Part shown: positions 1-64,000 of the stretch, one piece after another
Layout of the letters: every line of letters starts with the position of its first letter
Numbering within the stretch: position 1 is the first letter of the stretch
Origin: Microbacterium salitolerans
GTDB lineage: Bacteria > Actinomycetota > Actinomycetes > Actinomycetales > Microbacteriaceae
Direction: 5' to 3'
Length of the DNA: 64,000 bases
Assembly (NCBI RefSeq): GCF_019720895.1
Contig: NZ_JAHKSH010000005.1
Location: 335,711 to 399,710 of the forward strand
Translations under genes and position numbers: made by a program
Notes under the pieces: generated by a model
Told to the model about the DNA's origin: nothing
Database searches by the model: none
The model's input: the letters and a program-made list of their open reading frames with translations, nothing else

Positions 1-151
1 CCCAGTGGATCCGATCGGGCTTCGTCAGCGCCGCGATCTCCTCGACCCATTCGACGAGGGCCCGAAACGCCTCTCCCTGATACGCGGGTCGCGCTCCGAA
101 GTCGGCGACGGACGTGGCGGATGCGGCGGTCGAGGTCTCAGCGATGGCCAT
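1..151 (-). CDS. pckG: Phosphoenolpyruvate carboxykinase (GTP), N-terminal fragment
   Basis: Only the first 50 codons lie in the window; the rest runs off the left edge. The visible N-terminus reads MAIAETSTAASATSV, then a stretch containing WVEEIAALTKPDRIHW, which matches the start of GTP-dependent PEP carboxykinases, where a WVEE..ALT.PD motif precedes a CDGS segment. The enzyme converts oxaloacetate to PEP in gluconeogenesis in the cytoplasm. The ATG at 149-151 has a good ribosome site (AAAGGAG) seven bases upstream. It is transcribed away from the RamB-like regulator, so the 130-base gap holds both promoters. The identification rests on a short segment. Confidence 0.75.
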   Translation of the reverse strand, partial: MAIAETSTAASATSVADFGARPAYQGEAFRALVEWVEEIAALTKPDRIHW

Positions 152-247
152 CGTGCGCTCCTTTGGTCTCTCCGAGGTGCGGGCACGTCATCGGCCCGCA
201 CATCAAGAATCGGTCACACAGTGCGGTCCTTCTGTCGATCTGAGGTC

Positions 248-267
248 GAAAGAATCACATTTCTTTC
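248..267. promoter_or_regulatory. Palindromic operator candidate between pckG and the RamB-like gene
   Basis: GAAAGAA (248-254) and TTCTTTC (261-267) form a perfect 7-base inverted repeat with a 6-base spacer. It lies just upstream of a -10-like TACGCT (270-275) that precedes the ATG at 282 by six bases. This position suits a repressor site, most simply autoregulation by the XRE protein, possibly with control of pckG. The binding protein is inferred. Confidence 0.45.
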
Positions 268-281
268 GGTACGCTGAAGGA

Positions 282-1745
282 ATGAGCTCCCCGACGCCCG
301 GCACCGCCCCGAACCCGCGCATCGAGCTGAAGACGCTCGGGCACCGGATCCGCCACTACCGTCTCGCGCGTGACATGACGCTCGACGAGCTCGGCGCCGC
401 GGTCGGCGTGGCCGGCAGCCAGCTCAGCCTGATCGAGAACGGCAAGCGCGAGCCGAAGCTCACGCTGCTGCAGGCGATCGCCGAGGTCACCGACACGGTC
501 GTCACCGACCTCATCTCGGCCGAACCGCCGAATCGGCGCGCGGCTCTCGAGATCGAACTCGAGCGCGCACAGCAGAGCCACTCGTTCCTGCAGCTGGGGG
601 TCCCCCCGCTCAAAGTCACGAAGGGCCTCACCGACGAGGCGATCGAGACGGTGCTCGGTCTCCACGGCGAGCTCCAGCGCCGCGACCGCGAGGCGAACGC
701 GACACCCGAGGAGGCGCGCCGCGCCAACACCGAGCTGCGGCTGCGCATGCGCGAGCTCAACAACTACCTGCCGGACATCGAGCAGCTCGCCGAGAAGCAG
801 CTCGCGGCCGCCGGCCATGCCACCGGAGCGCTCACGCACCGGACGGTGAGCATCATGGCGGAGCAGCTCGGATTCGACCTGATCTACGTCAACGATCTGC
901 CGACCTCGACGCGGTCGATCACCGACCTCGAGAACGGCCGCATCTATCTGCCGCCGGCGTCGATCCCCGGCGGCCACGGTCTGCGGTCGATGGCGCTGCA
1001 GGCGATGGCCCACCGTCTGCTCGGGCACCGCCCGCCCACCTCGTACGCCGACTTCCTGCAACAGCGCCTCGAGATCAACTACTACGCGGCGTGCTGCCTC
1101 GTGCCCGAGACGAACGGCGTCGCGTTCCTGCAGGGAGCGAAGAAGGAGCGCAATCTCGCCGTCGAGGACTTTCGCGACGCATTCGGGGTGACCCATGAGG
1201 CCGCCAGCATGCGCATGACGAACCTCATGACGCAGCACCTCGACATGCCGCTGCACTTCCTGCGCGTCGGGGGCCAGGGGCAGATCGAGCGCGTCTACGA
1301 GAACGACGATCTGCCGCTCCCCCAGGACCTCACGGGCGCCGTCGAGGGCCAGATCGTGTGCCGCCGGTTCTCCGCCCGTCACGCCTTCGAACGCCAGAAC
1401 CGCACGACCGAGCACTACCAGTACACCGACACGCCGGCCGGCACCTACTGGTGCGCGACGCAGACCGGATCCCGCGACACCGGCGACTTCTCGATCACGG
1501 TCGGGGTGCCGTTCGACGACGCGAAGTGGTGGCGCGGCCGCGAGACGCAGAAGCGCGCACAGTCGACGTGCCCCGACGAGAGCTGCTGCCGCCGCCCGGA
1601 TCCGTCGGTCACCGAGCGCTGGTCGGGCAAGGCCTGGCCGAGCGCGCGCGTGCACACGCACATCTTCAGCCCGCTCCCGCGCGGCAATTTCCCCGGCGTC
1701 GCCGAGAGCGACGTCTTCGAGTTCCTCGAGCGCCACGACGGCTGA
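282..1745 (+). CDS. RamB-like XRE transcriptional regulator with IrrE-like and cysteine-rich C-terminal domains
   Basis: This 487-residue protein has an N-terminal XRE helix-turn-helix (about residues 14-70, containing LDELGAAVGVAGSQLSLIENGKREP), a central IrrE/DUF955-like region, and a C-terminal region with a CPDESCC cluster typical of the RamB/short-chain acyl regulator family. The usual HExxH zinc motif is degenerate (AHRLLGH), so a ligand-sensing rather than protease role is likely. RamB proteins control acetate and glyoxylate metabolism in actinobacteria, and divergence from pckG fits a carbon-switch role. I chose ATG 282 because the helix-turn-helix follows at once and a TACGCT box lies six bases before it, which suggests a leaderless transcript; an upstream in-frame extension looks non-coding. 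Confidence 0.8.
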   Translation: MSSPTPGTAPNPRIELKTLGHRIRHYRLARDMTLDELGAAVGVAGSQLSLIENGKREPKLTLLQAIAEVTDTVVTDLISAEPPNRRAALEIELERAQQSHSFLQLGVPPLKVTKGLTDEAIETVLGLHGELQRRDREANATPEEARRANTELRLRMRELNNYLPDIEQLAEKQLAAAGHATGALTHRTVSIMAEQLGFDLIYVNDLPTSTRSITDLENGRIYLPPASIPGGHGLRSMALQAMAHRLLGHRPPTSYADFLQQRLEINYYAACCLVPETNGVAFLQGAKKERNLAVEDFRDAFGVTHEAASMRMTNLMTQHLDMPLHFLRVGGQGQIERVYENDDLPLPQDLTGAVEGQIVCRRFSARHAFERQNRTTEHYQYTDTPAGTYWCATQTGSRDTGDFSITVGVPFDDAKWWRGRETQKRAQSTCPDESCCRRPDPSVTERWSGKAWPSARVHTHIFSPLPRGNFPGVAESDVFEFLERHDG

Positions 1746-1769
1746 CGCCGCCGCGGCGCCGGCCCGCCG

Positions 1770-2651
1770 TCAGTCGAGCGTGCGCTCGGCGGCCTCGACG
1801 ACGTTCGTCATGAGGAGGGCGACGGTCATGGGGCCCACACCGCCGGGATTCGGCGAGAGGTATCCGGCGACGTCGGCGACGCTCGGGTGCGCATCGCCGT
1901 AGACCTTCTGCTTGCCTGTCTCGGGATCCTCTTCGCGCGTGACGCCCACGTCGAGGACGGCGGCGCCCGGCTTGACGTCCTCGGGCTTCACGAGGTGCTT
2001 CACTCCCGCCGACGCCACGATGACGTCGGCCTGGCGAAGATACTGACTCATGTCGACCGTTCCGGTGTGCACCTGCGTCACGGTCGCGTTGATCTCGCGG
2101 CGGGTCAGCAGGAGCCCGATCGAGCGGCCGATCGTCACGCCGCGCCCCACGACCACGACGTGCTTGCCGTTGAGGTCGTAGTCGTTGCGCAGGAGCAGCT
2201 CGATCACGCCGCGCGGCGTGCACGGCAGCGGCGTCGTGATCGGAGCGTTCACGTTCAGCACCAGACGACCGAGGTTCGTCGGGTGCAGCCCGTCGGCGTC
2301 CTTCGCCGGATCGATGCGCTCGAGCACGGCGTCGGTGTCGATGTGCTGGGGAAGCGGCAGCTGCACGATGTAGCCGTGGCAGGACGGATCGGCGTTGAGC
2401 TCGTCGATCAGCGCGTCGACCTCCTGCTGCGACGCATCGGCCGGCAGCTCGCGCTGAATCGAATTCATGCCGATCGCGACGGACCGCTTGTGTTTCATGC
2501 CCACGTAGAGCTGCGATGCCGGGTCGGCGCCGACGAGGACCGTCGCGATCCCCGGGGTGATGCCGCGCTCCTTCAGCGCCGCCACGCGCTCCGTGAGCTC
2601 GTGTGTGATCGCCGCGGAAGCGGCCTTGCCGTCGAGAACCTGAGCGGTCAT
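1770..2651 (-). CDS. folD: Bifunctional methylenetetrahydrofolate dehydrogenase / methenyltetrahydrofolate cyclohydrolase
   Basis: FolD interconverts 5,10-methylene-THF and 10-formyl-THF, using NADP, in cytoplasmic one-carbon metabolism. The 293-residue product has the family hallmarks: [14 protein letters not shown] near residue 50 (with the catalytic lysine region), [12 protein letters not shown], the nucleotide-binding [15 protein letters not shown] and the C-terminal [10 protein letters not shown]. The length is normal. The ATG follows a good ribosome site (GAGGAG). It lies 96 bases after glyA on the same strand, so the two probably form a unit that supplies one-carbon units for purine synthesis under the upstream riboswitch. 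The stop faces the RamB-like gene convergently, 24 bases apart. Confidence 0.97.
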
Positions 2652-2747
2652 GCGAATCTCCTCTTCGAGCGGGTGCGGCGTGCGGTTCGCGCCGTCGCGA
2701 ACATCCCTCTCACCATAGTGATATTGCGTGGTGCGATCGAGGAGGTC

Positions 2748-4046
2748 TCAGGATCCGGCGTAGCCCTGCGGTGCCGACTCGACGCTCGGGTAGAGCGGGA
2801 AGGCATCGGCGAGCTTCTGGACGCGCGCCCGCAGCGCGGGGATGTCGGCACCCGGCAGCAGGACCCGCGCGATGACGTCGGCGACCTCGGCGAACTCCTC
2901 GTCGCCGAATCCGCGCGTGGCGAGCGCCGGCGTGCCGATGCGCAGCCCCGACGTGACCATCGGCGGGCGCGGGTCGTTCGGCACCGAGTTGCGGTTGACC
3001 GTGATCTGCACCTCGTGCAGGAGATCCTCCGCCTCCTTGCCGTTGATCGCGGCGTCGCGCAGGTCGACCAGCACGAGGTGCACATCGGTGCCGCCCGAGC
3101 GCAGCGTGACGCCCGCGTCGGCGACGTCCTGCTGCAGCAGACGCTCCGCCAGGATCTGCGCGCCGCGCACGGTGCGCTTCTGGCGGTCGGCGAACTCCTC
3201 GGTGGCCGCGAGCTTGAAGGCGGTGGCCTTCGCCGCGATCACGTGCATGAGCGGTCCGCCCTGCTGACCGGGGAACACGGCGGAGTTGATCTTCTTCGCG
3301 ACCGCCTCGTCGTTCGTCAGGATGAAGCCCGAGCGCGGCCCGCCGATCGTCTTGTGCACGGTCGACGAGACGACGTGCGCGTGCGGGACGGGGTTCGGGT
3401 GGATCCCCGCGGCGACGAGCCCCGCGAAGTGCGCCATGTCGACCCACAGGTACGCGCCCACCTCGTCGGCGATGCGCCGGAACTCGGCGAAGTCGAGCTG
3501 GCGCGGGTACGCCGACCAGCCGGCGATGATCACCTTCGGCTTGTGCTCGTGGGCGAGGCGGCGCACCTCGTCCATGTCGACGAGCGACGTCTCGGCGTCG
3601 ACGCCGTACGCGACGATGTCGTAGAGGCGGCCGGAGAAGTTGATCTTCATGCCGTGCGTCAGGTGACCGCCGTGGTCGAGCGACAGCCCGAGCACCGTGT
3701 CACCCTGGCGGGCGATCGCGTGGAGGACGGCGGCGTTGGCCGAGGCGCCGGAGTGCGGCTGGACATTCGCGAACTCGGCGCCGAACAGGCTCTTGGCTCG
3801 CTCGATCGCGAGGTTCTCCGCGACGTCGACCTCCTCGCAGCCGCCGTAGTAGCGACGCCCGGGGTAGCCCTCGGCGTACTTGTTCGTGAGAACGGATCCC
3901 TGCGACTGCAGAACCGAGACCGGGACGAAGTTCTCGGAGGCGATCATCTCGAGGAAGCCGCGCTGCCGGTCGAGCTCGCGCTGCAGGACCTGCGCGATCT
4001 CGGGGTCGACCTCGGTGAGGGGGGCGTTGAAGAGGGAATCGGTCAT
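2748..4046 (-). CDS. glyA: Serine hydroxymethyltransferase
   Basis: GlyA is a PLP enzyme that transfers the serine hydroxymethyl group to THF, giving glycine and 5,10-methylene-THF. The 432-residue sequence shows the PLP site [16 protein letters not shown] with the Schiff-base lysine at K232, the N-terminal SENFV motif and YYGGCEEVD. The length is that of the family. The ATG is preceded by GGAGCACGC. It is the first gene of a glyA-folD unit, with a candidate ZTP riboswitch in its leader and a recognisable promoter, so expression should rise when 10-formyl-THF is scarce. Confidence 0.97.
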
Positions 4047-4090
4047 GCGTGCTCCAGAACGACGTGGGCGGTGCTCGGGGTGATCGCTTC

Positions 4091-4170
4091 GGCCCAGGCG
4101 CGCGGCCGAATGCCGTTCTCAGGTGCCGCTCCCCGGTGGTCTTCCACCTCGGGCGCCAGTCGCGACGCGT
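4091..4170 (-). ncRNA. Candidate ZTP (pfl motif) riboswitch in the glyA leader
   Basis: On the minus strand the leader contains the blocks I associate with the pfl/ZTP aptamer in order: CGCGACTGGCG, then a GAGGTGG..CCACCGGGGAGC hairpin, then a 3' CGCGCCTGGGC. ZTP riboswitches sense the purine intermediate ZTP/ZMP and switch on one-carbon genes, commonly glyA, folD and purH; here the downstream genes are glyA and folD. The aptamer starts about four to ten bases after the predicted -10 and ends about 45 bases before the glyA ATG. The assignment rests on remembered consensus blocks, not on a covariance model. Confidence 0.75.
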
Positions 4171-4173
4171 CCG

Positions 4174-4202
4174 ATCATACCGGTTGCGCATCGCGCTCTC
4201 GA
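4174..4202 (-). promoter_or_regulatory. Promoter of glyA-folD
   Basis: A strong -10 TATGAT (4174-4179) lies 17 bases from a TCGAGA -35-like hexamer (4197-4202, four of six matches to TTGACA). Transcription would start near 4167, right at the 5' edge of the candidate riboswitch. Confidence 0.6.
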
Positions 4203-4274
4203 GGACGGGTGTTCACGATTACGATGTTGAGCAGCTGGGCGACACCCGCCCCGCGTTCCGAGGGGAGAGAACTC

Positions 4275-4676
4275 ATGACCCGCACTCGACAGGCCATGAC
4301 GCTCGCTGCCGTCGCCGCCTCCGCGCTCCTGCTCGCCGGCTGCGCGTCCGCGAACTCCGCTGGTGGGACCGACGGCGAGGCCGTCGACGCCGACGCACTC
4401 GTCGGCGCCACGTACGCCAGCTCGGAGGAGGGCGAGCCGCAGCTCACCTTCGCCGACGACGGCACCTACACGGGCACGGACGGCTGCAACGGTCTCCAGG
4501 GCGAGTACGAGATCACCGACGATGAGATCGTCCTCGACCCCGGCATCTCGACGCTCAAGGCCTGCGAGGGGGTCGACACGTGGCTCCGCGACGCGAAGAC
4601 GCTTCAGGTCGATGGCGACGCGATGGTCGTGTTCGACAGCTCCGACGCCGAGATCGGCACACTCGCGCTCGACTGA
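4275..4676 (+). CDS. META-domain lipoprotein
   Basis: A 133-residue secreted lipoprotein. The signal peptide ends in the lipobox LLLAGC with the acylated cysteine at C23, followed by one small META-like domain containing DGTYTGTDGCNGLQGEYEI and a paired cysteine in STLKACEGVD. META (HslJ-like) domains are found in envelope-stress proteins; a specific function is unknown. ATG 4275 has a GGGGAG ribosome site. A close paralogue without a signal peptide lies at 9493, and both flank the two S1 proteases. It is convergent with the first protease and ends in a strong hairpin. Confidence 0.8.
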   Translation: MTRTRQAMTLAAVAASALLLAGCASANSAGGTDGEAVDADALVGATYASSEEGEPQLTFADDGTYTGTDGCNGLQGEYEITDDEIVLDPGISTLKACEGVDTWLRDAKTLQVDGDAMVVFDSSDAEIGTLALD

Positions 4677-4694
4677 GCAGCGCCGCACGACGAC

Positions 4695-4729
4695 GCGGCC
4701 CGCGGATCCTCAGAGGATCCGCGGGCCGC
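4695..4729 (+). terminator. Intrinsic terminator after the META lipoprotein gene
   Basis: A perfect 15-17 bp GC-rich inverted repeat (GCGGCCCGCGGATCCT and its complement) has almost no loop and is followed by TTTCT. It begins 18 bases after the stop codon. Confidence 0.8.
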
Positions 4730-4758
4730 TTTCTCGTCTGCGCATGCGCCGGCGAACG

Positions 4759-4804
4759 CCGCTGGGGCGGGACGTCCTCACACGAGGACGTCCCGCCCCA
4801 GCGG
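4759..4804 (-). terminator. Terminator of the first S1 protease gene
   Basis: A perfect 21 bp stem with an ACAC loop lies 17 bases beyond the protease stop. The outer part (CCGCTGGGGCGGG) is repeated at the terminator of the second protease (7152-7196), so the terminator seems to have been duplicated with the gene. Confidence 0.75.
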
Positions 4805-4820
4805 GTCACTCACTGATGCG

Positions 4821-6959
4821 TCAGGCGCGAATCGCGCGACGCACCGCCAGCAGGATGCCACCGGCGAGCAGCGCCACTGCGGCGCCGCCGGCGAGCGGCA
4901 GCATCATGCTCATGTCGGCACCCGTTGCGGGGAGCTCGTCACCGGGCTGCTCCGGCGCGGGAGCCGGCGCGGGCTCCTCGTCGCTGCCGCCGTTGCCCGG
5001 CTCCTCGCCGCCGCCGCCGTTACCCGGCTCCTCGGGAGCGGGAGTCGGCTCGGGCGTGGGCTCGGGGCTCGGGGCGGGCTCCTCAGCCACGACGACCTCG
5101 AAGGTCGCCTCGGACGCGGCGCTCGAGACGCCGGCCGTCGACTGCGTCGCCGTCACCGTGTAGGTGCCGGGAGCGAGCTGCGCGTCGAAGTCGACCATCC
5201 ACGTGCCGCCGACGACCTCGGTGTCACCGACCTCGGCGAACGCCTCGAGCTGCGCCTCGGTGGCGTTGTCGCCCTCGATCGAGACGTCGACCATCGCGCC
5301 CTCGATGCCGGACTCGCCGATGACGGCGGGAAGCTGACCCTCGACGTAGCTGCCGCCGTTCTCGGGCGTCACAATGCTCGGGGCACCGGGAACGACCTGG
5401 AACGACACCCAGCGGGCCTCAGACTCGACGCCCATGCGGGACTGCGTGACGCCGACCGTGTAGGCGCCGAAGCCGAGCTCGGTCTCGACCGACCACGTGC
5501 CGTCCTTCTTGACGGTGGTCGAGCCCTCGGCGTCGCCCTTGAGCGCGATCGTCGCACCGGCGTCGCCGGTGCCCGTGATCTCGGTGATCACATCGGTGGT
5601 GGTGAGCTCGTTCTCGGGGCTCGTGATGCCAGGAGCATCGACCGTGATCTGGCTGGTCTTGACCGTGGCGTTCACCTTGTCGGAGACGTTGTAGCCCTGC
5701 TTCGCGACGAGCGAGATGTCGAACGAACCGACCTCACGGGGCGCCTGGAACGTGAACTCGCCGTTCGCGTCGGCCTTCGCCGTCGCGGTGATGTCACCCG
5801 AGATCGTGACGGTCGAGCCCGCGGGAGCGGTGCCCGTGTAGGTGCCGCCGCGCGTGACCGTCTTCTTCGAGACGCCCGGCTCGGCCAGGTCGAGCATGAC
5901 CTGGTACTCGCCCGCGCCCTGATCCGCTGCGACCTGGAGGCCGTGCTGGAGATCCGTGTACCAGAGGTAGTCACCCGACGCGCTGCCACCGCTCGTGACG
6001 CCGACGGCCTCGGTGCCCTGAACGACGGAGCCGCCCGAGTCACCCCCGAGGACAAGGGGCTCGGAGCCGGTCTGCTCGGCACCGTATCCCTTCACCCAGC
6101 GGTTGCTGACGGACATCCAGCCCTCTTCGATGACGACGCCTGTCTGGCGACCCGTCGTGCGACCGCTGCGCTCGATCTGCTCGCCGATCTCGGCGGTGCC
6201 GACCGACTCGACCTTGGTGGTCGACGCTGCCAGGTCGTCGCTTCCTGCCGTCGTCCAGTCGGTGACCTCGGGGCGCAGCGTCAGCGCACCGCTGATGTCG
6301 TCGATGATCGAGATGTCGGTCGACGTCGCGCCGCCCTCGGAGCCATCGGAGTTGCCCGGGCCGCCGTACTGCGAGAAGCCGAACGTGCCGAGCGCATCCA
6401 TCGGAACGAAGCCGGGACCGCCGACAGCCTGCTCCTCGGAGGGAACCGAGCGGTACACGTCCGTGATCGATCCGTCGTTCGCGCAGTGCCCGGCCGAGAT
6501 CAGCGCGGGCTCACCCTGCGGGGACCATGCCGAGAACCCGAGCGAGCACGTGTAGAGCGACCCGGGCTCGGACGGGTCCTCCATGACGTAGCCGGCGCCG
6601 CCGACGACCTCATCCTGTGCCGCGGACACCAGCTGCTCTGCGTCGGTGTCGACCACGACGTTGTCGTACGTCGCCTCGAGCTTCTTCGCCGAGGCCACGG
6701 ATGCCGACGTCGCGACGAGCCCGCCGTCACCCTCCGCGCCTTCTTCCAGCGTCGAGACGGTGATGATGCCGTCCGCATCGACCGTGACGCCGACGACGCC
6801 CTCGATCTGCATGGCTTCGACCGCGACCTCGTCGAGCGTCGCGTTCTTCGGCGCGGTCTCGGCTGCGGCGGCGGGCGCGACGATGAGCGCGCTTGCGGCG
6901 AGTGCCGCGGCGGCGCCGGCGGCGCCCAAGCGGATCCCTCGTGTGATTGTGGAGCTCAA
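4821..6959 (-). CDS. Secreted, wall-anchored S1-family serine protease with Ig-like repeats (LPATG)
   Basis: This 712-residue protein starts with a signal peptide (cleavage near AAA-AET, residue 33), then a pro-region and a streptogrisin-like chymotrypsin fold with H158 (SAGHC), D215 (DISIID) and S308 (GGDSGGS), plus the family RSGRTTG segment. After residue about 370 come Ig-like adhesin repeats (GSFDISLVAKQGYNVS, PGITSPEN), a Pro/Glu/Gly-rich wall spanner and a C-terminal LPATG, membrane segment and RR tail, the sortase signal. It is probably an extracellular surface protease. The start is TTG with GGAGAGGA upstream. A paralogue follows at 7213; the Ig-like parts are nearly identical, the protease parts less so. 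Confidence 0.88.
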   Translation of the reverse strand: MSSTITRGIRLGAAGAAAALAASALIVAPAAAAETAPKNATLDEVAVEAMQIEGVVGVTVDADGIITVSTLEEGAEGDGGLVATSASVASAKKLEATYDNVVVDTDAEQLVSAAQDEVVGGAGYVMEDPSEPGSLYTCSLGFSAWSPQGEPALISAGHCANDGSITDVYRSVPSEEQAVGGPGFVPMDALGTFGFSQYGGPGNSDGSEGGATSTDISIIDDISGALTLRPEVTDWTTAGSDDLAASTTKVESVGTAEIGEQIERSGRTTGRQTGVVIEEGWMSVSNRWVKGYGAEQTGSEPLVLGGDSGGSVVQGTEAVGVTSGGSASGDYLWYTDLQHGLQVAADQGAGEYQVMLDLAEPGVSKKTVTRGGTYTGTAPAGSTVTISGDITATAKADANGEFTFQAPREVGSFDISLVAKQGYNVSDKVNATVKTSQITVDAPGITSPENELTTTDVITEITGTGDAGATIALKGDAEGSTTVKKDGTWSVETELGFGAYTVGVTQSRMGVESEARWVSFQVVPGAPSIVTPENGGSYVEGQLPAVIGESGIEGAMVDVSIEGDNATEAQLEAFAEVGDTEVVGGTWMVDFDAQLAPGTYTVTATQSTAGVSSAASEATFEVVVAEEPAPSPEPTPEPTPAPEEPGNGGGGEEPGNGGSDEEPAPAPAPEQPGDELPATGADMSMMLPLAGGAAVALLAGGILLAVRRAIRA

Positions 6960-7151
6960 AAGAGTCCTCTCCCCGGTGTGAAGGCGGTCGAAGCCGCCTC
7001 ATGCGTGTGAATTCGCTGACGTCCCCCGGTGCGCGGCACAGTCCCTTGTGCGAGGCGCACGGAGCAGACACAGCTTCTCGACCCTATAGATGACTCGCGC
7101 TCCGTGCCGAATCTTCCAGGCACGCGCATAGACCTGTTTGCTACGCGAACG

Positions 7152-7196
7152 CCGCTGGGGCGGGGCGAGTCACGTGGACTCACCCCGCCCCAGCGG
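7152..7196 (-). terminator. Terminator of the second S1 protease gene
   Basis: CCGCTGGGGCGGGG and its complement form a 14 bp outer stem continued by GAGTC-ACGTG-GACTC. It lies 17 bases past the stop, the same spacing as in the sister gene, and shares its outer stem with 4759-4804. Confidence 0.75.
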
Positions 7197-7212
7197 GTCT
7201 TTCAGCTGTGCG

Positions 7213-9234
7213 TCAGGCGCGGACCGCGCGGCGCAGCGCGAGGAGCGCTCCACCTGCGAGCAGTGCGACTGCGGCGCCACCGGCGAGCGGCAGCATCGAA
7301 TTCATGTCGGCACCCGTCGCGGCGAGCTCATCATCGTCTCCGCCGCCTTCACCGGGCTGCTCGCCACCGCCGTTGCCGTCACCCGGCTCCTCGGAGGCGG
7401 CCACGACATCGAACGTCGCCGAAGCGGCGGCGCTGGTGACACCAGCCGTCGACTGCGTCGCCGTCACCGTGTAGGTGCCGGGAGCGAGCTGCTCGTTGAA
7501 GTCGACCATCCACGTGCCGCCGACGACCTCGGTGTCGCCGACTGCGTCGAGCGCCTCGAGCTGCGCCTCGGTGAGGTTGTCGCCCTCGATCGAGACGTCG
7601 ACCATCGCGCCCTCGATCCCCGATTCGCCGACCACCGAAGGAAGCTGGCCCTCCTCGTAGGTGCCGCCGTCTTCAGGCGTCGCGATGCTCGGCGCACCGG
7701 GAACGACCTGGAACGAGACCCAGCGGGCCTCCGACTGCACACCCTTGAACTCCTGCGTCACGCCGACCGTGTAGGCGCCGAAGCCGAGCTCGGTCTCAAC
7801 CGACCACGTGCCGTCGTCAGCGACCATCGCGGTGCCCTCGGCATCGCCCTGCAGCATGACCGTGGCGCCGGGCTCGCCGGTTCCGGTGATCGCGGTGACG
7901 ACCTCGGTCGTGCTCATCTCGTTCTCGGGGCTGGTGATCCCCGGGGCGTCGACGGTGATCTCGCTGGTCTTGACCGTGGCGTTCACCTTCTCGGACACGT
8001 TGTAGCCCTGCTTCGCGACCAGTGAGATGTCGAATGAGCCGACCTCGTTCGGCGCGGGGAACGAGAAGTATCCGCTGTCGTCCGCGGGAACCTCGGCCTC
8101 GATGTCTCCGGTGATGGTGACCATCGAGTTCGCCGGTGCCGAACCGGTGAAGGATCCGTCGCGCTCCGTCATGTCGCGCTCGACGGCCGGCTCGGCGATG
8201 TCGAGCATGACCTGGTAGTCGCCGACCGCTCCGCGGATCTGGTCGAGTCCGAGATCGAGGTCAGCCCACCAGGAGTAGCCCTCGATGCCGCCCGACAGAA
8301 CGCCCATCGCGGCACCGTTCGAGATCGCCGATCCACCCGAGTCACCCGGGATCGTCGTGATCTGGGCACCGAAGCCCTTGACGATGCGGTCCTCGACCAT
8401 GACGTAGCCCTCGTCGTAGACCTCGCTCTCGGCGTAGCCCGTCGTGCGTCCACTGCGCTGAAGCGGGTCGCCCGGCGCGGCGTTCTTGACACCCGTGATC
8501 GGCTGCGACGATGCGAACAGGTCGTTCTGCGAGGCCGTCGACCAGTCGGTCATGCGCGGCTTGAGCGTGAGGTTCTCATTCGTGACATCGAACACCGCGA
8601 TGTCGGTGAGGGGCTCGGAGGTGTCCTGCGACGTCGAGTTGCCCGGACCGCCGAACTGCGCGAACGCGAGGCTGCCGAGGTCCTTCCAGATCACGCCGCC
8701 CTCGCCGCCGTTGGCGGGGTCGGTCGCGGGCTCGGTGAGGTAGCTCGTCGTGTACGCGCCGTCACCCGTGCAGTGACCGGCCGAGATGTAGGCCGGGTCG
8801 CCGTTCGGCGACCATGCCGGGAAGCCGATCGAGCAGTAGCCGCCCTCGCCCGCGTCGTTGAAGGACGCGTAGCCCTGGCCGCCGACGACGTCGTTCTCGC
8901 CGAACGCCTTGATCGCCTCGGGCAGCTGCTGGACCGCGACATTCGAGTACTGCTGGGCGATGGCCTCGGCGGAGGTCGCATCGGCGGAGTACGGCTTGAT
9001 GCCGCCCTCTCCGGCGTCCCCCTCAGGAACCGTCTTGATGAGGATCTGGCTGCCATCCGTTGTGACGGCCTGGACGCCCGCCGCGTCGAAGGCGACGGCG
9101 GCGATCTCATCGAGGGTCGCCGGAGCGCCGCCCTCTTCTGCCATCGCAGGTGTGACGAGCAGCGCGCCTGCGGCGAGTGCCGCGGCGGCGCCGACAGCAC
9201 CCAAGCGGGCGCTTCGTGTGAATGTGGAGCTCAA
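7213..9234 (-). CDS. Secreted S1-family serine protease with Ig-like repeats (LAATG anchor)
   Basis: A 673-residue paralogue of the preceding protease: signal peptide (TPAMA), chymotrypsin-like domain with H154 (SAGHC), D211 (TDIAVFD) and S299 (PGDSGGS), then the same Ig-like repeats and a shorter Gly-rich spacer. The C-terminal sorting signal is LAATG rather than LPATG, followed by a hydrophobic stretch and an RR tail. LAxTG is the type recognised by class E sortases in high-GC Gram-positives, so the two paralogues may use different sortases. I chose the TTG at 9234 (AGGGGAAG upstream, aligned with the sister start) over an ATG at 9291 that would place 19 charged residues before the signal peptide. 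Confidence 0.87.
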   Translation of the reverse strand: MSSTFTRSARLGAVGAAAALAAGALLVTPAMAEEGGAPATLDEIAAVAFDAAGVQAVTTDGSQILIKTVPEGDAGEGGIKPYSADATSAEAIAQQYSNVAVQQLPEAIKAFGENDVVGGQGYASFNDAGEGGYCSIGFPAWSPNGDPAYISAGHCTGDGAYTTSYLTEPATDPANGGEGGVIWKDLGSLAFAQFGGPGNSTSQDTSEPLTDIAVFDVTNENLTLKPRMTDWSTASQNDLFASSQPITGVKNAAPGDPLQRSGRTTGYAESEVYDEGYVMVEDRIVKGFGAQITTIPGDSGGSAISNGAAMGVLSGGIEGYSWWADLDLGLDQIRGAVGDYQVMLDIAEPAVERDMTERDGSFTGSAPANSMVTITGDIEAEVPADDSGYFSFPAPNEVGSFDISLVAKQGYNVSEKVNATVKTSEITVDAPGITSPENEMSTTEVVTAITGTGEPGATVMLQGDAEGTAMVADDGTWSVETELGFGAYTVGVTQEFKGVQSEARWVSFQVVPGAPSIATPEDGGTYEEGQLPSVVGESGIEGAMVDVSIEGDNLTEAQLEALDAVGDTEVVGGTWMVDFNEQLAPGTYTVTATQSTAGVTSAAASATFDVVAASEEPGDGNGGGEQPGEGGGDDDELAATGADMNSMLPLAGGAAVALLAGGALLALRRAVRA

Positions 9235-9492
9235 GCGCTTCCCCTTTTCCGAGGCGACCAGGGTCGCCGTCTCAACATGTGATTGCAACATGCCCGAGCG
9301 GGAAGACCCAGCAGATTCCTAGCTCCCCCAACAGACACAGCATGCTCACGATACAAAAAATCCGGATAGATTGGGAAAAAATCTCTGAACAGCCGATGAC
9401 GGGACAGCGACGCCGGCACGCGCTTCCCTGAGAATCCGCGGACAGATCGACGTAAACTGAAATTTTTTCTACACCTGTCTTGCGAGGGATCC

Positions 9493-9786
9493 ATGGACCC
9501 ACAGACCTTCGTCGGTGCGACGTTCCTCAGCTCCGAGAACGGTCGGCCGCGACTGACCTTCTCGAGCGACGGCACCTACTCGGGCTCCGACGGCTGCAAC
9601 GGACTGCAGGGCGGTTACACGCTCGACGGCGACACGATCACCCTCGCCCCCGGGCTCTCCACGCTGCGTGCGTGCCGGGGCGTCGACAGCTGGCTGCACG
9701 CCGCGAAGACGCTCGAACTCGACGGCGACACGCTGCGCGTCTGCGACGCGACCGGCGCCGAGATCGGCGCACTGACGCGCGACTGA
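9493..9786 (+). CDS. META-domain protein without signal peptide
   Basis: A 97-residue protein consisting almost entirely of one META-like domain. It shares GTYSGSDGCNGLQGGY and STLRACRGVDSWL..AKTLELDGDTL with the lipoprotein at 4275, including both cysteines, but lacks the signal peptide and lipobox. The ATG has a GAGGG ribosome site; I see no better upstream start, so it would stay in the cytoplasm unless the start is wrong. It is divergent from the second protease, giving a META/protease pairing that mirrors the first pair. Function is unknown. Confidence 0.75.
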   Translation: MDPQTFVGATFLSSENGRPRLTFSSDGTYSGSDGCNGLQGGYTLDGDTITLAPGLSTLRACRGVDSWLHAAKTLELDGDTLRVCDATGAEIGALTRD

Positions 9787-9807
9787 TCCGCCGACCAGAC
9801 GAAATGA

Positions 9808-9849
9808 GGCGGCTCGCGCACCCATCCCCCGATGGATCCGCGAGCCGCC
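9808..9849 (+). terminator. Terminator after the second META gene
   Basis: GGCGGCTCGCG (9808-9818) pairs with CGCGAGCCGCC (9839-9849), with an inner ATCC/GGAT extension. It starts 22 bases after the stop codon, without a clear T-run. Confidence 0.6.
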
Positions 9850-10093
9850 ACTCGGGAAGGATCTCCACGTTCCTCGCCGCGCCCGGTCTTACTTCCCCCG
9901 AATGCCGGGCGACGCCTCTCTCACCCGTCAAGACGGCGGATCACGCGTTTCGTGACGCGACTCCGGCAAGTTTTTCTCCAGATCCTAGAAACCCTTGGTC
10001 AGGCACAACATCCGCGGTGAAGATCGATCGCCGCTTGGCACGAAGCACCCTCGCGGGGGAGAATCATACGAACGCCCGAACCCGAGGAGCACC

Positions 10094-12877
10094 ATGCCCG
10101 ACACGCACGACGAGCACGTCCCAGACGTGTCAGACGTGTCGGATGGCGACCTCGTCCTGCGGTCCCGCTCGGGCGATACGGCGGCATTCGGTGAGCTCTG
10201 GGCGCGTCACTACCGCTCGGGAATCACCGCCGCGCGAGGCGTGACGTCGAGCATCGACTCCGACGATCTCGTGCAGGAGGCCTACGCCAAGATCTTCCAG
10301 ACCGTGCAGCGCGGCGGCGGGCCGACGGGCTCGTTCCGCGCGTATCTGTTCACGACGATCCGGCACACGGCGGCGACCTGGGGGCGCTCCCGCGGCGATG
10401 TCGCGATCGACGAGATGGATCACATCCAGGATCCGTCCACGACCGACGACGCCGCCGAGGCCGCGCTCGATCGCGGACTCACCCACACGGCCTTCCGCAG
10501 CCTGCCCACACGCTGGCAGGAAGTGCTCTGGTACACCGAGATCGAGCAGATGAAGCCGCGCGAGGTCGGCCCCCTGCTCGGGATGAAGTCGGCGGCTGTC
10601 TCGCAGCTCGCCGTTCGCGCACGCGAAGGGCTCCGTGAGGCGTGGATCCAGGCGCACCTCGCGTCCGTCGAAGACGGGTCCGAGCATCAGTGGGTCATCG
10701 AGCGCCTCGGCGCGCACACACGCGGAAATGTCGGATCGCGCGACCGCAAGCGACTCGACGCGCACCTCGCCGACTGCGCGCGCTGCACCATCGTCGCGTC
10801 TGAGGCGAAGGACGTCGGCAGCCGCCTCGCGATGATCCTCCTCCCCCTCGCGATCGGGGTTCCGGCCGCCGGCGCCTACCTCGCGTCCCTGCAGCGCGGC
10901 GAGCAGGCCCTCGTCGCCCTCGCTGTCATGCCTCCCGCCGTCGTCGAGGGAGCCGCCACCGGCGGCGCGGCCGTCGCCGGTGGCGGCGCCGCACTCGCGG
11001 GCGCGGGCGGCGGTGCGAGCGGCGGGTCCTCCGGCGGCGCCTCCTCCGGCGCCGCGTGGACAGTCGGCGGGCTGGTCACGGCGAGCGTGGCGACGGCTGC
11101 CGTCGTCGCAGCTGTGGCGGCAGCGTCGTTCTCGGCGAATCCCTCCGGCCCCTCGGCCGCCGGCGATGCCTTCGGCGGAGCGCCGGTACCGAACGAGGCG
11201 TCGATCGAGGCATCCGACGACCTCAGCGAGAGCACCGAGCCGGACGACGCGCCCGACGACGCGGACGATTCCGAAGACGAGTCGACGGCGCCCCTCGCGA
11301 TCACCGGAGCGCACGTGGTCAACGCGCAGTCGCGCACCGTCTCGCTCGCGGTGAGCGGTGAGGCAGGCGCGTCGGTCCTCGTCCGCGTCGGCGACGGCAG
11401 CTCGACGGGCGCCGGCGGCTCGGGCGATCAGCCCGCGATGTCCGTCCTGCGCGCCGTCGGCGGAGCATCGGCCGGGGAATCGACGATCGACGGCGGCGGA
11501 TCCGCCAGCCTCACGTTCTCCCTCACGGCCGACCAGGTGCGCAGCGACGCCTCCGTCTCGGTCGTCTACGACGAATCGGCCGAGGTCCCCGTCTCCACGA
11601 CGCTCTCGGCCCTGGGCGTGCGGGACGACCTGCTCCACGCGCTCGAGCCGACGCCCACCCCCAACCCCACGCCGACTCCCGAGCCGACCCCGGATCCTGA
11701 GCCGACGCCCGATCCCGAGCCGACGCCCGAGCTGCCGCAGCCGGATCCGCCGCGCCCCGGCCCGGAGCCCGCCCCCGAGCCTCCGAAGCCGAGTCCGACG
11801 CCCACGCCGACCCCGTCTCCCGCACCTCCGGCGCCCGCCGCTCCCGCCGCGCCGCAGGACGTGGTCACGTCGGTCGACGGCGACAGCGTCACGGTCGAGT
11901 GGAACGGCGTCGACGACGCCAAGGACTACACGGTCTACCGCGGCAGCGACGAGGAGTTCGACGACGCCGAAGAGATCGACGCGCTCGAAGAGACCTCGTT
12001 CGTCGACGCGAACCTGGAGCCCGGCACGTACCACTACTTCGTCACCGCCACCGGTCCGGGCGGAGAGAGCGACCCGAGCGAGGCCGTCGAGGCGACGGTG
12101 AAGGAGCCGGAATCGGCCCCGTCGCCGACGCCCACTCCAACACCTGCGCCCGAGCCGACACCCACGCCCGACCCCAGTCCCGAGCCGAAGCCGGAGCCCA
12201 CGCCGGATCCGACTCCCGATCCCACGCCTGAGCCCGAGTCTGTGACCCCGGACGCTCCGGAGGACGTCGTCGCGGTCGCCGTCGATACGAGCATCAGCGT
12301 CGAGTGGACGCCGGTCGACGACGCCGAGATGTACAACGTGTACCGCGCCGATGGCTCGGCCGGCTTCGGATCCGCACACGTGGTGGCCGAGGGAACGGCC
12401 GAGATCGCCCTCGAGCAGACCGATCTCGCGCCCGGCAGGTACACCTACTTCGTCACGGCGATCGCCGACGAGGAGAGCACGGCGACCGCGTCCGAGCCAG
12501 TGACCATCGAGGAGCCCGCGCCCGAGGCGCTGTTCCCCGAGGGCGCGCCGGCGATCGCGGCGGCCACGCTCGTCGATCCGCCGGGCCTCCTGGCGAACGA
12601 CTACGCGCTCGACCTCACTGGTGCGCCCGGTGCGACGCTCAACCTGCGCTTCACGGGCCTGATCGACGGCATCTCCGAGACGACCGACGTCGACCTGACG
12701 CTCGACGAGAGCGGCAGGGCGACGTACACCCTGCGCGTCGGCATCCTCTCGACGGAGAACCCGATCGCCCTCCGCTACATCGGACAGGATGACGCTGGCG
12801 CCCGCGTCGAGAGCGACGACGTATCGGCCTTCACGATCGGCGACTTCGGCGAGGCGGACGGCCCCGCACCCTCCTGA
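10094..12877 (+). CDS. Membrane-anchored ECF sigma factor fused to zinc-finger, proline-rich and FN3 domains
   Basis: At 927 residues this is far longer than a normal ECF sigma factor (about 170-220). Sigma region 2 (about residues 25-95, with SIDSDDLVQEAYAKIF) and region 4 (about 140-190, with LPTRWQEVLWYTEIEQMKPREVG) are intact. Next is an anti-sigma-type zinc motif, HLADCARC, near residue 225, then two hydrophobic segments (about 245-267 and 322-346), an acidic linker, a proline-threonine spacer from about 518, one FN3 domain (about 586-673), another PT spacer and a second FN3 (about 719-805). The C-terminal half would be outside the membrane. The sigma and its zinc finger are thus one polypeptide, perhaps released by proteolysis. 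ATG 10094 has GAGGAGC. Confidence 0.85.
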   Translation: MPDTHDEHVPDVSDVSDGDLVLRSRSGDTAAFGELWARHYRSGITAARGVTSSIDSDDLVQEAYAKIFQTVQRGGGPTGSFRAYLFTTIRHTAATWGRSRGDVAIDEMDHIQDPSTTDDAAEAALDRGLTHTAFRSLPTRWQEVLWYTEIEQMKPREVGPLLGMKSAAVSQLAVRAREGLREAWIQAHLASVEDGSEHQWVIERLGAHTRGNVGSRDRKRLDAHLADCARCTIVASEAKDVGSRLAMILLPLAIGVPAAGAYLASLQRGEQALVALAVMPPAVVEGAATGGAAVAGGGAALAGAGGGASGGSSGGASSGAAWTVGGLVTASVATAAVVAAVAAASFSANPSGPSAAGDAFGGAPVPNEASIEASDDLSESTEPDDAPDDADDSEDESTAPLAITGAHVVNAQSRTVSLAVSGEAGASVLVRVGDGSSTGAGGSGDQPAMSVLRAVGGASAGESTIDGGGSASLTFSLTADQVRSDASVSVVYDESAEVPVSTTLSALGVRDDLLHALEPTPTPNPTPTPEPTPDPEPTPDPEPTPELPQPDPPRPGPEPAPEPPKPSPTPTPTPSPAPPAPAAPAAPQDVVTSVDGDSVTVEWNGVDDAKDYTVYRGSDEEFDDAEEIDALEETSFVDANLEPGTYHYFVTATGPGGESDPSEAVEATVKEPESAPSPTPTPTPAPEPTPTPDPSPEPKPEPTPDPTPDPTPEPESVTPDAPEDVVAVAVDTSISVEWTPVDDAEMYNVYRADGSAGFGSAHVVAEGTAEIALEQTDLAPGRYTYFVTAIADEESTATASEPVTIEEPAPEALFPEGAPAIAAATLVDPPGLLANDYALDLTGAPGATLNLRFTGLIDGISETTDVDLTLDESGRATYTLRVGILSTENPIALRYIGQDDAGARVESDDVSAFTIGDFGEADGPAPS

Positions 12878-13050
12878 GGAGATGCGCACTCCTGAGGATC
12901 CGCCCGCCCCGGATCATCATCAATCCAGCACATCTCCTCACGAACGCACTTCTCGCGCAACGCACCCCGCACCCTCCTGAGGAGATGCGCGCTCCTGAGG
13001 ATCCGCCTGCCCGGGAGCTTCCTCAATCCGGCACATCTCCTCACGAACGC
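12862..13050. repeat. Two tandem copies of a 103-base hairpin-forming repeat
   Basis: Copy 1 starts at 12862 and copy 2 at 12965 (period 103). Each begins CCCCGCACCCTCCTGAGGAG and ends with GCACATCTCCTCACGAACGC, so GAGGAGATGCGC and GCACATCTCCTC can pair across each unit with one mismatch. Copy 1 includes the last four codons and stop of the sigma gene; copy 2 runs into the 3' end of the alpha-glucosidase. The interiors diverge, so this is an old duplication. It may act as a double terminator between the convergent genes. Confidence 0.75.
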
Positions 13051-14684
13051 GCAGGCACGACCCATGCCGCCGCGTCGGGCGGCAGCAGCCCCTCCTCGAG
13101 GTCCGCGCTGAGGGCGATCGCGTGGCCCTCCGGGAGCGCGAGGGGGTCCTCGCCGAGGTTCGCGAGGACCATCACGTCGCCGTTGCGGAACGCCAGGACG
13201 TCGTCGCCGGCGCCGTCCATCCATTCGACGTCCCCCGTGCCGAGGCCGTGCTCGCGGCGCAGCCGGAGGATCCGCCGGTAGAGCGACAGCGTCGACGACG
13301 GATCCGCGATCTGCGCGTCGCGCGCGAACGACCCCCAGTGCGGCGGCTGCGGAAGCCACGACTCCCCCGTGTCGTTGAAGCCGTGCGACGGGCCATCTGC
13401 CGTCCAGGGAAGGGGGACGCGGCATCCGTCGCGCCCGTAGGCTTCGCCTTCCGATCGGAAGAAGCGCGGATCCTGGCGCTCGTCATCGGCGATCTCCGTC
13501 ACCTCGGGCAACCCGAGCTCCTCGCCCTGATACAGGTAGGAGGATCCGGGGAGGCCGAGCATCACCATCGTCGCCGCACGGCCGCGGCGCAGAGCGATCA
13601 CCGGGTCGGGAAGGACCGCGGAGTCGGGTCCGAGAGCGACGGACTGCTCCTCGGCCGGGAGCGCGAGCCGCGACGTGTGGCGCACGACGTCGTGGTTCGA
13701 GAGCACCCAGGTCGACGGCGCCCCGACGGCGCCGAACACCTCGCGCGACTCGTCGATCACTGCGCGCAGACGTTCGGCGTCCCATGGCGTGCCCAGGTAG
13801 TTCATGTTGAACGCCTGATGCATCTCGTCGGGTCGCACCCACAGGGCGACCTGCGCGAGCGTGGGCAGCCAGGCTTCGGCACAGAGCGCGCGGTCGCCGT
13901 CGTAGGAGTCGAGCAGCCGCCGCCAGTCGCGGTAGATCTCGTGAACGCCCTCCTGCGCGAGGTACGGGGCCTCGTTGCCGAGGCCGCCCATCGCCCCGGT
14001 GCGGGTGGTGTCGTGATCGGGCAGGTCGGGATCCTTCACGAGGCCGTGCGCGACGTCGACGCGGAAGCCGTCGGCGCCACGGTCGAGCCAGAACCGCAGG
14101 ATGCTGCGGAACTCCTCCCGCACCTCCTCGTTCTGCCAGTTGAAGTCGGGCTGCGAGCTGTCGAACAGATGCAGGTACCACTGGCCGGGCGACCCATCCG
14201 GATCGACCGTGCGGGTCCACGCGGATCCCCCGAAGAAGGACGGCCAGTTGTTGGGCGGTTCCTCGCCGCGCGGCCCCTTGCCATCGGAGAAGATGTAGCG
14301 CGCGCGCTCGGGGGAACGAGGAGCCGCGGCGAGCGCCTGCTGGAACCACGGATGCTGGTCGCTCGAGTGGTTCGGCACGAGGTCGACGATGACGCGGATC
14401 CCCCTCTCGTGCGCCGCCGCGAGGAACGCGTCGAAGTCGGCGAGCGTGCCGAACAGCGGGTCGATGTCGCGGTAGTCGCTGATGTCGTATCCCGCGTCCT
14501 TCTGGGGCGACGGCATGAAGGGCGAGAACCAGACGGCGTCGACGCCGAGGTCGGCGAGGTGGTCGATGCGCGAGAGCGCCCCGGCGAGATCGCCGATGCC
14601 GTCGCCGTCCGCATCGGCGAACGAGCGCGGGTAGACCTGGTAGATGACGGCGGATCGCCACCACTCGGCACGGGGAGTCGTCAT
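13041..14684 (-). CDS. GH13 alpha-glucosidase (oligo-1,6-glucosidase type)
   Basis: A 547-residue cytoplasmic glycoside hydrolase that should cleave the terminal glucose of malto- or isomalto-oligosaccharides. The four GH13 regions are present: DLVPNHSS, GFRVDVAHG with nucleophile D210, AEAW with acid/base E270, and LSNHD with D332. The N-terminal WWRSAVIYQVYPRSFADADGDGIGDL is typical of the oligo-1,6-glucosidase/alpha-glucosidase subfamily. ATG 14684 was chosen because the conserved N-terminus begins there. It lies 40 bases after a close paralogue and is last in the sugar-uptake operon. Exact linkage specificity cannot be read from the sequence. Confidence 0.9.
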   Translation of the reverse strand: MTTPRAEWWRSAVIYQVYPRSFADADGDGIGDLAGALSRIDHLADLGVDAVWFSPFMPSPQKDAGYDISDYRDIDPLFGTLADFDAFLAAAHERGIRVIVDLVPNHSSDQHPWFQQALAAAPRSPERARYIFSDGKGPRGEEPPNNWPSFFGGSAWTRTVDPDGSPGQWYLHLFDSSQPDFNWQNEEVREEFRSILRFWLDRGADGFRVDVAHGLVKDPDLPDHDTTRTGAMGGLGNEAPYLAQEGVHEIYRDWRRLLDSYDGDRALCAEAWLPTLAQVALWVRPDEMHQAFNMNYLGTPWDAERLRAVIDESREVFGAVGAPSTWVLSNHDVVRHTSRLALPAEEQSVALGPDSAVLPDPVIALRRGRAATMVMLGLPGSSYLYQGEELGLPEVTEIADDERQDPRFFRSEGEAYGRDGCRVPLPWTADGPSHGFNDTGESWLPQPPHWGSFARDAQIADPSSTLSLYRRILRLRREHGLGTGDVEWMDGAGDDVLAFRNGDVMVLANLGEDPLALPEGHAIALSADLEEGLLPPDAAAWVVPARS

Positions 14685-14724
14685 GCGTCGATGATCGTGC
14701 CCTGCGACGGCGACGCGCAAGCGA

Positions 14725-16440
14725 TCAGCCGCCGTACTTCTCGACGAGGTCGTCGATGTCCGAGGGGACGATCGGCACACCGCCCGTCTCGGGGCCGATC
14801 GGCACGCCGCCCGAGTCGATCCATACGGCCGTATCGGTTGGCAGATGCGCGTCCGCGAGCGGGCCGCTCGCGGCGATCACCTGACCCGACGGCAGGGGGA
14901 ACGGCTGCTCGCCGAAGTTCACCACGACCGTGATGTCGTGGTTGTGGAACGCCAGCACGTCCTCGCCGACATCGTCGATCCACACGAGCACGCTGCGACC
15001 CAGACGACGGGCGCGCCGCTCGCGCAGGAGCCGCCGATACAGGTTGAGGGTGGATCCCGGATCCGCTCGCTCGACATCGCGCGCGTGCACATCCCACCCC
15101 TCCGGCTGGGGCAGCCAGGTCTCGCCGGTCTCGCTGAACCCCGCGGAGGGCGCACCCGCCGTCCACGGGATCGGCACGCGGCAGCCGTCGCGGCCGTAGC
15201 GGCGCCCCTGCGTGCGCGCGAATGTCGGATCCTGTCGCGCCTCGTCCGGGATGTCGACGACCTCAGGCAGCCCCAGCTCCTCGCCCTGGTACAGGTACGC
15301 GGATCCGGGGAGCGCGAGCATGAGCATCGTCGCCGCGCGCGCCCGGTGCAGGCCCGTCTCGTGCTCGGGGATGCGCGGCGAGCGCGGGCCGATTCCGTCA
15401 TCCTGGTCGGGCGGCAGCATCAGTCGCGTCGCGTGGCGGATGACGTCGTGGTTCGACAGCACCCACGTCGCCGGCGCGCCGACGGCGGGGTACGCGCGCA
15501 GCGACTCGGTGATGACGTCGCGCAGGGCCTGCGGATCCCACCCCGTCATGAGGTAGCCGAAGTTGAACGCCTGGTGCATCTCGTCGCGGCGCACCCACAG
15601 CGCCGTCTTGTCCGCCGTCGAGAGCCATGCCTCGGCGCAGAGCACCCGGTCGCCCTCGTACTCGGCCATCACCTGGTGCCACTCGCGGAAGATGTCGTGC
15701 ACCTCGGGCTGGCCGCGGTAGGGCGAGAGGTCGTCCCTGCTGCCCATCGGGCCGGAGTTCGATGGCTTCTGGTGGTCGCCCATCTCCTCCTTCTTGATGA
15801 GGCCGTGCGCGACGTCGACACGGAAGCCGTCCACTCCCCTGTCGAGCCAGAACCGCAGGATGTCGAGGAACTCGGCCCGCACCTCCGGGTTCCGCCAGTT
15901 GAAATCGGGCTGCGAGCTGTCGAACAGGTGCAGGTACCACTGGCCGGCGGATCCGTCGGGTTCGGTGATGCGTTCCCACGCGGATCCGCCGAACTCGCTC
16001 TCCCAGTTGTTGGGCGGCAGCTCGCCGTCGGATCCGCGGCCGTCGAGGAAGAGATATCGCTCGCGAGCCGCGGATCCGGGGCCCGCCGCCAGCGCCTCCT
16101 GGAACCAGGCGTGCGCGACCGACGAGTGGTTCGGGACGAGATCGACGATGACGCGGATCCCCCGCTCATGCGCCGCCGCGAGGAACGCGTCGAAGTCGAC
16201 GAGCGTGCCGAACAGCGGATCGATGTCGCGGTAGTCGGCAACGTCGTATCCCGCATCGCGCTGCGGAGACCGCATGAAGGGCGAGAACCAGATCGCATCG
16301 ACGCCGAGGTCGGCGAGATCGTCGATGCGGGTGAGGGCGCCGGGCAGATCACCGACGCCGTCGCCGTTCGCATCGGCGAACGAACGGGGATAGATCTGAT
16401 AGATGACGGCTTCGCGCCACCACTCGTCGCCCAGTGCCAT
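14725..16440 (-). CDS. GH13 alpha-glucosidase, paralogue
   Basis: A 571-residue paralogue of the next gene, with the same GH13 motifs in the same positions: DLVPNHSS, GFRVDVAHG (D209), AEAW (E270) and SNHD (D332). Differences cluster in the loop after the nucleophile (KKEEMGDHQKPSN) and in a longer C-terminus, so the two may split substrates by chain length or linkage. The ATG at 16440 follows GAAGGGGC. It lies 89 bases downstream of the sugar permease genes, consistent with hydrolysis of the imported oligosaccharide in the cytoplasm. Confidence 0.9.
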   Translation of the reverse strand: MALGDEWWREAVIYQIYPRSFADANGDGVGDLPGALTRIDDLADLGVDAIWFSPFMRSPQRDAGYDVADYRDIDPLFGTLVDFDAFLAAAHERGIRVIVDLVPNHSSVAHAWFQEALAAGPGSAARERYLFLDGRGSDGELPPNNWESEFGGSAWERITEPDGSAGQWYLHLFDSSQPDFNWRNPEVRAEFLDILRFWLDRGVDGFRVDVAHGLIKKEEMGDHQKPSNSGPMGSRDDLSPYRGQPEVHDIFREWHQVMAEYEGDRVLCAEAWLSTADKTALWVRRDEMHQAFNFGYLMTGWDPQALRDVITESLRAYPAVGAPATWVLSNHDVIRHATRLMLPPDQDDGIGPRSPRIPEHETGLHRARAATMLMLALPGSAYLYQGEELGLPEVVDIPDEARQDPTFARTQGRRYGRDGCRVPIPWTAGAPSAGFSETGETWLPQPEGWDVHARDVERADPGSTLNLYRRLLRERRARRLGRSVLVWIDDVGEDVLAFHNHDITVVVNFGEQPFPLPSGQVIAASGPLADAHLPTDTAVWIDSGGVPIGPETGGVPIVPSDIDDLVEKYGG

Positions 16441-16529
16441 CGCGGTTGCCCCTTCGTGTCGCGACCGTTGTCCCGATCCTGTCGTCCGACAGGACCGGGA
16501 CGCAAGCCGACGCCGAGGCGTCCGTCGCG

Positions 16530-17459
16530 TCAGCCCTTCGCGGCGCCGGCCAGCAGACCGCGCACGAAGAACCGCTGGAGCAGAAGGAACACGAGCAGCG
16601 GGACCGCGATCGCGATGAACGCGCCCGCTGTGAGCAGGTGCCAGTCGCCGCCGCGCTCGCCGACCATCTGCGCCAGCAGCTTCGTGACGGGCGCCACGGC
16701 GCCGTCCGCGAAGATCAGCGCGACGAGCAGGTCGTTCCACACCCAGAGGAACTGGAAGATCGCGAAGGAGGCGATCGCGGGCATCGACAGCGGCAGCACG
16801 ATGCGGAAGAAGATCTGCCCGTGGCTCGCGCCGTCGACGCGCGCCGCCTCGATGACGTCGCGCGGGATCTGCGCGATGAAGTTGTGCAGCAGGAAGATCG
16901 CGAGCGGCAGCGCGAAGATCGTGTGCGCGATCCACACCTGCGCGTACCCCGCCGCCCCGAACGCCTGGATCACCGGGAACCCGAAGACCTCGCCGCGGGA
17001 GAACAGCTGCAGCAGCGGGATGAACGCCATCTGGATCGGCACGATCTGCAGTGCGAACACGAACACGAACAGGAGGTTCTTGCCGGGGAAGTCCATCCAG
17101 GCGAACGCGTACGCCGCGAGCGTCGCGATGATGAGCGGGATGATGGCCGCCGGGATCGTGATGGCGAGCGAGTTGACGAACCCCTGCGCCATGTTGAACC
17201 CGGAGATGCTCGTGGACAGCGCCTCCGAGTAGTTCTCGAGCGTCCACCCCCAGTTCTGGAAGGCGGTCCACCAGCCCGACGTCTGGATCTCGTTCTGCGG
17301 GCGGAACGACGAGATCAGCACGCCGAACGTCGGGAGCGTCCAGACGATCGCGATGATGATCGCGGCGAGCGTCGCCCACCGCGAGGTGAGGCGCCGCTTC
17401 ACATCCCGCAGGGCGCGCGGCTTCGCCCCCGCCGTGGTGACAGTGCGCGTTTCGCTCAT
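16530..17459 (-). CDS. Sugar ABC transporter permease (MalG type)
   Basis: A 309-residue inner-membrane permease with six predicted membrane segments and the EAA loop EAARVDGASHGQIFFRIVLP, where the ATPase docks. The C-terminus RFFVRGLLAGAAKG is typical of MalG-type subunits. Its ATG overlaps the stop of the upstream permease by one base (TGATG), so translation is coupled. It should form a heterodimer with that protein to import alpha-glucosides delivered by the lipoprotein at 18596. No ATPase gene is nearby; such systems often use a shared MsmK-like ATPase encoded elsewhere. Confidence 0.93.
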   Translation of the reverse strand: MSETRTVTTAGAKPRALRDVKRRLTSRWATLAAIIIAIVWTLPTFGVLISSFRPQNEIQTSGWWTAFQNWGWTLENYSEALSTSISGFNMAQGFVNSLAITIPAAIIPLIIATLAAYAFAWMDFPGKNLLFVFVFALQIVPIQMAFIPLLQLFSRGEVFGFPVIQAFGAAGYAQVWIAHTIFALPLAIFLLHNFIAQIPRDVIEAARVDGASHGQIFFRIVLPLSMPAIASFAIFQFLWVWNDLLVALIFADGAVAPVTKLLAQMVGERGGDWHLLTAGAFIAIAVPLLVFLLLQRFFVRGLLAGAAKG

Positions 17460-18592
17460 CACACCGCCTCCCGATGCTTCTTGGTCTGCCTCGCGTTGTA
17501 GATGATCAGCGGGAGCACGAGCAGGAACAGCACGACCGCGTACGCCGCGGCGCGCCCCGCTTCGAACACGCGGAACTGCGAGTACATCTCGTTGGCGACG
17601 ACCGACGTGTTGTTGCCGCCGGCCGTCATCGTGCGCACGATGTCGAAGATCTTCATCGACGTCAGGGCGATCGTCGTCAGCACGACGATGATCGACGAGC
17701 GGATCCCCGGCACGATCACCTGCGTGAAGCGCTCGAACGCGTTCGCTCCGTCGAGCTGCGCCGCCTCGATCTGCTCTGTCGGCACGCCCTTGATGGCAGC
17801 GGACAGCACGACCATCGCGAAGCCCGTGTAGATCCACACGAACACGACGATGAGGAAGAACGTGTTCCAGGGCTCGACCTGCAGGAATCGCACCGGCTCA
17901 CCGCCGAGCCACACGATCACCTGATTCAGGAATCCGATCTGCTCGCGGTCGGCGGGACGCGCCGTGTACATGAAGCGCCAGATGATGCTCGCGCCGACGA
18001 ACGAGATCGCCATGGGGAGGAAGATCAGCGTCTTGTAGATCTTCTCGCCGCGCGTCTTGTCGATGAAGTAGGCGTACACGAGACCGATCACCGTCGAGAA
18101 CACGGGCGCCACGAGCACCCACACGATCGTGTTGAGGACCGTGCGGATGCCCTGTGGCTGCGTGAAGATCCAGGTGTAGTTGTCGAGTCCGACGAACTGG
18201 CTGCTGCTCGAGTTCATGAACGACTGCACGAACGTCTGGATCACCGGGAAGATCAGGCCGACGACCAGCAGCGCGAGCGCCGGGGCGAGGAACCCGAACA
18301 GCTGGAACAGGTACCCGGGCCCCCGCTTCCCTCGCTGATCGAGCCAGAAGAACAGCACGCCGAGCACGCCGGCGCCGATGATCGCCCACCACCAGGACTG
18401 CAGGATCCACAGGAGGAGCAGCGGGAGCACCACGCACGCGGCGAGGCGGATGAGGGTGTACACCCGCCCCTGCCGCGGCGCGATCTCGATGAAGAAGAGC
18501 AGCGCGCCGACGGCGAGAGCGAAGACCCCGATGATGAGCGGGATCTGCGCCCACGGCGACAGATAGCTGAGCCACTCGAGGAAAGCCGCCAT
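17459..18592 (-). CDS. Sugar ABC transporter permease (MalF type)
   Basis: A 377-residue permease with an EAA motif (EAAQLDGANAFERFTQVIVP). It has about three or four extra hydrophobic segments in the first 110 residues before the usual six, resembling the enlarged MalF-type subunits of actinobacterial alpha-glucoside transporters. It starts three bases after the binding-protein stop and overlaps the next permease. Together with 18596 and 16530 it forms the core uptake system, feeding the two GH13 enzymes. Confidence 0.92.
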   Translation of the reverse strand: MAAFLEWLSYLSPWAQIPLIIGVFALAVGALLFFIEIAPRQGRVYTLIRLAACVVLPLLLLWILQSWWWAIIGAGVLGVLFFWLDQRGKRGPGYLFQLFGFLAPALALLVVGLIFPVIQTFVQSFMNSSSSQFVGLDNYTWIFTQPQGIRTVLNTIVWVLVAPVFSTVIGLVYAYFIDKTRGEKIYKTLIFLPMAISFVGASIIWRFMYTARPADREQIGFLNQVIVWLGGEPVRFLQVEPWNTFFLIVVFVWIYTGFAMVVLSAAIKGVPTEQIEAAQLDGANAFERFTQVIVPGIRSSIIVVLTTIALTSMKIFDIVRTMTAGGNNTSVVANEMYSQFRVFEAGRAAAYAVVLFLLVLPLIIYNARQTKKHREAV

Positions 18593-18595
18593 GAC

Positions 18596-19918
18596 CTACT
18601 CGGAGGGCCAGCCGGACTCGATCTGCTCGAGAACGCGGTCGAGTTCGGTTCCGCCGACCCAGTCGCGCATGCCCTGCCAGAACGTTCCGGAGCCCACGGC
18701 ACCCGGCATGAGGTCGGATCCGTCGAATCGGAACGTGGTCTCGGGATCCTGCAGGAGCGCCACCGACTCCTCGAGGATCGGGCTGGACGCGAGCGAGGGG
18801 TCGAGTCCCGAGTTCGCGCTGATCACGCCAGTGAGCGCGACGCGCGAGTTGGCCCACTCGGCGCTCGACAGGTACTCCTGCACCTGCACGGTCGCCTCGT
18901 CGTCGTTGAAGGCGCCGACGAGCTCGCCTCCGCCGGTGAGTGCGGTCTCGCCGCCCTCCTCGTACGGGGGCATCATGAAGGCCCACACGTCGCCGTCTTC
19001 GGCGACCTCTGCGCCCGCATCGATGAGGAAGCCCTCGAGGAACGACGCCTGGTGCGAGAGGATGCAGTCGCCCGATGCCAGCGGGATCGCGACGTCACCG
19101 AACGGCGTCGAGTCGATCGAGTTCACGCCGCCGAAGCTCGCGTTGACGTACTGGTCGTCGAGTAGGATCTCGCCCGTGTCTTCGAAGGCGCTCTTGATGG
19201 CGTCGTCGGTGAACGGCACCTCGTTCGCGACCCAGTCGTCGTACGTGTCGGTGCCCTCAGAGCGGAGCACGAGGTCCTCGATCCAGTCGGTCCCCGGCCA
19301 GCCCGTCGCGGCGTCGGATCCGAACCCGACGCACCACGGCGGCTGATCGGTGTCCTCCCGGATCTGCTCGGTGAGGTCGAGCATCCCCTGCCACGATGTC
19401 GGAGTCTCCCAGCCGTTCTCCTCGAACGCGGGAACCGAGTACCAGATCCAGCCCTTGATGTTCGCCATCAGGGGCGCGCCGTAGATCTCGTCCTCGTACG
19501 TGAGGTAGCCGGCCCAGTCCTCGCTCCAGTACTCCTCGACGTTCGAGACGACGCCATCGGAAGCGGGCACGAGGTAGTCGCGTGCCGCGAGATCGGTGAA
19601 CAGCCCCGGCTGCGGGAAGATCGCGAGGTCGGGCGGATTGCCGCCCTGGGCGCGCACGGCGATCTGCGCTTCGAACTCCTGCGAGCCCTCGTAGACGATG
19701 TCGATGCCCGACTCCTCTTCCCAGTCGGCCCACGACTCCTCGAGGAGCTCCGCCTCGGCATCGACGATGGTGCCGTACACCGTGACGCTCTGCTCGCCCT
19801 CGGATCCGCCGCCCTCATCACCGCCGGAGACACCGGGACCGCCCGAGCATCCCGCGAGCGCGAGCGCTGTGGCAGAGAGCGCTCCCATTGAGAGGATCCA
19901 TCGGCTGTGTCGAGTCAT
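18596..19918 (-). CDS. Sugar-binding lipoprotein of an ABC transporter
   Basis: A 440-residue extracellular solute-binding protein of the maltose-type family 1. The signal peptide ends in the lipobox LALAGC, followed by a Gly/Glu-rich linker (SGGDEGGGSEGE) and the binding fold. It is first in the operon SBP-permease-permease-GH13-GH13, which predicts an oligoglucoside ligand. The ATG has a GGGGGC ribosome site. No regulator gene is adjacent. The ligand is inferred from the hydrolase neighbours. Confidence 0.92.
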   Translation of the reverse strand: MTRHSRWILSMGALSATALALAGCSGGPGVSGGDEGGGSEGEQSVTVYGTIVDAEAELLEESWADWEEESGIDIVYEGSQEFEAQIAVRAQGGNPPDLAIFPQPGLFTDLAARDYLVPASDGVVSNVEEYWSEDWAGYLTYEDEIYGAPLMANIKGWIWYSVPAFEENGWETPTSWQGMLDLTEQIREDTDQPPWCVGFGSDAATGWPGTDWIEDLVLRSEGTDTYDDWVANEVPFTDDAIKSAFEDTGEILLDDQYVNASFGGVNSIDSTPFGDVAIPLASGDCILSHQASFLEGFLIDAGAEVAEDGDVWAFMMPPYEEGGETALTGGGELVGAFNDDEATVQVQEYLSSAEWANSRVALTGVISANSGLDPSLASSPILEESVALLQDPETTFRFDGSDLMPGAVGSGTFWQGMRDWVGGTELDRVLEQIESGWPSE

Positions 19919-20036
19919 CGCATTGCCCCCATTGGCTGTTCGTTGACTGTGCAGGACAGACGTCCTGCGGCGAGGTTAGTGACCCTGCGAGGATCCTGGC
20001 AATGGGAACGCCGACATGTGATCGATCGGTAACACG

Positions 20037-20074
20037 ACGAAGCCCCTGGAACCCGAAGGTTCCAGGGGCTTCGT
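20037..20074 (-). terminator. Terminator of rplJ-rplL
   Basis: A perfect 17 bp inverted repeat (ACGAAGCCCCTGGAACC and its complement) encloses CGAA, which reads as a UUCG tetraloop in the minus-strand RNA. It begins 22 bases after the rplL stop. Confidence 0.85.
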
Positions 20075-20095
20075 GCAGAGAAGCGGTGCTCTCGA

Positions 20096-20479
20096 TTACT
20101 TGACGGTAACCGAAGCGCCTGCCTCCTCGAGCTTCGCCTTCGCGTCCTCGGCAGCGTCCTTGGCGACGCCCTCGAGGACAGCCTTGGGCGCACCGTCGAC
20201 GAGACCCTTGGCGTCGCCGAGGCCGAGCGAGGTGAGCTCGCGGACAGCCTTGATGACCTGGATCTTCTTGTCGCCGGCACCCTCGAGGATGACGTCGAAC
20301 TCGGTCTGCTCCTCGGCCTCCTCAGCGGCGGCAGCCGGGGCGCCAGCCACGGCAACAGCGGCCGGGGCGGCAGCGGTGACGTCGAACTTCTCCTCGAACG
20401 CCTTCACGAACTCGCTGAGCTCGATGAGCGTGAGCTCCTCGAACGCGCTGAGCAGCTCTTCGGTGCTGAGCTTCGCCAT
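20096..20479 (-). CDS. rplL: 50S ribosomal protein L7/L12
   Basis: A 127-residue stalk protein of the large subunit that recruits translation GTPases. The N-terminal dimerisation helix ([29 protein letters not shown]), an Ala-rich hinge and the C-terminal domain with [24 protein letters not shown] are all present at normal length. It lies 57 bases downstream of rplJ, so the two are cotranscribed. Ala and Glu codon use is strongly biased, as expected of a highly expressed gene. Confidence 0.98.
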
Positions 20480-20536
20480 GATGTATCTCCTGTATTGGTG
20501 TGAGTGAGGTAAGTGGGTTCTTGTGAACGTCGGGCG

Positions 20537-21052
20537 TCAGCCCGCGTTCTCCTGCTTCTCGCGCAGCGCTTCGACCGTTCGCACGGTCTTCGACGGCAGC
20601 GCCTGGAAGACGGCGGCAGCCTTCGACATCGAGGCCTTCATCATGCCGGCGACCTTCGACAGGAGAACCTCACGGCTCTCGAGGTCGGCGAGCTTGTTGA
20701 CTTCCTCAGCCGAGAGCGGGGCACCATCGAAGTACCCGCCCTTGATCACGAGAAGAGGGTGTGCCTTGGCGAAGGTGCGCAGACCCTTGGCGACGGCGAC
20801 AGGGTCACCGTGCACGAAGGCGATCGCCGACGGACCCTGCAGGTCGTCGTCGAGACCCTCGATGCCGGCCTTGTCGGCGGCGATCTTGGTCAGCGTGTTC
20901 TTCACCACGGCGTATTCCGCATCCTGACGAATGCTGTTGCGGAGCTCCTTGAGCTCGGCAACCGTCAGGCCGCGGTATTCGGTCAGCAGAACGGCACCGG
21001 AGTTCTCGAACTTGTTCGCGAGCTCGGTGACCGATGCTTCCTTCAGCGCCAT
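20537..21052 (-). CDS. rplJ: 50S ribosomal protein L10
   Basis: A 171-residue protein that anchors L7/L12 to the ribosome and, in most bacteria, represses its own operon by binding its leader RNA. ATG 21052 (MALKEASVTELANKF) is preferred over an upstream in-frame start because the family N-terminus begins here. Conserved features include LLTEYRGLTVAELKELR and the NKLADLESREVLL region. It is the first gene of the rplJL pair, behind a structured leader. The pair lies about 7 kb from rplKA. Confidence 0.97.
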   Translation of the reverse strand: MALKEASVTELANKFENSGAVLLTEYRGLTVAELKELRNSIRQDAEYAVVKNTLTKIAADKAGIEGLDDDLQGPSAIAFVHGDPVAVAKGLRTFAKAHPLLVIKGGYFDGAPLSAEEVNKLADLESREVLLSKVAGMMKASMSKAAAVFQALPSKTVRTVEALREKQENAG

Positions 21053-21160
21053 GGCCACTCCTTGATACGTACGAGGCGCCCCACGGTGGTGAGGTGCCGG
21101 CCCCGGCCGCCTACCCGCACACATGACAAAAGCTCCGGCGCGGGCGCACGGAGCTCAGAA
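21053..21160 (-). promoter_or_regulatory. Structured leader of rplJ with hairpin (L10 leader candidate)
   Basis: On the minus strand AGCTCCG (21155-21149) and CGGAGCT (21137-21131) form a 7 bp stem with an 11-base loop, followed by TTTTGTCATG. This is an attenuator-like element about 80 bases before rplJ. A second GC-rich stretch lies between it and the ATG. L10 usually binds its own leader in bacteria; a specific match to the known fold was not tested. Confidence 0.5.
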
Positions 21161-21356
21161 ATCCTGCAGAACAGGGAAGAGATTCAGTACACCTGCGCGG
21201 GCCCCTGCGTCTGCAGAGCTTCGATCGGATCGCATTCGCACGCGACTCGATGACCGGCGGTCTTCGGCTTCAGCTATCGTACGACACCCCCGCGGCTTCC
21301 GCCAACTCGCTCGGCGGATCCTCAGACGCGACAGAAGGGCCCGTATCGTCGGCGAC

Positions 21357-21839
21357 ATGACAGACGATGCCCCCGCCGCCATCCCCGCACCCAGCCTGCG
21401 CTACTTCGCGACGATCACGGCGCTCGTCGACGAGCCCGTCGAGCTCGGCGACATGCCGGGCGGCGCCCGGCGCATCATTCCGATCCGCGGCGGCGACATC
21501 TCGGGGCCGGGCATCTCGGGCCGCGTCCTGCCCGGCGGCGCCGACTTCCAGATCCTGCGCTCCGCGACCACCACCTCGCTCGAGGCGCGCTACGCGATCG
21601 AGACCGACGACGGCACGCGCATCAGCGTCGAGAACCATGGCATCCGCACCGGCTCCCCCGACGACATCGCCGCTCTCGTCGCGGGCCGTCCCGTCACCCC
21701 CGAACGGATCTACTTCCGGTGCGTTCCGACACTCACGGCGTCGGGCGAGCGGTGGGGCTGGCTGACCGACAGGATCCTCGTGGGATCCGGCGTCCGCCGC
21801 CCGGACAGAGTCGAGCTCGCGGTCTTCGTCGTCGACTGA
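21357..21839 (+). CDS. DUF3237 family protein
   Basis: A 160-residue cytoplasmic protein resembling the DUF3237 family, with RRIIPIRGGDISGPGISGRVLPGGADFQ near residue 40 and a C-terminal VGSGVRRPDRVELAVFVVD. Members are small beta-barrel-like proteins of unknown function, often near esterase or polyketide-like genes. The ATG lies seven bases after a TATCGT box with no ribosome site, so the message may be leaderless. It is divergent from rplJ and followed by a threefold 70-base repeat. Confidence 0.7.
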   Translation: MTDDAPAAIPAPSLRYFATITALVDEPVELGDMPGGARRIIPIRGGDISGPGISGRVLPGGADFQILRSATTTSLEARYAIETDDGTRISVENHGIRTGSPDDIAALVAGRPVTPERIYFRCVPTLTASGERWGWLTDRILVGSGVRRPDRVELAVFVVD

Positions 21840-21851
21840 GCTCTCTCAGCG

Positions 21852-22068
21852 GGCTCGATCCCCGGCGGATGGCGAAGCCGGATCCGCCGAGATGGGAAAA
21901 GAATCGAGTCCCCCTTTTGGTGGCTCGATCCCCGGCGGACGGCGAAGCCGGATCCGCCCAGACAGGACACGAATCGAGTCCCCCTTTTGAGGGCTCGATC
22001 CTCGGCGGACGGCGAAGCCGGATCCGCCCAGACAGGACACGAATCGAGTCCCCCTTTTGGGGGCTCGA
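21852..22068. repeat. Three tandem 70-base hairpin units plus a partial fourth
   Basis: Units start at 21852, 21922 and 21992; a partial copy begins at 22062. Each carries nested inverted repeats: an outer CTCGAT/ATCGAG pair and an inner GGCGGA..GGCGAAGCC..TCCGCC stem, then CCCCCTTTT. Copies 2 and 3 are almost identical and copy 1 is more diverged. It lies between the convergent DUF3237 and YqaJ-like genes, so it can act as a stacked transcription terminator. There are no unique spacers, so this is not CRISPR. Confidence 0.85.
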
Positions 22069-22070
22069 TT

Positions 22071-22757
22071 TCAGTCGGTCAGCGCGAGGGCGCGGTAGGC
22101 GTCGCGCGTCGCCTCACGGAGCATCGCCTGCTCGCGCGGTGAGAGATCGCCCTGCGGGATCGACTGCCCCGTCGTGAGCCGGTAGAGCTCGTCGATGAGC
22201 TCGGTCGCCATGCCGACGAGCTGATCGATCGCCGTATCGTCGCGGTCGATCCACACGAACTTCGGCTCGTCGTGAAGCGGGCGGAAGTCGCGGTGCTCCT
22301 CCCACGCGAACAGGGTGCGCTCGGCGCCGAGCACATGCTGCTGCCACCACACCTGGCGGAGGTAGTGGCGCGGGATGGTGCGCCACGGCTTGTTCGTCGT
22401 CTTGATCTCGGCGAGCACCACGCAGCCGTCTTCCTGCTGCAGGATGCCGTCGGGCGTCGCGAGGTGGCGCTTCTCGATCTCGGCACGGAACAGCACCGTC
22501 GAGGGCAGGATCCCGTGCTCCTTCTCGACCCACGCCGCGATCTCAGGCTCACGGCGACGTCCGTGATCCGTATAGGCGTTGCCCGAGAAGCCGGAGGGGC
22601 GGAGCTTCTGCTTCGCCGCGCGCTGGATCGATGCGGGGGTCGAGAGGTGGGCGACGTCGGTCGCGGTGACGCCCTGCGAGCGGGCCCGCATCCACGCCAC
22701 GCGATCACGCGAATCGGCGACGATCCGGGCTTCGAGTTCTGGCGTGAGCATCCTCAT
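22071..22757 (-). CDS. YqaJ-like nuclease/recombinase domain protein
   Basis: A 228-residue protein resembling the YqaJ family of lambda-exonuclease-like phage recombination nucleases. The PD-(D/E)xK core is visible as PDGIL (D), then VVLAEIKTTNKPW (E and K), with an upstream HGRRREPEIAAWVEKEHGI segment. Start choice is uncertain: ATG 22757 and ATG 22751 are both possible and neither has a good ribosome site. Phage YqaJ usually has a RecT partner; none is here. It is divergent from the MFS gene and has ordinary GC content, so it looks resident. Confidence 0.7.
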   Translation of the reverse strand: MRMLTPELEARIVADSRDRVAWMRARSQGVTATDVAHLSTPASIQRAAKQKLRPSGFSGNAYTDHGRRREPEIAAWVEKEHGILPSTVLFRAEIEKRHLATPDGILQQEDGCVVLAEIKTTNKPWRTIPRHYLRQVWWQQHVLGAERTLFAWEEHRDFRPLHDEPKFVWIDRDDTAIDQLVGMATELIDELYRLTTGQSIPQGDLSPREQAMLREATRDAYRALALTD

Positions 22758-22811
22758 GAGACTAGCCGAGCCGCGCTGAGAGCCCCGGAGCGACGCGAGG
22801 GATCCCTTTGG

Positions 22812-22855
22812 TTGCCAAACATCAACCATCTGTGTATAGTTGACGATCGTCAACT
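22812..22855 (+). promoter_or_regulatory. Promoter and palindromic operator of the MFS-marR operon
   Basis: TTGCCA (22812-22817), a 17-base spacer and TATAGT (22835-22840) form a near-consensus promoter. The perfect 18-base palindrome AGTTGACGATCGTCAACT (22838-22855) overlaps the -10 and start site. MarR proteins bind such palindromes, and a MarR gene ends this operon, so autorepression is likely. Confidence 0.75.
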
Positions 22856-22914
22856 TTTCTGCGCGACAGCGTCGCCGCGCTCCCCTCCCCTCCTCTCTTC
22901 CCGGAAGGATGCGC

Positions 22915-24594
22915 GTGAGCACTCACACCACCACCGTCTCCGCACACATGTCGCGTCGCCAGGTGCTCGAGGCCCTCTCGGGCCTGCTGCTGGCGATGTT
23001 CTGCTCGATGATCTCGATGACAGTCGTCGGAACGTCGCTTCCGATCATCGTCCCCGAGCTCGGCGGATCCCAGACCTCGTACACCTGGGTCGTCACCATG
23101 ACCCTGCTGACGACCGCGATCTCGACCCCCATCTGGGGCAAGCTCGCCGATCTCACGAACCGCAAGGTTCTGATGCTCGTCGCGCTGACGATCTTCGTGC
23201 TCGCGAGCGCGGGTGCAGGTCTGAGCCAGAACGTCGAGATGCTCATCTTCTTCCGCGCGCTGCAGGGCATCGGCGGCGGCGGGCTCCAGGCCCTCAGCCA
23301 GATCCTCATGGCCGACATCATCAGCCCGCGCGAGCGCGGCAAGTACATGGGACTCTTCGCCGGCGTCATGGCGGTCGGCACGGTCGGCGGCCCCCTGCTC
23401 GGCGGCCTCCTCACCGACACGGTCGGCTGGCGGTGGAACTTCTACGTCGGCGTCCCGCTCGGGATCATCGCGTTCGCGGTGATCATGCGCACGCTGCGCA
23501 TCGAACAGCACCGCAAGGGCAAGGTGCGGATCGACTACCTCGGCATCGCGCTGCTGAGCATCTCCGCCGGCTTCCTCCTCGTCTGGATCACGAACGTCTC
23601 CGACTACGGCTGGGCCAGCTGGGAGACGCTCTACATGGTCGGCATCGGCGTCGTCGCGGCGATCGTGTTCGTGCTCGTCGAGATGCGCGTCGCGGAGCCG
23701 CTCATCCCGATGTCGCTCTTCCGCAACCGCACGTTCTCGCTCGCGGTCCTCGCGTCCATCTCGATCGGCGTGTCCATGTTCGGCACGGCCATCTACCTCA
23801 GCCAGTACCTGCAGATCGCACGCGGCTTCGGCCCGACCGAGGCCGGTCTCCTGACGATCCCCATGGCCGTCGGGATGCTCGGATCCTCGACCATCGTCGG
23901 CCAGCTCGTCACACGCACGGGCACTTGGAAGCGCTACCTCGTCACGGGCGCCGTCCTGATGATCGCGGGCACGTCGCTGCTGTCCACCCTGCGCGTCGAC
24001 ACCCCGCTCTGGCTCGTGTGCGTCTACATGTTCCTGCTGGGGGCCGGGACCGGCATGACGATGCAGAACCTCGTGCTCGTCGTGCAGAACTCCGCGAACC
24101 CCGCGCAGATGGGCGTCTCGAGCTCCGGCGTGAACTTCTTCCGCTCGGTCGGGGGCACGGCCGGTGTGGCGATCATGGGGTCCGTCCTCGCGGCGAGCAT
24201 GACGCAGCAGATGACGGATCGTGCGGCGGAGGTCGGCCAGGCGATCGCCTCGCTCGGCGCGAAGGGCCAGGCGGTCGCGAAGCAGCTCGCGGCCGGCTCG
24301 CTCCCGACCACCCGGGACATGCCGCAGCAGATCGCGATGATCATCGAAGAGGTCGCGGCGAACTCGATCTCCCACGCGTTCCTGGTCGGGGTGCCGCTCG
24401 CCGTCCTGAGCCTGATCGCGATCGCGTTCCTGCCGAACGCCTCGCTTCACCGCCAGACGACCGTCGAACGCCTCCGCGAGCAGAACGCGAATGACAGCGG
24501 ATATGCTGATGCGGCCGCCGTCGCGACCGCGTCGACGGGCTCCGTGCCGATCATCACGGACGACGCCCAGGTGACGGAGGAGCGCCGCTCATGA
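22915..24594 (+). CDS. DHA2-family MFS drug efflux transporter
   Basis: A 559-residue protein with about 14 predicted membrane segments, typical of EmrB/QacA-type proton-driven multidrug exporters. Visible motifs include the motif A equivalent GKLADLTNRKVL and motif C-like GPLLGGLLTD. GTG 22915 was chosen because GGAAGGA lies six bases upstream; a more upstream ATG would put the start in the operator. Its stop overlaps the MarR start (ATGA), giving an operon with its likely repressor. Substrates are unknown. Confidence 0.9.
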   Translation: MSTHTTTVSAHMSRRQVLEALSGLLLAMFCSMISMTVVGTSLPIIVPELGGSQTSYTWVVTMTLLTTAISTPIWGKLADLTNRKVLMLVALTIFVLASAGAGLSQNVEMLIFFRALQGIGGGGLQALSQILMADIISPRERGKYMGLFAGVMAVGTVGGPLLGGLLTDTVGWRWNFYVGVPLGIIAFAVIMRTLRIEQHRKGKVRIDYLGIALLSISAGFLLVWITNVSDYGWASWETLYMVGIGVVAAIVFVLVEMRVAEPLIPMSLFRNRTFSLAVLASISIGVSMFGTAIYLSQYLQIARGFGPTEAGLLTIPMAVGMLGSSTIVGQLVTRTGTWKRYLVTGAVLMIAGTSLLSTLRVDTPLWLVCVYMFLLGAGTGMTMQNLVLVVQNSANPAQMGVSSSGVNFFRSVGGTAGVAIMGSVLAASMTQQMTDRAAEVGQAIASLGAKGQAVAKQLAAGSLPTTRDMPQQIAMIIEEVAANSISHAFLVGVPLAVLSLIAIAFLPNASLHRQTTVERLREQNANDSGYADAAAVATASTGSVPIITDDAQVTEERRS

Positions 24595-25052
24595 CGGAGC
24601 CGCAGGGCCACGAGCACGACGCGATCCGTGCGCTCGAGGCCGAGTTCTCGGATCTGCTCGCGCGCTTCCGAACGATCATCCACGACACCGCGGAGCGCGT
24701 GAGCCCCGGCCTGATGCCCGGCTCGTACAAGATCTTCACGCTCATCGACCGTCATGGCCCGCTCACCGCCTCATCCATCGCCGAGATGCTGCGGGTCGAC
24801 AAGGGGCACCTCAGCCGCATGGTGCGCGAACTTGAGTCGCTCGAGCTCGTCGTGCGCACGCCCGATCCCGACGACGGCCGTGCGCACCTGCTCTCGGCGA
24901 CCGATTCGGGGCGAGAGAAGCTCGAGGAGGCGCGCGCCGGTCGCGACAGCTCCCTGGAACTGACGCTGTCGCGCTGGCCGCTGTCGGACATCGAGCGTCT
25001 CACTCAGCTGATCCACGCCCTCACGAACGACGAAGTGCCTCCGGTCGAGTGA
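24591..25052 (+). CDS. MarR family transcriptional regulator
   Basis: A 153-residue dimeric winged-helix repressor with the helix-turn-helix SIAEMLRVDKGHLSRMVRELESL and wing region RTPDPDDGRAHLLSATDSGREKL. It overlaps the exporter gene by four bases and probably binds the 18-base palindrome at 22838-22855. The usual logic is that a toxic ligand releases the repressor and turns on efflux. Its stop codon lies directly next to the stop of the convergent gene at 25053, with no room for a terminator. Confidence 0.9.
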   Translation: MTEPQGHEHDAIRALEAEFSDLLARFRTIIHDTAERVSPGLMPGSYKIFTLIDRHGPLTASSIAEMLRVDKGHLSRMVRELESLELVVRTPDPDDGRAHLLSATDSGREKLEEARAGRDSSLELTLSRWPLSDIERLTQLIHALTNDEVPPVE

Positions 25053-25598
25053 TCAGGCGTCGGGATTCGGGCACTGGATCCCGGTGAGCAGCGGCAGGGT
25101 GACCTGGACGGTCTTCTGCTGCGCCGACTGCCACGGCGCCGTTCCGGGGGTCCACACGGTGCGCACCGTCACGGGGAAGCTCGTTCCGAACAGGTCGGTG
25201 ATGCTTCCGAGGATCTGCTGCAGGACGTTCCCCGTGAATCGCGTCGTGTAGACGCCGTTGGACGGTCCCGAATGCGTCGCCGTCGCGATCGTGCCGTTGA
25301 TGCGCCACTGCGTATTCGCCGCCGTCAGGTTCGGATACGGCCGCCCCGTGCCCGGCCATCGCCACTGCACGGTGAGGAACGGCTGGCCGAGGTTCAGCAG
25401 CGTCGGGCGCTGGCAGCTCGTCGACGCGATGACGGGCGGCTGCAGCACGACCGTCCCCAACTGTGACGAGGCACTGTGCTCGACGTCGGTGAACGCCGCG
25501 TCGGTGGCCTGCGGATCGGCCCCCTCGCCGAACGCGAAGACCAGGGCGGAGACGGACACTGCGGCGACGGCGATGAGACGGCGGACACGCGCTCTCAC
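25053..25598 (-). CDS. Secreted protein of a SipW/TasA-like operon (unknown function)
   Basis: A 181-residue protein with an N-terminal hydrophobic export segment (VRRLIAVAAVSVSALVFAF), then the mature sequence with two cysteines (TSCQRP and IQCPNPDA) near the start and C-terminus. The segment TDAAFTDVEHSASSQLGTV resembles the post-signal region of TasA-type proteins, so it may be an atypical SipW substrate. It starts at GTG 25598, four bases before the upstream stop, with GGAGGTG as ribosome site. It is the last gene of the five-gene operon. Its role, perhaps as a fibre cap or adhesin, is speculative. Confidence 0.65.
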   Translation of the reverse strand: MRARVRRLIAVAAVSVSALVFAFGEGADPQATDAAFTDVEHSASSQLGTVVLQPPVIASTSCQRPTLLNLGQPFLTVQWRWPGTGRPYPNLTAANTQWRINGTIATATHSGPSNGVYTTRFTGNVLQQILGSITDLFGTSFPVTVRTVWTPGTAPWQSAQQKTVQVTLPLLTGIQCPNPDA

Positions 25599-26275
25599 TG
25601 GGCACCTCCCCGCGTGCGGCGGCGCGCCAGGAGCGCCGTGCCGATGCCGCACAGCACGGCGGCGAGGCCGAGCCCGCCCGACCAGGACAGGTCGGCGCCC
25701 GTGACCGCGAGATCGTCCTCGTCGTCATCGGGTGGCGACGCGGGCTCGTCGTCGGGCGGTTCCGACGGGTCGGGCGGCCCGGAATCGATCTCCTCGCCGA
25801 ACCCCTCCGCCACGATCCGGATATCTGTCGAGGCGTTCTGCGGCACGGGATCGGGCGCCTCGACGGTCACGTGCAGGTGCGCGACGCCGCTCGCGGCGGC
25901 GGATACGAGATGCACACGCGAGCCGTCGAGGGGGCCGGGCGCAGCGGGGTGGAGGACGGTCTCCCCCGCGGCGCAGACGCCATCCTGCCACGCGACCTCG
26001 CACCGCGAGACGGCGACCTTCACGGCGAGTTCGCCCCGCCCCTCCAGCAGGACGTCGATCCGGCCCGGTGACGGAGCGTCCGCGCTGACCTCGAGCGTCC
26101 AGCCGATGCGCTCGCCGTTCGCCAGGCTCCCCGCCGCCTCGTGGTCGAGCGTGGAGACGATCCGGAGGTGCTCGCCTTCGATTGTCCGCGACGACGGGTC
26201 GGCGGACGCCGCCACCGGAAGTGCGACGAGCGCCGCCGCGAGCGCCGCTGCGAACATCAGTCGCCGGGCGGTCAC
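25595..26275 (-). CDS. Surface protein with LAVTG sorting signal
   Basis: A 226-residue protein with a signal peptide (ending VAASA), an all-beta-looking body with paired cysteines (SRCEVAWQDGVC), an acidic Pro/Asp spacer (PSEPPDDEPASPPDDDEDD) and a C-terminal LAVTG, hydrophobic segment and RRRTRGG tail. That layout is a sortase substrate of the LAxTG class. GTG 26275 has GGGAGGG and overlaps the SipW stop by four bases. It probably anchors the fibre-like proteins of the operon to peptidoglycan; this is inferred from context. Confidence 0.75.
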   Translation of the reverse strand: MTARRLMFAAALAAALVALPVAASADPSSRTIEGEHLRIVSTLDHEAAGSLANGERIGWTLEVSADAPSPGRIDVLLEGRGELAVKVAVSRCEVAWQDGVCAAGETVLHPAAPGPLDGSRVHLVSAAASGVAHLHVTVEAPDPVPQNASTDIRIVAEGFGEEIDSGPPDPSEPPDDEPASPPDDDEDDLAVTGADLSWSGGLGLAAVLCGIGTALLARRRTRGGAQ

Positions 26276-26835
26276 GGGGCGCCCTCCCTCGCGAGCGGTC
26301 GCGACTTCTCGTCGTCGAGCTTCTCTGCGCGCGGCCAGAACGCCCAGCCAACGAGCACTCCCGCGGCGATCGTGATGCCGCCGAGTACGTACGGATTGCT
26401 GAACCACACGATGATCGGCGCGAGCCCCGGAATCGCGAAGAGCACCGTGCGCACGCCGGTCACGGCGTACGGATGCGGGTCGTCCGACGCGTTCGCGTCC
26501 CCGCGCATCGTGATCACGCGCTCCGCGTCGATGCTCCCCTCCTCGATGCTCGTCACCCGGTGGGTCACGGGGAGCTGCTCATCGCGATCCACCGTGACGA
26601 TGTCGCCGACGTCGATCTCCGCCGCCGGCACGTGCTTCACGATCGCAACGGACCCCGCGGGGATCGTCGGCGCCATGGACCCCGTTCGGAACATCATCAG
26701 CGTGATGTCGAACGCCCACGCGAGCACGACGAGCGCGATGCACACCAGGCCGCCGACCGCCGCGAACCAGAGAAGGACCTCGCCCGCGACCCTCGCGACA
26801 CGGGGCTTCTCGCGTCTCGCATGCTGCATCGTCAT
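26272..26835 (-). CDS. sipW: Signal peptidase I, SipW (ER) type
   Basis: A 187-residue membrane peptidase that cleaves signal peptides. The nucleophile S53 lies in FRTGSMAPTIPAG, directly after a membrane segment. The general base position is a histidine, H92 (PVTHRV), not the usual lysine, which marks the SipW/ER subfamily that processes TasA-like substrates. A second membrane segment lies at the C-terminus. ATG 26835 with CGGAGC was chosen over a GTG five codons upstream. It sits between the two probable substrates (26852, 27474) and the wall-anchored protein. Confidence 0.88.
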   Translation of the reverse strand: MTMQHARREKPRVARVAGEVLLWFAAVGGLVCIALVVLAWAFDITLMMFRTGSMAPTIPAGSVAIVKHVPAAEIDVGDIVTVDRDEQLPVTHRVTSIEEGSIDAERVITMRGDANASDDPHPYAVTGVRTVLFAIPGLAPIIVWFSNPYVLGGITIAAGVLVGWAFWPRAEKLDDEKSRPLAREGAP

Positions 26836-26851
26836 CTCGGCGCTCCGCACG

Positions 26852-27472
26852 TCACGTCACGGACTGAGCATTCACGGTCCAGCGCGCCGTGACCGTCTGC
26901 CCCTGCGCCGCGTTGCCCGTCGTGGCCGGCATCGTCACGGCGAAGCAGTAGGTCACGACGTTGCCCGCCGCCGCCTGGAGCTGCTGCGCCGCGGTGGCGC
27001 CTGTGGTGAGCGAAGAGCCGGTCGCGACGATCTTCGGCGCGGCGGCGAACGTGGTCGCGTTGCAGGTCGTGCCCGTGATCACAGCGACGCCGTACTGCAG
27101 GAACGCCCCCAGCCCTGTCCCATTCTCGGTCGCGGCCCCGAGAGTCGCCTGCCCGGCGACCGACGAGGCCGTCGTGCGCACGCTGAACGGCGCGTACACC
27201 GTGTCGCCCGGCGCCATGGCTCCCGGGGTCACCTGAAACGACAGCGCGGCCGCCTGGCCGCTCGAGGCATGCTCGGTGAAGGTGGTCCCGTCCGTTGCGC
27301 CCACGATCCCGAAGGTTCCTGCGGTGAACGTCGCCGTGGTGTGCTCCTGATCCGTCCACGCGGCAAGTGTCGCCGCCGCGCCGACGCCGAGGACGAGCCC
27401 GCCCGCGAGGAGCGCGCGCACGCGCCTCAGGAGAAGCGACCGGGAGCGACGTGCCTGCTCCCTCTTCGCCAT
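26852..27472 (-). CDS. TasA-like protein with SipW-type signal peptide (second copy)
   Basis: A 206-residue exported protein. The N-terminus has basic residues, then LLAGGLVLGVGAAATLAAWTDQEHTTATFTAGTF, the alternate signal and post-cleavage region that marks SipW-dependent TasA/CalY-like proteins. Two cysteines (TGTTCNAT, VTYCFAV) could form a disulfide. In Bacillus, TasA forms biofilm fibres after SipW cleavage; that function is assumed here by similarity of layout. It lies one base from the upstream paralogue and 16 bases before the sipW start. Confidence 0.82.
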   Translation of the reverse strand: MAKREQARRSRSLLLRRVRALLAGGLVLGVGAAATLAAWTDQEHTTATFTAGTFGIVGATDGTTFTEHASSGQAAALSFQVTPGAMAPGDTVYAPFSVRTTASSVAGQATLGAATENGTGLGAFLQYGVAVITGTTCNATTFAAAPKIVATGSSLTTGATAAQQLQAAAGNVVTYCFAVTMPATTGNAAQGQTVTARWTVNAQSVT

Positions 27473-27473
27473 C

Positions 27474-28103
27474 TCAGCTCGCGTCGTCCGAGGTCGCCTG
27501 GAACTCCCACGTCGCCGTCGCCGTCGCCCCCTGCGTCAGCTCTTCCGAAGCTTCGACGGCGAAGCAGAGGTGCACGGGGACTCCCGCGACGGCCGTGTCG
27601 TCGTCATGGACGAGGTCGGCAGTCGCGGCGGCCGCCGTGTTCTCGTCGAGCCCGGCGCCCGTGCCGAGCACCGTTCCTGCGGCGATCGTGGTGGCGTCGC
27701 ACGTCTCGCCGACGCCGATGGCCGCCACATCGTACGCGTACTCCGCCACGTCTCCCGTGCCGGTGATGCCGTTCATCGCCAGCGTCCCCGAGACCGTCGT
27801 CGGTGCGTCGACGCGCACGAAGAACGAGTCGTAGGCGATCTCGCCCGGCACCATGCTCGAGGTGTCGGCGACGTACTCGACGGTGTCGAGCTGCTGGGCG
27901 GTCGCGGCCGTGTCGTGCTCGGCGTACGCGTCGGTCCCGCCGTTGTCGAGGGATCCCTCGATGTTGAAGGATCCGGCCGCGAACGTTCCTGTCGCGAACT
28001 CGGAGTCGTTCCAATTCGCCAGTGTGATGGCGGCTCCGACGCCGACGACGGTGCCGCCGGCGAGGACCGCAAGGATCTTGCGACGTGTGGTGGTAGTGGC
28101 CAT
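27474..28103 (-). CDS. TasA-like protein with SipW-type signal peptide (first copy)
   Basis: A 209-residue exported protein with signal segment ILAVLAGGTVVGVGAAITLANWNDSEFATGTFAAGSF and two cysteines (GETCDAT, VHLCFAV) aligned with those of the paralogue downstream. It is the first gene of the operon, so it may be the major fibre subunit. ATG 28103 has GGGGA upstream; an ATG at 28115 is an alternative. A 180-base gap including the rplA terminator separates it from rplA, so it likely has its own promoter, which I could not locate with confidence. Confidence 0.83.
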   Translation of the reverse strand: MATTTTRRKILAVLAGGTVVGVGAAITLANWNDSEFATGTFAAGSFNIEGSLDNGGTDAYAEHDTAATAQQLDTVEYVADTSSMVPGEIAYDSFFVRVDAPTTVSGTLAMNGITGTGDVAEYAYDVAAIGVGETCDATTIAAGTVLGTGAGLDENTAAAATADLVHDDDTAVAGVPVHLCFAVEASEELTQGATATATWEFQATSDDAS

Positions 28104-28224
28104 GTGAGTCCCCATACTCTCGGCAAGCAGTCCGGCACGGTCGTGCGACCGCGATATCTCGGTAGAGAGACTGTCAGTCATCGACGGGACACACAAGAGG
28201 TTCGCCGAGGGGTACCGGGAACGA

Positions 28225-28259
28225 CGAACGCCCCGTCGCACAGGGCGACGGGGCGTTCG
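28225..28259 (-). terminator. Terminator of rplK-rplA
   Basis: CGAACGCCCCGTCGC (28225-28239) and its complement (28245-28259) form a perfect 15 bp stem with a short loop, starting 20 bases after the rplA stop. Confidence 0.8.
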
Positions 28260-28278
28260 AGGAACCCGGAGGGCTGAC

Positions 28279-28977
28279 TCAGACGGCGGCTGCGATCGAG
28301 CTGACGTCGAGCGGGATGCCGGGACCGAACGTGGTCGACACCGTGCCCTTCTGGATGTAGCGACCCTTGGCGCTGGCCGGCTTCAGACGGACGACCTCGT
28401 CGAGGGCGGCCGCGATGTTCTCGTCGAGCTTGTCGAGGTCGAACGAGGACTTGCCCACGATGAAGTGCAGGTTGGCGTGCTTGTCGACGCGGAAGTCGAT
28501 CTTGCCGCCCTTGATCTCCTCGACCGCCTTGGCGGGGTTCGGGGTGACCGTTCCCGTCTTGGGGTTCGGCATGAGACCACGGGGGCCGAGGACCTTGCCG
28601 AGGCGTCCGACCTGACCCATGAGCTCCGGAACGGCGACAGCCGCGTCGAAGTCGGTCCAGCCGTCGGCGACGCGCTGGATGAGCTCGGCGCCGCCGACCT
28701 CGTCCGCACCCGCGGCGATCGCGGCCTCAGCGGCCGGCCCGTTCGCGAACACGATGACCTTGGCGGTCTTGCCCGTGCCGTGCGGGAGCATGACGGTGCC
28801 GCGCACCATCTGGTCGGCCTTGCGCGGGTCGACTGCGAGCTTCAGCGCGACCTCGACGGTCGAGTCGAACTTCTTCGAGCCGGTCTCCTTGGCGAGCGCG
28901 ACGGCCTCGGTGGGCGTGTAGAACTTGCCCTCTTCGAGCTTCGCGACCGCGGCGGTGTAAACCTTGGACTTTGCCAT
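28279..28977 (-). CDS. rplA: 50S ribosomal protein L1
   Basis: A 232-residue protein of the L1 stalk, which helps move the E-site tRNA and binds its own mRNA as a translational repressor in many bacteria. The signature [22 protein letters not shown] is intact and the length is normal. It starts 13 bases after rplK, so the two are one unit. The gene ends in a clear terminator. Confidence 0.98.
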
Positions 28978-28990
28978 CTTCGTTATCCCC

Positions 28991-29422
28991 TCAGCCCTCG
29001 ACCGTGATGCCCATGGAGCGGGCGGTGCCGGCGATGATCTTCGACGCGGCCTCGAGGTCGTTCGAGTTCAGGTCGGGCTCCTTGGTCTTGGCGATCTCCT
29101 CGACCTGAGCCTTCGTGATCTTGCCGACCTTGACGGTGTGCGGCGTGGCCGAACCGCTCTTGAGGCCCGCGGCCTTCTTGATGAGCTCGACGGCCGGCGG
29201 CGTCTTCAGGATGAACGTGAAGCTGCGGTCCTCGTAGACGGTGATCTCGACGGGGACGACGTTGCCGCGCTGCTGCTCGGTCGCGGCGTTGTACGCCTTG
29301 CAGAACTCCATGATGTTGACGCCGTGCTGACCCAGGGCAGGGCCGATCGGCGGCGCCGGGTTGGCCTGGCCGGCCTGGATCTGGAGCTTGATGAAGCCCG
29401 AGACCTTCTTCTTCGGTGCCAT
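28991..29422 (-). CDS. rplK: 50S ribosomal protein L11
   Basis: A 143-residue protein of the GTPase-associated centre. The N-terminal proline-rich stretch ([30 protein letters not shown]) and the C-terminal rRNA-binding domain are complete. ATG 29422 ([10 protein letters not shown]) follows AAGGAAACGC and is preferred over upstream in-frame starts. It lies 147 bases downstream of nusG and directly before rplA. Confidence 0.98.
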
Positions 29423-29569
29423 TGCGTTTCCTTTCTTCGAACACACGCCGTGTGCGTGCGCTCTCCCACACCTGAAGAGGGTGTGGTGGCTGGTGGCGCG
29501 CTGAGGCGCGCAAACTCAGACATTATGCCTGAGCAGGCTGGAGAACTCCAGAGGATCCGACGAATCGGA

Positions 29570-30553
29570 TCAGACCATCTTGGTGACCTGATCGAACGAC
29601 AGCTCGACGGGCGTCTCGCGCTCGAAGAGCGACACGAGCACGGTGAGCTTGCCGCTCGCCGGGCTGATCTCGTTGATCGTTCCCGGCAGGCCCGCGAACG
29701 AGCCGTCCTTGATCGTGATCGTCTCGCCGATCTCGAAGTCGATCTCGGCGGGGATCGAACGCTGCGCGTTCGTCTGCTTGGCCTTCTGATCGCCGGCGGC
29801 TGCCTTCTCGGCCTCCTTGATCTCGGCGAGCGGCTTGAGCATGTTGAACGCCTCTTCGAAGCGCAGCGGCGTCGGGTTGTGCGCGTTGCCGACGAAGCCC
29901 GTGACGCCCGGCGTGTGACGCACGACCGACCAGGTGTCCTCGTTCAGCTCCATGCGCACGAGCACGTAGCCCGGGATGCGCACGCGCGTGACCATCTTGC
30001 GCTGGCCGTTCTTGACCTCGACGACATCTTCCATCGGCACCTCGACCTGGTAGATGTCCTCTTCGACCTCGAGCGTCTGCTTGCGCTGCTCGATGTTGGT
30101 CTTCACCTTGCGCTCGAAGCCCGCGTAGGAGTGGATCACGTACCACTTGCCCTCGAGCGAGCGCAGCTCAGCACGGAACTCCGCGTACGGGTCCTCGTCC
30201 TCGGCCGGAGCGTCAGTCGTCTCCTCGACCTCGGCGGTCGCTTCGGCCTCGGCGGGAGCCTCCGCACCCTCCTGGGCCTCGTCGTTCAGGACGTCGGCCG
30301 CGGCCTCGACCTCTGCGGTCTCGTCGATGTTGAGTGCGTCGTTCACGATCGCATCTGCCTCCGGGTCTGCGATGGAGATTTCTTCGCTGTCGACGAAGCC
30401 GCTGCCGTCATCGACATGCATGGCCTTGTGCTCGGCGGTCTCGCTCGCCTGCTCGCTGCTCGCGAGCGTGTTGCCCGTCTGGGCCTCGTCTTCTTCGCTC
30501 GACTGCTCGGCCGAGGGGGCCCAGTCTGCGTCGTCGAGATGCTTCTCAGACAC
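29570..30553 (-). CDS. nusG: Transcription termination/antitermination factor NusG
   Basis: A 327-residue NusG that binds RNA polymerase and couples it to Rho or ribosomes. The NGN domain begins at KWYVIHSYAGFERKVKTNIEQR and the KOW domain carries KDGSFAGLPGTINEIS. Before them lies an acidic extension of about 130 residues, far longer than in E. coli (181 in total), typical of actinobacteria. Inside the NGN-KOW link is another charged insert (EKAAAGDQKAKQTNAQR). The start is GTG with GAGG upstream. It follows secE by 16 bases. Confidence 0.96.
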   Translation of the reverse strand: MSEKHLDDADWAPSAEQSSEEDEAQTGNTLASSEQASETAEHKAMHVDDGSGFVDSEEISIADPEADAIVNDALNIDETAEVEAAADVLNDEAQEGAEAPAEAEATAEVEETTDAPAEDEDPYAEFRAELRSLEGKWYVIHSYAGFERKVKTNIEQRKQTLEVEEDIYQVEVPMEDVVEVKNGQRKMVTRVRIPGYVLVRMELNEDTWSVVRHTPGVTGFVGNAHNPTPLRFEEAFNMLKPLAEIKEAEKAAAGDQKAKQTNAQRSIPAEIDFEIGETITIKDGSFAGLPGTINEISPASGKLTVLVSLFERETPVELSFDQVTKMV

Positions 30554-30569
30554 GTCTTGCCTCTTTCGT

Positions 30570-30833
30570 TTAGCTCGGAACGCCGAAGACGACGTTCACC
30601 ACCCACGAGAAGACGGTGTCGAGACCCAGAATCAACGCCATCATGACGACGACGAAGCCCAGCACGACGCTCGTGAACTTGATGAGCTCCTTGCGGGTCG
30701 GCGTCACCACCTTGCGGAGTTCTGCCATGACCTCACGGAAGAAGATCACGATACGGGCGAAGAAGTTCGGCTTCTTCGCGGCGTTCGCGCCTCCTGCGGC
30801 GGCGGACATGCCGCCGGCTGCATCCTGAGCCAT
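30570..30833 (-). CDS. secE: Preprotein translocase subunit SecE
   Basis: An 87-residue protein with an amphipathic helix (FFREVMAELRKVVTPTRKEL) and one C-terminal membrane segment, which clamps SecY in the translocon. The N-terminal 18 residues are Ala/Gly-rich and variable. It lies between tRNA-Trp and nusG, the standard actinobacterial order. Confidence 0.96.
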   Translation of the reverse strand: MAQDAAGGMSAAAGGANAAKKPNFFARIVIFFREVMAELRKVVTPTRKELIKFTSVVLGFVVVMMALILGLDTVFSWVVNVVFGVPS

Positions 30834-30869
30834 TCGTCACCTTTCGTGAGTCAGCGTGCCGCTGACGCG

Positions 30870-30942
<73 letters not shown>

Positions 30943-31029
30943 AGAGATCCTGCGATCTCGAGGTGTTCACCGCGCTCGTCACTGAGACCGGAGGCGCAGT
31001 GAATGATGCAGTGAACAACTGCTCTATCG

Positions 31030-31035
31030 ATCATA
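31030..31035 (-). promoter_or_regulatory. Possible promoter of tRNA-Trp-secE-nusG
   Basis: A consensus-like -10 TATGAT lies about 90 bases before the tRNA-Trp 5' end, in the same GTATGATCG context as the glyA promoter. I see no good -35 at 17 bases. Confidence 0.4.
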
Positions 31036-31087
31036 CGGCATGGAAAACGAGGAGGCGAACCGGGCAGGGATCCGCGCGTGGCGCCGG

Positions 31088-31873
31088 TCAGCTGGCGACG
31101 CGCGCCAGGAATGCGCGCGTGCGCTCGTGCTGCGGATCGTCGATGACCTGCGCCGGCGGCCCCTGCTCGACGACGACACCGTCGGCCATGAACACGACGC
31201 GATCGCACACCTCGCGTGCGAAGCCCATCTCGTGCGTGACGACGATCATCGTCATCCCGTTGTCGGCGAGCTGACGCATGACCGCGAGCACCTCACCCAC
31301 GAGCTCGGGATCGAGAGCGCTCGTCGGCTCGTCGAACAGCATGACCTTGGGCTTCATCGCGAGGGCGCGTGCGATCGCGACGCGCTGCTGCTGGCCGCCG
31401 GACAGCTGCGATGGGTAGACGTCGGCGCGATGCGCGAGGCCGACCTGCTCGAGCAGCGCGAGCGCCTCCGCGCGCACCTCGCCCCGGGGCCGCCCGAGGA
31501 CGCGGATCGGCGCCTCGCACACGTTCTCGAGGGCCGTCATGTGACCGAACAGGTTGAAGCGCTGGAACACCATGCCGAGGTCGCGGCGCCGCTGGGCGAC
31601 CTCCTTGGGGCGGAGCTCGTAGAGGCGCCCCTTGTGCTCGCGATAGCCGACGAGGACGCCGTCGACGCGGATCTCGCCCGCGTCGAGCTCCTCGAGGTGG
31701 TTGATGCAGCGCAGCAGGGTCGATTTGCCGGATCCGGACGGACCGAGGATGCCGACGACCTCGCCGGCGCGCACCTCGAGGTCGATGTCGCGCAGGACCT
31801 CGGTGTGACCGAAGGACTTGCCGACGTGGGAGATCGTGACGAGCGGCTCCGCCGCGGGGGTCGTCGTGCTCAC
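31088..31873 (-). CDS. Amino acid ABC transporter ATPase
   Basis: A 261-residue cytoplasmic ATPase of the polar amino acid type (GlnQ/HisP-like). Visible motifs are Walker [11 protein letters not shown]-loop [10 protein letters not shown], signature LSGGQQQR, Walker [11 protein letters not shown] and the H-loop THEM. GTG 31873 overlaps the permease stop (GTGA). It forms a three-gene importer with the permease (31870) and lipoprotein (32822), downstream of the amidase/agmatine deiminase genes, which suggests import of a related nitrogen compound. Confidence 0.93.
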
Positions 31874-32808
31874 TTGGCCTGCTCCTTCACGGTGTCGATG
31901 GCGCCGGTGCCGACGTCCGGCTCGGTGCGGGGCGTCGACCGGAACGCGACCATGCGCGACAGCCAGCCCTCCCGCTTCGGCGCGTCCTTCGCGAACCGGC
32001 GCTCGAGCCAGGCCTGCAGCACGCTCGCCACCGAGGTCAGCGCGAGGTACCAGACGCTCGCGACCAGCAGCATCTCCATGAGGCTGAAGTCGGCGGCGCC
32101 GATCTGGCGGGCGCGGTAGAGGAGATCCCCCGCGCCGATGACCGACACGAGCGAGGTCTCCTTGAGCAGCGTCACGACCTCGTTGCCCGTCGGCGGGAGG
32201 ATCGCGCGCATCGCCTGCGGCAGGATGATGCGCCGCAGCGTCTGCCCCGGCGTCATGCCGAGCGCACCGGCGGCCTCGTGCTGGCCCGTGTCGACCGAGA
32301 GCAGCCCGCCGCGCACGATCTCGGACATGTACGCCGCCTCGTTCAGCGTGAGCGCGATGAGCGCCGCGACGAAGGGCGAGATCGTGTTGAGCGGGACGCT
32401 GAACTCGCCGAAGCCGAGGGAGGGGATGAACAGCGCGAGGTTGAACCAGATGAGGATCTGCACGAGCAGCGGCGTGCCGCGGAAGACCCACACGAACAGC
32501 CACGCGACGGTCGTCAGGACCGGGTTGCCCGACACGCGCATGACGGCGATCACGATGCCGAGGACGACGCCGAGGATCATGGCCACGACCGTCAGCACGA
32601 CGGTCACGAGGGTGCCCTCGAGGATCGCCGTCGCGCCGACGCGAGAGAAGATGACGTCCCAGCGGATCACGCTGTGCTCGACGACCTGCCAGACGAGCAG
32701 TGCGGCGAGGACGGCGAGGACGAAGACGCCGGCCCACTGGCCGTAGTGGCGCACGGGGACGACCTTGCGCGGGGCTTCTGCCCGCGGCGGCGTGCTGGTG
32801 TCGGTCAT
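31870..32808 (-). CDS. Amino acid ABC transporter permease (HisM/GlnP type)
   Basis: A 312-residue permease with an N-terminal membrane anchor followed by the conserved block [18 protein letters not shown] and the EAA loop [24 protein letters not shown]. Family members usually have 220-250 residues; the extra length comes from an N-terminal membrane segment and a C-terminal tail. One permease probably forms a homodimer. It lies 13 bases after the binding-protein gene. Confidence 0.92.
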
Positions 32809-32821
32809 GATGCCTTTCGCG

Positions 32822-33718
32822 TCACTCCGCGCCGTTGACCGTGATCTCGTCGAGCGCGCCGAGCGAGACGTCCCAGCCCTCGAGGATCTCGCCGTACGTG
32901 CCGTCGTCGACGAGCGACTGCAGCGCGGCCTGGAAGGCGTCGCGCAGCTCGTCGTCGCCCTTCGCGAAGACGAACCCGAGCGGCTCGCCGCTGATCGACT
33001 CCGTGTTCGCGACCTCGAACGCGGCTCCGTCCTGGATCTGCGCCGCGTTGTAGACGCCGACGGCCTCCTGCGTGAGCGTCGCCGACGCGCGACCCACCTG
33101 CACCTGTGTGAGGGCCTCGGTGTCGGTCTGCTGGGTGAGGATGTCGATCTCGTCCTCCGCGCAGGACGCCTCGTTCTCAGCCTCGAGAAGCGCCTGCTGC
33201 GACGTGTCGACGAGCACCGAGACCGTGAGACCGCAGAGGTCGCCCATCTCCGCGATGTCGTCGGGGTTGCCGGCCGGGACGATGATCGCCTGGTCGGCCG
33301 AGAAGTAGTCGACGAAGTCGTAGTTCGCCTGGCGCTCGACCGAGTCGGTCACGCCCGCGACGACGAGGTCGTAGCGCTCGGAGTCGAGCGAGGGCAGCAG
33401 CGTGTCGAAGGCGACGTTGTCGAGCTCGTAGTCGAGGCCGAGCTTGGCGGCCGCCGCCTCCAGAAGGTCGATGTCGAGCCCCTGGATGGTCTCGCCGTCC
33501 GCCGTGTCGACGAACTCGTACGGCGGGTACTGCGCCTCGGTGCCGACCGAGACGGATCCGGCCTCGCGGACGTCGTCGGGAAGGAGAGCGGCGAGATCCT
33601 CGTCGACGGCGACGTCGGGAGTCTCGGGCGCCTCCTCGGCGGAGGACGAGCAGCCGGCCGCGAGGGCGACCGTCAGGGCGATGCCGCCCAGGGCGAGGGG
33701 AAGACGGGATGAGCGCAT
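32822..33718 (-). CDS. Amino acid-type solute-binding lipoprotein
   Basis: A 298-residue family 3 binding protein with lipobox ALAAGC and the conserved GTEAQYPPYEFVDTADGETIQGLDIDLLEAAAAKLG. A pair of cysteines (LCGL, ASCAED) may form a disulfide, common in this family. It starts 60 bases after the amidase stop, so it may be in the same transcript or have its own promoter. The ligand is unknown; polar or cationic amino acids are typical for the family. Confidence 0.9.
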   Translation of the reverse strand: MRSSRLPLALGGIALTVALAAGCSSSAEEAPETPDVAVDEDLAALLPDDVREAGSVSVGTEAQYPPYEFVDTADGETIQGLDIDLLEAAAAKLGLDYELDNVAFDTLLPSLDSERYDLVVAGVTDSVERQANYDFVDYFSADQAIIVPAGNPDDIAEMGDLCGLTVSVLVDTSQQALLEAENEASCAEDEIDILTQQTDTEALTQVQVGRASATLTQEAVGVYNAAQIQDGAAFEVANTESISGEPLGFVFAKGDDELRDAFQAALQSLVDDGTYGEILEGWDVSLGALDEITVNGAE

Positions 33719-33778
33719 TCCTCTATCTTCTGCCCTGTCACCTGGGGAGATGCCAGACGACGCGCCCGTAATCCCGTG

Positions 33779-35476
33779 TCACCCGAGCGGCGGCGTGCGC
33801 GGGGGTGCGACGCGGCGCTCCCCCGTCTGCTCGAATGCGAGGCCGAGCTGCAGCAGCGCGGTGTCGTCGTAGGCGCGGCCCGCGAACGTGAGCCCCACGG
33901 GCATGCCGGTGTCGGCCATGGATCCCATCGGCACCGTGACCGTCGGGATGCCCAGGTGGCGGATCGCCAGATTGCCGTTCGCGACCCAGACCCCGTTGCG
34001 CCAGCCGAGGTCGGCGGATGCGGGGTCCACATCCATGTCGGCACGCCCGATATCGGCCATCGCGGGGAAGACGACGGCGTCGAGGCCGCGCTCGTCCATC
34101 CACTCCTCGAGGTCGACGCGGCGCGTCTCCTCGAGGCCGCGCACCCCCGCCGCGAGCTCGGGGATGTCCGTCATGTCGGCGACGGCGTGCGCTCGCACGT
34201 GAGCCGGATAGGTCGCGATGTCGTCGTCGAAGCCCGTGTAGCGATCGGGCAGCGCCCCATCGGGATGCGGGAAGATCTGCGCCCCGTCGACGCCGGCCAG
34301 CGACGGGATCCGCGGATCGCCGTTCGCGCGGAGGAAGTCGTCCCAGCCCCATGCGGAGAGGTCGACGATCTCGCGGCGCAGGTAGTCCGCCGAGACGAGG
34401 CCGCGCGTCGCGATCGCCGGCGCGCCCGGGCGATCGCCCTCGTAGTTCGACACGACAGGAAAGTCGACCTCGACCACGGTCGCACCGGCTGCCTCGAGGT
34501 CGGCGCGCGCCGCCTGCCACAGCGCGATGACGGAGTCGCGCGTCTCGATGCGCTGGCCGGTCGGGCCGCCGATCCCGGTCGCGCCCGCGGTGCCGGCATC
34601 GGGATCCGCGTTCACGTACATCCGCGGCACACCGAGCGTCGCACCACGGAGGTCTCCCGTGAGCCCGCCATAGGAGGCGGGGCGCACGCGCGACGCGGCG
34701 GGGATCTCGACCCAGGGCTGCGTGCGCCAGAAGTCCCCCCGCGCATCCGCGTCGTCGCCGACGACGACGTCGAGGACGGCGAGCATATCGGCCATCGTGC
34801 GCGTGTGCGGGACGACGACGTCCATCGTGGGCACGAGCGGCCAGTTGCCGCGCACCGAGATGACCCCGCGCGAGGGCGTGTACGCGCACAGGGCGTTGCA
34901 CGAAGCCGGGGCGCGCCCGCTCGACCAGGTCTCCTCGGCGAGTCCGAAGGCCGCGAAGCTCGCGGCCGTCGCCGTCCCTGATCCGTTGGACGATCCGGAG
35001 GCGAAGGCCGACGTGAGGTATTCGGCGCTGTACGGGCTCTCGGCCCGGCCGTAGAGCCCGCGCTGCATGCCCCCGTTCGCCATCGGCGGCATGTTCGTGA
35101 GCCCCAGGCAGATGGCGCCGCCCTCCCGCAGCCGCTCGATCGCGAACGCGTCGCGGCGCGCGACGAGATCGGCGAACGCCGGGCTGCCGGCGGCGGCCGT
35201 GAGGCCGGCGACGAGGTAGCTGTCCTTCGCCGTGTACGGGATCCCGTCGAGCGGCCCGCGCAGGGCGCCCGCGGCGCGGCGGGCGTCGGAGGCCTCCGCC
35301 TCGGCGCGCGCGTCGGGGTTGCGGACGACGACGGCGTTGAGGGCGGTCGGCGTCCCGGCCGCGTCGTAGGCGTCGATCCGCGCCTCGTACGCGCGGACGA
35401 GGTCGACGGCGGTCGCGCGCCCCGATGCGAGCGCCTCCTGCAGATCAGCGATGGTCGCCTCGGTCACCTCGATCAT
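33779..35476 (-). CDS. Amidase signature family hydrolase
   Basis: A 565-residue amidase of the Ser-Ser-Lys triad type. The lysine lies in GIPYTAKDSY (K84) and the serine-rich loop is [21 protein letters not shown], a variant of the usual GGSSGGS. ATG 35476 overlaps the agmatine deiminase stop by four bases, so the two are translationally coupled. By context it may hydrolyse the carbamoyl or amide product of the deiminase, although N-carbamoylputrescine amidases are normally nitrilase-family. The substrate is unproven. Confidence 0.85.
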   Translation of the reverse strand: MIEVTEATIADLQEALASGRATAVDLVRAYEARIDAYDAAGTPTALNAVVVRNPDARAEAEASDARRAAGALRGPLDGIPYTAKDSYLVAGLTAAAGSPAFADLVARRDAFAIERLREGGAICLGLTNMPPMANGGMQRGLYGRAESPYSAEYLTSAFASGSSNGSGTATAASFAAFGLAEETWSSGRAPASCNALCAYTPSRGVISVRGNWPLVPTMDVVVPHTRTMADMLAVLDVVVGDDADARGDFWRTQPWVEIPAASRVRPASYGGLTGDLRGATLGVPRMYVNADPDAGTAGATGIGGPTGQRIETRDSVIALWQAARADLEAAGATVVEVDFPVVSNYEGDRPGAPAIATRGLVSADYLRREIVDLSAWGWDDFLRANGDPRIPSLAGVDGAQIFPHPDGALPDRYTGFDDDIATYPAHVRAHAVADMTDIPELAAGVRGLEETRRVDLEEWMDERGLDAVVFPAMADIGRADMDVDPASADLGWRNGVWVANGNLAIRHLGIPTVTVPMGSMADTGMPVGLTFAGRAYDDTALLQLGLAFEQTGERRVAPPRTPPLG

Positions 35477-36507
35477 CGCGACGCCTCCGGCTGCTGCTGC
35501 GTGATGCAGTGGATCCCGCCACCGCGGGCGAAGATCTCGCGCGCGTCCACCGTCACGACGGTGCGGCCCGGGTACACGCGACCGAGGATCTCCCGCGCAC
35601 GGGCGTCGGCTGCGGGCTCGCCGAACCCGCAGGCGATGACGCCGCCGTTCACGACGAGGTGGTTGATGTAGCTCCAGTCGACGAACCCCTCGGCGTCGCG
35701 GAGCGTGTCGGGCGCGGGCAGGTCGACGATCTCGAACGACCGCCCTCGCGCGTCCGTCGACTCGGCCAGATGTCCGCGGAGCATCGCCATGACGGCGTGA
35801 TCGGGGTGCACGGGGTCGCGCTGCGCGTGCAGCAGCAGCGTGCCGGGCGCGGGCAGCGTCGCGACGATGTCGACATGGCCGCGCGTGCCGAACTCCTCGT
35901 AGTCGCGCGTGAGGCCGCGTGGGAGCCACACGGTGCGCGCGGCGCCGAGCGTGTGGGCGAACTCGGCCTCGATCTGCGCCCTCTCGACGCCGGGGTTCCG
36001 ACGCGGATCCCGCTGGACCGTCTCGGTGGCGAGCACGGTCCCCTCACCGTCGACGTGGATCCCCCCGCCCTCGTTGACGAGGTCGGAGCTCACGATCTCG
36101 GCGCCGGCGGCGCGGGCGACGACGCGCGCGTGGTCGGCGGAGCGGTGCCAGTCGGCCCACGAGGCGTCGCCCCAGCCGTTGAAGACCCAGTCGACGGCGC
36201 CCAGCACGCCGGGGCGCTCGTCGTCGACGACGAAGGTCGGGCCGCTGTCGCGCAGCCAGAACTCGCCCACGGGCGTCTCGAGGAGCTCGATGCGACCCCC
36301 CAGCATGCGCCGCGCGCGCGACATCTCGTCGGGATCGACGAGCATCGTCACGGGCTCGAACTCGGCGACGGCGTGCGCGACGGCCGTCCACGCGGCGTAC
36401 CCGGCCTCGCGCTCGGCGCTCGTGGCGCCGAGGGTCGCACCCTCACGCGGGAACGCCATCCAGGTGCGCTCGTGTCGCTCGGTCTCTGCGGGCATCCGCC
36501 AGGTCAT
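35473..36507 (-). CDS. Agmatine deiminase family protein (peptidyl-arginine deiminase fold)
   Basis: A 344-residue enzyme of the PPAD/agmatine deiminase family. The C-terminal catalytic cysteine is C334 in RGGGIHCITQQ and the N-terminal substrate region is FWLRDSGPTFVV. Such enzymes hydrolyse a guanidino group to a ureido group and ammonia, agmatine being the best-known substrate. The ATG has GAGGAG. It is the first gene of a unit with the amidase, behind a TetR-type palindrome at 36524. The exact guanidino substrate cannot be read from sequence. Confidence 0.85.
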   Translation of the reverse strand: MTWRMPAETERHERTWMAFPREGATLGATSAEREAGYAAWTAVAHAVAEFEPVTMLVDPDEMSRARRMLGGRIELLETPVGEFWLRDSGPTFVVDDERPGVLGAVDWVFNGWGDASWADWHRSADHARVVARAAGAEIVSSDLVNEGGGIHVDGEGTVLATETVQRDPRRNPGVERAQIEAEFAHTLGAARTVWLPRGLTRDYEEFGTRGHVDIVATLPAPGTLLLHAQRDPVHPDHAVMAMLRGHLAESTDARGRSFEIVDLPAPDTLRDAEGFVDWSYINHLVVNGGVIACGFGEPAADARAREILGRVYPGRTVVTVDAREIFARGGGIHCITQQQPEASR

Positions 36508-36523
36508 GTGCTGCTCCTCGCTT

Positions 36524-36543
36524 TATTGATCGCATGATCAATA
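36524..36543 (-). promoter_or_regulatory. Operator upstream of the agmatine deiminase gene
   Basis: TATTGATC-GCAT-GATCAATA is a perfect 8-base inverted repeat with a 4-base spacer, 17 bases before the deiminase ATG. The same half-site and spacing occur at 39661-39688 next to the TetR gene, so both are probably bound by that regulator. Confidence 0.75.
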
Positions 36544-36574
36544 GTGTCGATTGTGCCGTGAACTCCGGACGAGA

Positions 36575-38173
36575 TCAAGCTCGATCGGCGGCGTAGCGCG
36601 TGCGGCCCGCGACGACGGTGCGCAGCACGCGCGCCTCGAGCAGCGCGGCAGGCCCCGCGGAGAACGGATCCCTGTCGAGCACGACGAAGTCGGCGGCGAA
36701 GCCCCGTGCGATCCGCCCGCGCCAGGCACCGTCGCCGACCGACGCCGCAGCGTCGGCGGTCGCGTGCACGATCGCGCGCTCGAGCGGGATCGCATGCTCA
36801 GGCTGAACCGCGGCGACCGACGGATCCAGCGCAGACGCACGCGTCGCCGCGACGTACATGTTGTGGAGCGGCTCGTGCGGTGCGGTCGGGGTGTCGGTCG
36901 AGAACGCGAGCGCGGCGCCGGCGTCCTCGTACTCGCGCCACGCGAAACCGCGATCGACCCGGTCGTCGCCCAGCTGCGCCGCCCAGTTGGCGAAGATCGC
37001 CGGATCCGCGTGAACGGGCTGCATCGAGGCCGTGACGCCGAGGCGCGCCATGCGCGCCGCCGTCTCGGGCGCCGCGTATTCGAGGTGCTCGATGCGGTGG
37101 CGGCGCGAGCGGTCGCCGTTCTCGCGCACGGCATGCTCGATCGCATCGAGCGCGAGCGAGCTCGCCGCGTCGCCGATCGCGTGCATCGCGATCTGCAGGC
37201 CCGCCGCATCCGCCTGCGCGACGACGGGGAGGAGGCGCTCAGCGGGCCAGATGGGACCCTCGTTCGAGCCGTCGGCGTAGGGCGCGCGCATCGCCGCCGT
37301 GCAGGCGTCGATCGTGCCGTCGAGGACGAGTTTGATGCCGAGGATGCGGACGCCGGGCGTCTCCGACCGCGCGAGCTCGACGGCGCGCGCGACCTGGGCG
37401 AGATTCCGCTCATCGTCGCCGGTGTTCGCGATGAACCAGTGCGCGTCGATGCGCAGCGGCATCGCGTCCCTCGATGCCGCGCGTCCGAACGCCGCGAGAT
37501 CGAGCTCGTCGCACGACATGTCGACGGCGCCGGTGACACCGGACGCCAGATATGCCTCGACGATGCGATCCGTCGCCGCGTCGCGCTGCGCGTCGGTCGC
37601 CTGCGCATCGAGGTGCGCCCATGCGTACTGCTGTGCGGCGGTCTCATACAGCAGACCATCGGGAGTGCCGTCGTCGTGGCGGCCGATCCGGCCGCCGATC
37701 GGATCCGGAGTGTCGCGCGTGATGCCGAGCGTCTCGAGCGCCGCCGAATTGACCCAGCACGAGTGGTAGTCGTTGGCGTCGAGGAAGACGGGAACATCAC
37801 GCACGGCCTCATCGAGCATCGCCGCGGTCGGCGCGCCGCCCGGAACGGAGTCGAACAGCCAGCCGCGCCCGCGCACGACGCCGCCCGCCTGCGCCCGCGC
37901 TGCGCGAAGACGCCGCTGGATCTCCTCCAGGGAGCGTGCATCGGTCAGCCCCACCTGTCCGAGCGCATCTCCCGTCTTCACGATATGCGCGTGCGCGTCG
38001 ACGAACCCCGGGAGCACGACCCGGCCGGCAAGATCGACGACCTCGTCGACGTCCGGTGCCCCGTCCGCGTCTCCGACGAAGACGATCGACTCACCATCGA
38101 CGACGAAGGCTTCGGCCCAGGCCGGATCCGCGGCGGTGAAGACGCGTGCATCACGGAACAGGGTGCGGGTCAT
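36575..38173 (-). CDS. YtcJ-like metal-dependent amidohydrolase
   Basis: A 532-residue amidohydrolase with the metal-binding DAHAHI early in the chain, a central HAIGDAA and HRIEHLEYA, and the C-terminal FSTDTPTAPHEPLHNMYVA, all typical of the YtcJ/AepA-like branch of the superfamily. The substrate of this branch is mostly unknown. ATG 38173 overlaps the permease stop by four bases. It forms a unit with the NCS1 permease under control of the palindrome at 39661, suggesting cyclic amide or ureido compound use. Confidence 0.85.
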   Translation of the reverse strand: MTRTLFRDARVFTAADPAWAEAFVVDGESIVFVGDADGAPDVDEVVDLAGRVVLPGFVDAHAHIVKTGDALGQVGLTDARSLEEIQRRLRAARAQAGGVVRGRGWLFDSVPGGAPTAAMLDEAVRDVPVFLDANDYHSCWVNSAALETLGITRDTPDPIGGRIGRHDDGTPDGLLYETAAQQYAWAHLDAQATDAQRDAATDRIVEAYLASGVTGAVDMSCDELDLAAFGRAASRDAMPLRIDAHWFIANTGDDERNLAQVARAVELARSETPGVRILGIKLVLDGTIDACTAAMRAPYADGSNEGPIWPAERLLPVVAQADAAGLQIAMHAIGDAASSLALDAIEHAVRENGDRSRRHRIEHLEYAAPETAARMARLGVTASMQPVHADPAIFANWAAQLGDDRVDRGFAWREYEDAGAALAFSTDTPTAPHEPLHNMYVAATRASALDPSVAAVQPEHAIPLERAIVHATADAAASVGDGAWRGRIARGFAADFVVLDRDPFSAGPAALLEARVLRTVVAGRTRYAADRA

Positions 38174-39645
38174 GCGAGCTCCTTCAGTCGAGCGGGTGCG
38201 GAGGTGTTCGTCGGCCTGCGGCGAGCGGCGCGGGTCAGGATCGCGTACAGCGCGGATCCGGTGATCGCCCCCGCAGGGACGGAGAGATCGACGTGCCCGA
38301 ACGCCGCGGCGACGGGTCCGACCCACAGGGAGGTGACGACGCACATCGCCGAGGCGAAGCCGCCCACGACGATGGCGATCATGCCGGCGGGCTTCCACCC
38401 ACCGGCGAACCAGAACGGACCCCCGCGTCGCTCGTCGAACAGATCGAGAGCGTCATAGCGGCCGCGGCGCAGAAGCACGTCGGTCGCGAAGACCGCCATG
38501 AACGGTGCGGCGACGACCACGAGCAGCTGCAGCATGAGGTTCACCGCGTCGAGCAGACTGCCCGCCAGTACGAAGTAAACCGTGAGGGCGGCGCCGATGA
38601 CGCCGACGACCACCGCCGCTGGGATTCGGCGGATCGGGATCCCGATCGCCTGCAGCGCCATGCTCGCCGTGTAGGTCGTCATGCCGTTGAGGGCGATCGT
38701 GTTGAGGATGACACCGATCACGAAGAGCGGGACGAGCCATACCGGGAGGGTGTCGAGCAGCGCCCCCTCCATGCCGCCGGCGACCTCCGCGACGCCGATT
38801 CCCGTCGCGAGGAGGGCGCCGACGATCGCGAAGAACGCGCTCGGGAGCGCGCCGCCGAGAGCGGTGGCGGCGACGACGCGCCATGGCTTCGTCTCGCGCG
38901 GGAGGTAGCGCGCCATGTCCGGGCTGTTCGTGAACGACAGCGGCGAGGACGCGAGGATCGTGAACCCGATCGTGACGGCCGACCACAGCGCGACGCCGCT
39001 GAGCGGCTCGGCCGCCCGGTAGCCCCAGTCGACCGTGGGCATGATGAACGCCGTCACGATGAGGAAGACCGCGACGAGCACCGTCGAGATGACACCGTAC
39101 GACCGCAGGATCAGGCCGTGCCCGTAGACGGCGACCACGATCGTCACGCACGCGACGCCGAGAGTGACGACGATCGGCGCCAGCGTGGGATCGTCGAACC
39201 CGAACCGCGCGAGCAGCTCCGCCCCGATGAAGGCCGACGCGACCCAGTTGAGGGCGAGGTAGACGGCGGAGATGAGCCATCCGGAGAAGGCGACGATCAC
39301 CTTGTTGCCGACGACGCCGAACAGGGCGCGGGTGATGACGGTGCCGGCTGTGCCCGCGGCCGGGCCCGATGTCGCGACGATCCCCGTGAGGATCCACAGC
39401 GAGCTCGCGGCGAGGACGACGAGCACGGCCTGCCACAGTTCGAGGCCGAGCACGATGAGGGTCGCACCGACCGTGAGGTTCAGCACGCTGACGCTCGGCG
39501 CCGCCCAGACGGCGAACAGATCCCGTGGGCGTCCGCGGCGATCCTGGTCGCGGACGAACTCGATGCCGCGTGTCTCGGGCTCGGTGGCGGATCCCGATTC
39601 GACTCGGGGTTCCGCGGCTTCTGGTCTCGACACGATGGTCCTCAC
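38170..39645 (-). CDS. NCS1-family nucleobase/hydantoin-type permease
   Basis: A 491-residue membrane transporter with about 12 predicted segments. The first conserved part, LFAVWAAPSVSVLNLTVGATLIVLGLELWQAVL, is typical of the NCS1 family, which imports cytosine, purines, allantoin or hydantoins with H+ or Na+. The central SPLSFTNSPDMARYLP matches the substrate-site region. The start may be GTG 39645 or GTG 39633; the second has better ribosome-site spacing (GAGGA). It heads the unit with the amidohydrolase. The substrate is unknown. Confidence 0.87.
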   Translation of the reverse strand: MRTIVSRPEAAEPRVESGSATEPETRGIEFVRDQDRRGRPRDLFAVWAAPSVSVLNLTVGATLIVLGLELWQAVLVVLAASSLWILTGIVATSGPAAGTAGTVITRALFGVVGNKVIVAFSGWLISAVYLALNWVASAFIGAELLARFGFDDPTLAPIVVTLGVACVTIVVAVYGHGLILRSYGVISTVLVAVFLIVTAFIMPTVDWGYRAAEPLSGVALWSAVTIGFTILASSPLSFTNSPDMARYLPRETKPWRVVAATALGGALPSAFFAIVGALLATGIGVAEVAGGMEGALLDTLPVWLVPLFVIGVILNTIALNGMTTYTASMALQAIGIPIRRIPAAVVVGVIGAALTVYFVLAGSLLDAVNLMLQLLVVVAAPFMAVFATDVLLRRGRYDALDLFDERRGGPFWFAGGWKPAGMIAIVVGGFASAMCVVTSLWVGPVAAAFGHVDLSVPAGAITGSALYAILTRAARRRPTNTSAPARLKELA

Positions 39646-39660
39646 GATCTCGACGCCTTC

Positions 39661-39688
39661 GTCTTATTGATCAATCGATCAATAAGAC
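39661..39688. promoter_or_regulatory. Operator between the NCS1 permease and TetR genes
   Basis: GTCTTATTGATC and GATCAATAAGAC form a perfect 12-base inverted repeat with a 4-base spacer (AATC). It lies in the divergent gap, 16 bases before the permease GTG and about eight bases before a TAATAG -10 of tetR, so it can repress both directions. The core TATTGATC-N4-GATCAATA recurs at 36524-36543. Confidence 0.85.
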
Positions 39689-39714
39689 GACACGGTAATA
39701 GGATCGAACGCACC

Positions 39715-40320
39715 ATGTCAACGGCATCTCGGCAGCGCGCACCGCGCAAGGACCCCGCTGAACGCGCCGCGGAGATCGCCGACGCCGCGCGAGATCTCGC
39801 GCTCGAGCAGGGACTGTCCGCCGTCACACTGCGCGCGGTGGGAGCGCGCATCGGCGTCGCGTCGGCCCTCGTCGCGCACTACTCCGCGGGGATGGACGAT
39901 CTCGTCGCGCGGGCGTTCCAGCAGATCGTCTCGGCCGAGCTCGCCGACATCTCCGCCCTGCTTGCGCACACGGAGGATCCGGCGGCGCGCATGGATCAGC
40001 TGATCGCGACGACGCTCGACGGCACCCGCGAGGACGTCACGCTCATCTGGGTCGAGTCGTGGATCCTCGGCCGCCGCAGCGAGCCCCTCGCCGCCGTCGT
40101 GCGCGACGCGATGGACGGCTGGCACGGGCTCGTCCGCGGCATCATCGACGATGGGCTCCGCACGAGCGCGTTCGCCGTCGACGACGCCGACGCCGCGGCG
40201 TGGCAGGTGCTGGGGATGATCGACGGGCTCAACGCGCAGGGGCTCGTGCGCTGGGGAGAATCGGCCGCCCGCGTTCCGCTCCTGCAGTCGGCCGTCGCGG
40301 GCATGCTCGCCCGGCGCTGA
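39715..40320 (+). CDS. TetR family regulator of the permease/deiminase units
   Basis: A 201-residue repressor with an N-terminal TetR helix-turn-helix (ERAAEIADAARDLALEQGLSAVTLRAVGARIGVASALVAHYSAGMDDLVARAF); the rest is the ligand domain. The variant HYSAGMDD replaces the usual HYF..K, as in the TetR subgroup that includes BetI-like proteins. It is divergent from the NCS1 permease, with the 28-base palindrome between them. A second copy of the half-sites at 36524 suggests it also controls the deiminase/amidase unit. The inducer may be the transported amide or polyamine. Confidence 0.9.
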   Translation: MSTASRQRAPRKDPAERAAEIADAARDLALEQGLSAVTLRAVGARIGVASALVAHYSAGMDDLVARAFQQIVSAELADISALLAHTEDPAARMDQLIATTLDGTREDVTLIWVESWILGRRSEPLAAVVRDAMDGWHGLVRGIIDDGLRTSAFAVDDADAAAWQVLGMIDGLNAQGLVRWGESAARVPLLQSAVAGMLARR

Positions 40321-40327
40321 CGGACGA

Positions 40328-40367
40328 CGGAAGCCCGGCGCGATCCGAGGATCCCGCCGGGCTTCCG
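40328..40367. terminator. Bidirectional terminator between tetR and gabD
   Basis: CGGAAGCCCGGC and its complement form a 12 bp stem around a 16-base loop, between the convergent tetR (stop 40320) and gabD (stop 40378). Confidence 0.75.
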
Positions 40368-40377
40368 TGCGCACGCG

Positions 40378-41841
40378 CTACGCGTTCGGCAGCAGCGTGT
40401 ACTTCGTCGAGAGGTACTCGTGGATGCCCTCGAGGCCGCCCTCGCGGCCCATGCCCGACTGCTTCACGCCGCCGAACGGCGCGGCCGCGTTCGAGACGAC
40501 ACCGGCGTTGAGGCCCATCATCCCCGTCTCGAGGCGGTCGATCATGCGGTGTCCACGCGCAAGATCCTCCGTGAAGACGTAGGAGACGAGTCCGTACTCG
40601 GTGTCGTTGGCGATCTCGACCGCCTCGTCCTCCGTGCGGAAGGTGATGACGGCGAAGACCGGGCCGAAGATCTCCTCCGACATGATCTCCGCATCACGCG
40701 AGAGACCGGTGACGACGGTCGGCTCGAAGAAGCTTCCTGCGCCGTCGATCCGCTTGCCGCCGTGCACGAGCGAGGCGCCCTTCGCGACGGCGTCCTCCAC
40801 GAGATCCACGGCCTTCGCGACAGCGTCGTCGTCGATCAGCGGGCCGATCTGGACGCCCTCCTCGGTGCCGCGACCGATCTTCATGGCGGCGACGCGCGCC
40901 GCCACCCGCTTCGTGAACTCGTCCGCGATGTCCTCGTGCACGATGATGCGGTTCGCCGCCGTGCAGGCCTGGCCGATGTTGCGGAACTTCGCCGCGAGCG
41001 CGCCCTCCACGGCCTTGTCGATGTCCGCGTCCTCGAACACCACGAACGGGGCGTTGCCGCCGAGCTCCATCGACACGCGCAGGACGTTGTCGGCCGCCTG
41101 CGCGATGAGGCGCTTGCCGACCCCGGTGGATCCGGTGAACGACAGCTTGCGCAGGCGGGCGTCGCCGATGATCGGCGCCGAGACGCGGCTCGACGACGAC
41201 GACGTCACGACGTTGACGACGCCCTTGGGCAGACCGGCCTCCTCGAGCAGCTGCACGAAGAGCATCGTCGTGAGCGGCGTGAGCTGCGGCGGCTTGATGA
41301 CGCTCGTGCAGCCCGCGGCGAGCGCCGGCGCGATCTTGCGGGTCGCCATCGCGAGCGGGAAGTTCCAGGGCGTGATGAAGAAGCAGGGCCCGACGGGACG
41401 CTGCGACACGATCATCTGCCCCGTGCCCTCGGGGTTGGATCCGTAGCGCCCCGAGATGCGCACGGCCTCCTCGCTGAACCAGCGCAGGAACTCGCCGCCG
41501 TAGGCGACCTCGCCGAGGGCCTCTTTATAGGGCTTGCCCATCTCGACGGACATGAGGAGGGCGAGGTCCTCCTTGCGCTCCTGCACGAGCTCCCACGCGC
41601 GGCGCAGGATGTCGCTGCGCCGGCGGGGCGGCGTCGCCGCCCACTCGTCCTGTGCGGCGACGGCGGCATCGAGCGCCGCCGTGGCGTCGTCGGCCGTCGC
41701 GTCGGCGACCTGCGCGATGACCTCGCCGGTCGCCGGGTCGCGCACGTCGAGCGTCGCGCCGCCGGTCGCGTCGACCCACTCGCCGCCGATGAACAGCTTC
41801 GCGGGGATCGTGCTGAGGAGTGCCTTCTCGTTCTCCGTCAT
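40378..41841 (-). CDS. gabD: NAD(P)-dependent succinate-semialdehyde dehydrogenase
   Basis: A 487-residue aldehyde dehydrogenase with the catalytic cysteine in NIGQACTAANR, the glutamate in MELGGNAPFVV and the cofactor motif FTGSTGVG. It oxidises succinate semialdehyde to succinate, the last step of GABA breakdown. The assignment to GabD rests on family resemblance and on its position 20 bases downstream of gabT. The length is normal. The unit is convergent with tetR. Confidence 0.9.
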   Translation of the reverse strand: MTENEKALLSTIPAKLFIGGEWVDATGGATLDVRDPATGEVIAQVADATADDATAALDAAVAAQDEWAATPPRRRSDILRRAWELVQERKEDLALLMSVEMGKPYKEALGEVAYGGEFLRWFSEEAVRISGRYGSNPEGTGQMIVSQRPVGPCFFITPWNFPLAMATRKIAPALAAGCTSVIKPPQLTPLTTMLFVQLLEEAGLPKGVVNVVTSSSSSRVSAPIIGDARLRKLSFTGSTGVGKRLIAQAADNVLRVSMELGGNAPFVVFEDADIDKAVEGALAAKFRNIGQACTAANRIIVHEDIADEFTKRVAARVAAMKIGRGTEEGVQIGPLIDDDAVAKAVDLVEDAVAKGASLVHGGKRIDGAGSFFEPTVVTGLSRDAEIMSEEIFGPVFAVITFRTEDEAVEIANDTEYGLVSYVFTEDLARGHRMIDRLETGMMGLNAGVVSNAAAPFGGVKQSGMGREGGLEGIHEYLSTKYTLLPNA

Positions 41842-41861
41842 GGTGGCTCCTTCGTCTTCGA

Positions 41862-43217
41862 TCAGATCTTCGTGAGTTCGGACGCGATCACGTCGAGTGC
41901 ATCATCGAGCAGCTCGTCGCCGATCGCCAGGGGCGGGAGGAATCGGATCACGTTCCCGTACGTCCCGCACGTGAGCACGAGCACGCCCTGCTGCGCACAG
42001 GCCGCTGCGAGCTGCGCGACGAGCGAGGCGTCGGGCTCGCCCGTCGTGGGATCCACGAACTCGGCCGCGATCATGGCTCCGCGCCCGCGGATGTCACCGA
42101 GGCGCGGATCCGCCTGCTGGATGGCCGCGAGGCGCTCGGTGAGGAGCCGGCCGATGCGGTCCGCGCGTGCGGCGAGGTCGTCGTTCTCGTAGGCGTCGAT
42201 CGCGGCGAGCGCCGCGGCGCAGGCCACGGGATTGCCGCCGTATGTGCCGCCGAGGCCGCCGGCGTGCGCCGCGTCCATGATCTCGGCCCGGCCCGTGACG
42301 CCGGCGAGGGGCATACCGCCCGCGATGCCCTTGGCCGTCGTGATGAGGTCGGGGACGATGCCGAAGTGCTCGCTCGCGAACATCGCCCCTGTGCGGGCGA
42401 AGCCGGTCTGCACCTCGTCGGCGATGAACACGACGTCGTTCTCGCGACACCAGGCCGTGACCGCCTCGAGGAAGCCGTCGGCCGGGACGATGAACCCGCC
42501 CTCGCCCTGGATCGGCTCGATGATGACGGCCGCGAGGTTCTCGGATCCGACCTGCTTCTCGATGAGGTCGATGGCGCGCTTCGCGGCGTCGGCGCCCGTG
42601 AGGCCGTCGCGGTAGGGGTACGACGCGGGGGCGCGGTAGATCTCGGGTGCGAAGGGGCCGAAGCCCGACTTGTAGGGCCTGTTCTTCGCCGTGAGCGCCA
42701 TCGTGAGGTTCGTGCGGCCGTGATAGCCGTGATCGAAGGCGACCACGGCCTGCTTGCCCGTGTACTTGCGGGCGATCTTGACGGCGTTCTCGACGGCCTC
42801 GGCGCCCGAGTTGAACAGGGCGCTGCGCTTGTCGTGGTCGCCGGGGGTGAGGCGGTTGAGGGCTTCTGCCACGGCGATGTACGACTCGTACGGCGAGATC
42901 ATGAAGCACGTGTGCGTGAGGGCGGCGGCCTGGTCGGCGATCGCCCGGGCGACGGCGGGGTGGGCGTTGCCGACCGACGTGACGGCGATGCCCGATCCGA
43001 GATCGGTGAACGAGTTGCCGTCGGCGTCGACGACGACGCCGCCGCCGGCTGCCACGGCGACGAGCGGCATCGAGGCGGTCACGCCCGCCGCGACGGCAGC
43101 GGCCTTGCGCTCGAGGATCTCGGCCGACTTCGGGCCGGGGAGCTCGGTGACGATGCGGCGCTCCTGCGGAAGCGAGGGGCCGCCGAGGAGGGCGTCGGGG
43201 GTCATGGTGGTGCTCAT
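41862..43217 (-). CDS. gabT: 4-aminobutyrate aminotransferase
   Basis: A 451-residue class III aminotransferase. The PLP lysine lies in TTAKGIAGGMPL and the conserved FIADEVQTGFARTG and NSGAEAVENAVKIARKYTG are present. It converts GABA and 2-oxoglutarate to succinate semialdehyde and glutamate. ATG 43217 lies seven bases after a TACGCT box (43225-43230), with no ribosome site, so it may be translated from a leaderless message. It heads the gabT-gabD unit and is divergent from a PucR-type regulator that probably controls it. Confidence 0.93.
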   Translation of the reverse strand: MSTTMTPDALLGGPSLPQERRIVTELPGPKSAEILERKAAAVAAGVTASMPLVAVAAGGGVVVDADGNSFTDLGSGIAVTSVGNAHPAVARAIADQAAALTHTCFMISPYESYIAVAEALNRLTPGDHDKRSALFNSGAEAVENAVKIARKYTGKQAVVAFDHGYHGRTNLTMALTAKNRPYKSGFGPFAPEIYRAPASYPYRDGLTGADAAKRAIDLIEKQVGSENLAAVIIEPIQGEGGFIVPADGFLEAVTAWCRENDVVFIADEVQTGFARTGAMFASEHFGIVPDLITTAKGIAGGMPLAGVTGRAEIMDAAHAGGLGGTYGGNPVACAAALAAIDAYENDDLAARADRIGRLLTERLAAIQQADPRLGDIRGRGAMIAAEFVDPTTGEPDASLVAQLAAACAQQGVLVLTCGTYGNVIRFLPPLAIGDELLDDALDVIASELTKI

Positions 43218-43290
43218 GGGGCCGAGCGTAGGGGCGGCGCCGGGACGGATTCTCCTCCCGTGCGTCTATCGTGTGGGGAAAGATTTCGCC

Positions 43291-44790
43291 GTGACGTACA
43301 GAACGGATCCCATGGCCGCCCCCACACTCGGTGCCCTGCTGCAGCGACGCGATCTCGCACTGCGCGCCGTGACGGAGATCCCGCGCTTGAAGCGCGACGT
43401 CGAGCTGCGCTGGGTGCACAGCTCCGACCTCGCGGATCCGGGCCCCTTCCTCGACGAGGGCGTCGCGCTGCTGACGACGGGCACGCAGCTGGGCGACGCG
43501 GATGCCGATGCGTACGTCGACCGCCTCGTCGGGCGCGGCGTCGCGGCGCTCGGGTTCGGCACCGAGGTGATCCGCGCCGGGGTCCCCGACGACCTGCTCG
43601 CCGCGTGCGAGCGCACGGGCCTGCCGCTGTTCGAGGTCCCCTACCGCACGCCCTTCCTCCAGGTCGTGCGGGCGCACGCCGAGGCGATCGCGTCGCACGG
43701 CTTCGCGCGCCGCAGCTGGGCGCTCGCGGCCCAGCGCGCAGTGTCGCTCGCCGCGCTCCGCGCCGACCCGCTGCCCGCCGCGATCGGGGAACTCGCCCGC
43801 CAGATCGGCTCATGGACCGGCCTGTTCGACCCGGCGGGATCCCTGTCGATCGCGCGCCCGTCTCCCCTCCCCGCCGCCGTCGCGAAGGAACTGTCGGCCG
43901 CCGCCGCGCAGATGCTCGAACGCGGCGTGCGCGCCGCCGACACCGTCTCCTGCGCCGGGCGCACGTTCACCCTCCAGACGCTCGGGCGCGGCGGGCACCT
44001 GCGCGGCGCGCTCGCCGTCGAGGCGGAAGGGCTCGACCAGGAGGCCCGCGGCGTCGTCACCACCGTCGTCGCGATGGCCGGCTTCGCCCTCGAGCGGGCG
44101 GCCGAGCTCACGCGCGGCCAGGCGGCTCTCCGCGCGGGCGTCCTGCGCGGCATCCGCGCAGGGGATCTCACCCTCGGTCACGACGTCGCCGCGGCGGCGT
44201 GGGGCCGGCTTCCGAGCGAGCCCGTCCGCGCTTCGGTCGTCTCGTCGGCGAGCGACGAGCTGCTCGCGTACCTCGAGGTGCGCGCCGAGCACGCCCCCGG
44301 ATCCGTGTTCTTCGCGCCGACCGCGGCCGACGAGACCGTCGTGCTGACGAGCGAGGGGGCGGATCCGCTGACGCCCGTCTGGACGCGCTTCGGGGCCGCC
44401 GTCGGCATCTCGCGGCCCTGCGGGTACGACGACCTCGATCGCGCGATCGACGAGGCGCGCGCGGCGCGGCCCGACGACGGGGTCGCCGAGTTCGCGCCCG
44501 GCGCGGCCGACCTGTTCCATTCCCCTGGGGCCGACCAGGCCGCCGCCGCCCGCGCGCTGCTCGCGCCGCTGCGGCGACACGATGCGCGCAGCGGCACGAC
44601 GCTCCTCGCCGATGTCGACACGTGGCTCGCGCATGACGCCGCGATCGACCGCGCGGCCGCGGCCCTGGGGATCCATCGCCACACGATGCGCACCCGCATC
44701 GCGCAGGCCTCGACGCTGCTCGGGCGCGACCTCTCGACGTTCGAGGGCCGCGCGACGCTGTGGGCGGCGCTGCGGGCGGCGCGGGCCTGA
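43291..44790 (+). CDS. PucR-family transcriptional regulator
   Basis: A 499-residue regulator with an N-terminal PucR sensing domain ([36 protein letters not shown]) and a C-terminal PucR helix-turn-helix ([48 protein letters not shown]). PucR proteins activate purine and GABA/amine catabolism genes; divergence from gabTD suggests the latter. GTG 43291 has a GGGGAAAG ribosome site eight bases upstream; ATG 43312 is a shorter option. A TATCGT -10 precedes it. Confidence 0.87.
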
Positions 44791-44804
44791 AGGCGGCGCC
44801 GGCC

Positions 44805-45068
44805 CAACACAACGCAGTCAATCCACGCCTCCCCCGAGCGACACGCCGCTGTTCGACACCGCCCCGGCGCAGATCGACTGCGTTGTGTTGCCGGGCCGGG
44901 CCGGGCCGGGCGGGGCCGTCGCGCCGCCGCCGCACAGCGCAGTCAGGATGCACGGCGCCGGCGCACCTGCCCCGCACCGCCACAACACAACGCAGTCAGA
45001 TCGCACCCGACAGGGCGGACACGCCGCCGCCCAGGCACCCCAGCCGCAGATTCGACTGCGTTGTGTTG
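44805..45068. repeat. Two 86-base elements with 15-base inverted ends, plus a partial copy
   Basis: Element 1 (44805-44890) and element 2 (44983-45068) are both exactly 86 bases. Each starts CAACACAACGCAGTC and ends GACTGCGTTGTGTTG, a perfect 15-base inverted repeat. The interiors differ but share GACACGCCGC and CGCAGAT. A degraded half-site (CACAGCGCAGTCAGG) lies between them near 44933. No coding capacity is seen. This explains most of the 340-base gap between pucR and the aminotransferase gene. It may be a miniature mobile element or a paired regulatory hairpin. Confidence 0.8.
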
Positions 45069-45130
45069 AGCCGGGGCGTCGCGCGGCCGGAAAGGTGGAG
45101 AGGCGCGGACGCGCACCGTACGCTGTGAGC

Positions 45131-46330
45131 GTGACTGAACGCGCTCCGCTCTCCCGCAAGATCTCCGCCATCGCCGAATCGGCCACCCTCAAGGTCGACG
45201 CCAAGGCGAAGGCCCTGAAGGCCGACGGGCGGCCCATCATCTCGTATGCCGCGGGCGAACCCGACTTCGCGACGCCGGCACACGTCGTCGAGGCGGCACG
45301 CGAAGCGCTCGGGGATCCCGCGAACTTCCGCTACTCCCCCGCCGGCGGTCTCCCCGCCCTCAAGCAGGCCATCGCCGCTAAGACGCGTCGCGACTCGGGC
45401 CTCGAGGTCGCGGCGAACCAGGTCGTCGTCACCAACGGCGGCAAGCAGGCGGTCTACCAGGCCTTCCAGGTGCTCCTGAATCCCGGCGACGAGGTCCTGC
45501 TTCCCGCTCCGTACTGGACGACGTATCCGGAGGCGATCCAGCTCGCCGACGGTACGCCGGTCTCCGTGTTCGCGGGCGCCGACCAGGACTACAAGGTCAC
45601 GGTCGAGCAGCTCGAGGCGGCGCGCACCGACAAGACCAAGGCGCTCGTGTTCGTGTCGCCCTCGAACCCCACCGGGTCGGTCTACACCCCCGAGGAGACC
45701 GCGGCGATCGCGCAGTGGGCGCTCGACAACGGCGTGTGGATCCTCACCGACGAGATCTACCAGAACCTCACCTACGACGGCGCGCGGGCCGTCTCGGTCG
45801 TGGAGGCCGTCCCCGCGGTCGCGCAGCAGACGATCCTGCTCAACGGCGTCGCCAAGACCTACGCGATGACCGGATGGCGCGTGGGCTGGATGGTCGGGCC
45901 CGCCGACGTGATGAAGCTCGCGTCGAACCTGCAGTCGCACCTCACGAGCAACGTCAACAACATCGCCCAGCGCGCGGCGATCGCAGCGCTCGAGGGCCCC
46001 CAGGACGAGGCCGAGGCGTTCCGCCAGGCGTTCGACCGCCGCCGGCGTCTCATGATCGACGAGCTCTCGAAGATCGACGGCGTCTCGGTTCCGACGCCGC
46101 AGGGCGCGTTCTACGTGTACCCCGACGTGACCGGGCTGCTCGGCCGCGAGTGGAAGGGGCGCCGCATCGAGACGTCGCTCGAGCTCGCCGACCTCATCCT
46201 GGACGAGGCCGAGGTCGCCGTCGTCCCGGGCGAGGCCTTCGGTCCCAGCGGCTACCTGCGCCTGAGCTACGCCCTCGGCGATGAGCAGCTGCTCGAGGGG
46301 ATCCGCCGCCTCCAGGCGCTGTTCGCGTAG
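45131..46330 (+). CDS. aspC: Aspartate aminotransferase family enzyme (class I PLP)
   Basis: A 399-residue class I aminotransferase. The PLP lysine is in [18 protein letters not shown], with the conserved [23 protein letters not shown] and [12 protein letters not shown]. It probably exchanges amino groups between aspartate and 2-oxoglutarate; the substrate range of this branch is broad. GTG 45131 lies six bases after TACGCT (45119-45124) with no ribosome site, consistent with a leaderless message. An alternative GTG lies two codons upstream. Confidence 0.9.
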
Positions 46331-46340
46331 CTGCGCACCG

Positions 46341-46390
46341 CACGCAGAAGGGCGCGCCTCGTCGGTCGACGGGGCGCGCCCTTCTGCGTG
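46341..46390. terminator. Bidirectional terminator between aspC and hxlR
   Basis: A perfect 18 bp stem (CACGCAGAAGGGCGCGCC and its complement) encloses a 14-base loop. It starts 11 bases after the aspC stop and ends seven bases before the hxlR stop. Confidence 0.8.
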
Positions 46391-46397
46391 CGGCCCG

Positions 46398-46736
46398 TCA
46401 GTCGTGCGCGACCGGGATGTGCTCGGAGGCCCAGGCGCCGAGCTCATCGAGCACGGGGACGAGAGCGCTGCCGCCCGGCGTGAGCGAGTAGGCGACCGAG
46501 ACCGGCGGCCCGCTCTGCACCTCGCGGGCGACGAGGCCCACGTTCGCGAGCTCGACGAGGCGATCGGAGAGCACGGCGTCGCTGATGCCGGTGACCGTGC
46601 GACGCAGCCGACTGAACGACAGGGTCTCTTCTCGCAGCGCGTCGATGATCATGCCGTTCCAGCGCTTGCCGAGCACGGAGAAGGCGAGCGAGACGGCGGC
46701 ATCGCACTTCGGAAGATCATGTTCGCTCGTCGCCAT
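46398..46736 (-). CDS. HxlR family transcriptional regulator
   Basis: A 112-residue winged-helix protein of the HxlR type, with CDAAVSLAFSVLGKRWNGMIIDAL and the helix-turn-helix SFSRLRRTVTGISDAVLSDRLVELANVGLV. C11 sits at the position used for redox or quinone sensing in HxlR members such as HypR and QorR. It is divergent from azoR. The ATG lies six bases after TAGACT, so it may be leaderless. It probably represses itself and azoR in response to thiol-reactive electrophiles. Confidence 0.87.
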   Translation of the reverse strand: MATSEHDLPKCDAAVSLAFSVLGKRWNGMIIDALREETLSFSRLRRTVTGISDAVLSDRLVELANVGLVAREVQSGPPVSVAYSLTPGGSALVPVLDELGAWASEHIPVAHD

Positions 46737-46767
46737 CGCCCCAGTCTAGCCGTGCTAGCCTCACACG

Positions 46768-46792
46768 AGTCGCTCGCTTTTTATTAGCGACT
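46768..46792. promoter_or_regulatory. Operator candidate between hxlR and azoR
   Basis: AGTCGCT (46768-46774) and AGCGACT (46786-46792) form a perfect inverted repeat with an 11-base AT-rich spacer, 22 bases before the azoR ATG. It lies just past a TAGCCT -10 candidate. Confidence 0.65.
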
Positions 46793-46814
46793 ATCTTCAA
46801 CTGATCGGAGAAAC

Positions 46815-47465
46815 ATGCCCCTCTTCCGTCTCGACGCGAGCATCCTTCCGCAGACCTCGGCGAGCCGCGCGCTCGGCGACATCGTGGAGGGCGAGTGGAG
46901 CGCCGCGCACCCGAACGATGTCGTCGTGACGCGCGACCTCGCCGCGGATCCGATTCCCGCGACGGCGTGGCAGAACGCCGTCACCGCCGGCTTCACCCCG
47001 GAGGAGGACCGCACCGACGCACAGCGGGACGCCAAGACCCTCGCGACGAACCTCGCCGATGAGCTGATCGGCGCCGACGCCCTCCTGTTCGCGATCCCGC
47101 TGTATAACTACGGCGTCTCGCAGCACGTCAAGACCTGGTTCGACCTCGCGTACACCGACCCGCGCATCGACCCGAGCGGCACGGCACTCCGCGGCAAGCC
47201 CGCGACGCTCGCCATGGTGCTCGGCGGCAACTACGGCCCGGGCTCTCCCAAGGAGGGCTGGGACCACGCGACGGCATGGCTGCGCCGCGTCTTCGAGGAC
47301 GTGTGGGGCCTCGAGCTCACGGTCGTCGAGCGCCCGTTCACGCTCGTCGGCGTGAACCCCGCACTCGATGCCTTCGCCGACCGGGCCGCCGAGCTGCGCA
47401 GCACCGCGGAGGAGGACGCCCGTCAGGCCGGCCGCCGCATGGCCGAGACGCTCACCCGCGCCTGA
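46815..47465 (+). CDS. azoR: FMN-dependent NADH azoreductase / quinone reductase
   Basis: A 216-residue flavodoxin-like reductase with the typical RLDASILPQTSASRALG start, PLYNYGVSQHVKTWFD and a VLGGNYGPGS phosphate-binding loop. AzoR-type enzymes carry out two-electron reduction of quinones or azo compounds with NAD(P)H. ATG has GGAG four bases upstream. Pairing with HxlR matches quinone or electrophile stress systems known from Gram-positives. Confidence 0.88.
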   Translation: MPLFRLDASILPQTSASRALGDIVEGEWSAAHPNDVVVTRDLAADPIPATAWQNAVTAGFTPEEDRTDAQRDAKTLATNLADELIGADALLFAIPLYNYGVSQHVKTWFDLAYTDPRIDPSGTALRGKPATLAMVLGGNYGPGSPKEGWDHATAWLRRVFEDVWGLELTVVERPFTLVGVNPALDAFADRAAELRSTAEEDARQAGRRMAETLTRA

Positions 47466-47483
47466 CGGCCGCTCGCCGGACCG

Positions 47484-47548
47484 CACGTCAGCGGCTCTCC
47501 GACGTCTCCGCGCGCCGCACGCGCCGACGTCGGAGAGCCGCTGACGTG
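47484..47548. terminator. Bidirectional terminator between azoR and murB
   Basis: A perfect 23 bp inverted repeat starts CACGTCAGCGGCTCTCCG and encloses a 19-base loop, between the convergent azoR and murB genes. Confidence 0.8.
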
Positions 47549-47555
47549 AGAGGTC

Positions 47556-48704
47556 CTACAGTTCGACGCCGACGAAGACCGGCTCGGGATTCAGCTCGAT
47601 GCCGTACTCGGCCGAGACGCGCATGCGCACGAAGCGCGCGAGCTCGGCGACCTCCTCAGCCGTCGCGCCGCCGCGGTTCGTGAGGGCGAGCGTGTGCTTC
47701 GTCGACAGCGTGGCGCGGGATCCGGGCAGGCCGAACCCCTTGCCGAGACCGGACTGCTCGATGAGCCACGCGGCGCTGACCTTCACCGCCTGCGGGGCGC
47801 TGCGCGGCGGCGCGATGTAGCCGTCCCACGTCTCGAGCGGGATCACCTGGACCTGCTCGATCTCGGGCTCGACCGGCCACCGGGGGCAGTCGGCGGGCAG
47901 TGCGCGCGCCGACCCCTCGTCGATGATCGGGTTGTTGAAGAACGACCCCGCGCTGCGGGTATCGGCATCGGACGCGTCGAGCACCATGCCCTTCGACGCG
48001 CGGATCTCGCGCACGGTGTCGCGGATCCACGCGAGAGACGCGTGCCCGGATCCGTCTTCACCCGCGGACCGGACGCCGTCGAGCCCCAGGGCACCGCGGA
48101 GGCGCAGATCGGTTACGGGGCGCGGGTCCGTTCCGACGACCTCGAGGTCGAGGGTCAACCCGACGACGACCGCCGAGCGCTCGGGCTCCAGCGCGTAGTG
48201 GCGCTTGAGCACGGACGTGCGGGGGCCGAGGCCCAGCTCGGCGGCGGGCACCTCGACGACCCGGTCGGATCCCTCGTCGAGCAGATCGACGGAGACGAGC
48301 GTCTGCACGATCTCCTGCCCATACGCGCCCACGTTCTGGATGGGCGCGGCGCCCGCCGTCCCGGGGATCCCGCTCATCGCCTCGATGCCGGCGAGTCCCT
48401 GCGCGACGGCCCACGCGACGAACTCGTCCCAGTTCTGACCCGCCTCGATGCGCACGCGCTGGTACCCCTCGCGCGCGCCGTCCACGAGGGAGTGCCCCGA
48501 CGTCAGGATGCGCACCACGGTGCCGTCGAACGGCTCGTCGGAGGCGAGCAGGTTGGAGCCGCCGCCCAGCACGAACCACTCGTCGTCCGATGCCCACACC
48601 TCGTTCAGCGCCGCGACGAGCTCGTCGCGGGTCGCCGCGTCGACCATGTGCGCGGGAGCGGCGCCCACGCCGAGCGTCGTGAGCTCTGCGAGACGGGTGG
48701 TCAC
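47556..48704 (-). CDS. murB: UDP-N-acetylmuramate dehydrogenase
   Basis: A 382-residue FAD enzyme that reduces UDP-GlcNAc-enolpyruvate to UDP-MurNAc with NADPH in peptidoglycan synthesis. Motifs include LGGGSNLL (FAD), GIPGTAGAAPIQNVGAYGQEI and GSFFNNP with the catalytic serine. It is about 40 residues longer than E. coli MurB, mainly in the central region. GTG 48704 overlaps the preceding dehydratase stop by four bases (GTGA), which supports the start. It ends the TSUP-hadA-hadB-murB unit. Confidence 0.95.
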   Translation of the reverse strand: MTTRLAELTTLGVGAAPAHMVDAATRDELVAALNEVWASDDEWFVLGGGSNLLASDEPFDGTVVRILTSGHSLVDGAREGYQRVRIEAGQNWDEFVAWAVAQGLAGIEAMSGIPGTAGAAPIQNVGAYGQEIVQTLVSVDLLDEGSDRVVEVPAAELGLGPRTSVLKRHYALEPERSAVVVGLTLDLEVVGTDPRPVTDLRLRGALGLDGVRSAGEDGSGHASLAWIRDTVREIRASKGMVLDASDADTRSAGSFFNNPIIDEGSARALPADCPRWPVEPEIEQVQVIPLETWDGYIAPPRSAPQAVKVSAAWLIEQSGLGKGFGLPGSRATLSTKHTLALTNRGGATAEEVAELARFVRMRVSAEYGIELNPEPVFVGVEL

Positions 48705-49126
48705 GCCGTGCGCTCCGGGACGACGACGGCCTGCGCCTTGCCGAGCACCTTCTCCTCGCCGTGAATGACGGCGAGGTCGATGCGCACGGATCCGTCGTCC
48801 TTCACGAGACCGACGGCGGCGGTGACCACGACGTCCGCCCCCTGCTCGGCGTCGACGACGATGGGCTTGGTGAACCGCACGACGTACGAGGCGAGCTGCG
48901 CCGCGTCGCCCAGCCACGCGGTGAGAACCGACGACCCGATGCCCATCGTGAGCATGCCGTGCGCGAGCACGCCGGGAAGGCCCACGCGCGCTGCGACGTC
49001 GTCGCGGTAGTGGATCGGATTGAGGTCTCCCGACGCGCCGGCGTAGCGCACGAGGGATTCGCGCGTGAGGTGCACCGTGCGCTCGGCGACGACCTGCCCC
49101 TTCTCGAGACCTGTGAGCGAGACCAT
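48701..49126 (-). CDS. MaoC-like dehydratase (HadB type)
   Basis: A 141-residue hot-dog fold protein with the hydratase-2 motif YAGASGDLNPIHYRDDVA, in which D and H are catalytic, plus GVLAHGMLTMGI. In mycobacteria, HadB is the catalytic partner of HadA or HadC in long-chain fatty acid elongation; here it sits directly after a HadA-like gene (TGATG overlap). A dehydratase of (3R)-hydroxyacyl-ACP is likely; chain-length preference cannot be told. Confidence 0.88.
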   Translation of the reverse strand: MVSLTGLEKGQVVAERTVHLTRESLVRYAGASGDLNPIHYRDDVAARVGLPGVLAHGMLTMGIGSSVLTAWLGDAAQLASYVVRFTKPIVVDAEQGADVVVTAAVGLVKDDGSVRIDLAVIHGEEKVLGKAQAVVVPERTA

Positions 49127-49578
49127 CAGGCGTCCTCCTCCGATCCGATGAGCAGCGTCGAGCTGGCCGTGACGACATGTGCGCCGTCGGCGTCGGTGAC
49201 CACGGTCTCGCTCGCGACCATGTGCGCGGATCCCATCTGGCGCACGCGCGTGACCCGCAGGCGACCCGTGAGCTCGTCGCCCGCGACGATCGGGCGCGTG
49301 TACGCGAACTGCTGGTCGGTGTGCAGCGCGCGCTCGAGCACGACGCCCGTGGACGGATCCGCCAGGAGCTGCTGCAGCGTGCGGTCCGCGATGACCATCG
49401 CGAAGGTCGGCGGGGCGACGACGTCGGCGTAGCCCTGCGCGCGGGCGGCCTCGACGTCGGTGTGCTGCTCCGCGGTCGCGAAGACCGCACGAGCGAACTC
49501 GCGCACCTTCTCGCGGCCCACGAGGTACGCATCCGTCGGCGGGAACTCCCGCGACGCGAGATCCGGATCGACTGCCAT
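49126..49578 (-). CDS. MaoC-like dehydratase (HadA/HadC type)
   Basis: A 150-residue hot-dog fold protein of the HadA/FAS1-like dehydratase type, lacking the D-H catalytic motif of its partner, with FPPTDAYLVGREKVREFARAV and VVAPPTFAMV. It is the substrate-tunnel subunit of a heterodimer with the next gene in the family model. The start lies five bases after the TSUP permease gene. Confidence 0.87.
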   Translation of the reverse strand: MAVDPDLASREFPPTDAYLVGREKVREFARAVFATAEQHTDVEAARAQGYADVVAPPTFAMVIADRTLQQLLADPSTGVVLERALHTDQQFAYTRPIVAGDELTGRLRVTRVRQMGSAHMVASETVVTDADGAHVVTASSTLLIGSEEDA

Positions 49579-49583
49579 GTTTC

Positions 49584-50390
49584 TCAGTTCTCCTTATTCT
49601 TGCGCTGTGCGCGGATGGCCTTCTGAGCCATCTGCACGGCGATCACGACGAGGAATGCGGCGAACAGCATGTTCGCGACGAAGGGATCCACGACTCCCGC
49701 GACGAGCGCGCCGAGCGGGGTCGTGAGCACGGTCGCGAGGGCCACCGTGCCCGCCGCGATGAAGTCGACGTTGTGGTTCTTCGCGTTGCGCACGGCGCCC
49801 GAGATCGTCGTCGGGATCATCATGAGCAGGCTCGTGCCCTTCGCGACGAGGTCGCTCGTGCCGAACACGAGGATCAGCACGGGCACGACGATGATGCCGC
49901 CGCCGACGCCGATGAGGCCCGACAGGATGCCCGTGAGCACGCCGAGGGCGACCAGCGCGAGGCCCAGCCAGACGTTCATGGGCACGGCCGTCACGTCGCG
50001 ATCCGGGATGATGAAGAACAGGCTGATCATGACGACGGCGAGGAAGCCGACGAAGAACCAGCGCAGGAACGCCTCGCTCAGTCGGTGCAGCAGCTGCGCG
50101 CCGATCGGGGCGCCCACGATGCCGCCGACGGCGAGGAGAGCGGCCGCGAGCCAGTCGACGTTGCCGTCGATCGCGTAGGTGATGACGCCGACGGCCGCCG
50201 TGACGATGATCGACGCCCCCGACGTGCCGGAGGCCAGCTTCTGCCCGAAGAGCGCGAACGTGACGAGAAGCGGCACGATGACCGTGCCGCCGCCGACGCC
50301 GAAGAGCCCCGACATGAACCCCGAGACGAGGCCGATGGCGAGGAAGGTGAGCAGGGCTTTCGGGCCACGGGCCTTCAGAGCGGAGATCAT
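49584..50390 (-). CDS. TauE/SafE (TSUP) family permease
   Basis: A 268-residue membrane protein with about eight predicted segments and two repeats of the family motif SGFMSGLFGVGGGTVIVPLL and SGLIGVGGGIIVVPVLIL. TSUP proteins export or import sulfur-containing or organic anions; the substrate is unknown. It heads the operon with the HadAB-like genes and murB, although a functional link is not obvious. Confidence 0.87.
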   Translation of the reverse strand: MISALKARGPKALLTFLAIGLVSGFMSGLFGVGGGTVIVPLLVTFALFGQKLASGTSGASIIVTAAVGVITYAIDGNVDWLAAALLAVGGIVGAPIGAQLLHRLSEAFLRWFFVGFLAVVMISLFFIIPDRDVTAVPMNVWLGLALVALGVLTGILSGLIGVGGGIIVVPVLILVFGTSDLVAKGTSLLMMIPTTISGAVRNAKNHNVDFIAAGTVALATVLTTPLGALVAGVVDPFVANMLFAAFLVVIAVQMAQKAIRAQRKNKEN

Positions 50391-50470
50391 GCGCGAATCA
50401 CCCGCCCCACCTTACTCGCGGGTCTCGCCGATCCTCCCCGCGCGGCTCTCCCTCCGCCGCACGCACCGAG

Positions 50471-50501
50471 GGCGGCGCACGTGCCCCCGCAGTGCGCCGC
50501 C
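50471..50501 (-). terminator. Terminator after the kinase/DUF4097 operon
   Basis: GGCGGCGCAC and GTGCGCCGCC form a 10 bp stem around an 11-base loop, starting 17 bases beyond the DUF4097 stop. No clear T-run. Confidence 0.55.
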
Positions 50502-50517
50502 GTCGATGTGGTCTGCG

Positions 50518-51432
50518 TCAGCTCGCGTAGAGCGCGACGTGCCCCGCAGCCACGTCGATGTCGACCGTGCGATCCGCGTCGGAGCGCTCTTCGAGCGAGC
50601 TCTCGACGTTCCCCGCTTCGCGCTGCACCGACACGTCATACGGCACGTCGGGCAGGGTCAGCTCGGCGGAGCCGGCCGTGAGGTCGACGGACACCGCCTC
50701 GGGCGGATCCCCCGTGAAGTCGGCATCCAGACGACCGGCCATGACCGTCAGATCGGCCGTGCGCACGCTGTCGAGCTCGAGGACCGCTCGGCCCGCGGCC
50801 ATCTCGGACGCGACGGTCTCGGCGGATCCCTCGATCTCGAGCGAGCCGGCCTCCATCCCGTAGGTGACCTCGCCGAAGACGCCCTCGGCCGTGAACTCCC
50901 CCGCCGCGACGTCGACGTCGAGGTCGATGCCCTCGTAGCTCTCGGGGAGCGTCAGCGTGGCCTCCGCGCGCTCGCCCCAGTTGCCCGGGCCGAAGAGGTT
51001 GAACTCGCCGCGCGGGGACGAGACGACGATCGTGCCGCCGCTCCGGTCGAACGTCCATGCGCCCTGCGATGTCCTCGAGCGGAACTCGACCTCGTCGACG
51101 TCCGCGAACCGGATGTCGAGCTCGCCGGCCTGCAGATCGATGTCGAGCGCGTCGTCGCCGACGGCCGCGGGGAGGCTCGAGGTCGCCTCTTCGGCCGTGC
51201 TCGAGTACATCGTCGTGCCGACGGTTGCGAAGGCCGCCCCGACGCCCGAGACGACGAGCGCTCCCGCACCGAGCACGGTCACGGTGATGGCGAGGGCGCG
51301 CGCTCCGACGCGAGAGGCATCGCTCTGCGCGGCGGGCGGGGATGCCGCGGGCTGCGGCGCGGGTGGCTGCGGCGCGGGATACGACGGCTGCGGACCCTGG
51401 GGCGCGGGAGGCGTGGGCTGGGTGTCGCTCAT
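50518..51432 (-). CDS. DUF4097-type membrane-anchored beta-repeat protein
   Basis: A 304-residue protein with a Pro/Gln-rich cytoplasmic tail (residues 1-40), one membrane segment (about 45-72) and an extracytoplasmic beta-repeat body with many regular D/E-V/A-x-V strands (ALDIDLQAGELDIRFADVDEVEFRSR), typical of DUF4097/toastrack-like adhesin domains. These accompany two-component systems such as LiaFSR, where such a protein inhibits the sensor. It overlaps the response regulator by four bases. It is the last gene of the kinase-regulator-DUF4097 unit, which supports a sensory-accessory role. Confidence 0.8.
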   Translation of the reverse strand: MSDTQPTPPAPQGPQPSYPAPQPPAPQPAASPPAAQSDASRVGARALAITVTVLGAGALVVSGVGAAFATVGTTMYSSTAEEATSSLPAAVGDDALDIDLQAGELDIRFADVDEVEFRSRTSQGAWTFDRSGGTIVVSSPRGEFNLFGPGNWGERAEATLTLPESYEGIDLDVDVAAGEFTAEGVFGEVTYGMEAGSLEIEGSAETVASEMAAGRAVLELDSVRTADLTVMAGRLDADFTGDPPEAVSVDLTAGSAELTLPDVPYDVSVQREAGNVESSLEERSDADRTVDIDVAAGHVALYAS

Positions 51433-52127
51433 CGGTGGGTTCCGTTCTGCGGCGCGCTCGGCCCGACGGGGCCCGGCGCGGCGGTGGCGTCGATATGGGC
51501 GAGCACCGCCAGCACGCGGCGGTTGCCGTGCTGGCCGTGCTCGAGGTCGAGCTTCTGGAAGATCGACGTGATGTGCTTCTCGACCGCGCCCTCGCTGACG
51601 AACAGGAGGCGCGAGATGGCGGCGTTGCTCTTGCCCTCGGCGATCAGCGACAGCACGGATCGCTCGCGCTCCGTGAGCCGGCCGATCTTCTCGTCGCGGG
51701 AGCGACGGGCGAACAGCTGCGCCACGACCTCGGGATCCAGGACGGTCGCGCCCTCATGGATCCGCTCGACCGACTCGAGGAAGTCGGCGACGTCGGTCAC
51801 CCGGTCCTTGAGCAGGTAGCCGACCGCGCCGCCCTGCTGGGCGATGAGGTCGCTCGCGTAGCGCTCCTCGACGTACTGCGAGAGCACGAGCACGGCCTGC
51901 GACGGATCCTGCTTCCGCAGCCCGAGGGCCGCGCGGATCCCCTCGTCCGTGAACGTGGGAGGGAGCCGCACGTCGACGATCGCGAGATCGGGGACGAGAT
52001 CCGCGACCTTCTCGAGCGCCCGAGAGGCGTCGGGCAGTGCCGCGACCACCTCGTGTCCGGCGTCGGCGAGCAGGCGCGAGAGCCCCTCGCGCAGGAGGAC
52101 GGAGTCCTCGACGATCAGGATGCGCAT
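51429..52127 (-). CDS. NarL/LuxR-type response regulator
   Basis: A 232-residue regulator with a receiver domain (MRILIVEDSVLLREGLSRLL; the phospho-accepting aspartate is in AIVDVRLPP) and a C-terminal LuxR helix-turn-helix (LTERERSVLSLIAEGKSNAAISRLLFVSEGAVEKHITSIFQKL). ATG 52127 overlaps the kinase end by 13 bases. The output is probably the operon itself and envelope genes. Confidence 0.93.
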   Translation of the reverse strand: MRILIVEDSVLLREGLSRLLADAGHEVVAALPDASRALEKVADLVPDLAIVDVRLPPTFTDEGIRAALGLRKQDPSQAVLVLSQYVEERYASDLIAQQGGAVGYLLKDRVTDVADFLESVERIHEGATVLDPEVVAQLFARRSRDEKIGRLTERERSVLSLIAEGKSNAAISRLLFVSEGAVEKHITSIFQKLDLEHGQHGNRRVLAVLAHIDATAAPGPVGPSAPQNGTHR

Positions 52128-53386
52128 GGCACGCTCACCTCCAGTGATGTGGGGCCGCCGGCGGGGCTGTCGAGCCGTGAGGATCCACCGAGGGCCGTGA
52201 TGCGATTCTGGATGCCGTCGAGCCCGCCGCCGGCGAGGACGCGCGCCCCTCCGACGCCGTTGTCCTCGACGCGCGCCCACAGGATTCCCTGCTCAGGGCG
52301 CGAGCGGACGGTCACGCGGCAGTCGGTCGCGCGGGAGTGCTTCGCCGCGTTCGTGAGGCTCTCGGCGATCGCGAAGTAGAGCGCGGCCTCCGCATCACGT
52401 CCGGCGCGCTGCTCCATGCGCACGTCGAGTGCGACGGGGATGTGCGAGCGGCTCGCGAGCGCGCTGAGGGCGGCGTCGAGGCCGCGGTCGTCGAGGACGG
52501 AGGCGTGGATTCCGCGGGCGAGCTGACGCAGCTCGGTGATCGCGGCCTTCGTCGAGGTGTGCGCCTCGGCGACGAGCTGCTTGGCCGTGTCGGGATCCGA
52601 GTCGATCTTCGTCTGTGCGAGGCCGAGCGTCATGCCGACGGACACGAGCCGGGGCTGGACCCCGTCGTGCAGATCGCGCTCGATGCGGGTGCGCTCGACG
52701 TCGCTCGCGCGGATCGCGCCCTGCCGCTGCGTGACGGCGTCGCGCGCCTGGGCGGCGAGCTGCGCCTCGCGGATCGGCGCGATGAGCACCCGGGCAAGGG
52801 CGCCGTGCAGCATCGCGAGGCCGACGAGCGCGGCGAGCGCGAGCACGGACACGATGATGCCGACGAGCGGCGCGTAGGTGAGATCGAAGCGGAATTCCCA
52901 GATCTCGGCGACGCCCTCCGGGGCGTAGAGCGGCGCGAACGCCGTCGCGACCGACGACACGAGGAGCATGGCGATCCCGAAGGTGATCCAGCCGAGCACG
53001 GTCGCGATCGCGAGGTGGGCGATCGCTCGCCACATGGCGCCGTCGGTGAACTGGACCCAGATCGTGTGCAGGAAGCCGACGAATCCGCGCTTGGGCGAGC
53101 GCCGGGCTTTGAGCATCGGCAGGCCGAACTCGTAGAGGCCCTCGACGCGGGCCGTCTCGAGGAAGGCGGCGGCGTAGAGCGCGTAGACCATGCCGACCAG
53201 CAGGATCGCGCCGACGCCGAGGAACGGGAGCCCCGCGACGCCGAAGACGAGCAGCGAGCCGATGATCGTGAACACGGCCGTGCCGTAGAGGCCCATGAAT
53301 GCGAGGTGCGCGACCCCGCCGGCGAGCCGGAGCGGGGTGTTGACGCGCGGTGGCGCCCCGGTGAGCGGGGCAGTCGTGGAAGTCAT
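52115..53386 (-). CDS. Sensor histidine kinase (NarX/LiaS type)
   Basis: A 423-residue membrane kinase with about six predicted segments in the first 210 residues, then a HisKA_3 dimerisation helix with the phospho-accepting histidine in ERTRIERDLHDGVQPRLVSVGM, and an HATPase domain (ESLTNAAKHSRATDC, VEDNGVGGARVLAGGGLDGIQNR). There is no large external sensor domain, so it likely senses the membrane or a partner. The ATG lies six bases after TAGCTT, so it may be leaderless. It heads the three-gene operon, downstream of a perfect 20-base palindrome. Confidence 0.92.
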   Translation of the reverse strand: MTSTTAPLTGAPPRVNTPLRLAGGVAHLAFMGLYGTAVFTIIGSLLVFGVAGLPFLGVGAILLVGMVYALYAAAFLETARVEGLYEFGLPMLKARRSPKRGFVGFLHTIWVQFTDGAMWRAIAHLAIATVLGWITFGIAMLLVSSVATAFAPLYAPEGVAEIWEFRFDLTYAPLVGIIVSVLALAALVGLAMLHGALARVLIAPIREAQLAAQARDAVTQRQGAIRASDVERTRIERDLHDGVQPRLVSVGMTLGLAQTKIDSDPDTAKQLVAEAHTSTKAAITELRQLARGIHASVLDDRGLDAALSALASRSHIPVALDVRMEQRAGRDAEAALYFAIAESLTNAAKHSRATDCRVTVRSRPEQGILWARVEDNGVGGARVLAGGGLDGIQNRITALGGSSRLDSPAGGPTSLEVSVPCAS

Positions 53387-53441
53387 GGTTCAAAGCTACG
53401 GGCGCGGATCCGCCGCCACAGCGGGGACGACCGCCCACCTC

Positions 53442-53461
53442 GGAGGGGGATATCCCCCTCC
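53442..53461 (-). promoter_or_regulatory. 20-base perfect palindrome upstream of the sensor kinase gene
   Basis: GGAGGGGGAT and ATCCCCCTCC form a perfect palindrome without spacer, 44 bases upstream of the kinase -10 (53393-53398). It may be a response-regulator autoregulatory site, or the terminator of the LysR gene, whose stop lies nine bases away. Confidence 0.45.
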
Positions 53462-53470
53462 AGCGTCGCG

Positions 53471-54382
53471 TCAGCGGCCCGCGCTCCCCGGCTCCCCCGC
53501 GCCCGTGACCTCCCGAACGATCGTCTCGAAGGCCTGCGCGTCCGGGTGATCCGGGTCCGCGCGCCGAACGAGCAGCAGATCGACGGGATCGATGTCGACG
53601 ATGTCGACGTAGGCGAGCCCCTCCCGCGCGTAGTGCGTCGATGCGGAGCGCGCCGCGATGTTGGCGCCGATGCCCGCGACGCACAGGTCCATGAGGCCGG
53701 GGACGTCGTCCGAGACGCCCGTCACGCGCGGGTGGCTCCCGTCGGGTCGGGGATCGATGAGCCACAGCTCGCGTGCGGCCGGCGTGGCGTCGCTCGCGAA
53801 CACGAACCCCAGGTCGTTCGTCTCGTCGATGCGCACGCTGTCGCGCCGCGCGAGCGGGTGGTCGTCGCGGAGGACGAGCACGCGATCCTCGGATCCGATG
53901 CGGAGCGCCCGATAGTCGCCGTCGGCGAGGAACGGCTCGATCGTGAACGCCACGTCGACGTCGCCCGCGGCGAGCGCGGGCCTCGCATCGACGAAGCCGA
54001 GCCGCACGATCTCGAGTCGCAGGCCCGGGCGACGGCGGGTGACGTCGGCGAAGATCCGCCCCGTGTGCGCGCCCGCACCCGAGGCGAAGATCCCCACACG
54101 CAGGGGCCGCGACGGCCGCCCCCTCCCCTCCGCCCAGGCGAGCACCGCGGCGTGCGCCTCGACAGCACTCCGGGCGAGCGGCAGCAGCTCCTCTCCCGCG
54201 GCGGTGAGCGCGACGCCGCGCGGGGAGCGCTCGAAGAGGATCCTGCCCGACTGCCTCTCGAGGCGGCTGATCTGCTGGCTCAGCGACGGCGAGCTGATGT
54301 GCAGACGCTCGGCCGCGCGGCCGAAGTGCAGCTCCTCGGCGAGCGTCGCGAAATAGCGCAGCGCGGCCTCGGAGATGTGCAT
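53471..54382 (-). CDS. LysR family transcriptional regulator
   Basis: A 303-residue regulator with the LysR helix-turn-helix at its N-terminus (FGRAAERLHISSPSLSQQISRLERQSGRILFERS) and a substrate-binding-like effector domain. ATG 54382 follows TAACAT by five bases, suggesting a leaderless start; an upstream in-frame ATG would put 17 residues before the domain. It is divergent from the cupin/esterase pair, with a perfect TTAGGC-ACG-GCCTAA palindrome between, so it probably controls them. Confidence 0.9.
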   Translation of the reverse strand: MHISEAALRYFATLAEELHFGRAAERLHISSPSLSQQISRLERQSGRILFERSPRGVALTAAGEELLPLARSAVEAHAAVLAWAEGRGRPSRPLRVGIFASGAGAHTGRIFADVTRRRPGLRLEIVRLGFVDARPALAAGDVDVAFTIEPFLADGDYRALRIGSEDRVLVLRDDHPLARRDSVRIDETNDLGFVFASDATPAARELWLIDPRPDGSHPRVTGVSDDVPGLMDLCVAGIGANIAARSASTHYAREGLAYVDIVDIDPVDLLLVRRADPDHPDAQAFETIVREVTGAGEPGSAGR

Positions 54383-54390
54383 AGGCCATG

Positions 54391-54405
54391 TTAGGCACGG
54401 CCTAA
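54391..54405. promoter_or_regulatory. LysR-type operator between lysR and the cupin gene
   Basis: TTAGGC-ACG-GCCTAA is a perfect inverted repeat overlapping the lysR -10 and next to a TAATAC -10 for the cupin gene. LysR sites usually carry an imperfect T-N11-A dyad, so a 15-base perfect site is consistent but unproven. Confidence 0.65.
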
Positions 54406-54492
54406 TACTCGGTGGGGAGATCGAACTGGTCACGGCCGCGTGCGGGGCAGAAGCTGGGGAGCGTCCCGAATCCCTCGATGAGGAGGAACCTC

Positions 54493-55020
54493 ATGACCGA
54501 GTCCGCATCCAGCGCGCTGCCCGCCGGCCCGCTCCCCTACCTGCTCGACGAGGCCGAGGGCGACAAGCTCGTCCTGTTCGATCAGCTGTTCACGCTGCTC
54601 ACGACGTCGCCGCAGACCGAGGGCCAGTTCGACGCCTTCGTCACGGAGGGGCGTCCGGGCCAGGCCGTCCCCGCGCACTTCCACGCGCTCACGCACGAGA
54701 CGTTCTTCGTGATGGAGGGGGCGCTGCGCCTCTGGATCGACGACCAGAACGGCCACCGTGAGACGCGGATCCTCGAGGCCGGCGGATTCGGCTACGTGCC
54801 GAAGAACACGATCCACTCGTACCGCATCGAGAAGACGGGCAAGGTCTTCGGTGTGACGAGCGGCGGCTTCAGCGACTTCTTCCGCGCGATCGCGAAGCCG
54901 ACCGATGTCGCCGGCATCCCGGAGCCCGACCAGATCCACATCCCCGACTTCGCGCTCATGGCCGCGGAGGGCGCGAAGCACGACGTGAACTTCGTCGAGG
55001 GCTACGAGCTGTTCGACTGA
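54493..55020 (+). CDS. Quercetin 2,3-dioxygenase-like cupin protein
   Basis: A 175-residue cupin-fold protein with the metal-ligand cluster HFHALTHETFFVMEGALRLWIDD and the second motif GYVPKNTIHSYRI. It resembles quercetin dioxygenase-type cupins, although many members have other or unknown substrates. The ATG has AGGAGGAA upstream. Its stop shares one base with the start of the esterase gene (TGATG), so both act together, probably on an aromatic or phenolic ester substrate induced through LysR. Confidence 0.83.
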   Translation: MTESASSALPAGPLPYLLDEAEGDKLVLFDQLFTLLTTSPQTEGQFDAFVTEGRPGQAVPAHFHALTHETFFVMEGALRLWIDDQNGHRETRILEAGGFGYVPKNTIHSYRIEKTGKVFGVTSGGFSDFFRAIAKPTDVAGIPEPDQIHIPDFALMAAEGAKHDVNFVEGYELFD

Positions 55021-55808
55021 TGTCGACGCTGATCCACCGCGACGTCCCGTACCGCGCCGTCGAGGGATACCGCCCGCTGTCGCTCGACCTGCACCTGCCG
55101 GCATCCGAGCGTCCGCCCGTCATCGTGTTCCTGCACGGCGGCGGGTGGCGGCGCGGCAGCCGGGCGATGTTCTACCCGGGCGTCTCGGAGCGCGAGAGCT
55201 TCGGCCGTCTGACCGACGCCGGATTCGCGGTCGCGAGCGTCGACTACCGCCTGAGCGGCGAGGCGACCTTCCCGGCGCAGTCCGACGACGTCTCCGCGGC
55301 ACTCGCATGGATCCGCACCGCCGGCGCCGAGGAGCACGGGCTCGACGCCTCGCGCATCGTCATGTGGGGCGAATCGGCGGGCGGCCACCTCGCGGCACTC
55401 GCGGCCCTGACGGATCCGCCCCTCGCGGGCGCCGTGTGCTGGTACGCCCCGTCGGATCTCACGACGTTCCCGCGGGATCCGTCCGATCCCGAGCCGACGC
55501 GGGAGGAGCAGCTGCTCGGCGGGACCGCGCGCGACCTGCCCGAGCTCGCCCGCGCCGCGAGCCCCGCCCTGCGGGTCGACCCCGGATGCCCGCCGTTCCA
55601 CATCGCGCACGGCGACGCCGACGACCTCGTGCCGCCCGCGCAGAGCGAAGCCCTCGCGGCAGCCGTGTGTGCGGCCGGCGGCGACGCGGAGCTCATCCTC
55701 GTGCCCGGCGCGAGCCATATGTGGCGCGGCGTCGCAGACTCGGCGACGGTGTTCGACCCCGCGATCGCATTCGCGCGGCGGGTGACGAGGGTGTCACCGT
55801 CGACGTAG
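55020..55808 (+). CDS. Alpha/beta hydrolase, HSL/esterase family
   Basis: A 262-residue hydrolase of the hormone-sensitive-lipase branch. The oxyanion motif HGGGW is followed by the nucleophile serine in GESAGG, and the acid and base are in GDADDLVPP and GASHMW. It probably hydrolyses short-chain or aryl esters. It is coupled to the cupin gene and ends close to the convergent GyrI-like gene at 55858. The substrate is unknown. Confidence 0.88.
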   Translation: MSTLIHRDVPYRAVEGYRPLSLDLHLPASERPPVIVFLHGGGWRRGSRAMFYPGVSERESFGRLTDAGFAVASVDYRLSGEATFPAQSDDVSAALAWIRTAGAEEHGLDASRIVMWGESAGGHLAALAALTDPPLAGAVCWYAPSDLTTFPRDPSDPEPTREEQLLGGTARDLPELARAASPALRVDPGCPPFHIAHGDADDLVPPAQSEALAAAVCAAGGDAELILVPGASHMWRGVADSATVFDPAIAFARRVTRVSPST

Positions 55809-55857
55809 CGTGTGCTTCACAGTTGCTCGCCAGCTGCGCAGGTCGTGAGCGAAGAGC

Positions 55858-56436
55858 TCAGTGCACGGGGTCGCGCAGAATGGTGCGCAACGCGCCCTGG
55901 GGAGTCTCGCGCGTAAAGCCGTCGAGGTGGATCTCGTGATGCGGACCACTTCGACCGACCCCCTGCTCGTCGGCGAACGCGCCGAGACGCTCGAGCGTGG
56001 CGAACTCCTCGGAGAACGGCCCATGGTGCATGACCTGCACGACAACCTGCTCGGGGACGTCGCAGAGGTCGATGACGTCCTCGATCCGGTCCGCTCTGCT
56101 CGCCGCGCGCGCCCGCGCTGCTGCCAGTTCCATGGTCGTGGTGCTGCCCGGCACAGCGGCGAGGACTCGATACCGCAACGTCGGCACCGGACGGGACGTG
56201 TAGAAGTCGGCGATCCCGACCGGCGCAGATCCCTCCTCCGGGTACCAGTACTGAAGCTCGATGACGGGGGACGCTTCTCCTGTGACCTGCCCCGCGATGG
56301 CCCCGATCAGCGCCATCTTGCGATAGAACTCATCGGTGCCGGGAGACCCTGAGCCAGAGATCGATGCGTACGTGACCGCCGGGACGCGAACCAGCTCGGG
56401 TTCGTCTGGCGCATCAAGATGCCGAGCGACAGCCAT
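55858..56436 (-). CDS. GyrI-like (SbmC) small-molecule binding protein
   Basis: A 192-residue cytoplasmic protein resembling GyrI/Rob-type ligand-binding domains, with VPAVTYASISGSGSPGT near the start and QVMHHGPFSEEFATLERLGAFADEQG. It has no DNA-binding domain, so it may sequester a toxin or drug. Its start lies 61 bases downstream of the MazG-like gene. The function is inferred from fold family only. Confidence 0.75.
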   Translation of the reverse strand: MAVARHLDAPDEPELVRVPAVTYASISGSGSPGTDEFYRKMALIGAIAGQVTGEASPVIELQYWYPEEGSAPVGIADFYTSRPVPTLRYRVLAAVPGSTTTMELAAARARAASRADRIEDVIDLCDVPEQVVVQVMHHGPFSEEFATLERLGAFADEQGVGRSGPHHEIHLDGFTRETPQGALRTILRDPVH

Positions 56437-56496
56437 TGCAACCTTCCTTCGTTCCGTCCGGGTCGCATCACCGTGCCTCCCGGCGCCCTTCGCTTC

Positions 56497-56862
56497 TCAG
56501 CGCGATGTGTCGGCGGGGTCGGTACGGGCGATCGTATCGTTCAGCCCGGAACGGATCGTCGACATCGTGCGGGCGAACGCCTGATCGATGTCGATGTCGA
56601 GCCTCTCGGCGAGAACGAAGACCCACCAGAGGCTCTCTGAGAGCTTGTGCCTCAGCTCTGCCTCGCTGTCGCCCTCGATCTTCCACGTTCCCTCCTGGGC
56701 GAGAAGAAGGCGACCGATGTGGCCGACGTCGTTGGAGAACCCGAGCATGAGCTCATGCAGAGTCCAGGTCCTGCCGTTGAAGCGCTGCTCGAGGATCTCG
56801 TAGAGGCGGCGGACCGCCAGAGCTTCGTCACGTGCCGCATCGAGGCCGGTCGTCTCATTCAT
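56497..56862 (-). CDS. MazG-like nucleotide pyrophosphohydrolase domain protein
   Basis: A 121-residue all-helical protein resembling MazG-like NTP pyrophosphohydrolases, with ELMLGFSNDVGHIGRLLLA and HKLSESLWWVFVLAERLDIDIDQAF, where E..D residues bind Mg2+. Such enzymes clear non-canonical or excess nucleotides. The start lies four bases after the TetR stop, so the pair and probably the GyrI-like gene are cotranscribed. The family match is moderate. Confidence 0.72.
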   Translation of the reverse strand: MNETTGLDAARDEALAVRRLYEILEQRFNGRTWTLHELMLGFSNDVGHIGRLLLAQEGTWKIEGDSEAELRHKLSESLWWVFVLAERLDIDIDQAFARTMSTIRSGLNDTIARTDPADTSR

Positions 56863-56865
56863 CAG

Positions 56866-57498
56866 TCATGCCTTTCGCGAGAGCTGCAATCCATCGTCCG
56901 CGCCTGTCGCGCGTTCTGAGCGGGGAACGGCGCCAGTGCCGCGCCGTGCAAGAGCGACGAGCGCGTGCCGGGACTCGCCATCGGCGGCCCGAATAGCGAA
57001 CCCCGTGGCGAGCGTGATCAGGAATCGGGCGAGTTCGTCTGCATCCTCGTCCGGACGGAGGTCGCCCTCCTGGATGGCGCGGCGGAACCTGTCGGCAAGG
57101 CGCGCCTGAATCGCTCGACGATTCTCGGCGAGGAGAGAGAAGGCATCCGCTTCAGGAGTGACCATCGCCTGAACGGACAGACAGCCGGCCGGTTGTCCCG
57201 GCGTCGTCACCGCCTCGGCGTTCCCCGTGAGAAACGCCTCCGCGACCTGGTGCGCGGTCGGCAATCTCAAGGCTGCTTCGACATACTCCAGATTGCGAGC
57301 AACATAGCGCTCAAGCGCGGCGTCGAAGAGCTGCGCCTTGTCCCCGAAAGCACGGTAGAGGGCAGGCCTGCTGATCCCCATCGCCTCTGTGAGCTCGGCG
57401 ATTCCCGCGGCCTCGTACCCGTGTCGCCAGAATGTCTCGATGGCCGCGTCCAGCGCAGCGCTCGGCTCGAACGCGCGCGGTCGTCCTCCTGGTGCCAT
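56866..57498 (-). CDS. TetR family regulator
   Basis: A 210-residue repressor with N-terminal DNA-binding domain (ALDAAIETFWRHGYEAAGIAELTEAMGISRPALYRAFGDKAQLFDAALERY) and a ligand domain containing PAGCLSVQAMVTPEADAF, a TetR C-terminal type common in short-chain-dehydrogenase neighbourhoods. The ATG has GAGGAGG. It is divergent from the SDR gene, with a near-perfect palindrome in the shared gap. Confidence 0.9.
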   Translation of the reverse strand: MAPGGRPRAFEPSAALDAAIETFWRHGYEAAGIAELTEAMGISRPALYRAFGDKAQLFDAALERYVARNLEYVEAALRLPTAHQVAEAFLTGNAEAVTTPGQPAGCLSVQAMVTPEADAFSLLAENRRAIQARLADRFRRAIQEGDLRPDEDADELARFLITLATGFAIRAADGESRHALVALARRGTGAVPRSERATGADDGLQLSRKA

Positions 57499-57515
57499 CG
57501 GTGCCTCCTCTGCGG

Positions 57516-57544
57516 TTGCGTAACGATCGGTACGAAACTAGCAT
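57516..57544 (+). promoter_or_regulatory. Promoter of the SDR gene with TetR operator
   Basis: TTGCGT (57516-57521), 17-base spacer and TAGCAT (57539-57544) form a promoter. Its spacer carries CGTAACGATCGGTACG (57519-57534), a palindrome matching its complement at 14 of 16 positions, so TetR binding would block the promoter. Confidence 0.65.
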
Positions 57545-57664
57545 CTCATATGCGACGGCCATGACAACCTCCCGCTCCACGAACACGGCATGAGTACGCT
57601 CAGGCACTGGCGAGGAGGCCGGACACTCACCGACGAATCTGCCCCACATCCGAAGGGAGCTCTC

Positions 57665-58459
57665 ATGCTCATCGATCTTCACGGGCGCACAGCCCTGGTC
57701 ACGGGTTCGACACAGGGCATCGGGCGGGCGATCGCCGCTGCACTCGCCGATTCCGGCGCCCGCGTTGCCATCAACGGGCGCCGCTCCCACAGTGTGGACT
57801 CTGCCATCGACGAGCTGCACAACGAGAGCGCTGAGCGCGATCTCGTCGCGGCGCCCGGCGATATCACCGACAAGGCGGGGGGCCACGCAGTGCACGCGGC
57901 CATGCCCGACGTCGATATCCTCGTGAACAACCTCGGGATCTTCGGAACCACGCCGGCTCTCGACATCACGGACGAAGAATGGCGGCGCTACTTCGACGTG
58001 AATGTCCTCGCCGCTGTCCAGCAGATCCGCGCCACGCTTCCCGGCATGAAGGAGCGTGGGTGGGGTCGCATCCTGAACATCGCCAGCGACTCCGCCGTCG
58101 TCATTCCCGAGGAGATGATCCACTACGGAATGTCGAAGACCGCTCTGCTGGCCGTGTCCCGCGGCTTCGCGAAGGAGGCCGCCGGCACCGGCGTCACCGT
58201 GAACTCCGTGATCGCCGGCCCCACACACACCGGGGGCGTGGAGAACTTCGTGTACGAGCTGGTGGATTCCGACACGCCATGGGAGGAGGCCCAGCGCGAG
58301 TTCATGCGCACGCACCGGCCCCAGTCGCTTCTGCAGCGACTCATCGAGCCTCAGGAAATCGCCAACATGGTGACCTACCTCGCCTCCCCTCTCGCATCTG
58401 CCACGACCGGTGCGGCCGTGCGCGTCGACGGGGGCTACATCGACTCGATCGTCCCGTAG
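57665..58459 (+). CDS. Short-chain dehydrogenase/reductase
   Basis: A 264-residue NAD(P)-dependent oxidoreductase with the cofactor motif TGSTQGIG, the structural NNLG motif, the active-site Y and K in IHYGMSKTA, and a serine in NIASDS. It probably interconverts an alcohol and a carbonyl; the substrate is unknown. ATG 57665 was chosen because AAGGGAG lies seven bases upstream and the Rossmann fold starts here. It is controlled by the divergent TetR. Confidence 0.9.
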   Translation: MLIDLHGRTALVTGSTQGIGRAIAAALADSGARVAINGRRSHSVDSAIDELHNESAERDLVAAPGDITDKAGGHAVHAAMPDVDILVNNLGIFGTTPALDITDEEWRRYFDVNVLAAVQQIRATLPGMKERGWGRILNIASDSAVVIPEEMIHYGMSKTALLAVSRGFAKEAAGTGVTVNSVIAGPTHTGGVENFVYELVDSDTPWEEAQREFMRTHRPQSLLQRLIEPQEIANMVTYLASPLASATTGAAVRVDGGYIDSIVP

Positions 58460-58550
58460 ACGCAGGCAGCGGGTCGCGAGGAGAGACCCGAGTCGCGCGC
58501 AACTCGACCCCCGGGGGCACTTCGACGCCCCGAAAGGCCCGAGCGAGCCG

Positions 58551-59192
58551 TCAGAGTTCTCGAACGCGATAGAGCCGTGCCGCGGCGATGAGCCCGCACG
58601 TCACTCCGATGACGCCGATCAGCGCACCGATACTGGCGACGCCGACGATCGAGAGCCCGGCGAAGGCCCCCAGAACGTTCACATGCGATCCGGTCGCCTG
58701 AAGAAGCCAGGCGCTTCCCGCGACGACGAACACCGGCGCATAGGCCATCAGGCGGCCTCGCGAGTATCCGACTCGGAAGAAGACGGGGAGCTGAAGCGCC
58801 ATCGACAGCCCGACGAAGGCGAGGGAGGCGGCACCGGCGATCAGCAGGATCTCGGAATCGAACGGGGCGCCGCGCACTCTCGCACTGGCGAACGTGACGA
58901 TGATCGCCAGCGCCACCGACACGAGATAGTAGACGAGGATCGACAGGGTGCGCCCGACCACGACATTGTTCCGAGAGAGCGGGAGCACGCCGTAGAGGGC
59001 ATCCAGGCGCCCCCGCTCGTCACCGAGGAACGGCGCGGACACCATCAACGACGTCACGGCGGCAGAGGCCATGATGGCCATGCCCGGCACCGGAAGGAGC
59101 ACACCGACGGCCGCGACCAGCGCCAGAGTGAGAATCGTCTGAGCGCGGAGGAACCAGGAGGACAGGTCCAGGCGAGTGAAGGTCGAGATCAC
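58551..59192 (-). CDS. ABC-2 type permease of an ABC exporter
   Basis: A 213-residue membrane protein with about six predicted segments and the ABC2-type start TRLDLSSWFLRAQTILTLALVA. GTG 59192 overlaps the ATPase stop by four bases. With the ATPase and the GntR protein it forms a YtrA-YtrB-like exporter unit. Its cargo is unknown; homologous units in Firmicutes respond to cell-wall antibiotics. Confidence 0.85.
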   Translation of the reverse strand: MISTFTRLDLSSWFLRAQTILTLALVAAVGVLLPVPGMAIMASAAVTSLMVSAPFLGDERGRLDALYGVLPLSRNNVVVGRTLSILVYYLVSVALAIIVTFASARVRGAPFDSEILLIAGAASLAFVGLSMALQLPVFFRVGYSRGRLMAYAPVFVVAGSAWLLQATGSHVNVLGAFAGLSIVGVASIGALIGVIGVTCGLIAAARLYRVREL

Positions 59193-60040
59193 GCGGCGAC
59201 CGCCCGTCGTTCCGCCGAGAGGTGGATGACGATGTCGTCGACGCTCGCTGCATCGATCACCACCTCCGGACCGAAAGCTGCAGAGTCGGACAGCCGGATG
59301 AGTGCGGACCACTGCTGCCCCGACCGCTCCAGCCCCATCAGCGGAGCCACGGGCGGCAGGCCTGCACCTCGGGCCATGGCGAAGACCTCAGCAACGTCGG
59401 GGAATCCGCCGTGGTACTCGATCCGACCATCGACGAGCACCACGAGTTCATCGGCAAGGGTCTCGAGATCTGTCGTGATGTGGGTCGAGAACAGCACCGT
59501 GTGGCTGGGGTCAAGCATGAATTCGCGGATGAGATCGCCGACGTCACGACGGCTCGCCGGATCCAGCCCGCTGGACGGTTCGTCGAGGATCAGGAGCTCG
59601 GGAGCGTGGGCGAGCGCCACCGCGAGGGAGAGCTTCACGCCCTGCCCACGTGACAGCTCGCCCACGCGCTGACTCCGTGGCACCGCGAGCCGAGCGAGCA
59701 GCTCACCGAATCGGACGCCGTCCCACCCTGGGTAGAACGGCGCGAATCGGCGATCGAGCGAGCTCACTGTCCACTCCGGGGCCGCGAGGGGCTGATCCAG
59801 CACGACGCCGATCCGCGCCAGCGCCGGAGGTGCACCCGCAGGATGCCCAAGAACCTCGACCTCGCCGGATTCGGGTACCAACAGGCCGAGCAGGGCGCGG
59901 ATGACCGTGGTCTTCCCTGCGCCGTTGGGTCCGACGAGACCGATGACGGCGCCGCGCGGAAGGGCAAGAGAGACCCCTTCGACGGCGAAGGCCGGTCGTC
60001 GTACCTGCAGGTCGGTGATGTCCACGACACGGTCAGTCAT
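59189..60040 (-). CDS. ABC exporter ATPase (YtrB type)
   Basis: A 283-residue ATPase with Walker A GPNGAGKTT, signature LSRGQGVKLSLAVALA and Walker B LLILDEPSSGLD. ATG 60040 overlaps the GntR stop by eight bases; a longer in-frame start (MRSGVK) is less likely. It is the middle gene of the GntR-ATPase-permease operon. Confidence 0.92.
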   Translation of the reverse strand: MTDRVVDITDLQVRRPAFAVEGVSLALPRGAVIGLVGPNGAGKTTVIRALLGLLVPESGEVEVLGHPAGAPPALARIGVVLDQPLAAPEWTVSSLDRRFAPFYPGWDGVRFGELLARLAVPRSQRVGELSRGQGVKLSLAVALAHAPELLILDEPSSGLDPASRRDVGDLIREFMLDPSHTVLFSTHITTDLETLADELVVLVDGRIEYHGGFPDVAEVFAMARGAGLPPVAPLMGLERSGQQWSALIRLSDSAAFGPEVVIDAASVDDIVIHLSAERRAVAA

Positions 60041-60410
60041 CTTCACTCCAGATCTCATCGAGGCGGTGATGGGTGTCCGTCAGACTCAGCTGTGCGTGGC
60101 GCGCGGCACGACGAAGATCCCGGAGCGCGTCATCGACGCGCTCCCTCAGGGCCGCGGATGCGACGCCCGGTTCGACCGCCAGGACCACGAAGCCATGTCC
60201 GTGCCTGCGCTCCACGAGGCATTCCGCGACGAGATCGTTGTACGCGCGTGTGACAGTGATCACACTGACACGGAGATCCGCAGCGAGCTGCCGCAACGAC
60301 GGCAGCGTCTGCCCCGGCAGCACCTCCCCGGAGAGGATCGCTGAACGGGCCTGCCTCTTGATCTGCTCGTAGATCGGTGTGGCCGAGCCCGTCGACACCA
60401 CGACGCGCAT
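60033..60410 (-). CDS. GntR regulator of YtrA subfamily
   Basis: A 125-residue regulator with the N-terminal GntR winged helix (PIYEQIKRQARSAILSGEVLPGQTLPSLRQLAADLRVSVITVTRAYNDLVAECLVERRHGHGFVV) and only a short C-terminal helix pair, as in YtrA-type proteins. It heads the operon and probably represses it by binding the ACTGTT-N12-AACAGT repeat just upstream. ATG 60410 was chosen over a more upstream start because the family N-terminus fits. Confidence 0.9.
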   Translation of the reverse strand: MRVVVSTGSATPIYEQIKRQARSAILSGEVLPGQTLPSLRQLAADLRVSVITVTRAYNDLVAECLVERRHGHGFVVLAVEPGVASAALRERVDDALRDLRRAARHAQLSLTDTHHRLDEIWSEDD

Positions 60411-60420
60411 CACGCTCCCA

Positions 60421-60444
60421 ACTGTTCTTGTGATTAGCAACAGT
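60421..60444 (-). promoter_or_regulatory. GntR operator candidate
   Basis: ACTGTT (60421-60426) and AACAGT (60439-60444) form an inverted repeat with a 12-base spacer, ten bases before the gntR ATG. Confidence 0.6.
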
Positions 60445-60529
60445 AGATCATTTGAGCGAAGATCGCGACCCCCACGAAGGCCACTCCTCCGGCCACCCGA
60501 ACCGCCGCCGAGTGCGGAGACTGTGAGCG

Positions 60530-61114
60530 CTATCCGGCGCGACCCCCACCGTGCACGCCGACGTGCTGCTCGGCGCGCGCGTGGGCAATGCGTCGGGCCA
60601 CCTCAGGCGGCATCGCGCCGCGCTCGGCGACGACCTGCAGGGCGAGGCCGTCGCAGAGCGCGAGCAGCTCGGTCGCGGACTCCCGCGCGGATCCCTCGGG
60701 CGCTCCCGCGGCGACGAGCAGCTCCGCGAGGACGGTGCGCTGGCGCGACGTGAATGAGACGAAGGCGTCGTTCGTCGCATCGTCGACAGCCGCGTGCGCG
60801 GCGAAGGCCATCCAGACGCGGGTGAGCACGTCGACGCTGCTGGCCGGCACGCGGGCATCGATCGCGATGCCCAGTCCGTCCCGCGGCGACGCCTCCTCGC
60901 GTGCGGCGTCGAGCTGCTCCTCCGCCGCGGCAACGACGATGTCCATGACGGCCGCGACCATGGCGGCTTTCGTCGGGAAGTGGTGCTGCACGGCGCCGAT
61001 CGACAGACCGGCCCTGGCGCCCACGCGCCGGACGCTGAGCCCCTCCATGCCCTCGTCGGCGACGACGGCCAGCACGGCGCGCATCGCGTGGTCACGGGGA
61101 GCGAGATCGGCCAT
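60530..61114 (-). CDS. TetR family regulator
   Basis: A 194-residue TetR protein with a compact N-terminal helix-turn-helix (AMRAVLAVVADEGMEGLSVRRVGARAGLSIGAVQHHFPTKAAMVAAV). ATG 61114 lies seven bases after TATGGT (61122-61127), a leaderless arrangement; ATG 61126 is an alternative. The palindrome CATAC-AGAC-GTATG overlaps that box. Its target may be itself or an unlinked efflux gene; it is not clearly linked to a neighbour. Confidence 0.87.
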   Translation of the reverse strand: MADLAPRDHAMRAVLAVVADEGMEGLSVRRVGARAGLSIGAVQHHFPTKAAMVAAVMDIVVAAAEEQLDAAREEASPRDGLGIAIDARVPASSVDVLTRVWMAFAAHAAVDDATNDAFVSFTSRQRTVLAELLVAAGAPEGSARESATELLALCDGLALQVVAERGAMPPEVARRIAHARAEQHVGVHGGGRAG

Positions 61115-61123
61115 AGGGACCAC

Positions 61124-61137
61124 CATACAGACGTATG
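61124..61137 (-). promoter_or_regulatory. Autoregulatory operator candidate of the TetR gene
   Basis: CATAC-AGAC-GTATG is a perfect 5-base inverted repeat overlapping the TATGGT -10 of the tetR gene. Confidence 0.5.
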
Positions 61138-61173
61138 CCGTACCGGACGTGCGCTCCGGCCGCGGACACAAAA

Positions 61174-61200
61174 GAAGCGCCTCCACAATGGAGGCGCTTC
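61174..61200 (-). terminator. Intrinsic terminator after the tRNA genes
   Basis: GAAGCGCCTCC and its complement form an 11 bp stem with a 5-base loop, followed on the minus strand by TTTTGTG. It lies six bases past the tRNA-Met 3' end. Confidence 0.9.
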
Positions 61201-61205
61201 GTCTG

Positions 61206-61279
61206 TAGCAGGAGCGGGGCTTGAACCCGCGACCTCACGATTATGAGTCGTGCGCTCTCACCAACTGAGCTACCCTGCC
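61206..61279 (-). tRNA. tRNA-Met (CAT)
   Basis: A 74-nt cloverleaf with acceptor GGCAGGG/TCCTGCT (two G-U pairs), D-arm AGCTCAGTTGG, anticodon loop CTCATAA (CAT) and a T-arm with GGTTCAAGCC. CAT may read Met as elongator, initiator or a lysidine-modified Ile; the D-arm and first pair favour elongator Met. CCA is not encoded. Confidence 0.88.
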
Positions 61280-61302
61280 GCAGCACATCTTTCGATGATG
61301 CG

Positions 61303-61374
<72 letters not shown>

Positions 61375-61465
61375 GCGTTGCCGTAAGTGGGCAACCAGAA
61401 GATCATAGCAAAACCAGTTCGGATCCTCGAATCACGATCCGCCGGGCGTTGCGCCGATCTGAGAC

Positions 61466-62656
61466 CTAACCGCCGAGCTGATCATCGACCGCCGACTGGA
61501 CGGCCGCGGCCTGCTCATCGGAGTAGTGCGTGTTCGCGTGCTCCTCGAGCCACGGCAGCGGATCGATCGCCGTGTCGCCGATGAGCACCTCGAAGTGCAG
61601 GTGCGCGCCGTACGAGCGACCGGTGTTACCCGTGAGCCCGACGACATCGCCGACCTCCACGCGCTGCCCCGTCGTGACGCGCAGCGAGCCGTACTGCATG
61701 TGCGCGTAGTGCGTCGTGACGAGCTCGCCGTCGATGACGTGATCGATGTAGACGTTGACGCCGTAGGCGCCACCCGCCTCGGTCGCCACGCGCACGACGC
61801 CGTCCGCCACCGCCTGGATCGGAGCGCCGTCACCGGGCGTGAAGTCGACGCCCTCGTGCATGCGACCCCAGCGCCAGCCGAACGGCGAGCTCATGCTCGT
61901 GCCGACCGCGAAGGGCCACTGGATGTCGGCTGTGGGGTCGTTGTCGAAGAACGCGCCCGCGGTGCTGATGCCGTCGGCCTCGGCCATGGCCGAGAACGTG
62001 GAGGCCTCGTATCCCTCGACGTGTTCGAGCGGCGCGGACTCGACATCCTCGCCGGCCACATACGCCTGCAGCTGCTCCTCCGGCTCCTCGGCGCTGGCCT
62101 CGGGAGCGCCGTTCGCGAGCGTGCGAGCCTGCGCTTCGGCTGCCACATCGCTCTCGAGCGCGGTCGTCGCGTAGGGCATCGTCGTGCCGACTGCCATCAG
62201 CACCACGGCGCCGACGGCCGCGACCGACGCCGTCGCCGCGGCGAAGCGACGGAAGGGCGTCGTGAGCACGCGGTGCGAGGCCGAGTCACGCCGAGTCTTC
62301 GGGCGGTCGGCAGCGGGCTCATCGACGCGTACGCGCTCCTGCTCGCCGGTGAAGTTGAGCGCCTCGGCGGCGACCGCGAACTCGTCGCGCGCCGCACGAA
62401 CGTCGGCGCCGGCCACGGGGACCTCGGGCGCCACCGTCTGCGCGAGCGGCTCGGCGAACTCTTCGGCAGCACCCTCCGGCGCCTGCACCATGGTCGCGGC
62501 CTTCGCCAGGTCGCGGCGCTCGCGCCGCGTCAGAGGGCGCGGAGCCTCTTCCGCCTGCTGCGACTGCACCTCGTCGATCGAGACCTCTGCCGTTCGGGCG
62601 GCTCGGCGGGTGCGGCGCGTCGGCGCGGCATCGGCCGGGAGGTGTCGAGACGTCAA
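61466..62656 (-). CDS. M23 family metallopeptidase (peptidoglycan endopeptidase)
   Basis: A 396-residue protein with a long charged cytoplasmic N-terminus (about 135 residues), one membrane segment (about 140-160), a linker and a C-terminal LytM/M23 domain. The zinc ligands are in MHEGVDFTPG (H, D) and HLHFEV (H), with THYAHM between. It probably cleaves peptidoglycan crosslinks during growth. The start is weak (TTG 62656, no clear ribosome site). A direct repeat GTAAC-N6-ATAAC in its upstream region recalls MtrA-type sites. Confidence 0.87.
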   Translation of the reverse strand: MTSRHLPADAAPTRRTRRAARTAEVSIDEVQSQQAEEAPRPLTRRERRDLAKAATMVQAPEGAAEEFAEPLAQTVAPEVPVAGADVRAARDEFAVAAEALNFTGEQERVRVDEPAADRPKTRRDSASHRVLTTPFRRFAAATASVAAVGAVVLMAVGTTMPYATTALESDVAAEAQARTLANGAPEASAEEPEEQLQAYVAGEDVESAPLEHVEGYEASTFSAMAEADGISTAGAFFDNDPTADIQWPFAVGTSMSSPFGWRWGRMHEGVDFTPGDGAPIQAVADGVVRVATEAGGAYGVNVYIDHVIDGELVTTHYAHMQYGSLRVTTGQRVEVGDVVGLTGNTGRSYGAHLHFEVLIGDTAIDPLPWLEEHANTHYSDEQAAAVQSAVDDQLGG

Positions 62657-62735
62657 GCGGGCGCACTTTCTTCAGCGCTCCCTGCGGGAGCGAAGGGGGG
62701 ATCGGGGGCGTTCGTGAGGGCTCGAGAACCGCTGG

Positions 62736-62751
62736 GTAACGAACAGATAAC
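62736..62751. promoter_or_regulatory. Direct repeat upstream of the M23 peptidase gene
   Basis: GTAAC (62736-62740) and ATAAC (62747-62751) are spaced six bases apart, about 80 bases before the peptidase start. They resemble the GTAAC-type direct repeats described for MtrA-family regulators, which control cell-wall peptidases in actinobacteria. Confidence 0.35.
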
Positions 62752-62851
62752 TACGGTAGCCCATTTGGGGGACAGACGCCATTCGCGGGATCCGCTCTCA
62801 GAGCCATGCCACTGTGCTCCCAGAGAACACACTGATGGCGCAGGGAATCCC

Positions 62852-63670
62852 TCAGTCTTCGGAGGCGGTTCCCACGACCCGTTCGACGATGCGCTCCACC
62901 AGCGCGGCGGAGCCGGCGATCGTCATGCGGCGCCCGAAGCGGTCGCCCGGAAGCTCCTCGACGGATCCGCCCGCCTCCGAGACGATGAGGGCGCCGGCCG
63001 CGAGATCCCACGGCTTGAGGCCCCGTTCGAAGTACGCGTCGAGACGCCCCGCCGCGACGTAGCTGAGGTCGATGGCGGCCGCGCCGATGCGGCGCACGTC
63101 GCGCGCGATCGGCATGACGCGCTGCACGGTGTCGATGTCATCGGCATGCGTGCGGGAGTCGTAGCCGAAGCCCGTGGCGATGAGCGCCCCCGCGGGGAAC
63201 TCCATCGCGACCGCGAGGCTCTGCGTACCCGCCTCGGATTCGACCTGCGCTCCCCCGCCGCGCACGGCCGAGAACGTCTCGCCCAGCGCGGGGGCCCGCA
63301 CGACGCCCGCGAGCGCCTCCCACGTCGCGAGCGTGTCGCCGCCGCGCACGGCCGCGATGCTCACGGCATAGCTCGGCATGCCGGACGCGTAGTTGACCGT
63401 GCCGTCGATCGGATCCACGACCCACGTGATCCCCGACGCCCCGGCAGTCGCGTCGGACTCCTCGCCGAAGAAGCCGTCGTCGGGACGCTCGCTCGCGAGG
63501 CGCGCGCGGATGAGATCCTCGACCTCCCGATCCGCCTCCGTCACGATGTCGGCGAGCGTCGACTTGCTCGCCGCGATGCTGACGCCCTCGGCACGCCGTC
63601 GCCGTGCGAGCTCACCCGCCTCGAATGCGATGTCGCGGGCGAGATCACGCAGAGAGGCTTCGAGGGTCAT
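62852..63670 (-). CDS. Inositol monophosphatase family protein
   Basis: A 272-residue Mg-dependent phosphatase with the three metal-binding motifs: GEES, DPIDGTVNYASG and WDLAAGALIVSEAGG. It may act on inositol phosphate, histidinol phosphate or PAP; the family is not substrate-specific by sequence alone. ATG 63670 follows TAGCGT by seven bases with no ribosome site, so the message may be leaderless; upstream in-frame codons are proline/arginine-rich and non-conserved. Confidence 0.87.
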   Translation of the reverse strand: MTLEASLRDLARDIAFEAGELARRRRAEGVSIAASKSTLADIVTEADREVEDLIRARLASERPDDGFFGEESDATAGASGITWVVDPIDGTVNYASGMPSYAVSIAAVRGGDTLATWEALAGVVRAPALGETFSAVRGGGAQVESEAGTQSLAVAMEFPAGALIATGFGYDSRTHADDIDTVQRVMPIARDVRRIGAAAIDLSYVAAGRLDAYFERGLKPWDLAAGALIVSEAGGSVEELPGDRFGRRMTIAGSAALVERIVERVVGTASED

Positions 63671-63820
63671 ATCGACCACGCTACCGGCACCCTCGCCGCC
63701 GAGAAGCCGCCCGTCGTCCCGTTGGACGACCGCAGGGATCCGGGCCACGCGCAGGATCGGACGGCGTGCACTCCCCTGCGCCGCGCATCGCCGTGCTCTT
63801 GCACCCGACCCCGCGCCGCG

Positions 63821-63868
63821 GCGACAGAACGGCCCGGATCTCGCGCGAGATCCGGGCCGTTCTGTCGC
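63821..63868 (-). terminator. Terminator of the downstream proline-rich gene
   Basis: A perfect 24-bp inverted repeat (GCGACAGAACGGCCCGGATC and onward) with almost no loop stands two bases past the stop codon of the following gene. Confidence 0.75.
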
Positions 63869-63869
63869 G

Positions 63870-64000
63870 TCAGGCGGGAGGCGACGGGTATTGCCCCGGG
63901 GCGGGGCGGGGCGGCGGCGCGGGCGCGGGGTGCTCACGCGTCGCCGGCGCCGCGGGAGGCTGCGCCGGCGGGGCGGGAGGCTGCGGCGGGGCCGCGGGAG
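63870..64000 (-). CDS. 3' end of a proline/alanine-rich protein gene
   Basis: Only the last 43 codons are visible; the gene continues past the right edge. The tail is almost wholly Pro, Ala, Gln and Gly (PPAAPATREHPAPAPPP, ending GQYPSPPA), typical of a low-complexity C-terminal tail on a membrane or regulatory protein. Nothing more specific can be said. The perfect hairpin at 63821 follows directly. Confidence 0.55.
   Translation of the reverse strand, partial: PAAPPQPPAPPAQPPAAPATREHPAPAPPPRPAPGQYPSPPA

What the first reader, a model, noticed from the sequence alone, without database searches (positions are those of the whole stretch)
25053..28103. Compact SipW/TasA-like operon with a sortase-anchored partner
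Five genes overlap or nearly touch: two proteins with SipW-type signals and matching cysteine pairs, a signal peptidase with Ser/His instead of Ser/Lys, a LAVTG wall protein with acidic spacer, and a small secreted protein. In Bacillus, TasA/SipW make biofilm fibres with TapA as anchor. Here the anchor looks to be sortase-attached, which would be a different design for fixing fibres to an actinobacterial wall. It also sits inside the ribosomal block.
Basis: partly seen in the sequence, partly recalled or inferred. Interest (0 to 1): 0.72.

Follow-up and report, generated by a model that had tools for sequence, protein, structure and literature searches.

The report
Actinobacterial fibre operon with wall anchor
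Many actinobacteria carry a five-gene cassette that looks built to make thin protein fibres like those of Bacillus biofilms, but with a partner protein marked for covalent attachment to the cell wall, and that partner is often fused to the very enzyme that would release the fibre subunits.

Summary
Five minus-strand genes (A, B, Sip, D, E; 25053-28103) touch or overlap. A and B carry SipW-type signals; Sip is a Ser/His signal peptidase; D ends in an acidic spacer, LAVTG, hydrophobic segment and basic tail. The genome's only detected sortase is class E. Foldseek with a model of A ranked the TasA fibre (8aur) first. The module is conserved: of 80 named loci, 75 have D, 79 a TasA-like gene, 73 an E-like gene. 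Its place near ribosomal genes is incidental. (2) Sip and D are one frame in 40 of 121 loci, Sip-D-E in one; an AxA site before D is kept in 35 of 35 distinct fusions. (3) In three D-bearing genomes without class E sortase, D has no canonical LA/LPxTG (0 of 3, against 30 of 37 elsewhere). Fibres, wall linkage and D holding the fibre are inferred; four loci lack D. Most likely a wall-anchored variant of the TasA/SipW fibre system, not described in the paper listings I searched.

The parts
27474..28103 (-). A: TasA-like secreted subunit, SipW-type signal, 209 aa
   Evidence: TIGR04088 27.2 bits; model m4e1a3aa8f734: Foldseek first hit 8aur TasA fibre, E 7.8e-4, prob 0.99
26852..27472 (-). B: second TasA-like subunit, SipW-type signal, 206 aa
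   Evidence: TIGR04088 39.7 bits; aligns with A over its length, shared Cys pair; not modelled itself
26272..26850 (-). Sip: SipW-like Ser/His signal peptidase, 192 aa
   Evidence: TIGR02228 58.9 bits; GSM/HR/GDAN in 118 of 121 loci
25595..26275 (-). D: wall protein; ordinary Sec-type signal, Ig-like beta-sandwich domain, acidic spacer, LAVTG sorting signal
   Evidence: Sequence; model mfa821f4a50a4 pLDDT 85.5; beta-sandwich matches; fused to Sip in 40 of 121 loci
25697..25711 (-). LAVTG sorting motif of D
   Evidence: Located by translation
25053..25598 (-). E: secreted protein with SipW-type N-terminus and two conserved Cys; candidate TapA-like nucleator
   Evidence: N-terminus matches the A/B N-terminal profile in 17 of 19 E proteins tested, the window's own copy weakly; invariant C62 and C176 in 19 sequences
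28215..28269 (-). Inverted repeat between rplA and A, possible rplA terminator
   Evidence: 25-nt arms, 84% complementary, perfect 15-bp inner stem, 5-nt loop; no T run, not found by the terminator scan

Best explanation
A dedicated export-and-assembly cassette for a wall-anchored TasA-like fibre. Shown by sequence and models: A and B have SipW-type signals and A a TasA-like jelly roll; E proteins mostly carry the same signal and mature start; Sip is a Ser/His signal peptidase; D is a beta-sandwich protein with an ordinary Sec-type signal and a sorting signal that tracks class E sortase. Inferred: Sip trims A, B and E, exposing N-terminal strands (A..W.D.E) that complete the sandwich of the next subunit (donor-strand exchange). 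E, which shares the strand but has a different domain, starts or caps the chain as TapA does. D is cut at its own AxA site, linked to peptidoglycan by class E sortase, and holds or nucleates the fibre beside Sip. Fused Sip-D (once Sip-D-E) would act as a polyprotein that makes peptidase and anchor together at one membrane site.
Confidence: 0.6

Rival explanations
1. The fibre system is right but D is an assembly factor for Sip (a stabiliser or substrate-presenting partner held in the envelope), not the fibre's anchor. Wall attachment only keeps the secretion site in place.
For: D's closest genetic tie is to Sip: fused in 40 of 121 loci, and a 4-nt overlap in 14 of 16 separate genus loci as scripted. 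In group A streptococcal pili a signal-peptidase homologue is suggested to act as an assembly chaperone (PMC7900414, passages).
Confidence: 0.25
2. A, B and E are soluble or loosely bound secreted proteins (camelysin-like enzymes, adhesins) with no polymer, and D is a separate surface adhesin.
For: Many secreted beta-sandwich proteins exist (recalled); fold similarity to TasA is moderate.
Against: TasA-like subunits plus a minor SipW substrate and a dedicated peptidase is the set of known filament operons. Of the first 20 VIA rows for A, 9 are TasA or pilus/filament subunits (7ueg, 5of2, 5of1, four FimG, CsuA/B, 7pnb); most others are virus capsid proteins.
Confidence: 0.12
3. A covalent sortase-built pilus in which D is a pilin.
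For: D has a sorting signal and a beta-sandwich domain with weak likeness to a basal pilin.
Against: A and B have no sorting signal; the one sortase detected is class E, and no class C enzyme was found.
Confidence: 0.03

Closest known systems
Bacillus subtilis tapA-sipW-tasA (donor-strand TasA fibres; PMC9674648, PMC10151520, passages)
   Same: SipW-type signals, dedicated signal peptidase, TasA-like fold for A, and a minor SipW-type protein whose N-terminus resembles the subunits' (E, as TapA)
   Different: Two TasA-like subunits here; an LAVTG wall protein with no counterpart in the passages read; peptidase often fused to that wall protein
Bacillus cereus TasA/CalY/CapP system (PMC13082335, passages)
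   Same: Two TasA-like subunits plus an accessory protein, SipW processing, accessory protein held at the wall
   Different: CapP is described as sortase-independent, wall retention by a disordered C-domain; D has a sortase signal
Clostridium perfringens sipW-bsaABC (PMC7395162, passages)
   Same: Operon with a SipW peptidase needed for export and polymerisation of a filament protein, plus minor secreted proteins
   Different: The nearby sortase srtB was dispensable there; no wall-anchored partner is described in the passages read
Group A streptococcal pili with SipA/LepA (PMC7900414, passages)
   Same: Signal-peptidase homologue in a pilus operon; basal pilin linked to the wall by the housekeeping sortase
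   Different: Covalent sortase polymer; SipA lacks catalytic residues, whereas Sip keeps its Ser and His
Archaeal bundling pili of Pyrobaculum (7ueg)
   Different: Archaeal; the paper on it (PMC9245690) was not held, so its operon was not compared

Membership tests
TasA/camelysin family | SipW-type signal (TIGR04088) | tested here: met
   A 27.2, B 39.7 bits, cut-off 19
TasA/camelysin family | Pfam Peptidase_M73 (PF12389) above gathering score | tested here: not met
   B 12.0 bits against 22.5, A none; so called TasA-like, not filed as a member
TasA/camelysin family | TasA jelly-roll fold | tested here: met
TasA/camelysin family | Donor-strand filament | not testable with these tools
   Needs microscopy or complex modelling
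SipW-like signal peptidase | Ser/His type (TIGR02228) | tested here: met
   58.9 bits, cut-off 51.85
SipW-like signal peptidase | Bacillus SipW equivalog NF046067 | tested here: not met
   38.6 bits, cut-off 190: SipW-like, not the Bacillus equivalog
Class E sortase substrate | LAxTG, hydrophobic segment, basic tail | tested here: met
   D sequence; the model NF058582 is just missed, 25.9 against 27. That LAxTG is the class E motif is recalled
Class E sortase substrate | Class E sortase in the same genome | tested here: met
   Only PF04203 match in the genome, NF033747 221.8 bits, cut-off 160
Class E sortase substrate | Covalent attachment to peptidoglycan | not testable with these tools
   Needs wall digestion and mass spectrometry
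TapA (E) | SipW substrate with N-terminus like the fibre subunit's donor strand | tested here: inconclusive
   17 of 19 family members above shuffles; the window's own copy only 9.0 bits, and -1.1 for the mature part; TIGR04088 not reached by E
TapA (E) | Homology or fold of the TapA Ig domain | not tested
Sortase-assembled pilus | Major subunit with sorting signal and a class C pilin sortase | tested here: not met
   A and B end without LPxTG; the one sortase detected is class E

The most novel reading that the evidence does not exclude
A signal peptidase made as one polypeptide with a sortase-anchored, fibre-holding protein (and in one species with the nucleator too): a polyprotein cut by signal peptidases and a sortase that builds export gate, starter and wall anchor of a donor-strand filament at one site, a Gram-positive counterpart of an usher platform.
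Probability: 0.35. Interest if true: 0.82.

Novelty: new variant of a known kind. Interest (0 to 1): 0.66.

Why it matters
How donor-strand (TasA-type) fibres are fixed to cells with a single membrane is not settled; the B. cereus answer is described as sortase-independent. This cassette suggests a covalent, genetically testable answer in actinobacteria, and the repeated Sip-D fusion hints that signal-peptide removal and anchoring are physically coupled. It also suggests that TasA-like matrix fibres reach well into Actinomycetota.

Tried and rejected
Sequence search of the PDB with the A/B, D and E profiles gave no relevant match; only the fold search of A reached TasA. The idea that D is itself TasA-like: profile comparison of the A/B core with the D core gave E 0.0014 but probability 17.6%, and no TasA chain is among the 50 listed Foldseek rows or 50 VIA rows for D, so this is left open. 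The iterated profiles drifted (A, B and E merged through the shared signal); later tallies use profiles from alignments A1-A3 for A, D and E and the iterated one for Sip. A D-profile search of 296 phylum genomes gave, outside the family, almost only sorting-tail matches, which first suggested a one-family system; the named set then showed D in Arthrobacter, Nesterenkonia, Paeniglutamicibacter and Nakamurella. Most of the 87 of 150 family genomes that matched matched by the tail; I used 18 loci with a match across the domain. Ribosomal co-regulation was rejected. No sigma-70-type promoter was found in 24500-28600, which says little for an actinobacterium. Among 30 loci from the phylum-wide TIGR04088 search, a rough pattern test found both a Sip-like frame and a sorting-like tail in 2 (L114, L115), on opposite strands and unconvincing; the flanks held are only about 1.5 kb.

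Literature: Microbacterium + SipW, 0 papers; camelysin + Actinobacteria, 1, on a Bacillus relative; TasA-homologue phrases, 20 papers listed, none titled on actinobacteria. Searches listed only 20 of 155 and 15 of 289 papers. PMC9245690 is not held. All five papers cited were seen only as found passages.

Full report
What is there. Five minus-strand genes fill 25053-28103. A (27474-28103) and B (26852-27472) pass TIGR04088, the SipW-dependent signal model, at 27.2 and 39.7 bits (cut-off 19). Sip (26272-26850) passes TIGR02228 at 58.9 bits (cut-off 51.85), with a GSM serine and a THR histidine where typical bacterial enzymes have lysine (recalled). D (25595-26275) starts with a plain Sec-type signal and ends with an acidic spacer, LAVTG (25697-25711), a hydrophobic segment and a basic tail. 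E (25053-25598) matches no family above cut-off. Genes are 1 nt apart or overlap by 4 nt (from the coordinates; for starts and stops). An inverted repeat with a perfect 15-bp inner stem lies between rplA and A, so a separate transcript is likely, though the stem has no T run.

E is a third SipW-type protein. A profile of the A/B N-termini scored 17 of 19 E proteins above the best (7.8 bits) of 1900 shuffled E N-termini, against 1 of 22 D; using only the 21 mature residues, 13 of 19 E passed and no D. The window's own E passes the first test (9.0) and fails the second (-1.1). E has two invariant cysteines. TapA of B. subtilis is a SipW substrate with an N-terminus like TasA's donor strand and a disulphide-bonded Ig domain, and is proposed to start the filament (PMC10151520 and PMC9674648, passages). 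E fits that pattern; its fold was not tested.

Conservation. I examined 23 loci of the genus (the strongest Sip matches plus the window genome's two other Sip loci, not all matches): 19 hold all five modules; in L027 E is inverted; L028 and L037 show one A/B gene, and L037 also no E. The own genome has a second A-B-Sip-D cluster in which no E was found (L022) and a lone Sip (L023). A genome-collection scan with a Sip alignment gave 259 relatives, of which the best 80 were kept: at least one TasA-like gene in 79 of 80, D in 75 (52 separate, 23 fused), an E-like gene in 73 (a weak criterion, in L193 it rests on the N-terminus alone). Some of these are the same genomes as in the genus set. Loci with D include Microbacterium, Agrococcus, Plantibacter, Leucobacter, Mycetocola, Arthrobacter, Nesterenkonia, Paeniglutamicibacter and Nakamurella. 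Of the five without D, L179 is cut by its contig end; L146, L166 and L196 have E directly after Sip and no D; L193 has no D and, upstream of Sip, another protein with a SipW-type N-terminus. D is therefore common but not obligatory. Ribosomal genes lie near the operon in 7 of 18 loci tallied (L022, L025-L041), MarR/MFS genes in 8, a YqaJ gene in 10.

The fusion. Sip and D are one open frame in 40 of 121 Sip loci: 6 of 23 genus loci, 11 of 18 family loci (chosen for having D) and 23 of 80 named loci; 35 of 109 distinct Sip sequences. In L154 the frame continues through LPATG and a hydrophobic segment into E, with its SipW-type site. On a quick tree of the 109 Sip sequences, with 52 of 106 inner branches weakly supported, the separate/fused state changes 7 times; well-supported branches alone force 3 changes of the fused label. 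In all 35 distinct fused proteins an AxA site follows the hydrophobic segment before D (shuffled mean 25.9, maximum 33 of 35, none of 1000 as high). So D's own signal peptide is kept inside the fusion, which suggests a polyprotein that is cut rather than a permanent chimera. In 14 of 16 separate genus loci Sip and D overlap by 4 nt as scripted; the window also does from its GTG start.

How it most likely works. Sip trims A, B and E (inferred from signals). The freed N-termini complete neighbouring sandwiches (inferred from TasA). E starts or caps the chain (inferred, weaker). D is anchored by class E sortase (indirect evidence above) and holds or nucleates the fibre near Sip (inferred from linkage only). 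The main rival is that D helps Sip rather than the fibre.

Known or new. TasA/SipW systems are known in Bacillus, where the B. cereus CapP system is described as sortase-independent (PMC13082335, passages), and in Clostridium, where the neighbouring sortase was dispensable (PMC7395162, passages). Signal-peptidase homologues in sortase pili are known in streptococci (PMC7900414, passages). I saw no description of an actinobacterial TasA-like operon with a sortase-anchored partner, or of a signal peptidase fused to one, in the listings, several of which were capped lists; papers outside that open library were not seen. I rate it a new variant of a known kind.

Noticed in passing
L154, ORF 3980-5767 (Zimmermannella faecalis record): Sip, D and E in a single 596-residue open frame with LPATG and a SipW-type site inside: a candidate triple polyprotein.
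   Followed up: partly
window 4821-6959 and 7213-9291 (-): Two neighbouring large surface proteins whose C-termini pass TIGR01167 (20.7 and 18.2 bits, cut-off 15.9): likely further substrates of the one class E sortase.
   Followed up: partly
L022 3729-6245 and L023 4916-5476: The same genome has a second, diverged A-B-Sip-D cluster in which no E was found, and a lone SipW-like peptidase.
   Followed up: partly
L027 3080-5284: In a genome without detected sortase the operon looks disturbed: E inverted, transposase-like frames (judged by eye) beside it, D short at its N-terminus with LQPTG.
   Followed up: no
window 22071-25052: A YqaJ-domain gene, an MFS exporter and a MarR regulator recur beside the operon in many relatives (10 and 8 of 18); the MarR and E genes end on adjacent bases in the window.
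   Followed up: no
window 4085-4173 (-): ZMP/ZTP riboswitch, 53.3 bits, gathering score 39.
   Followed up: no
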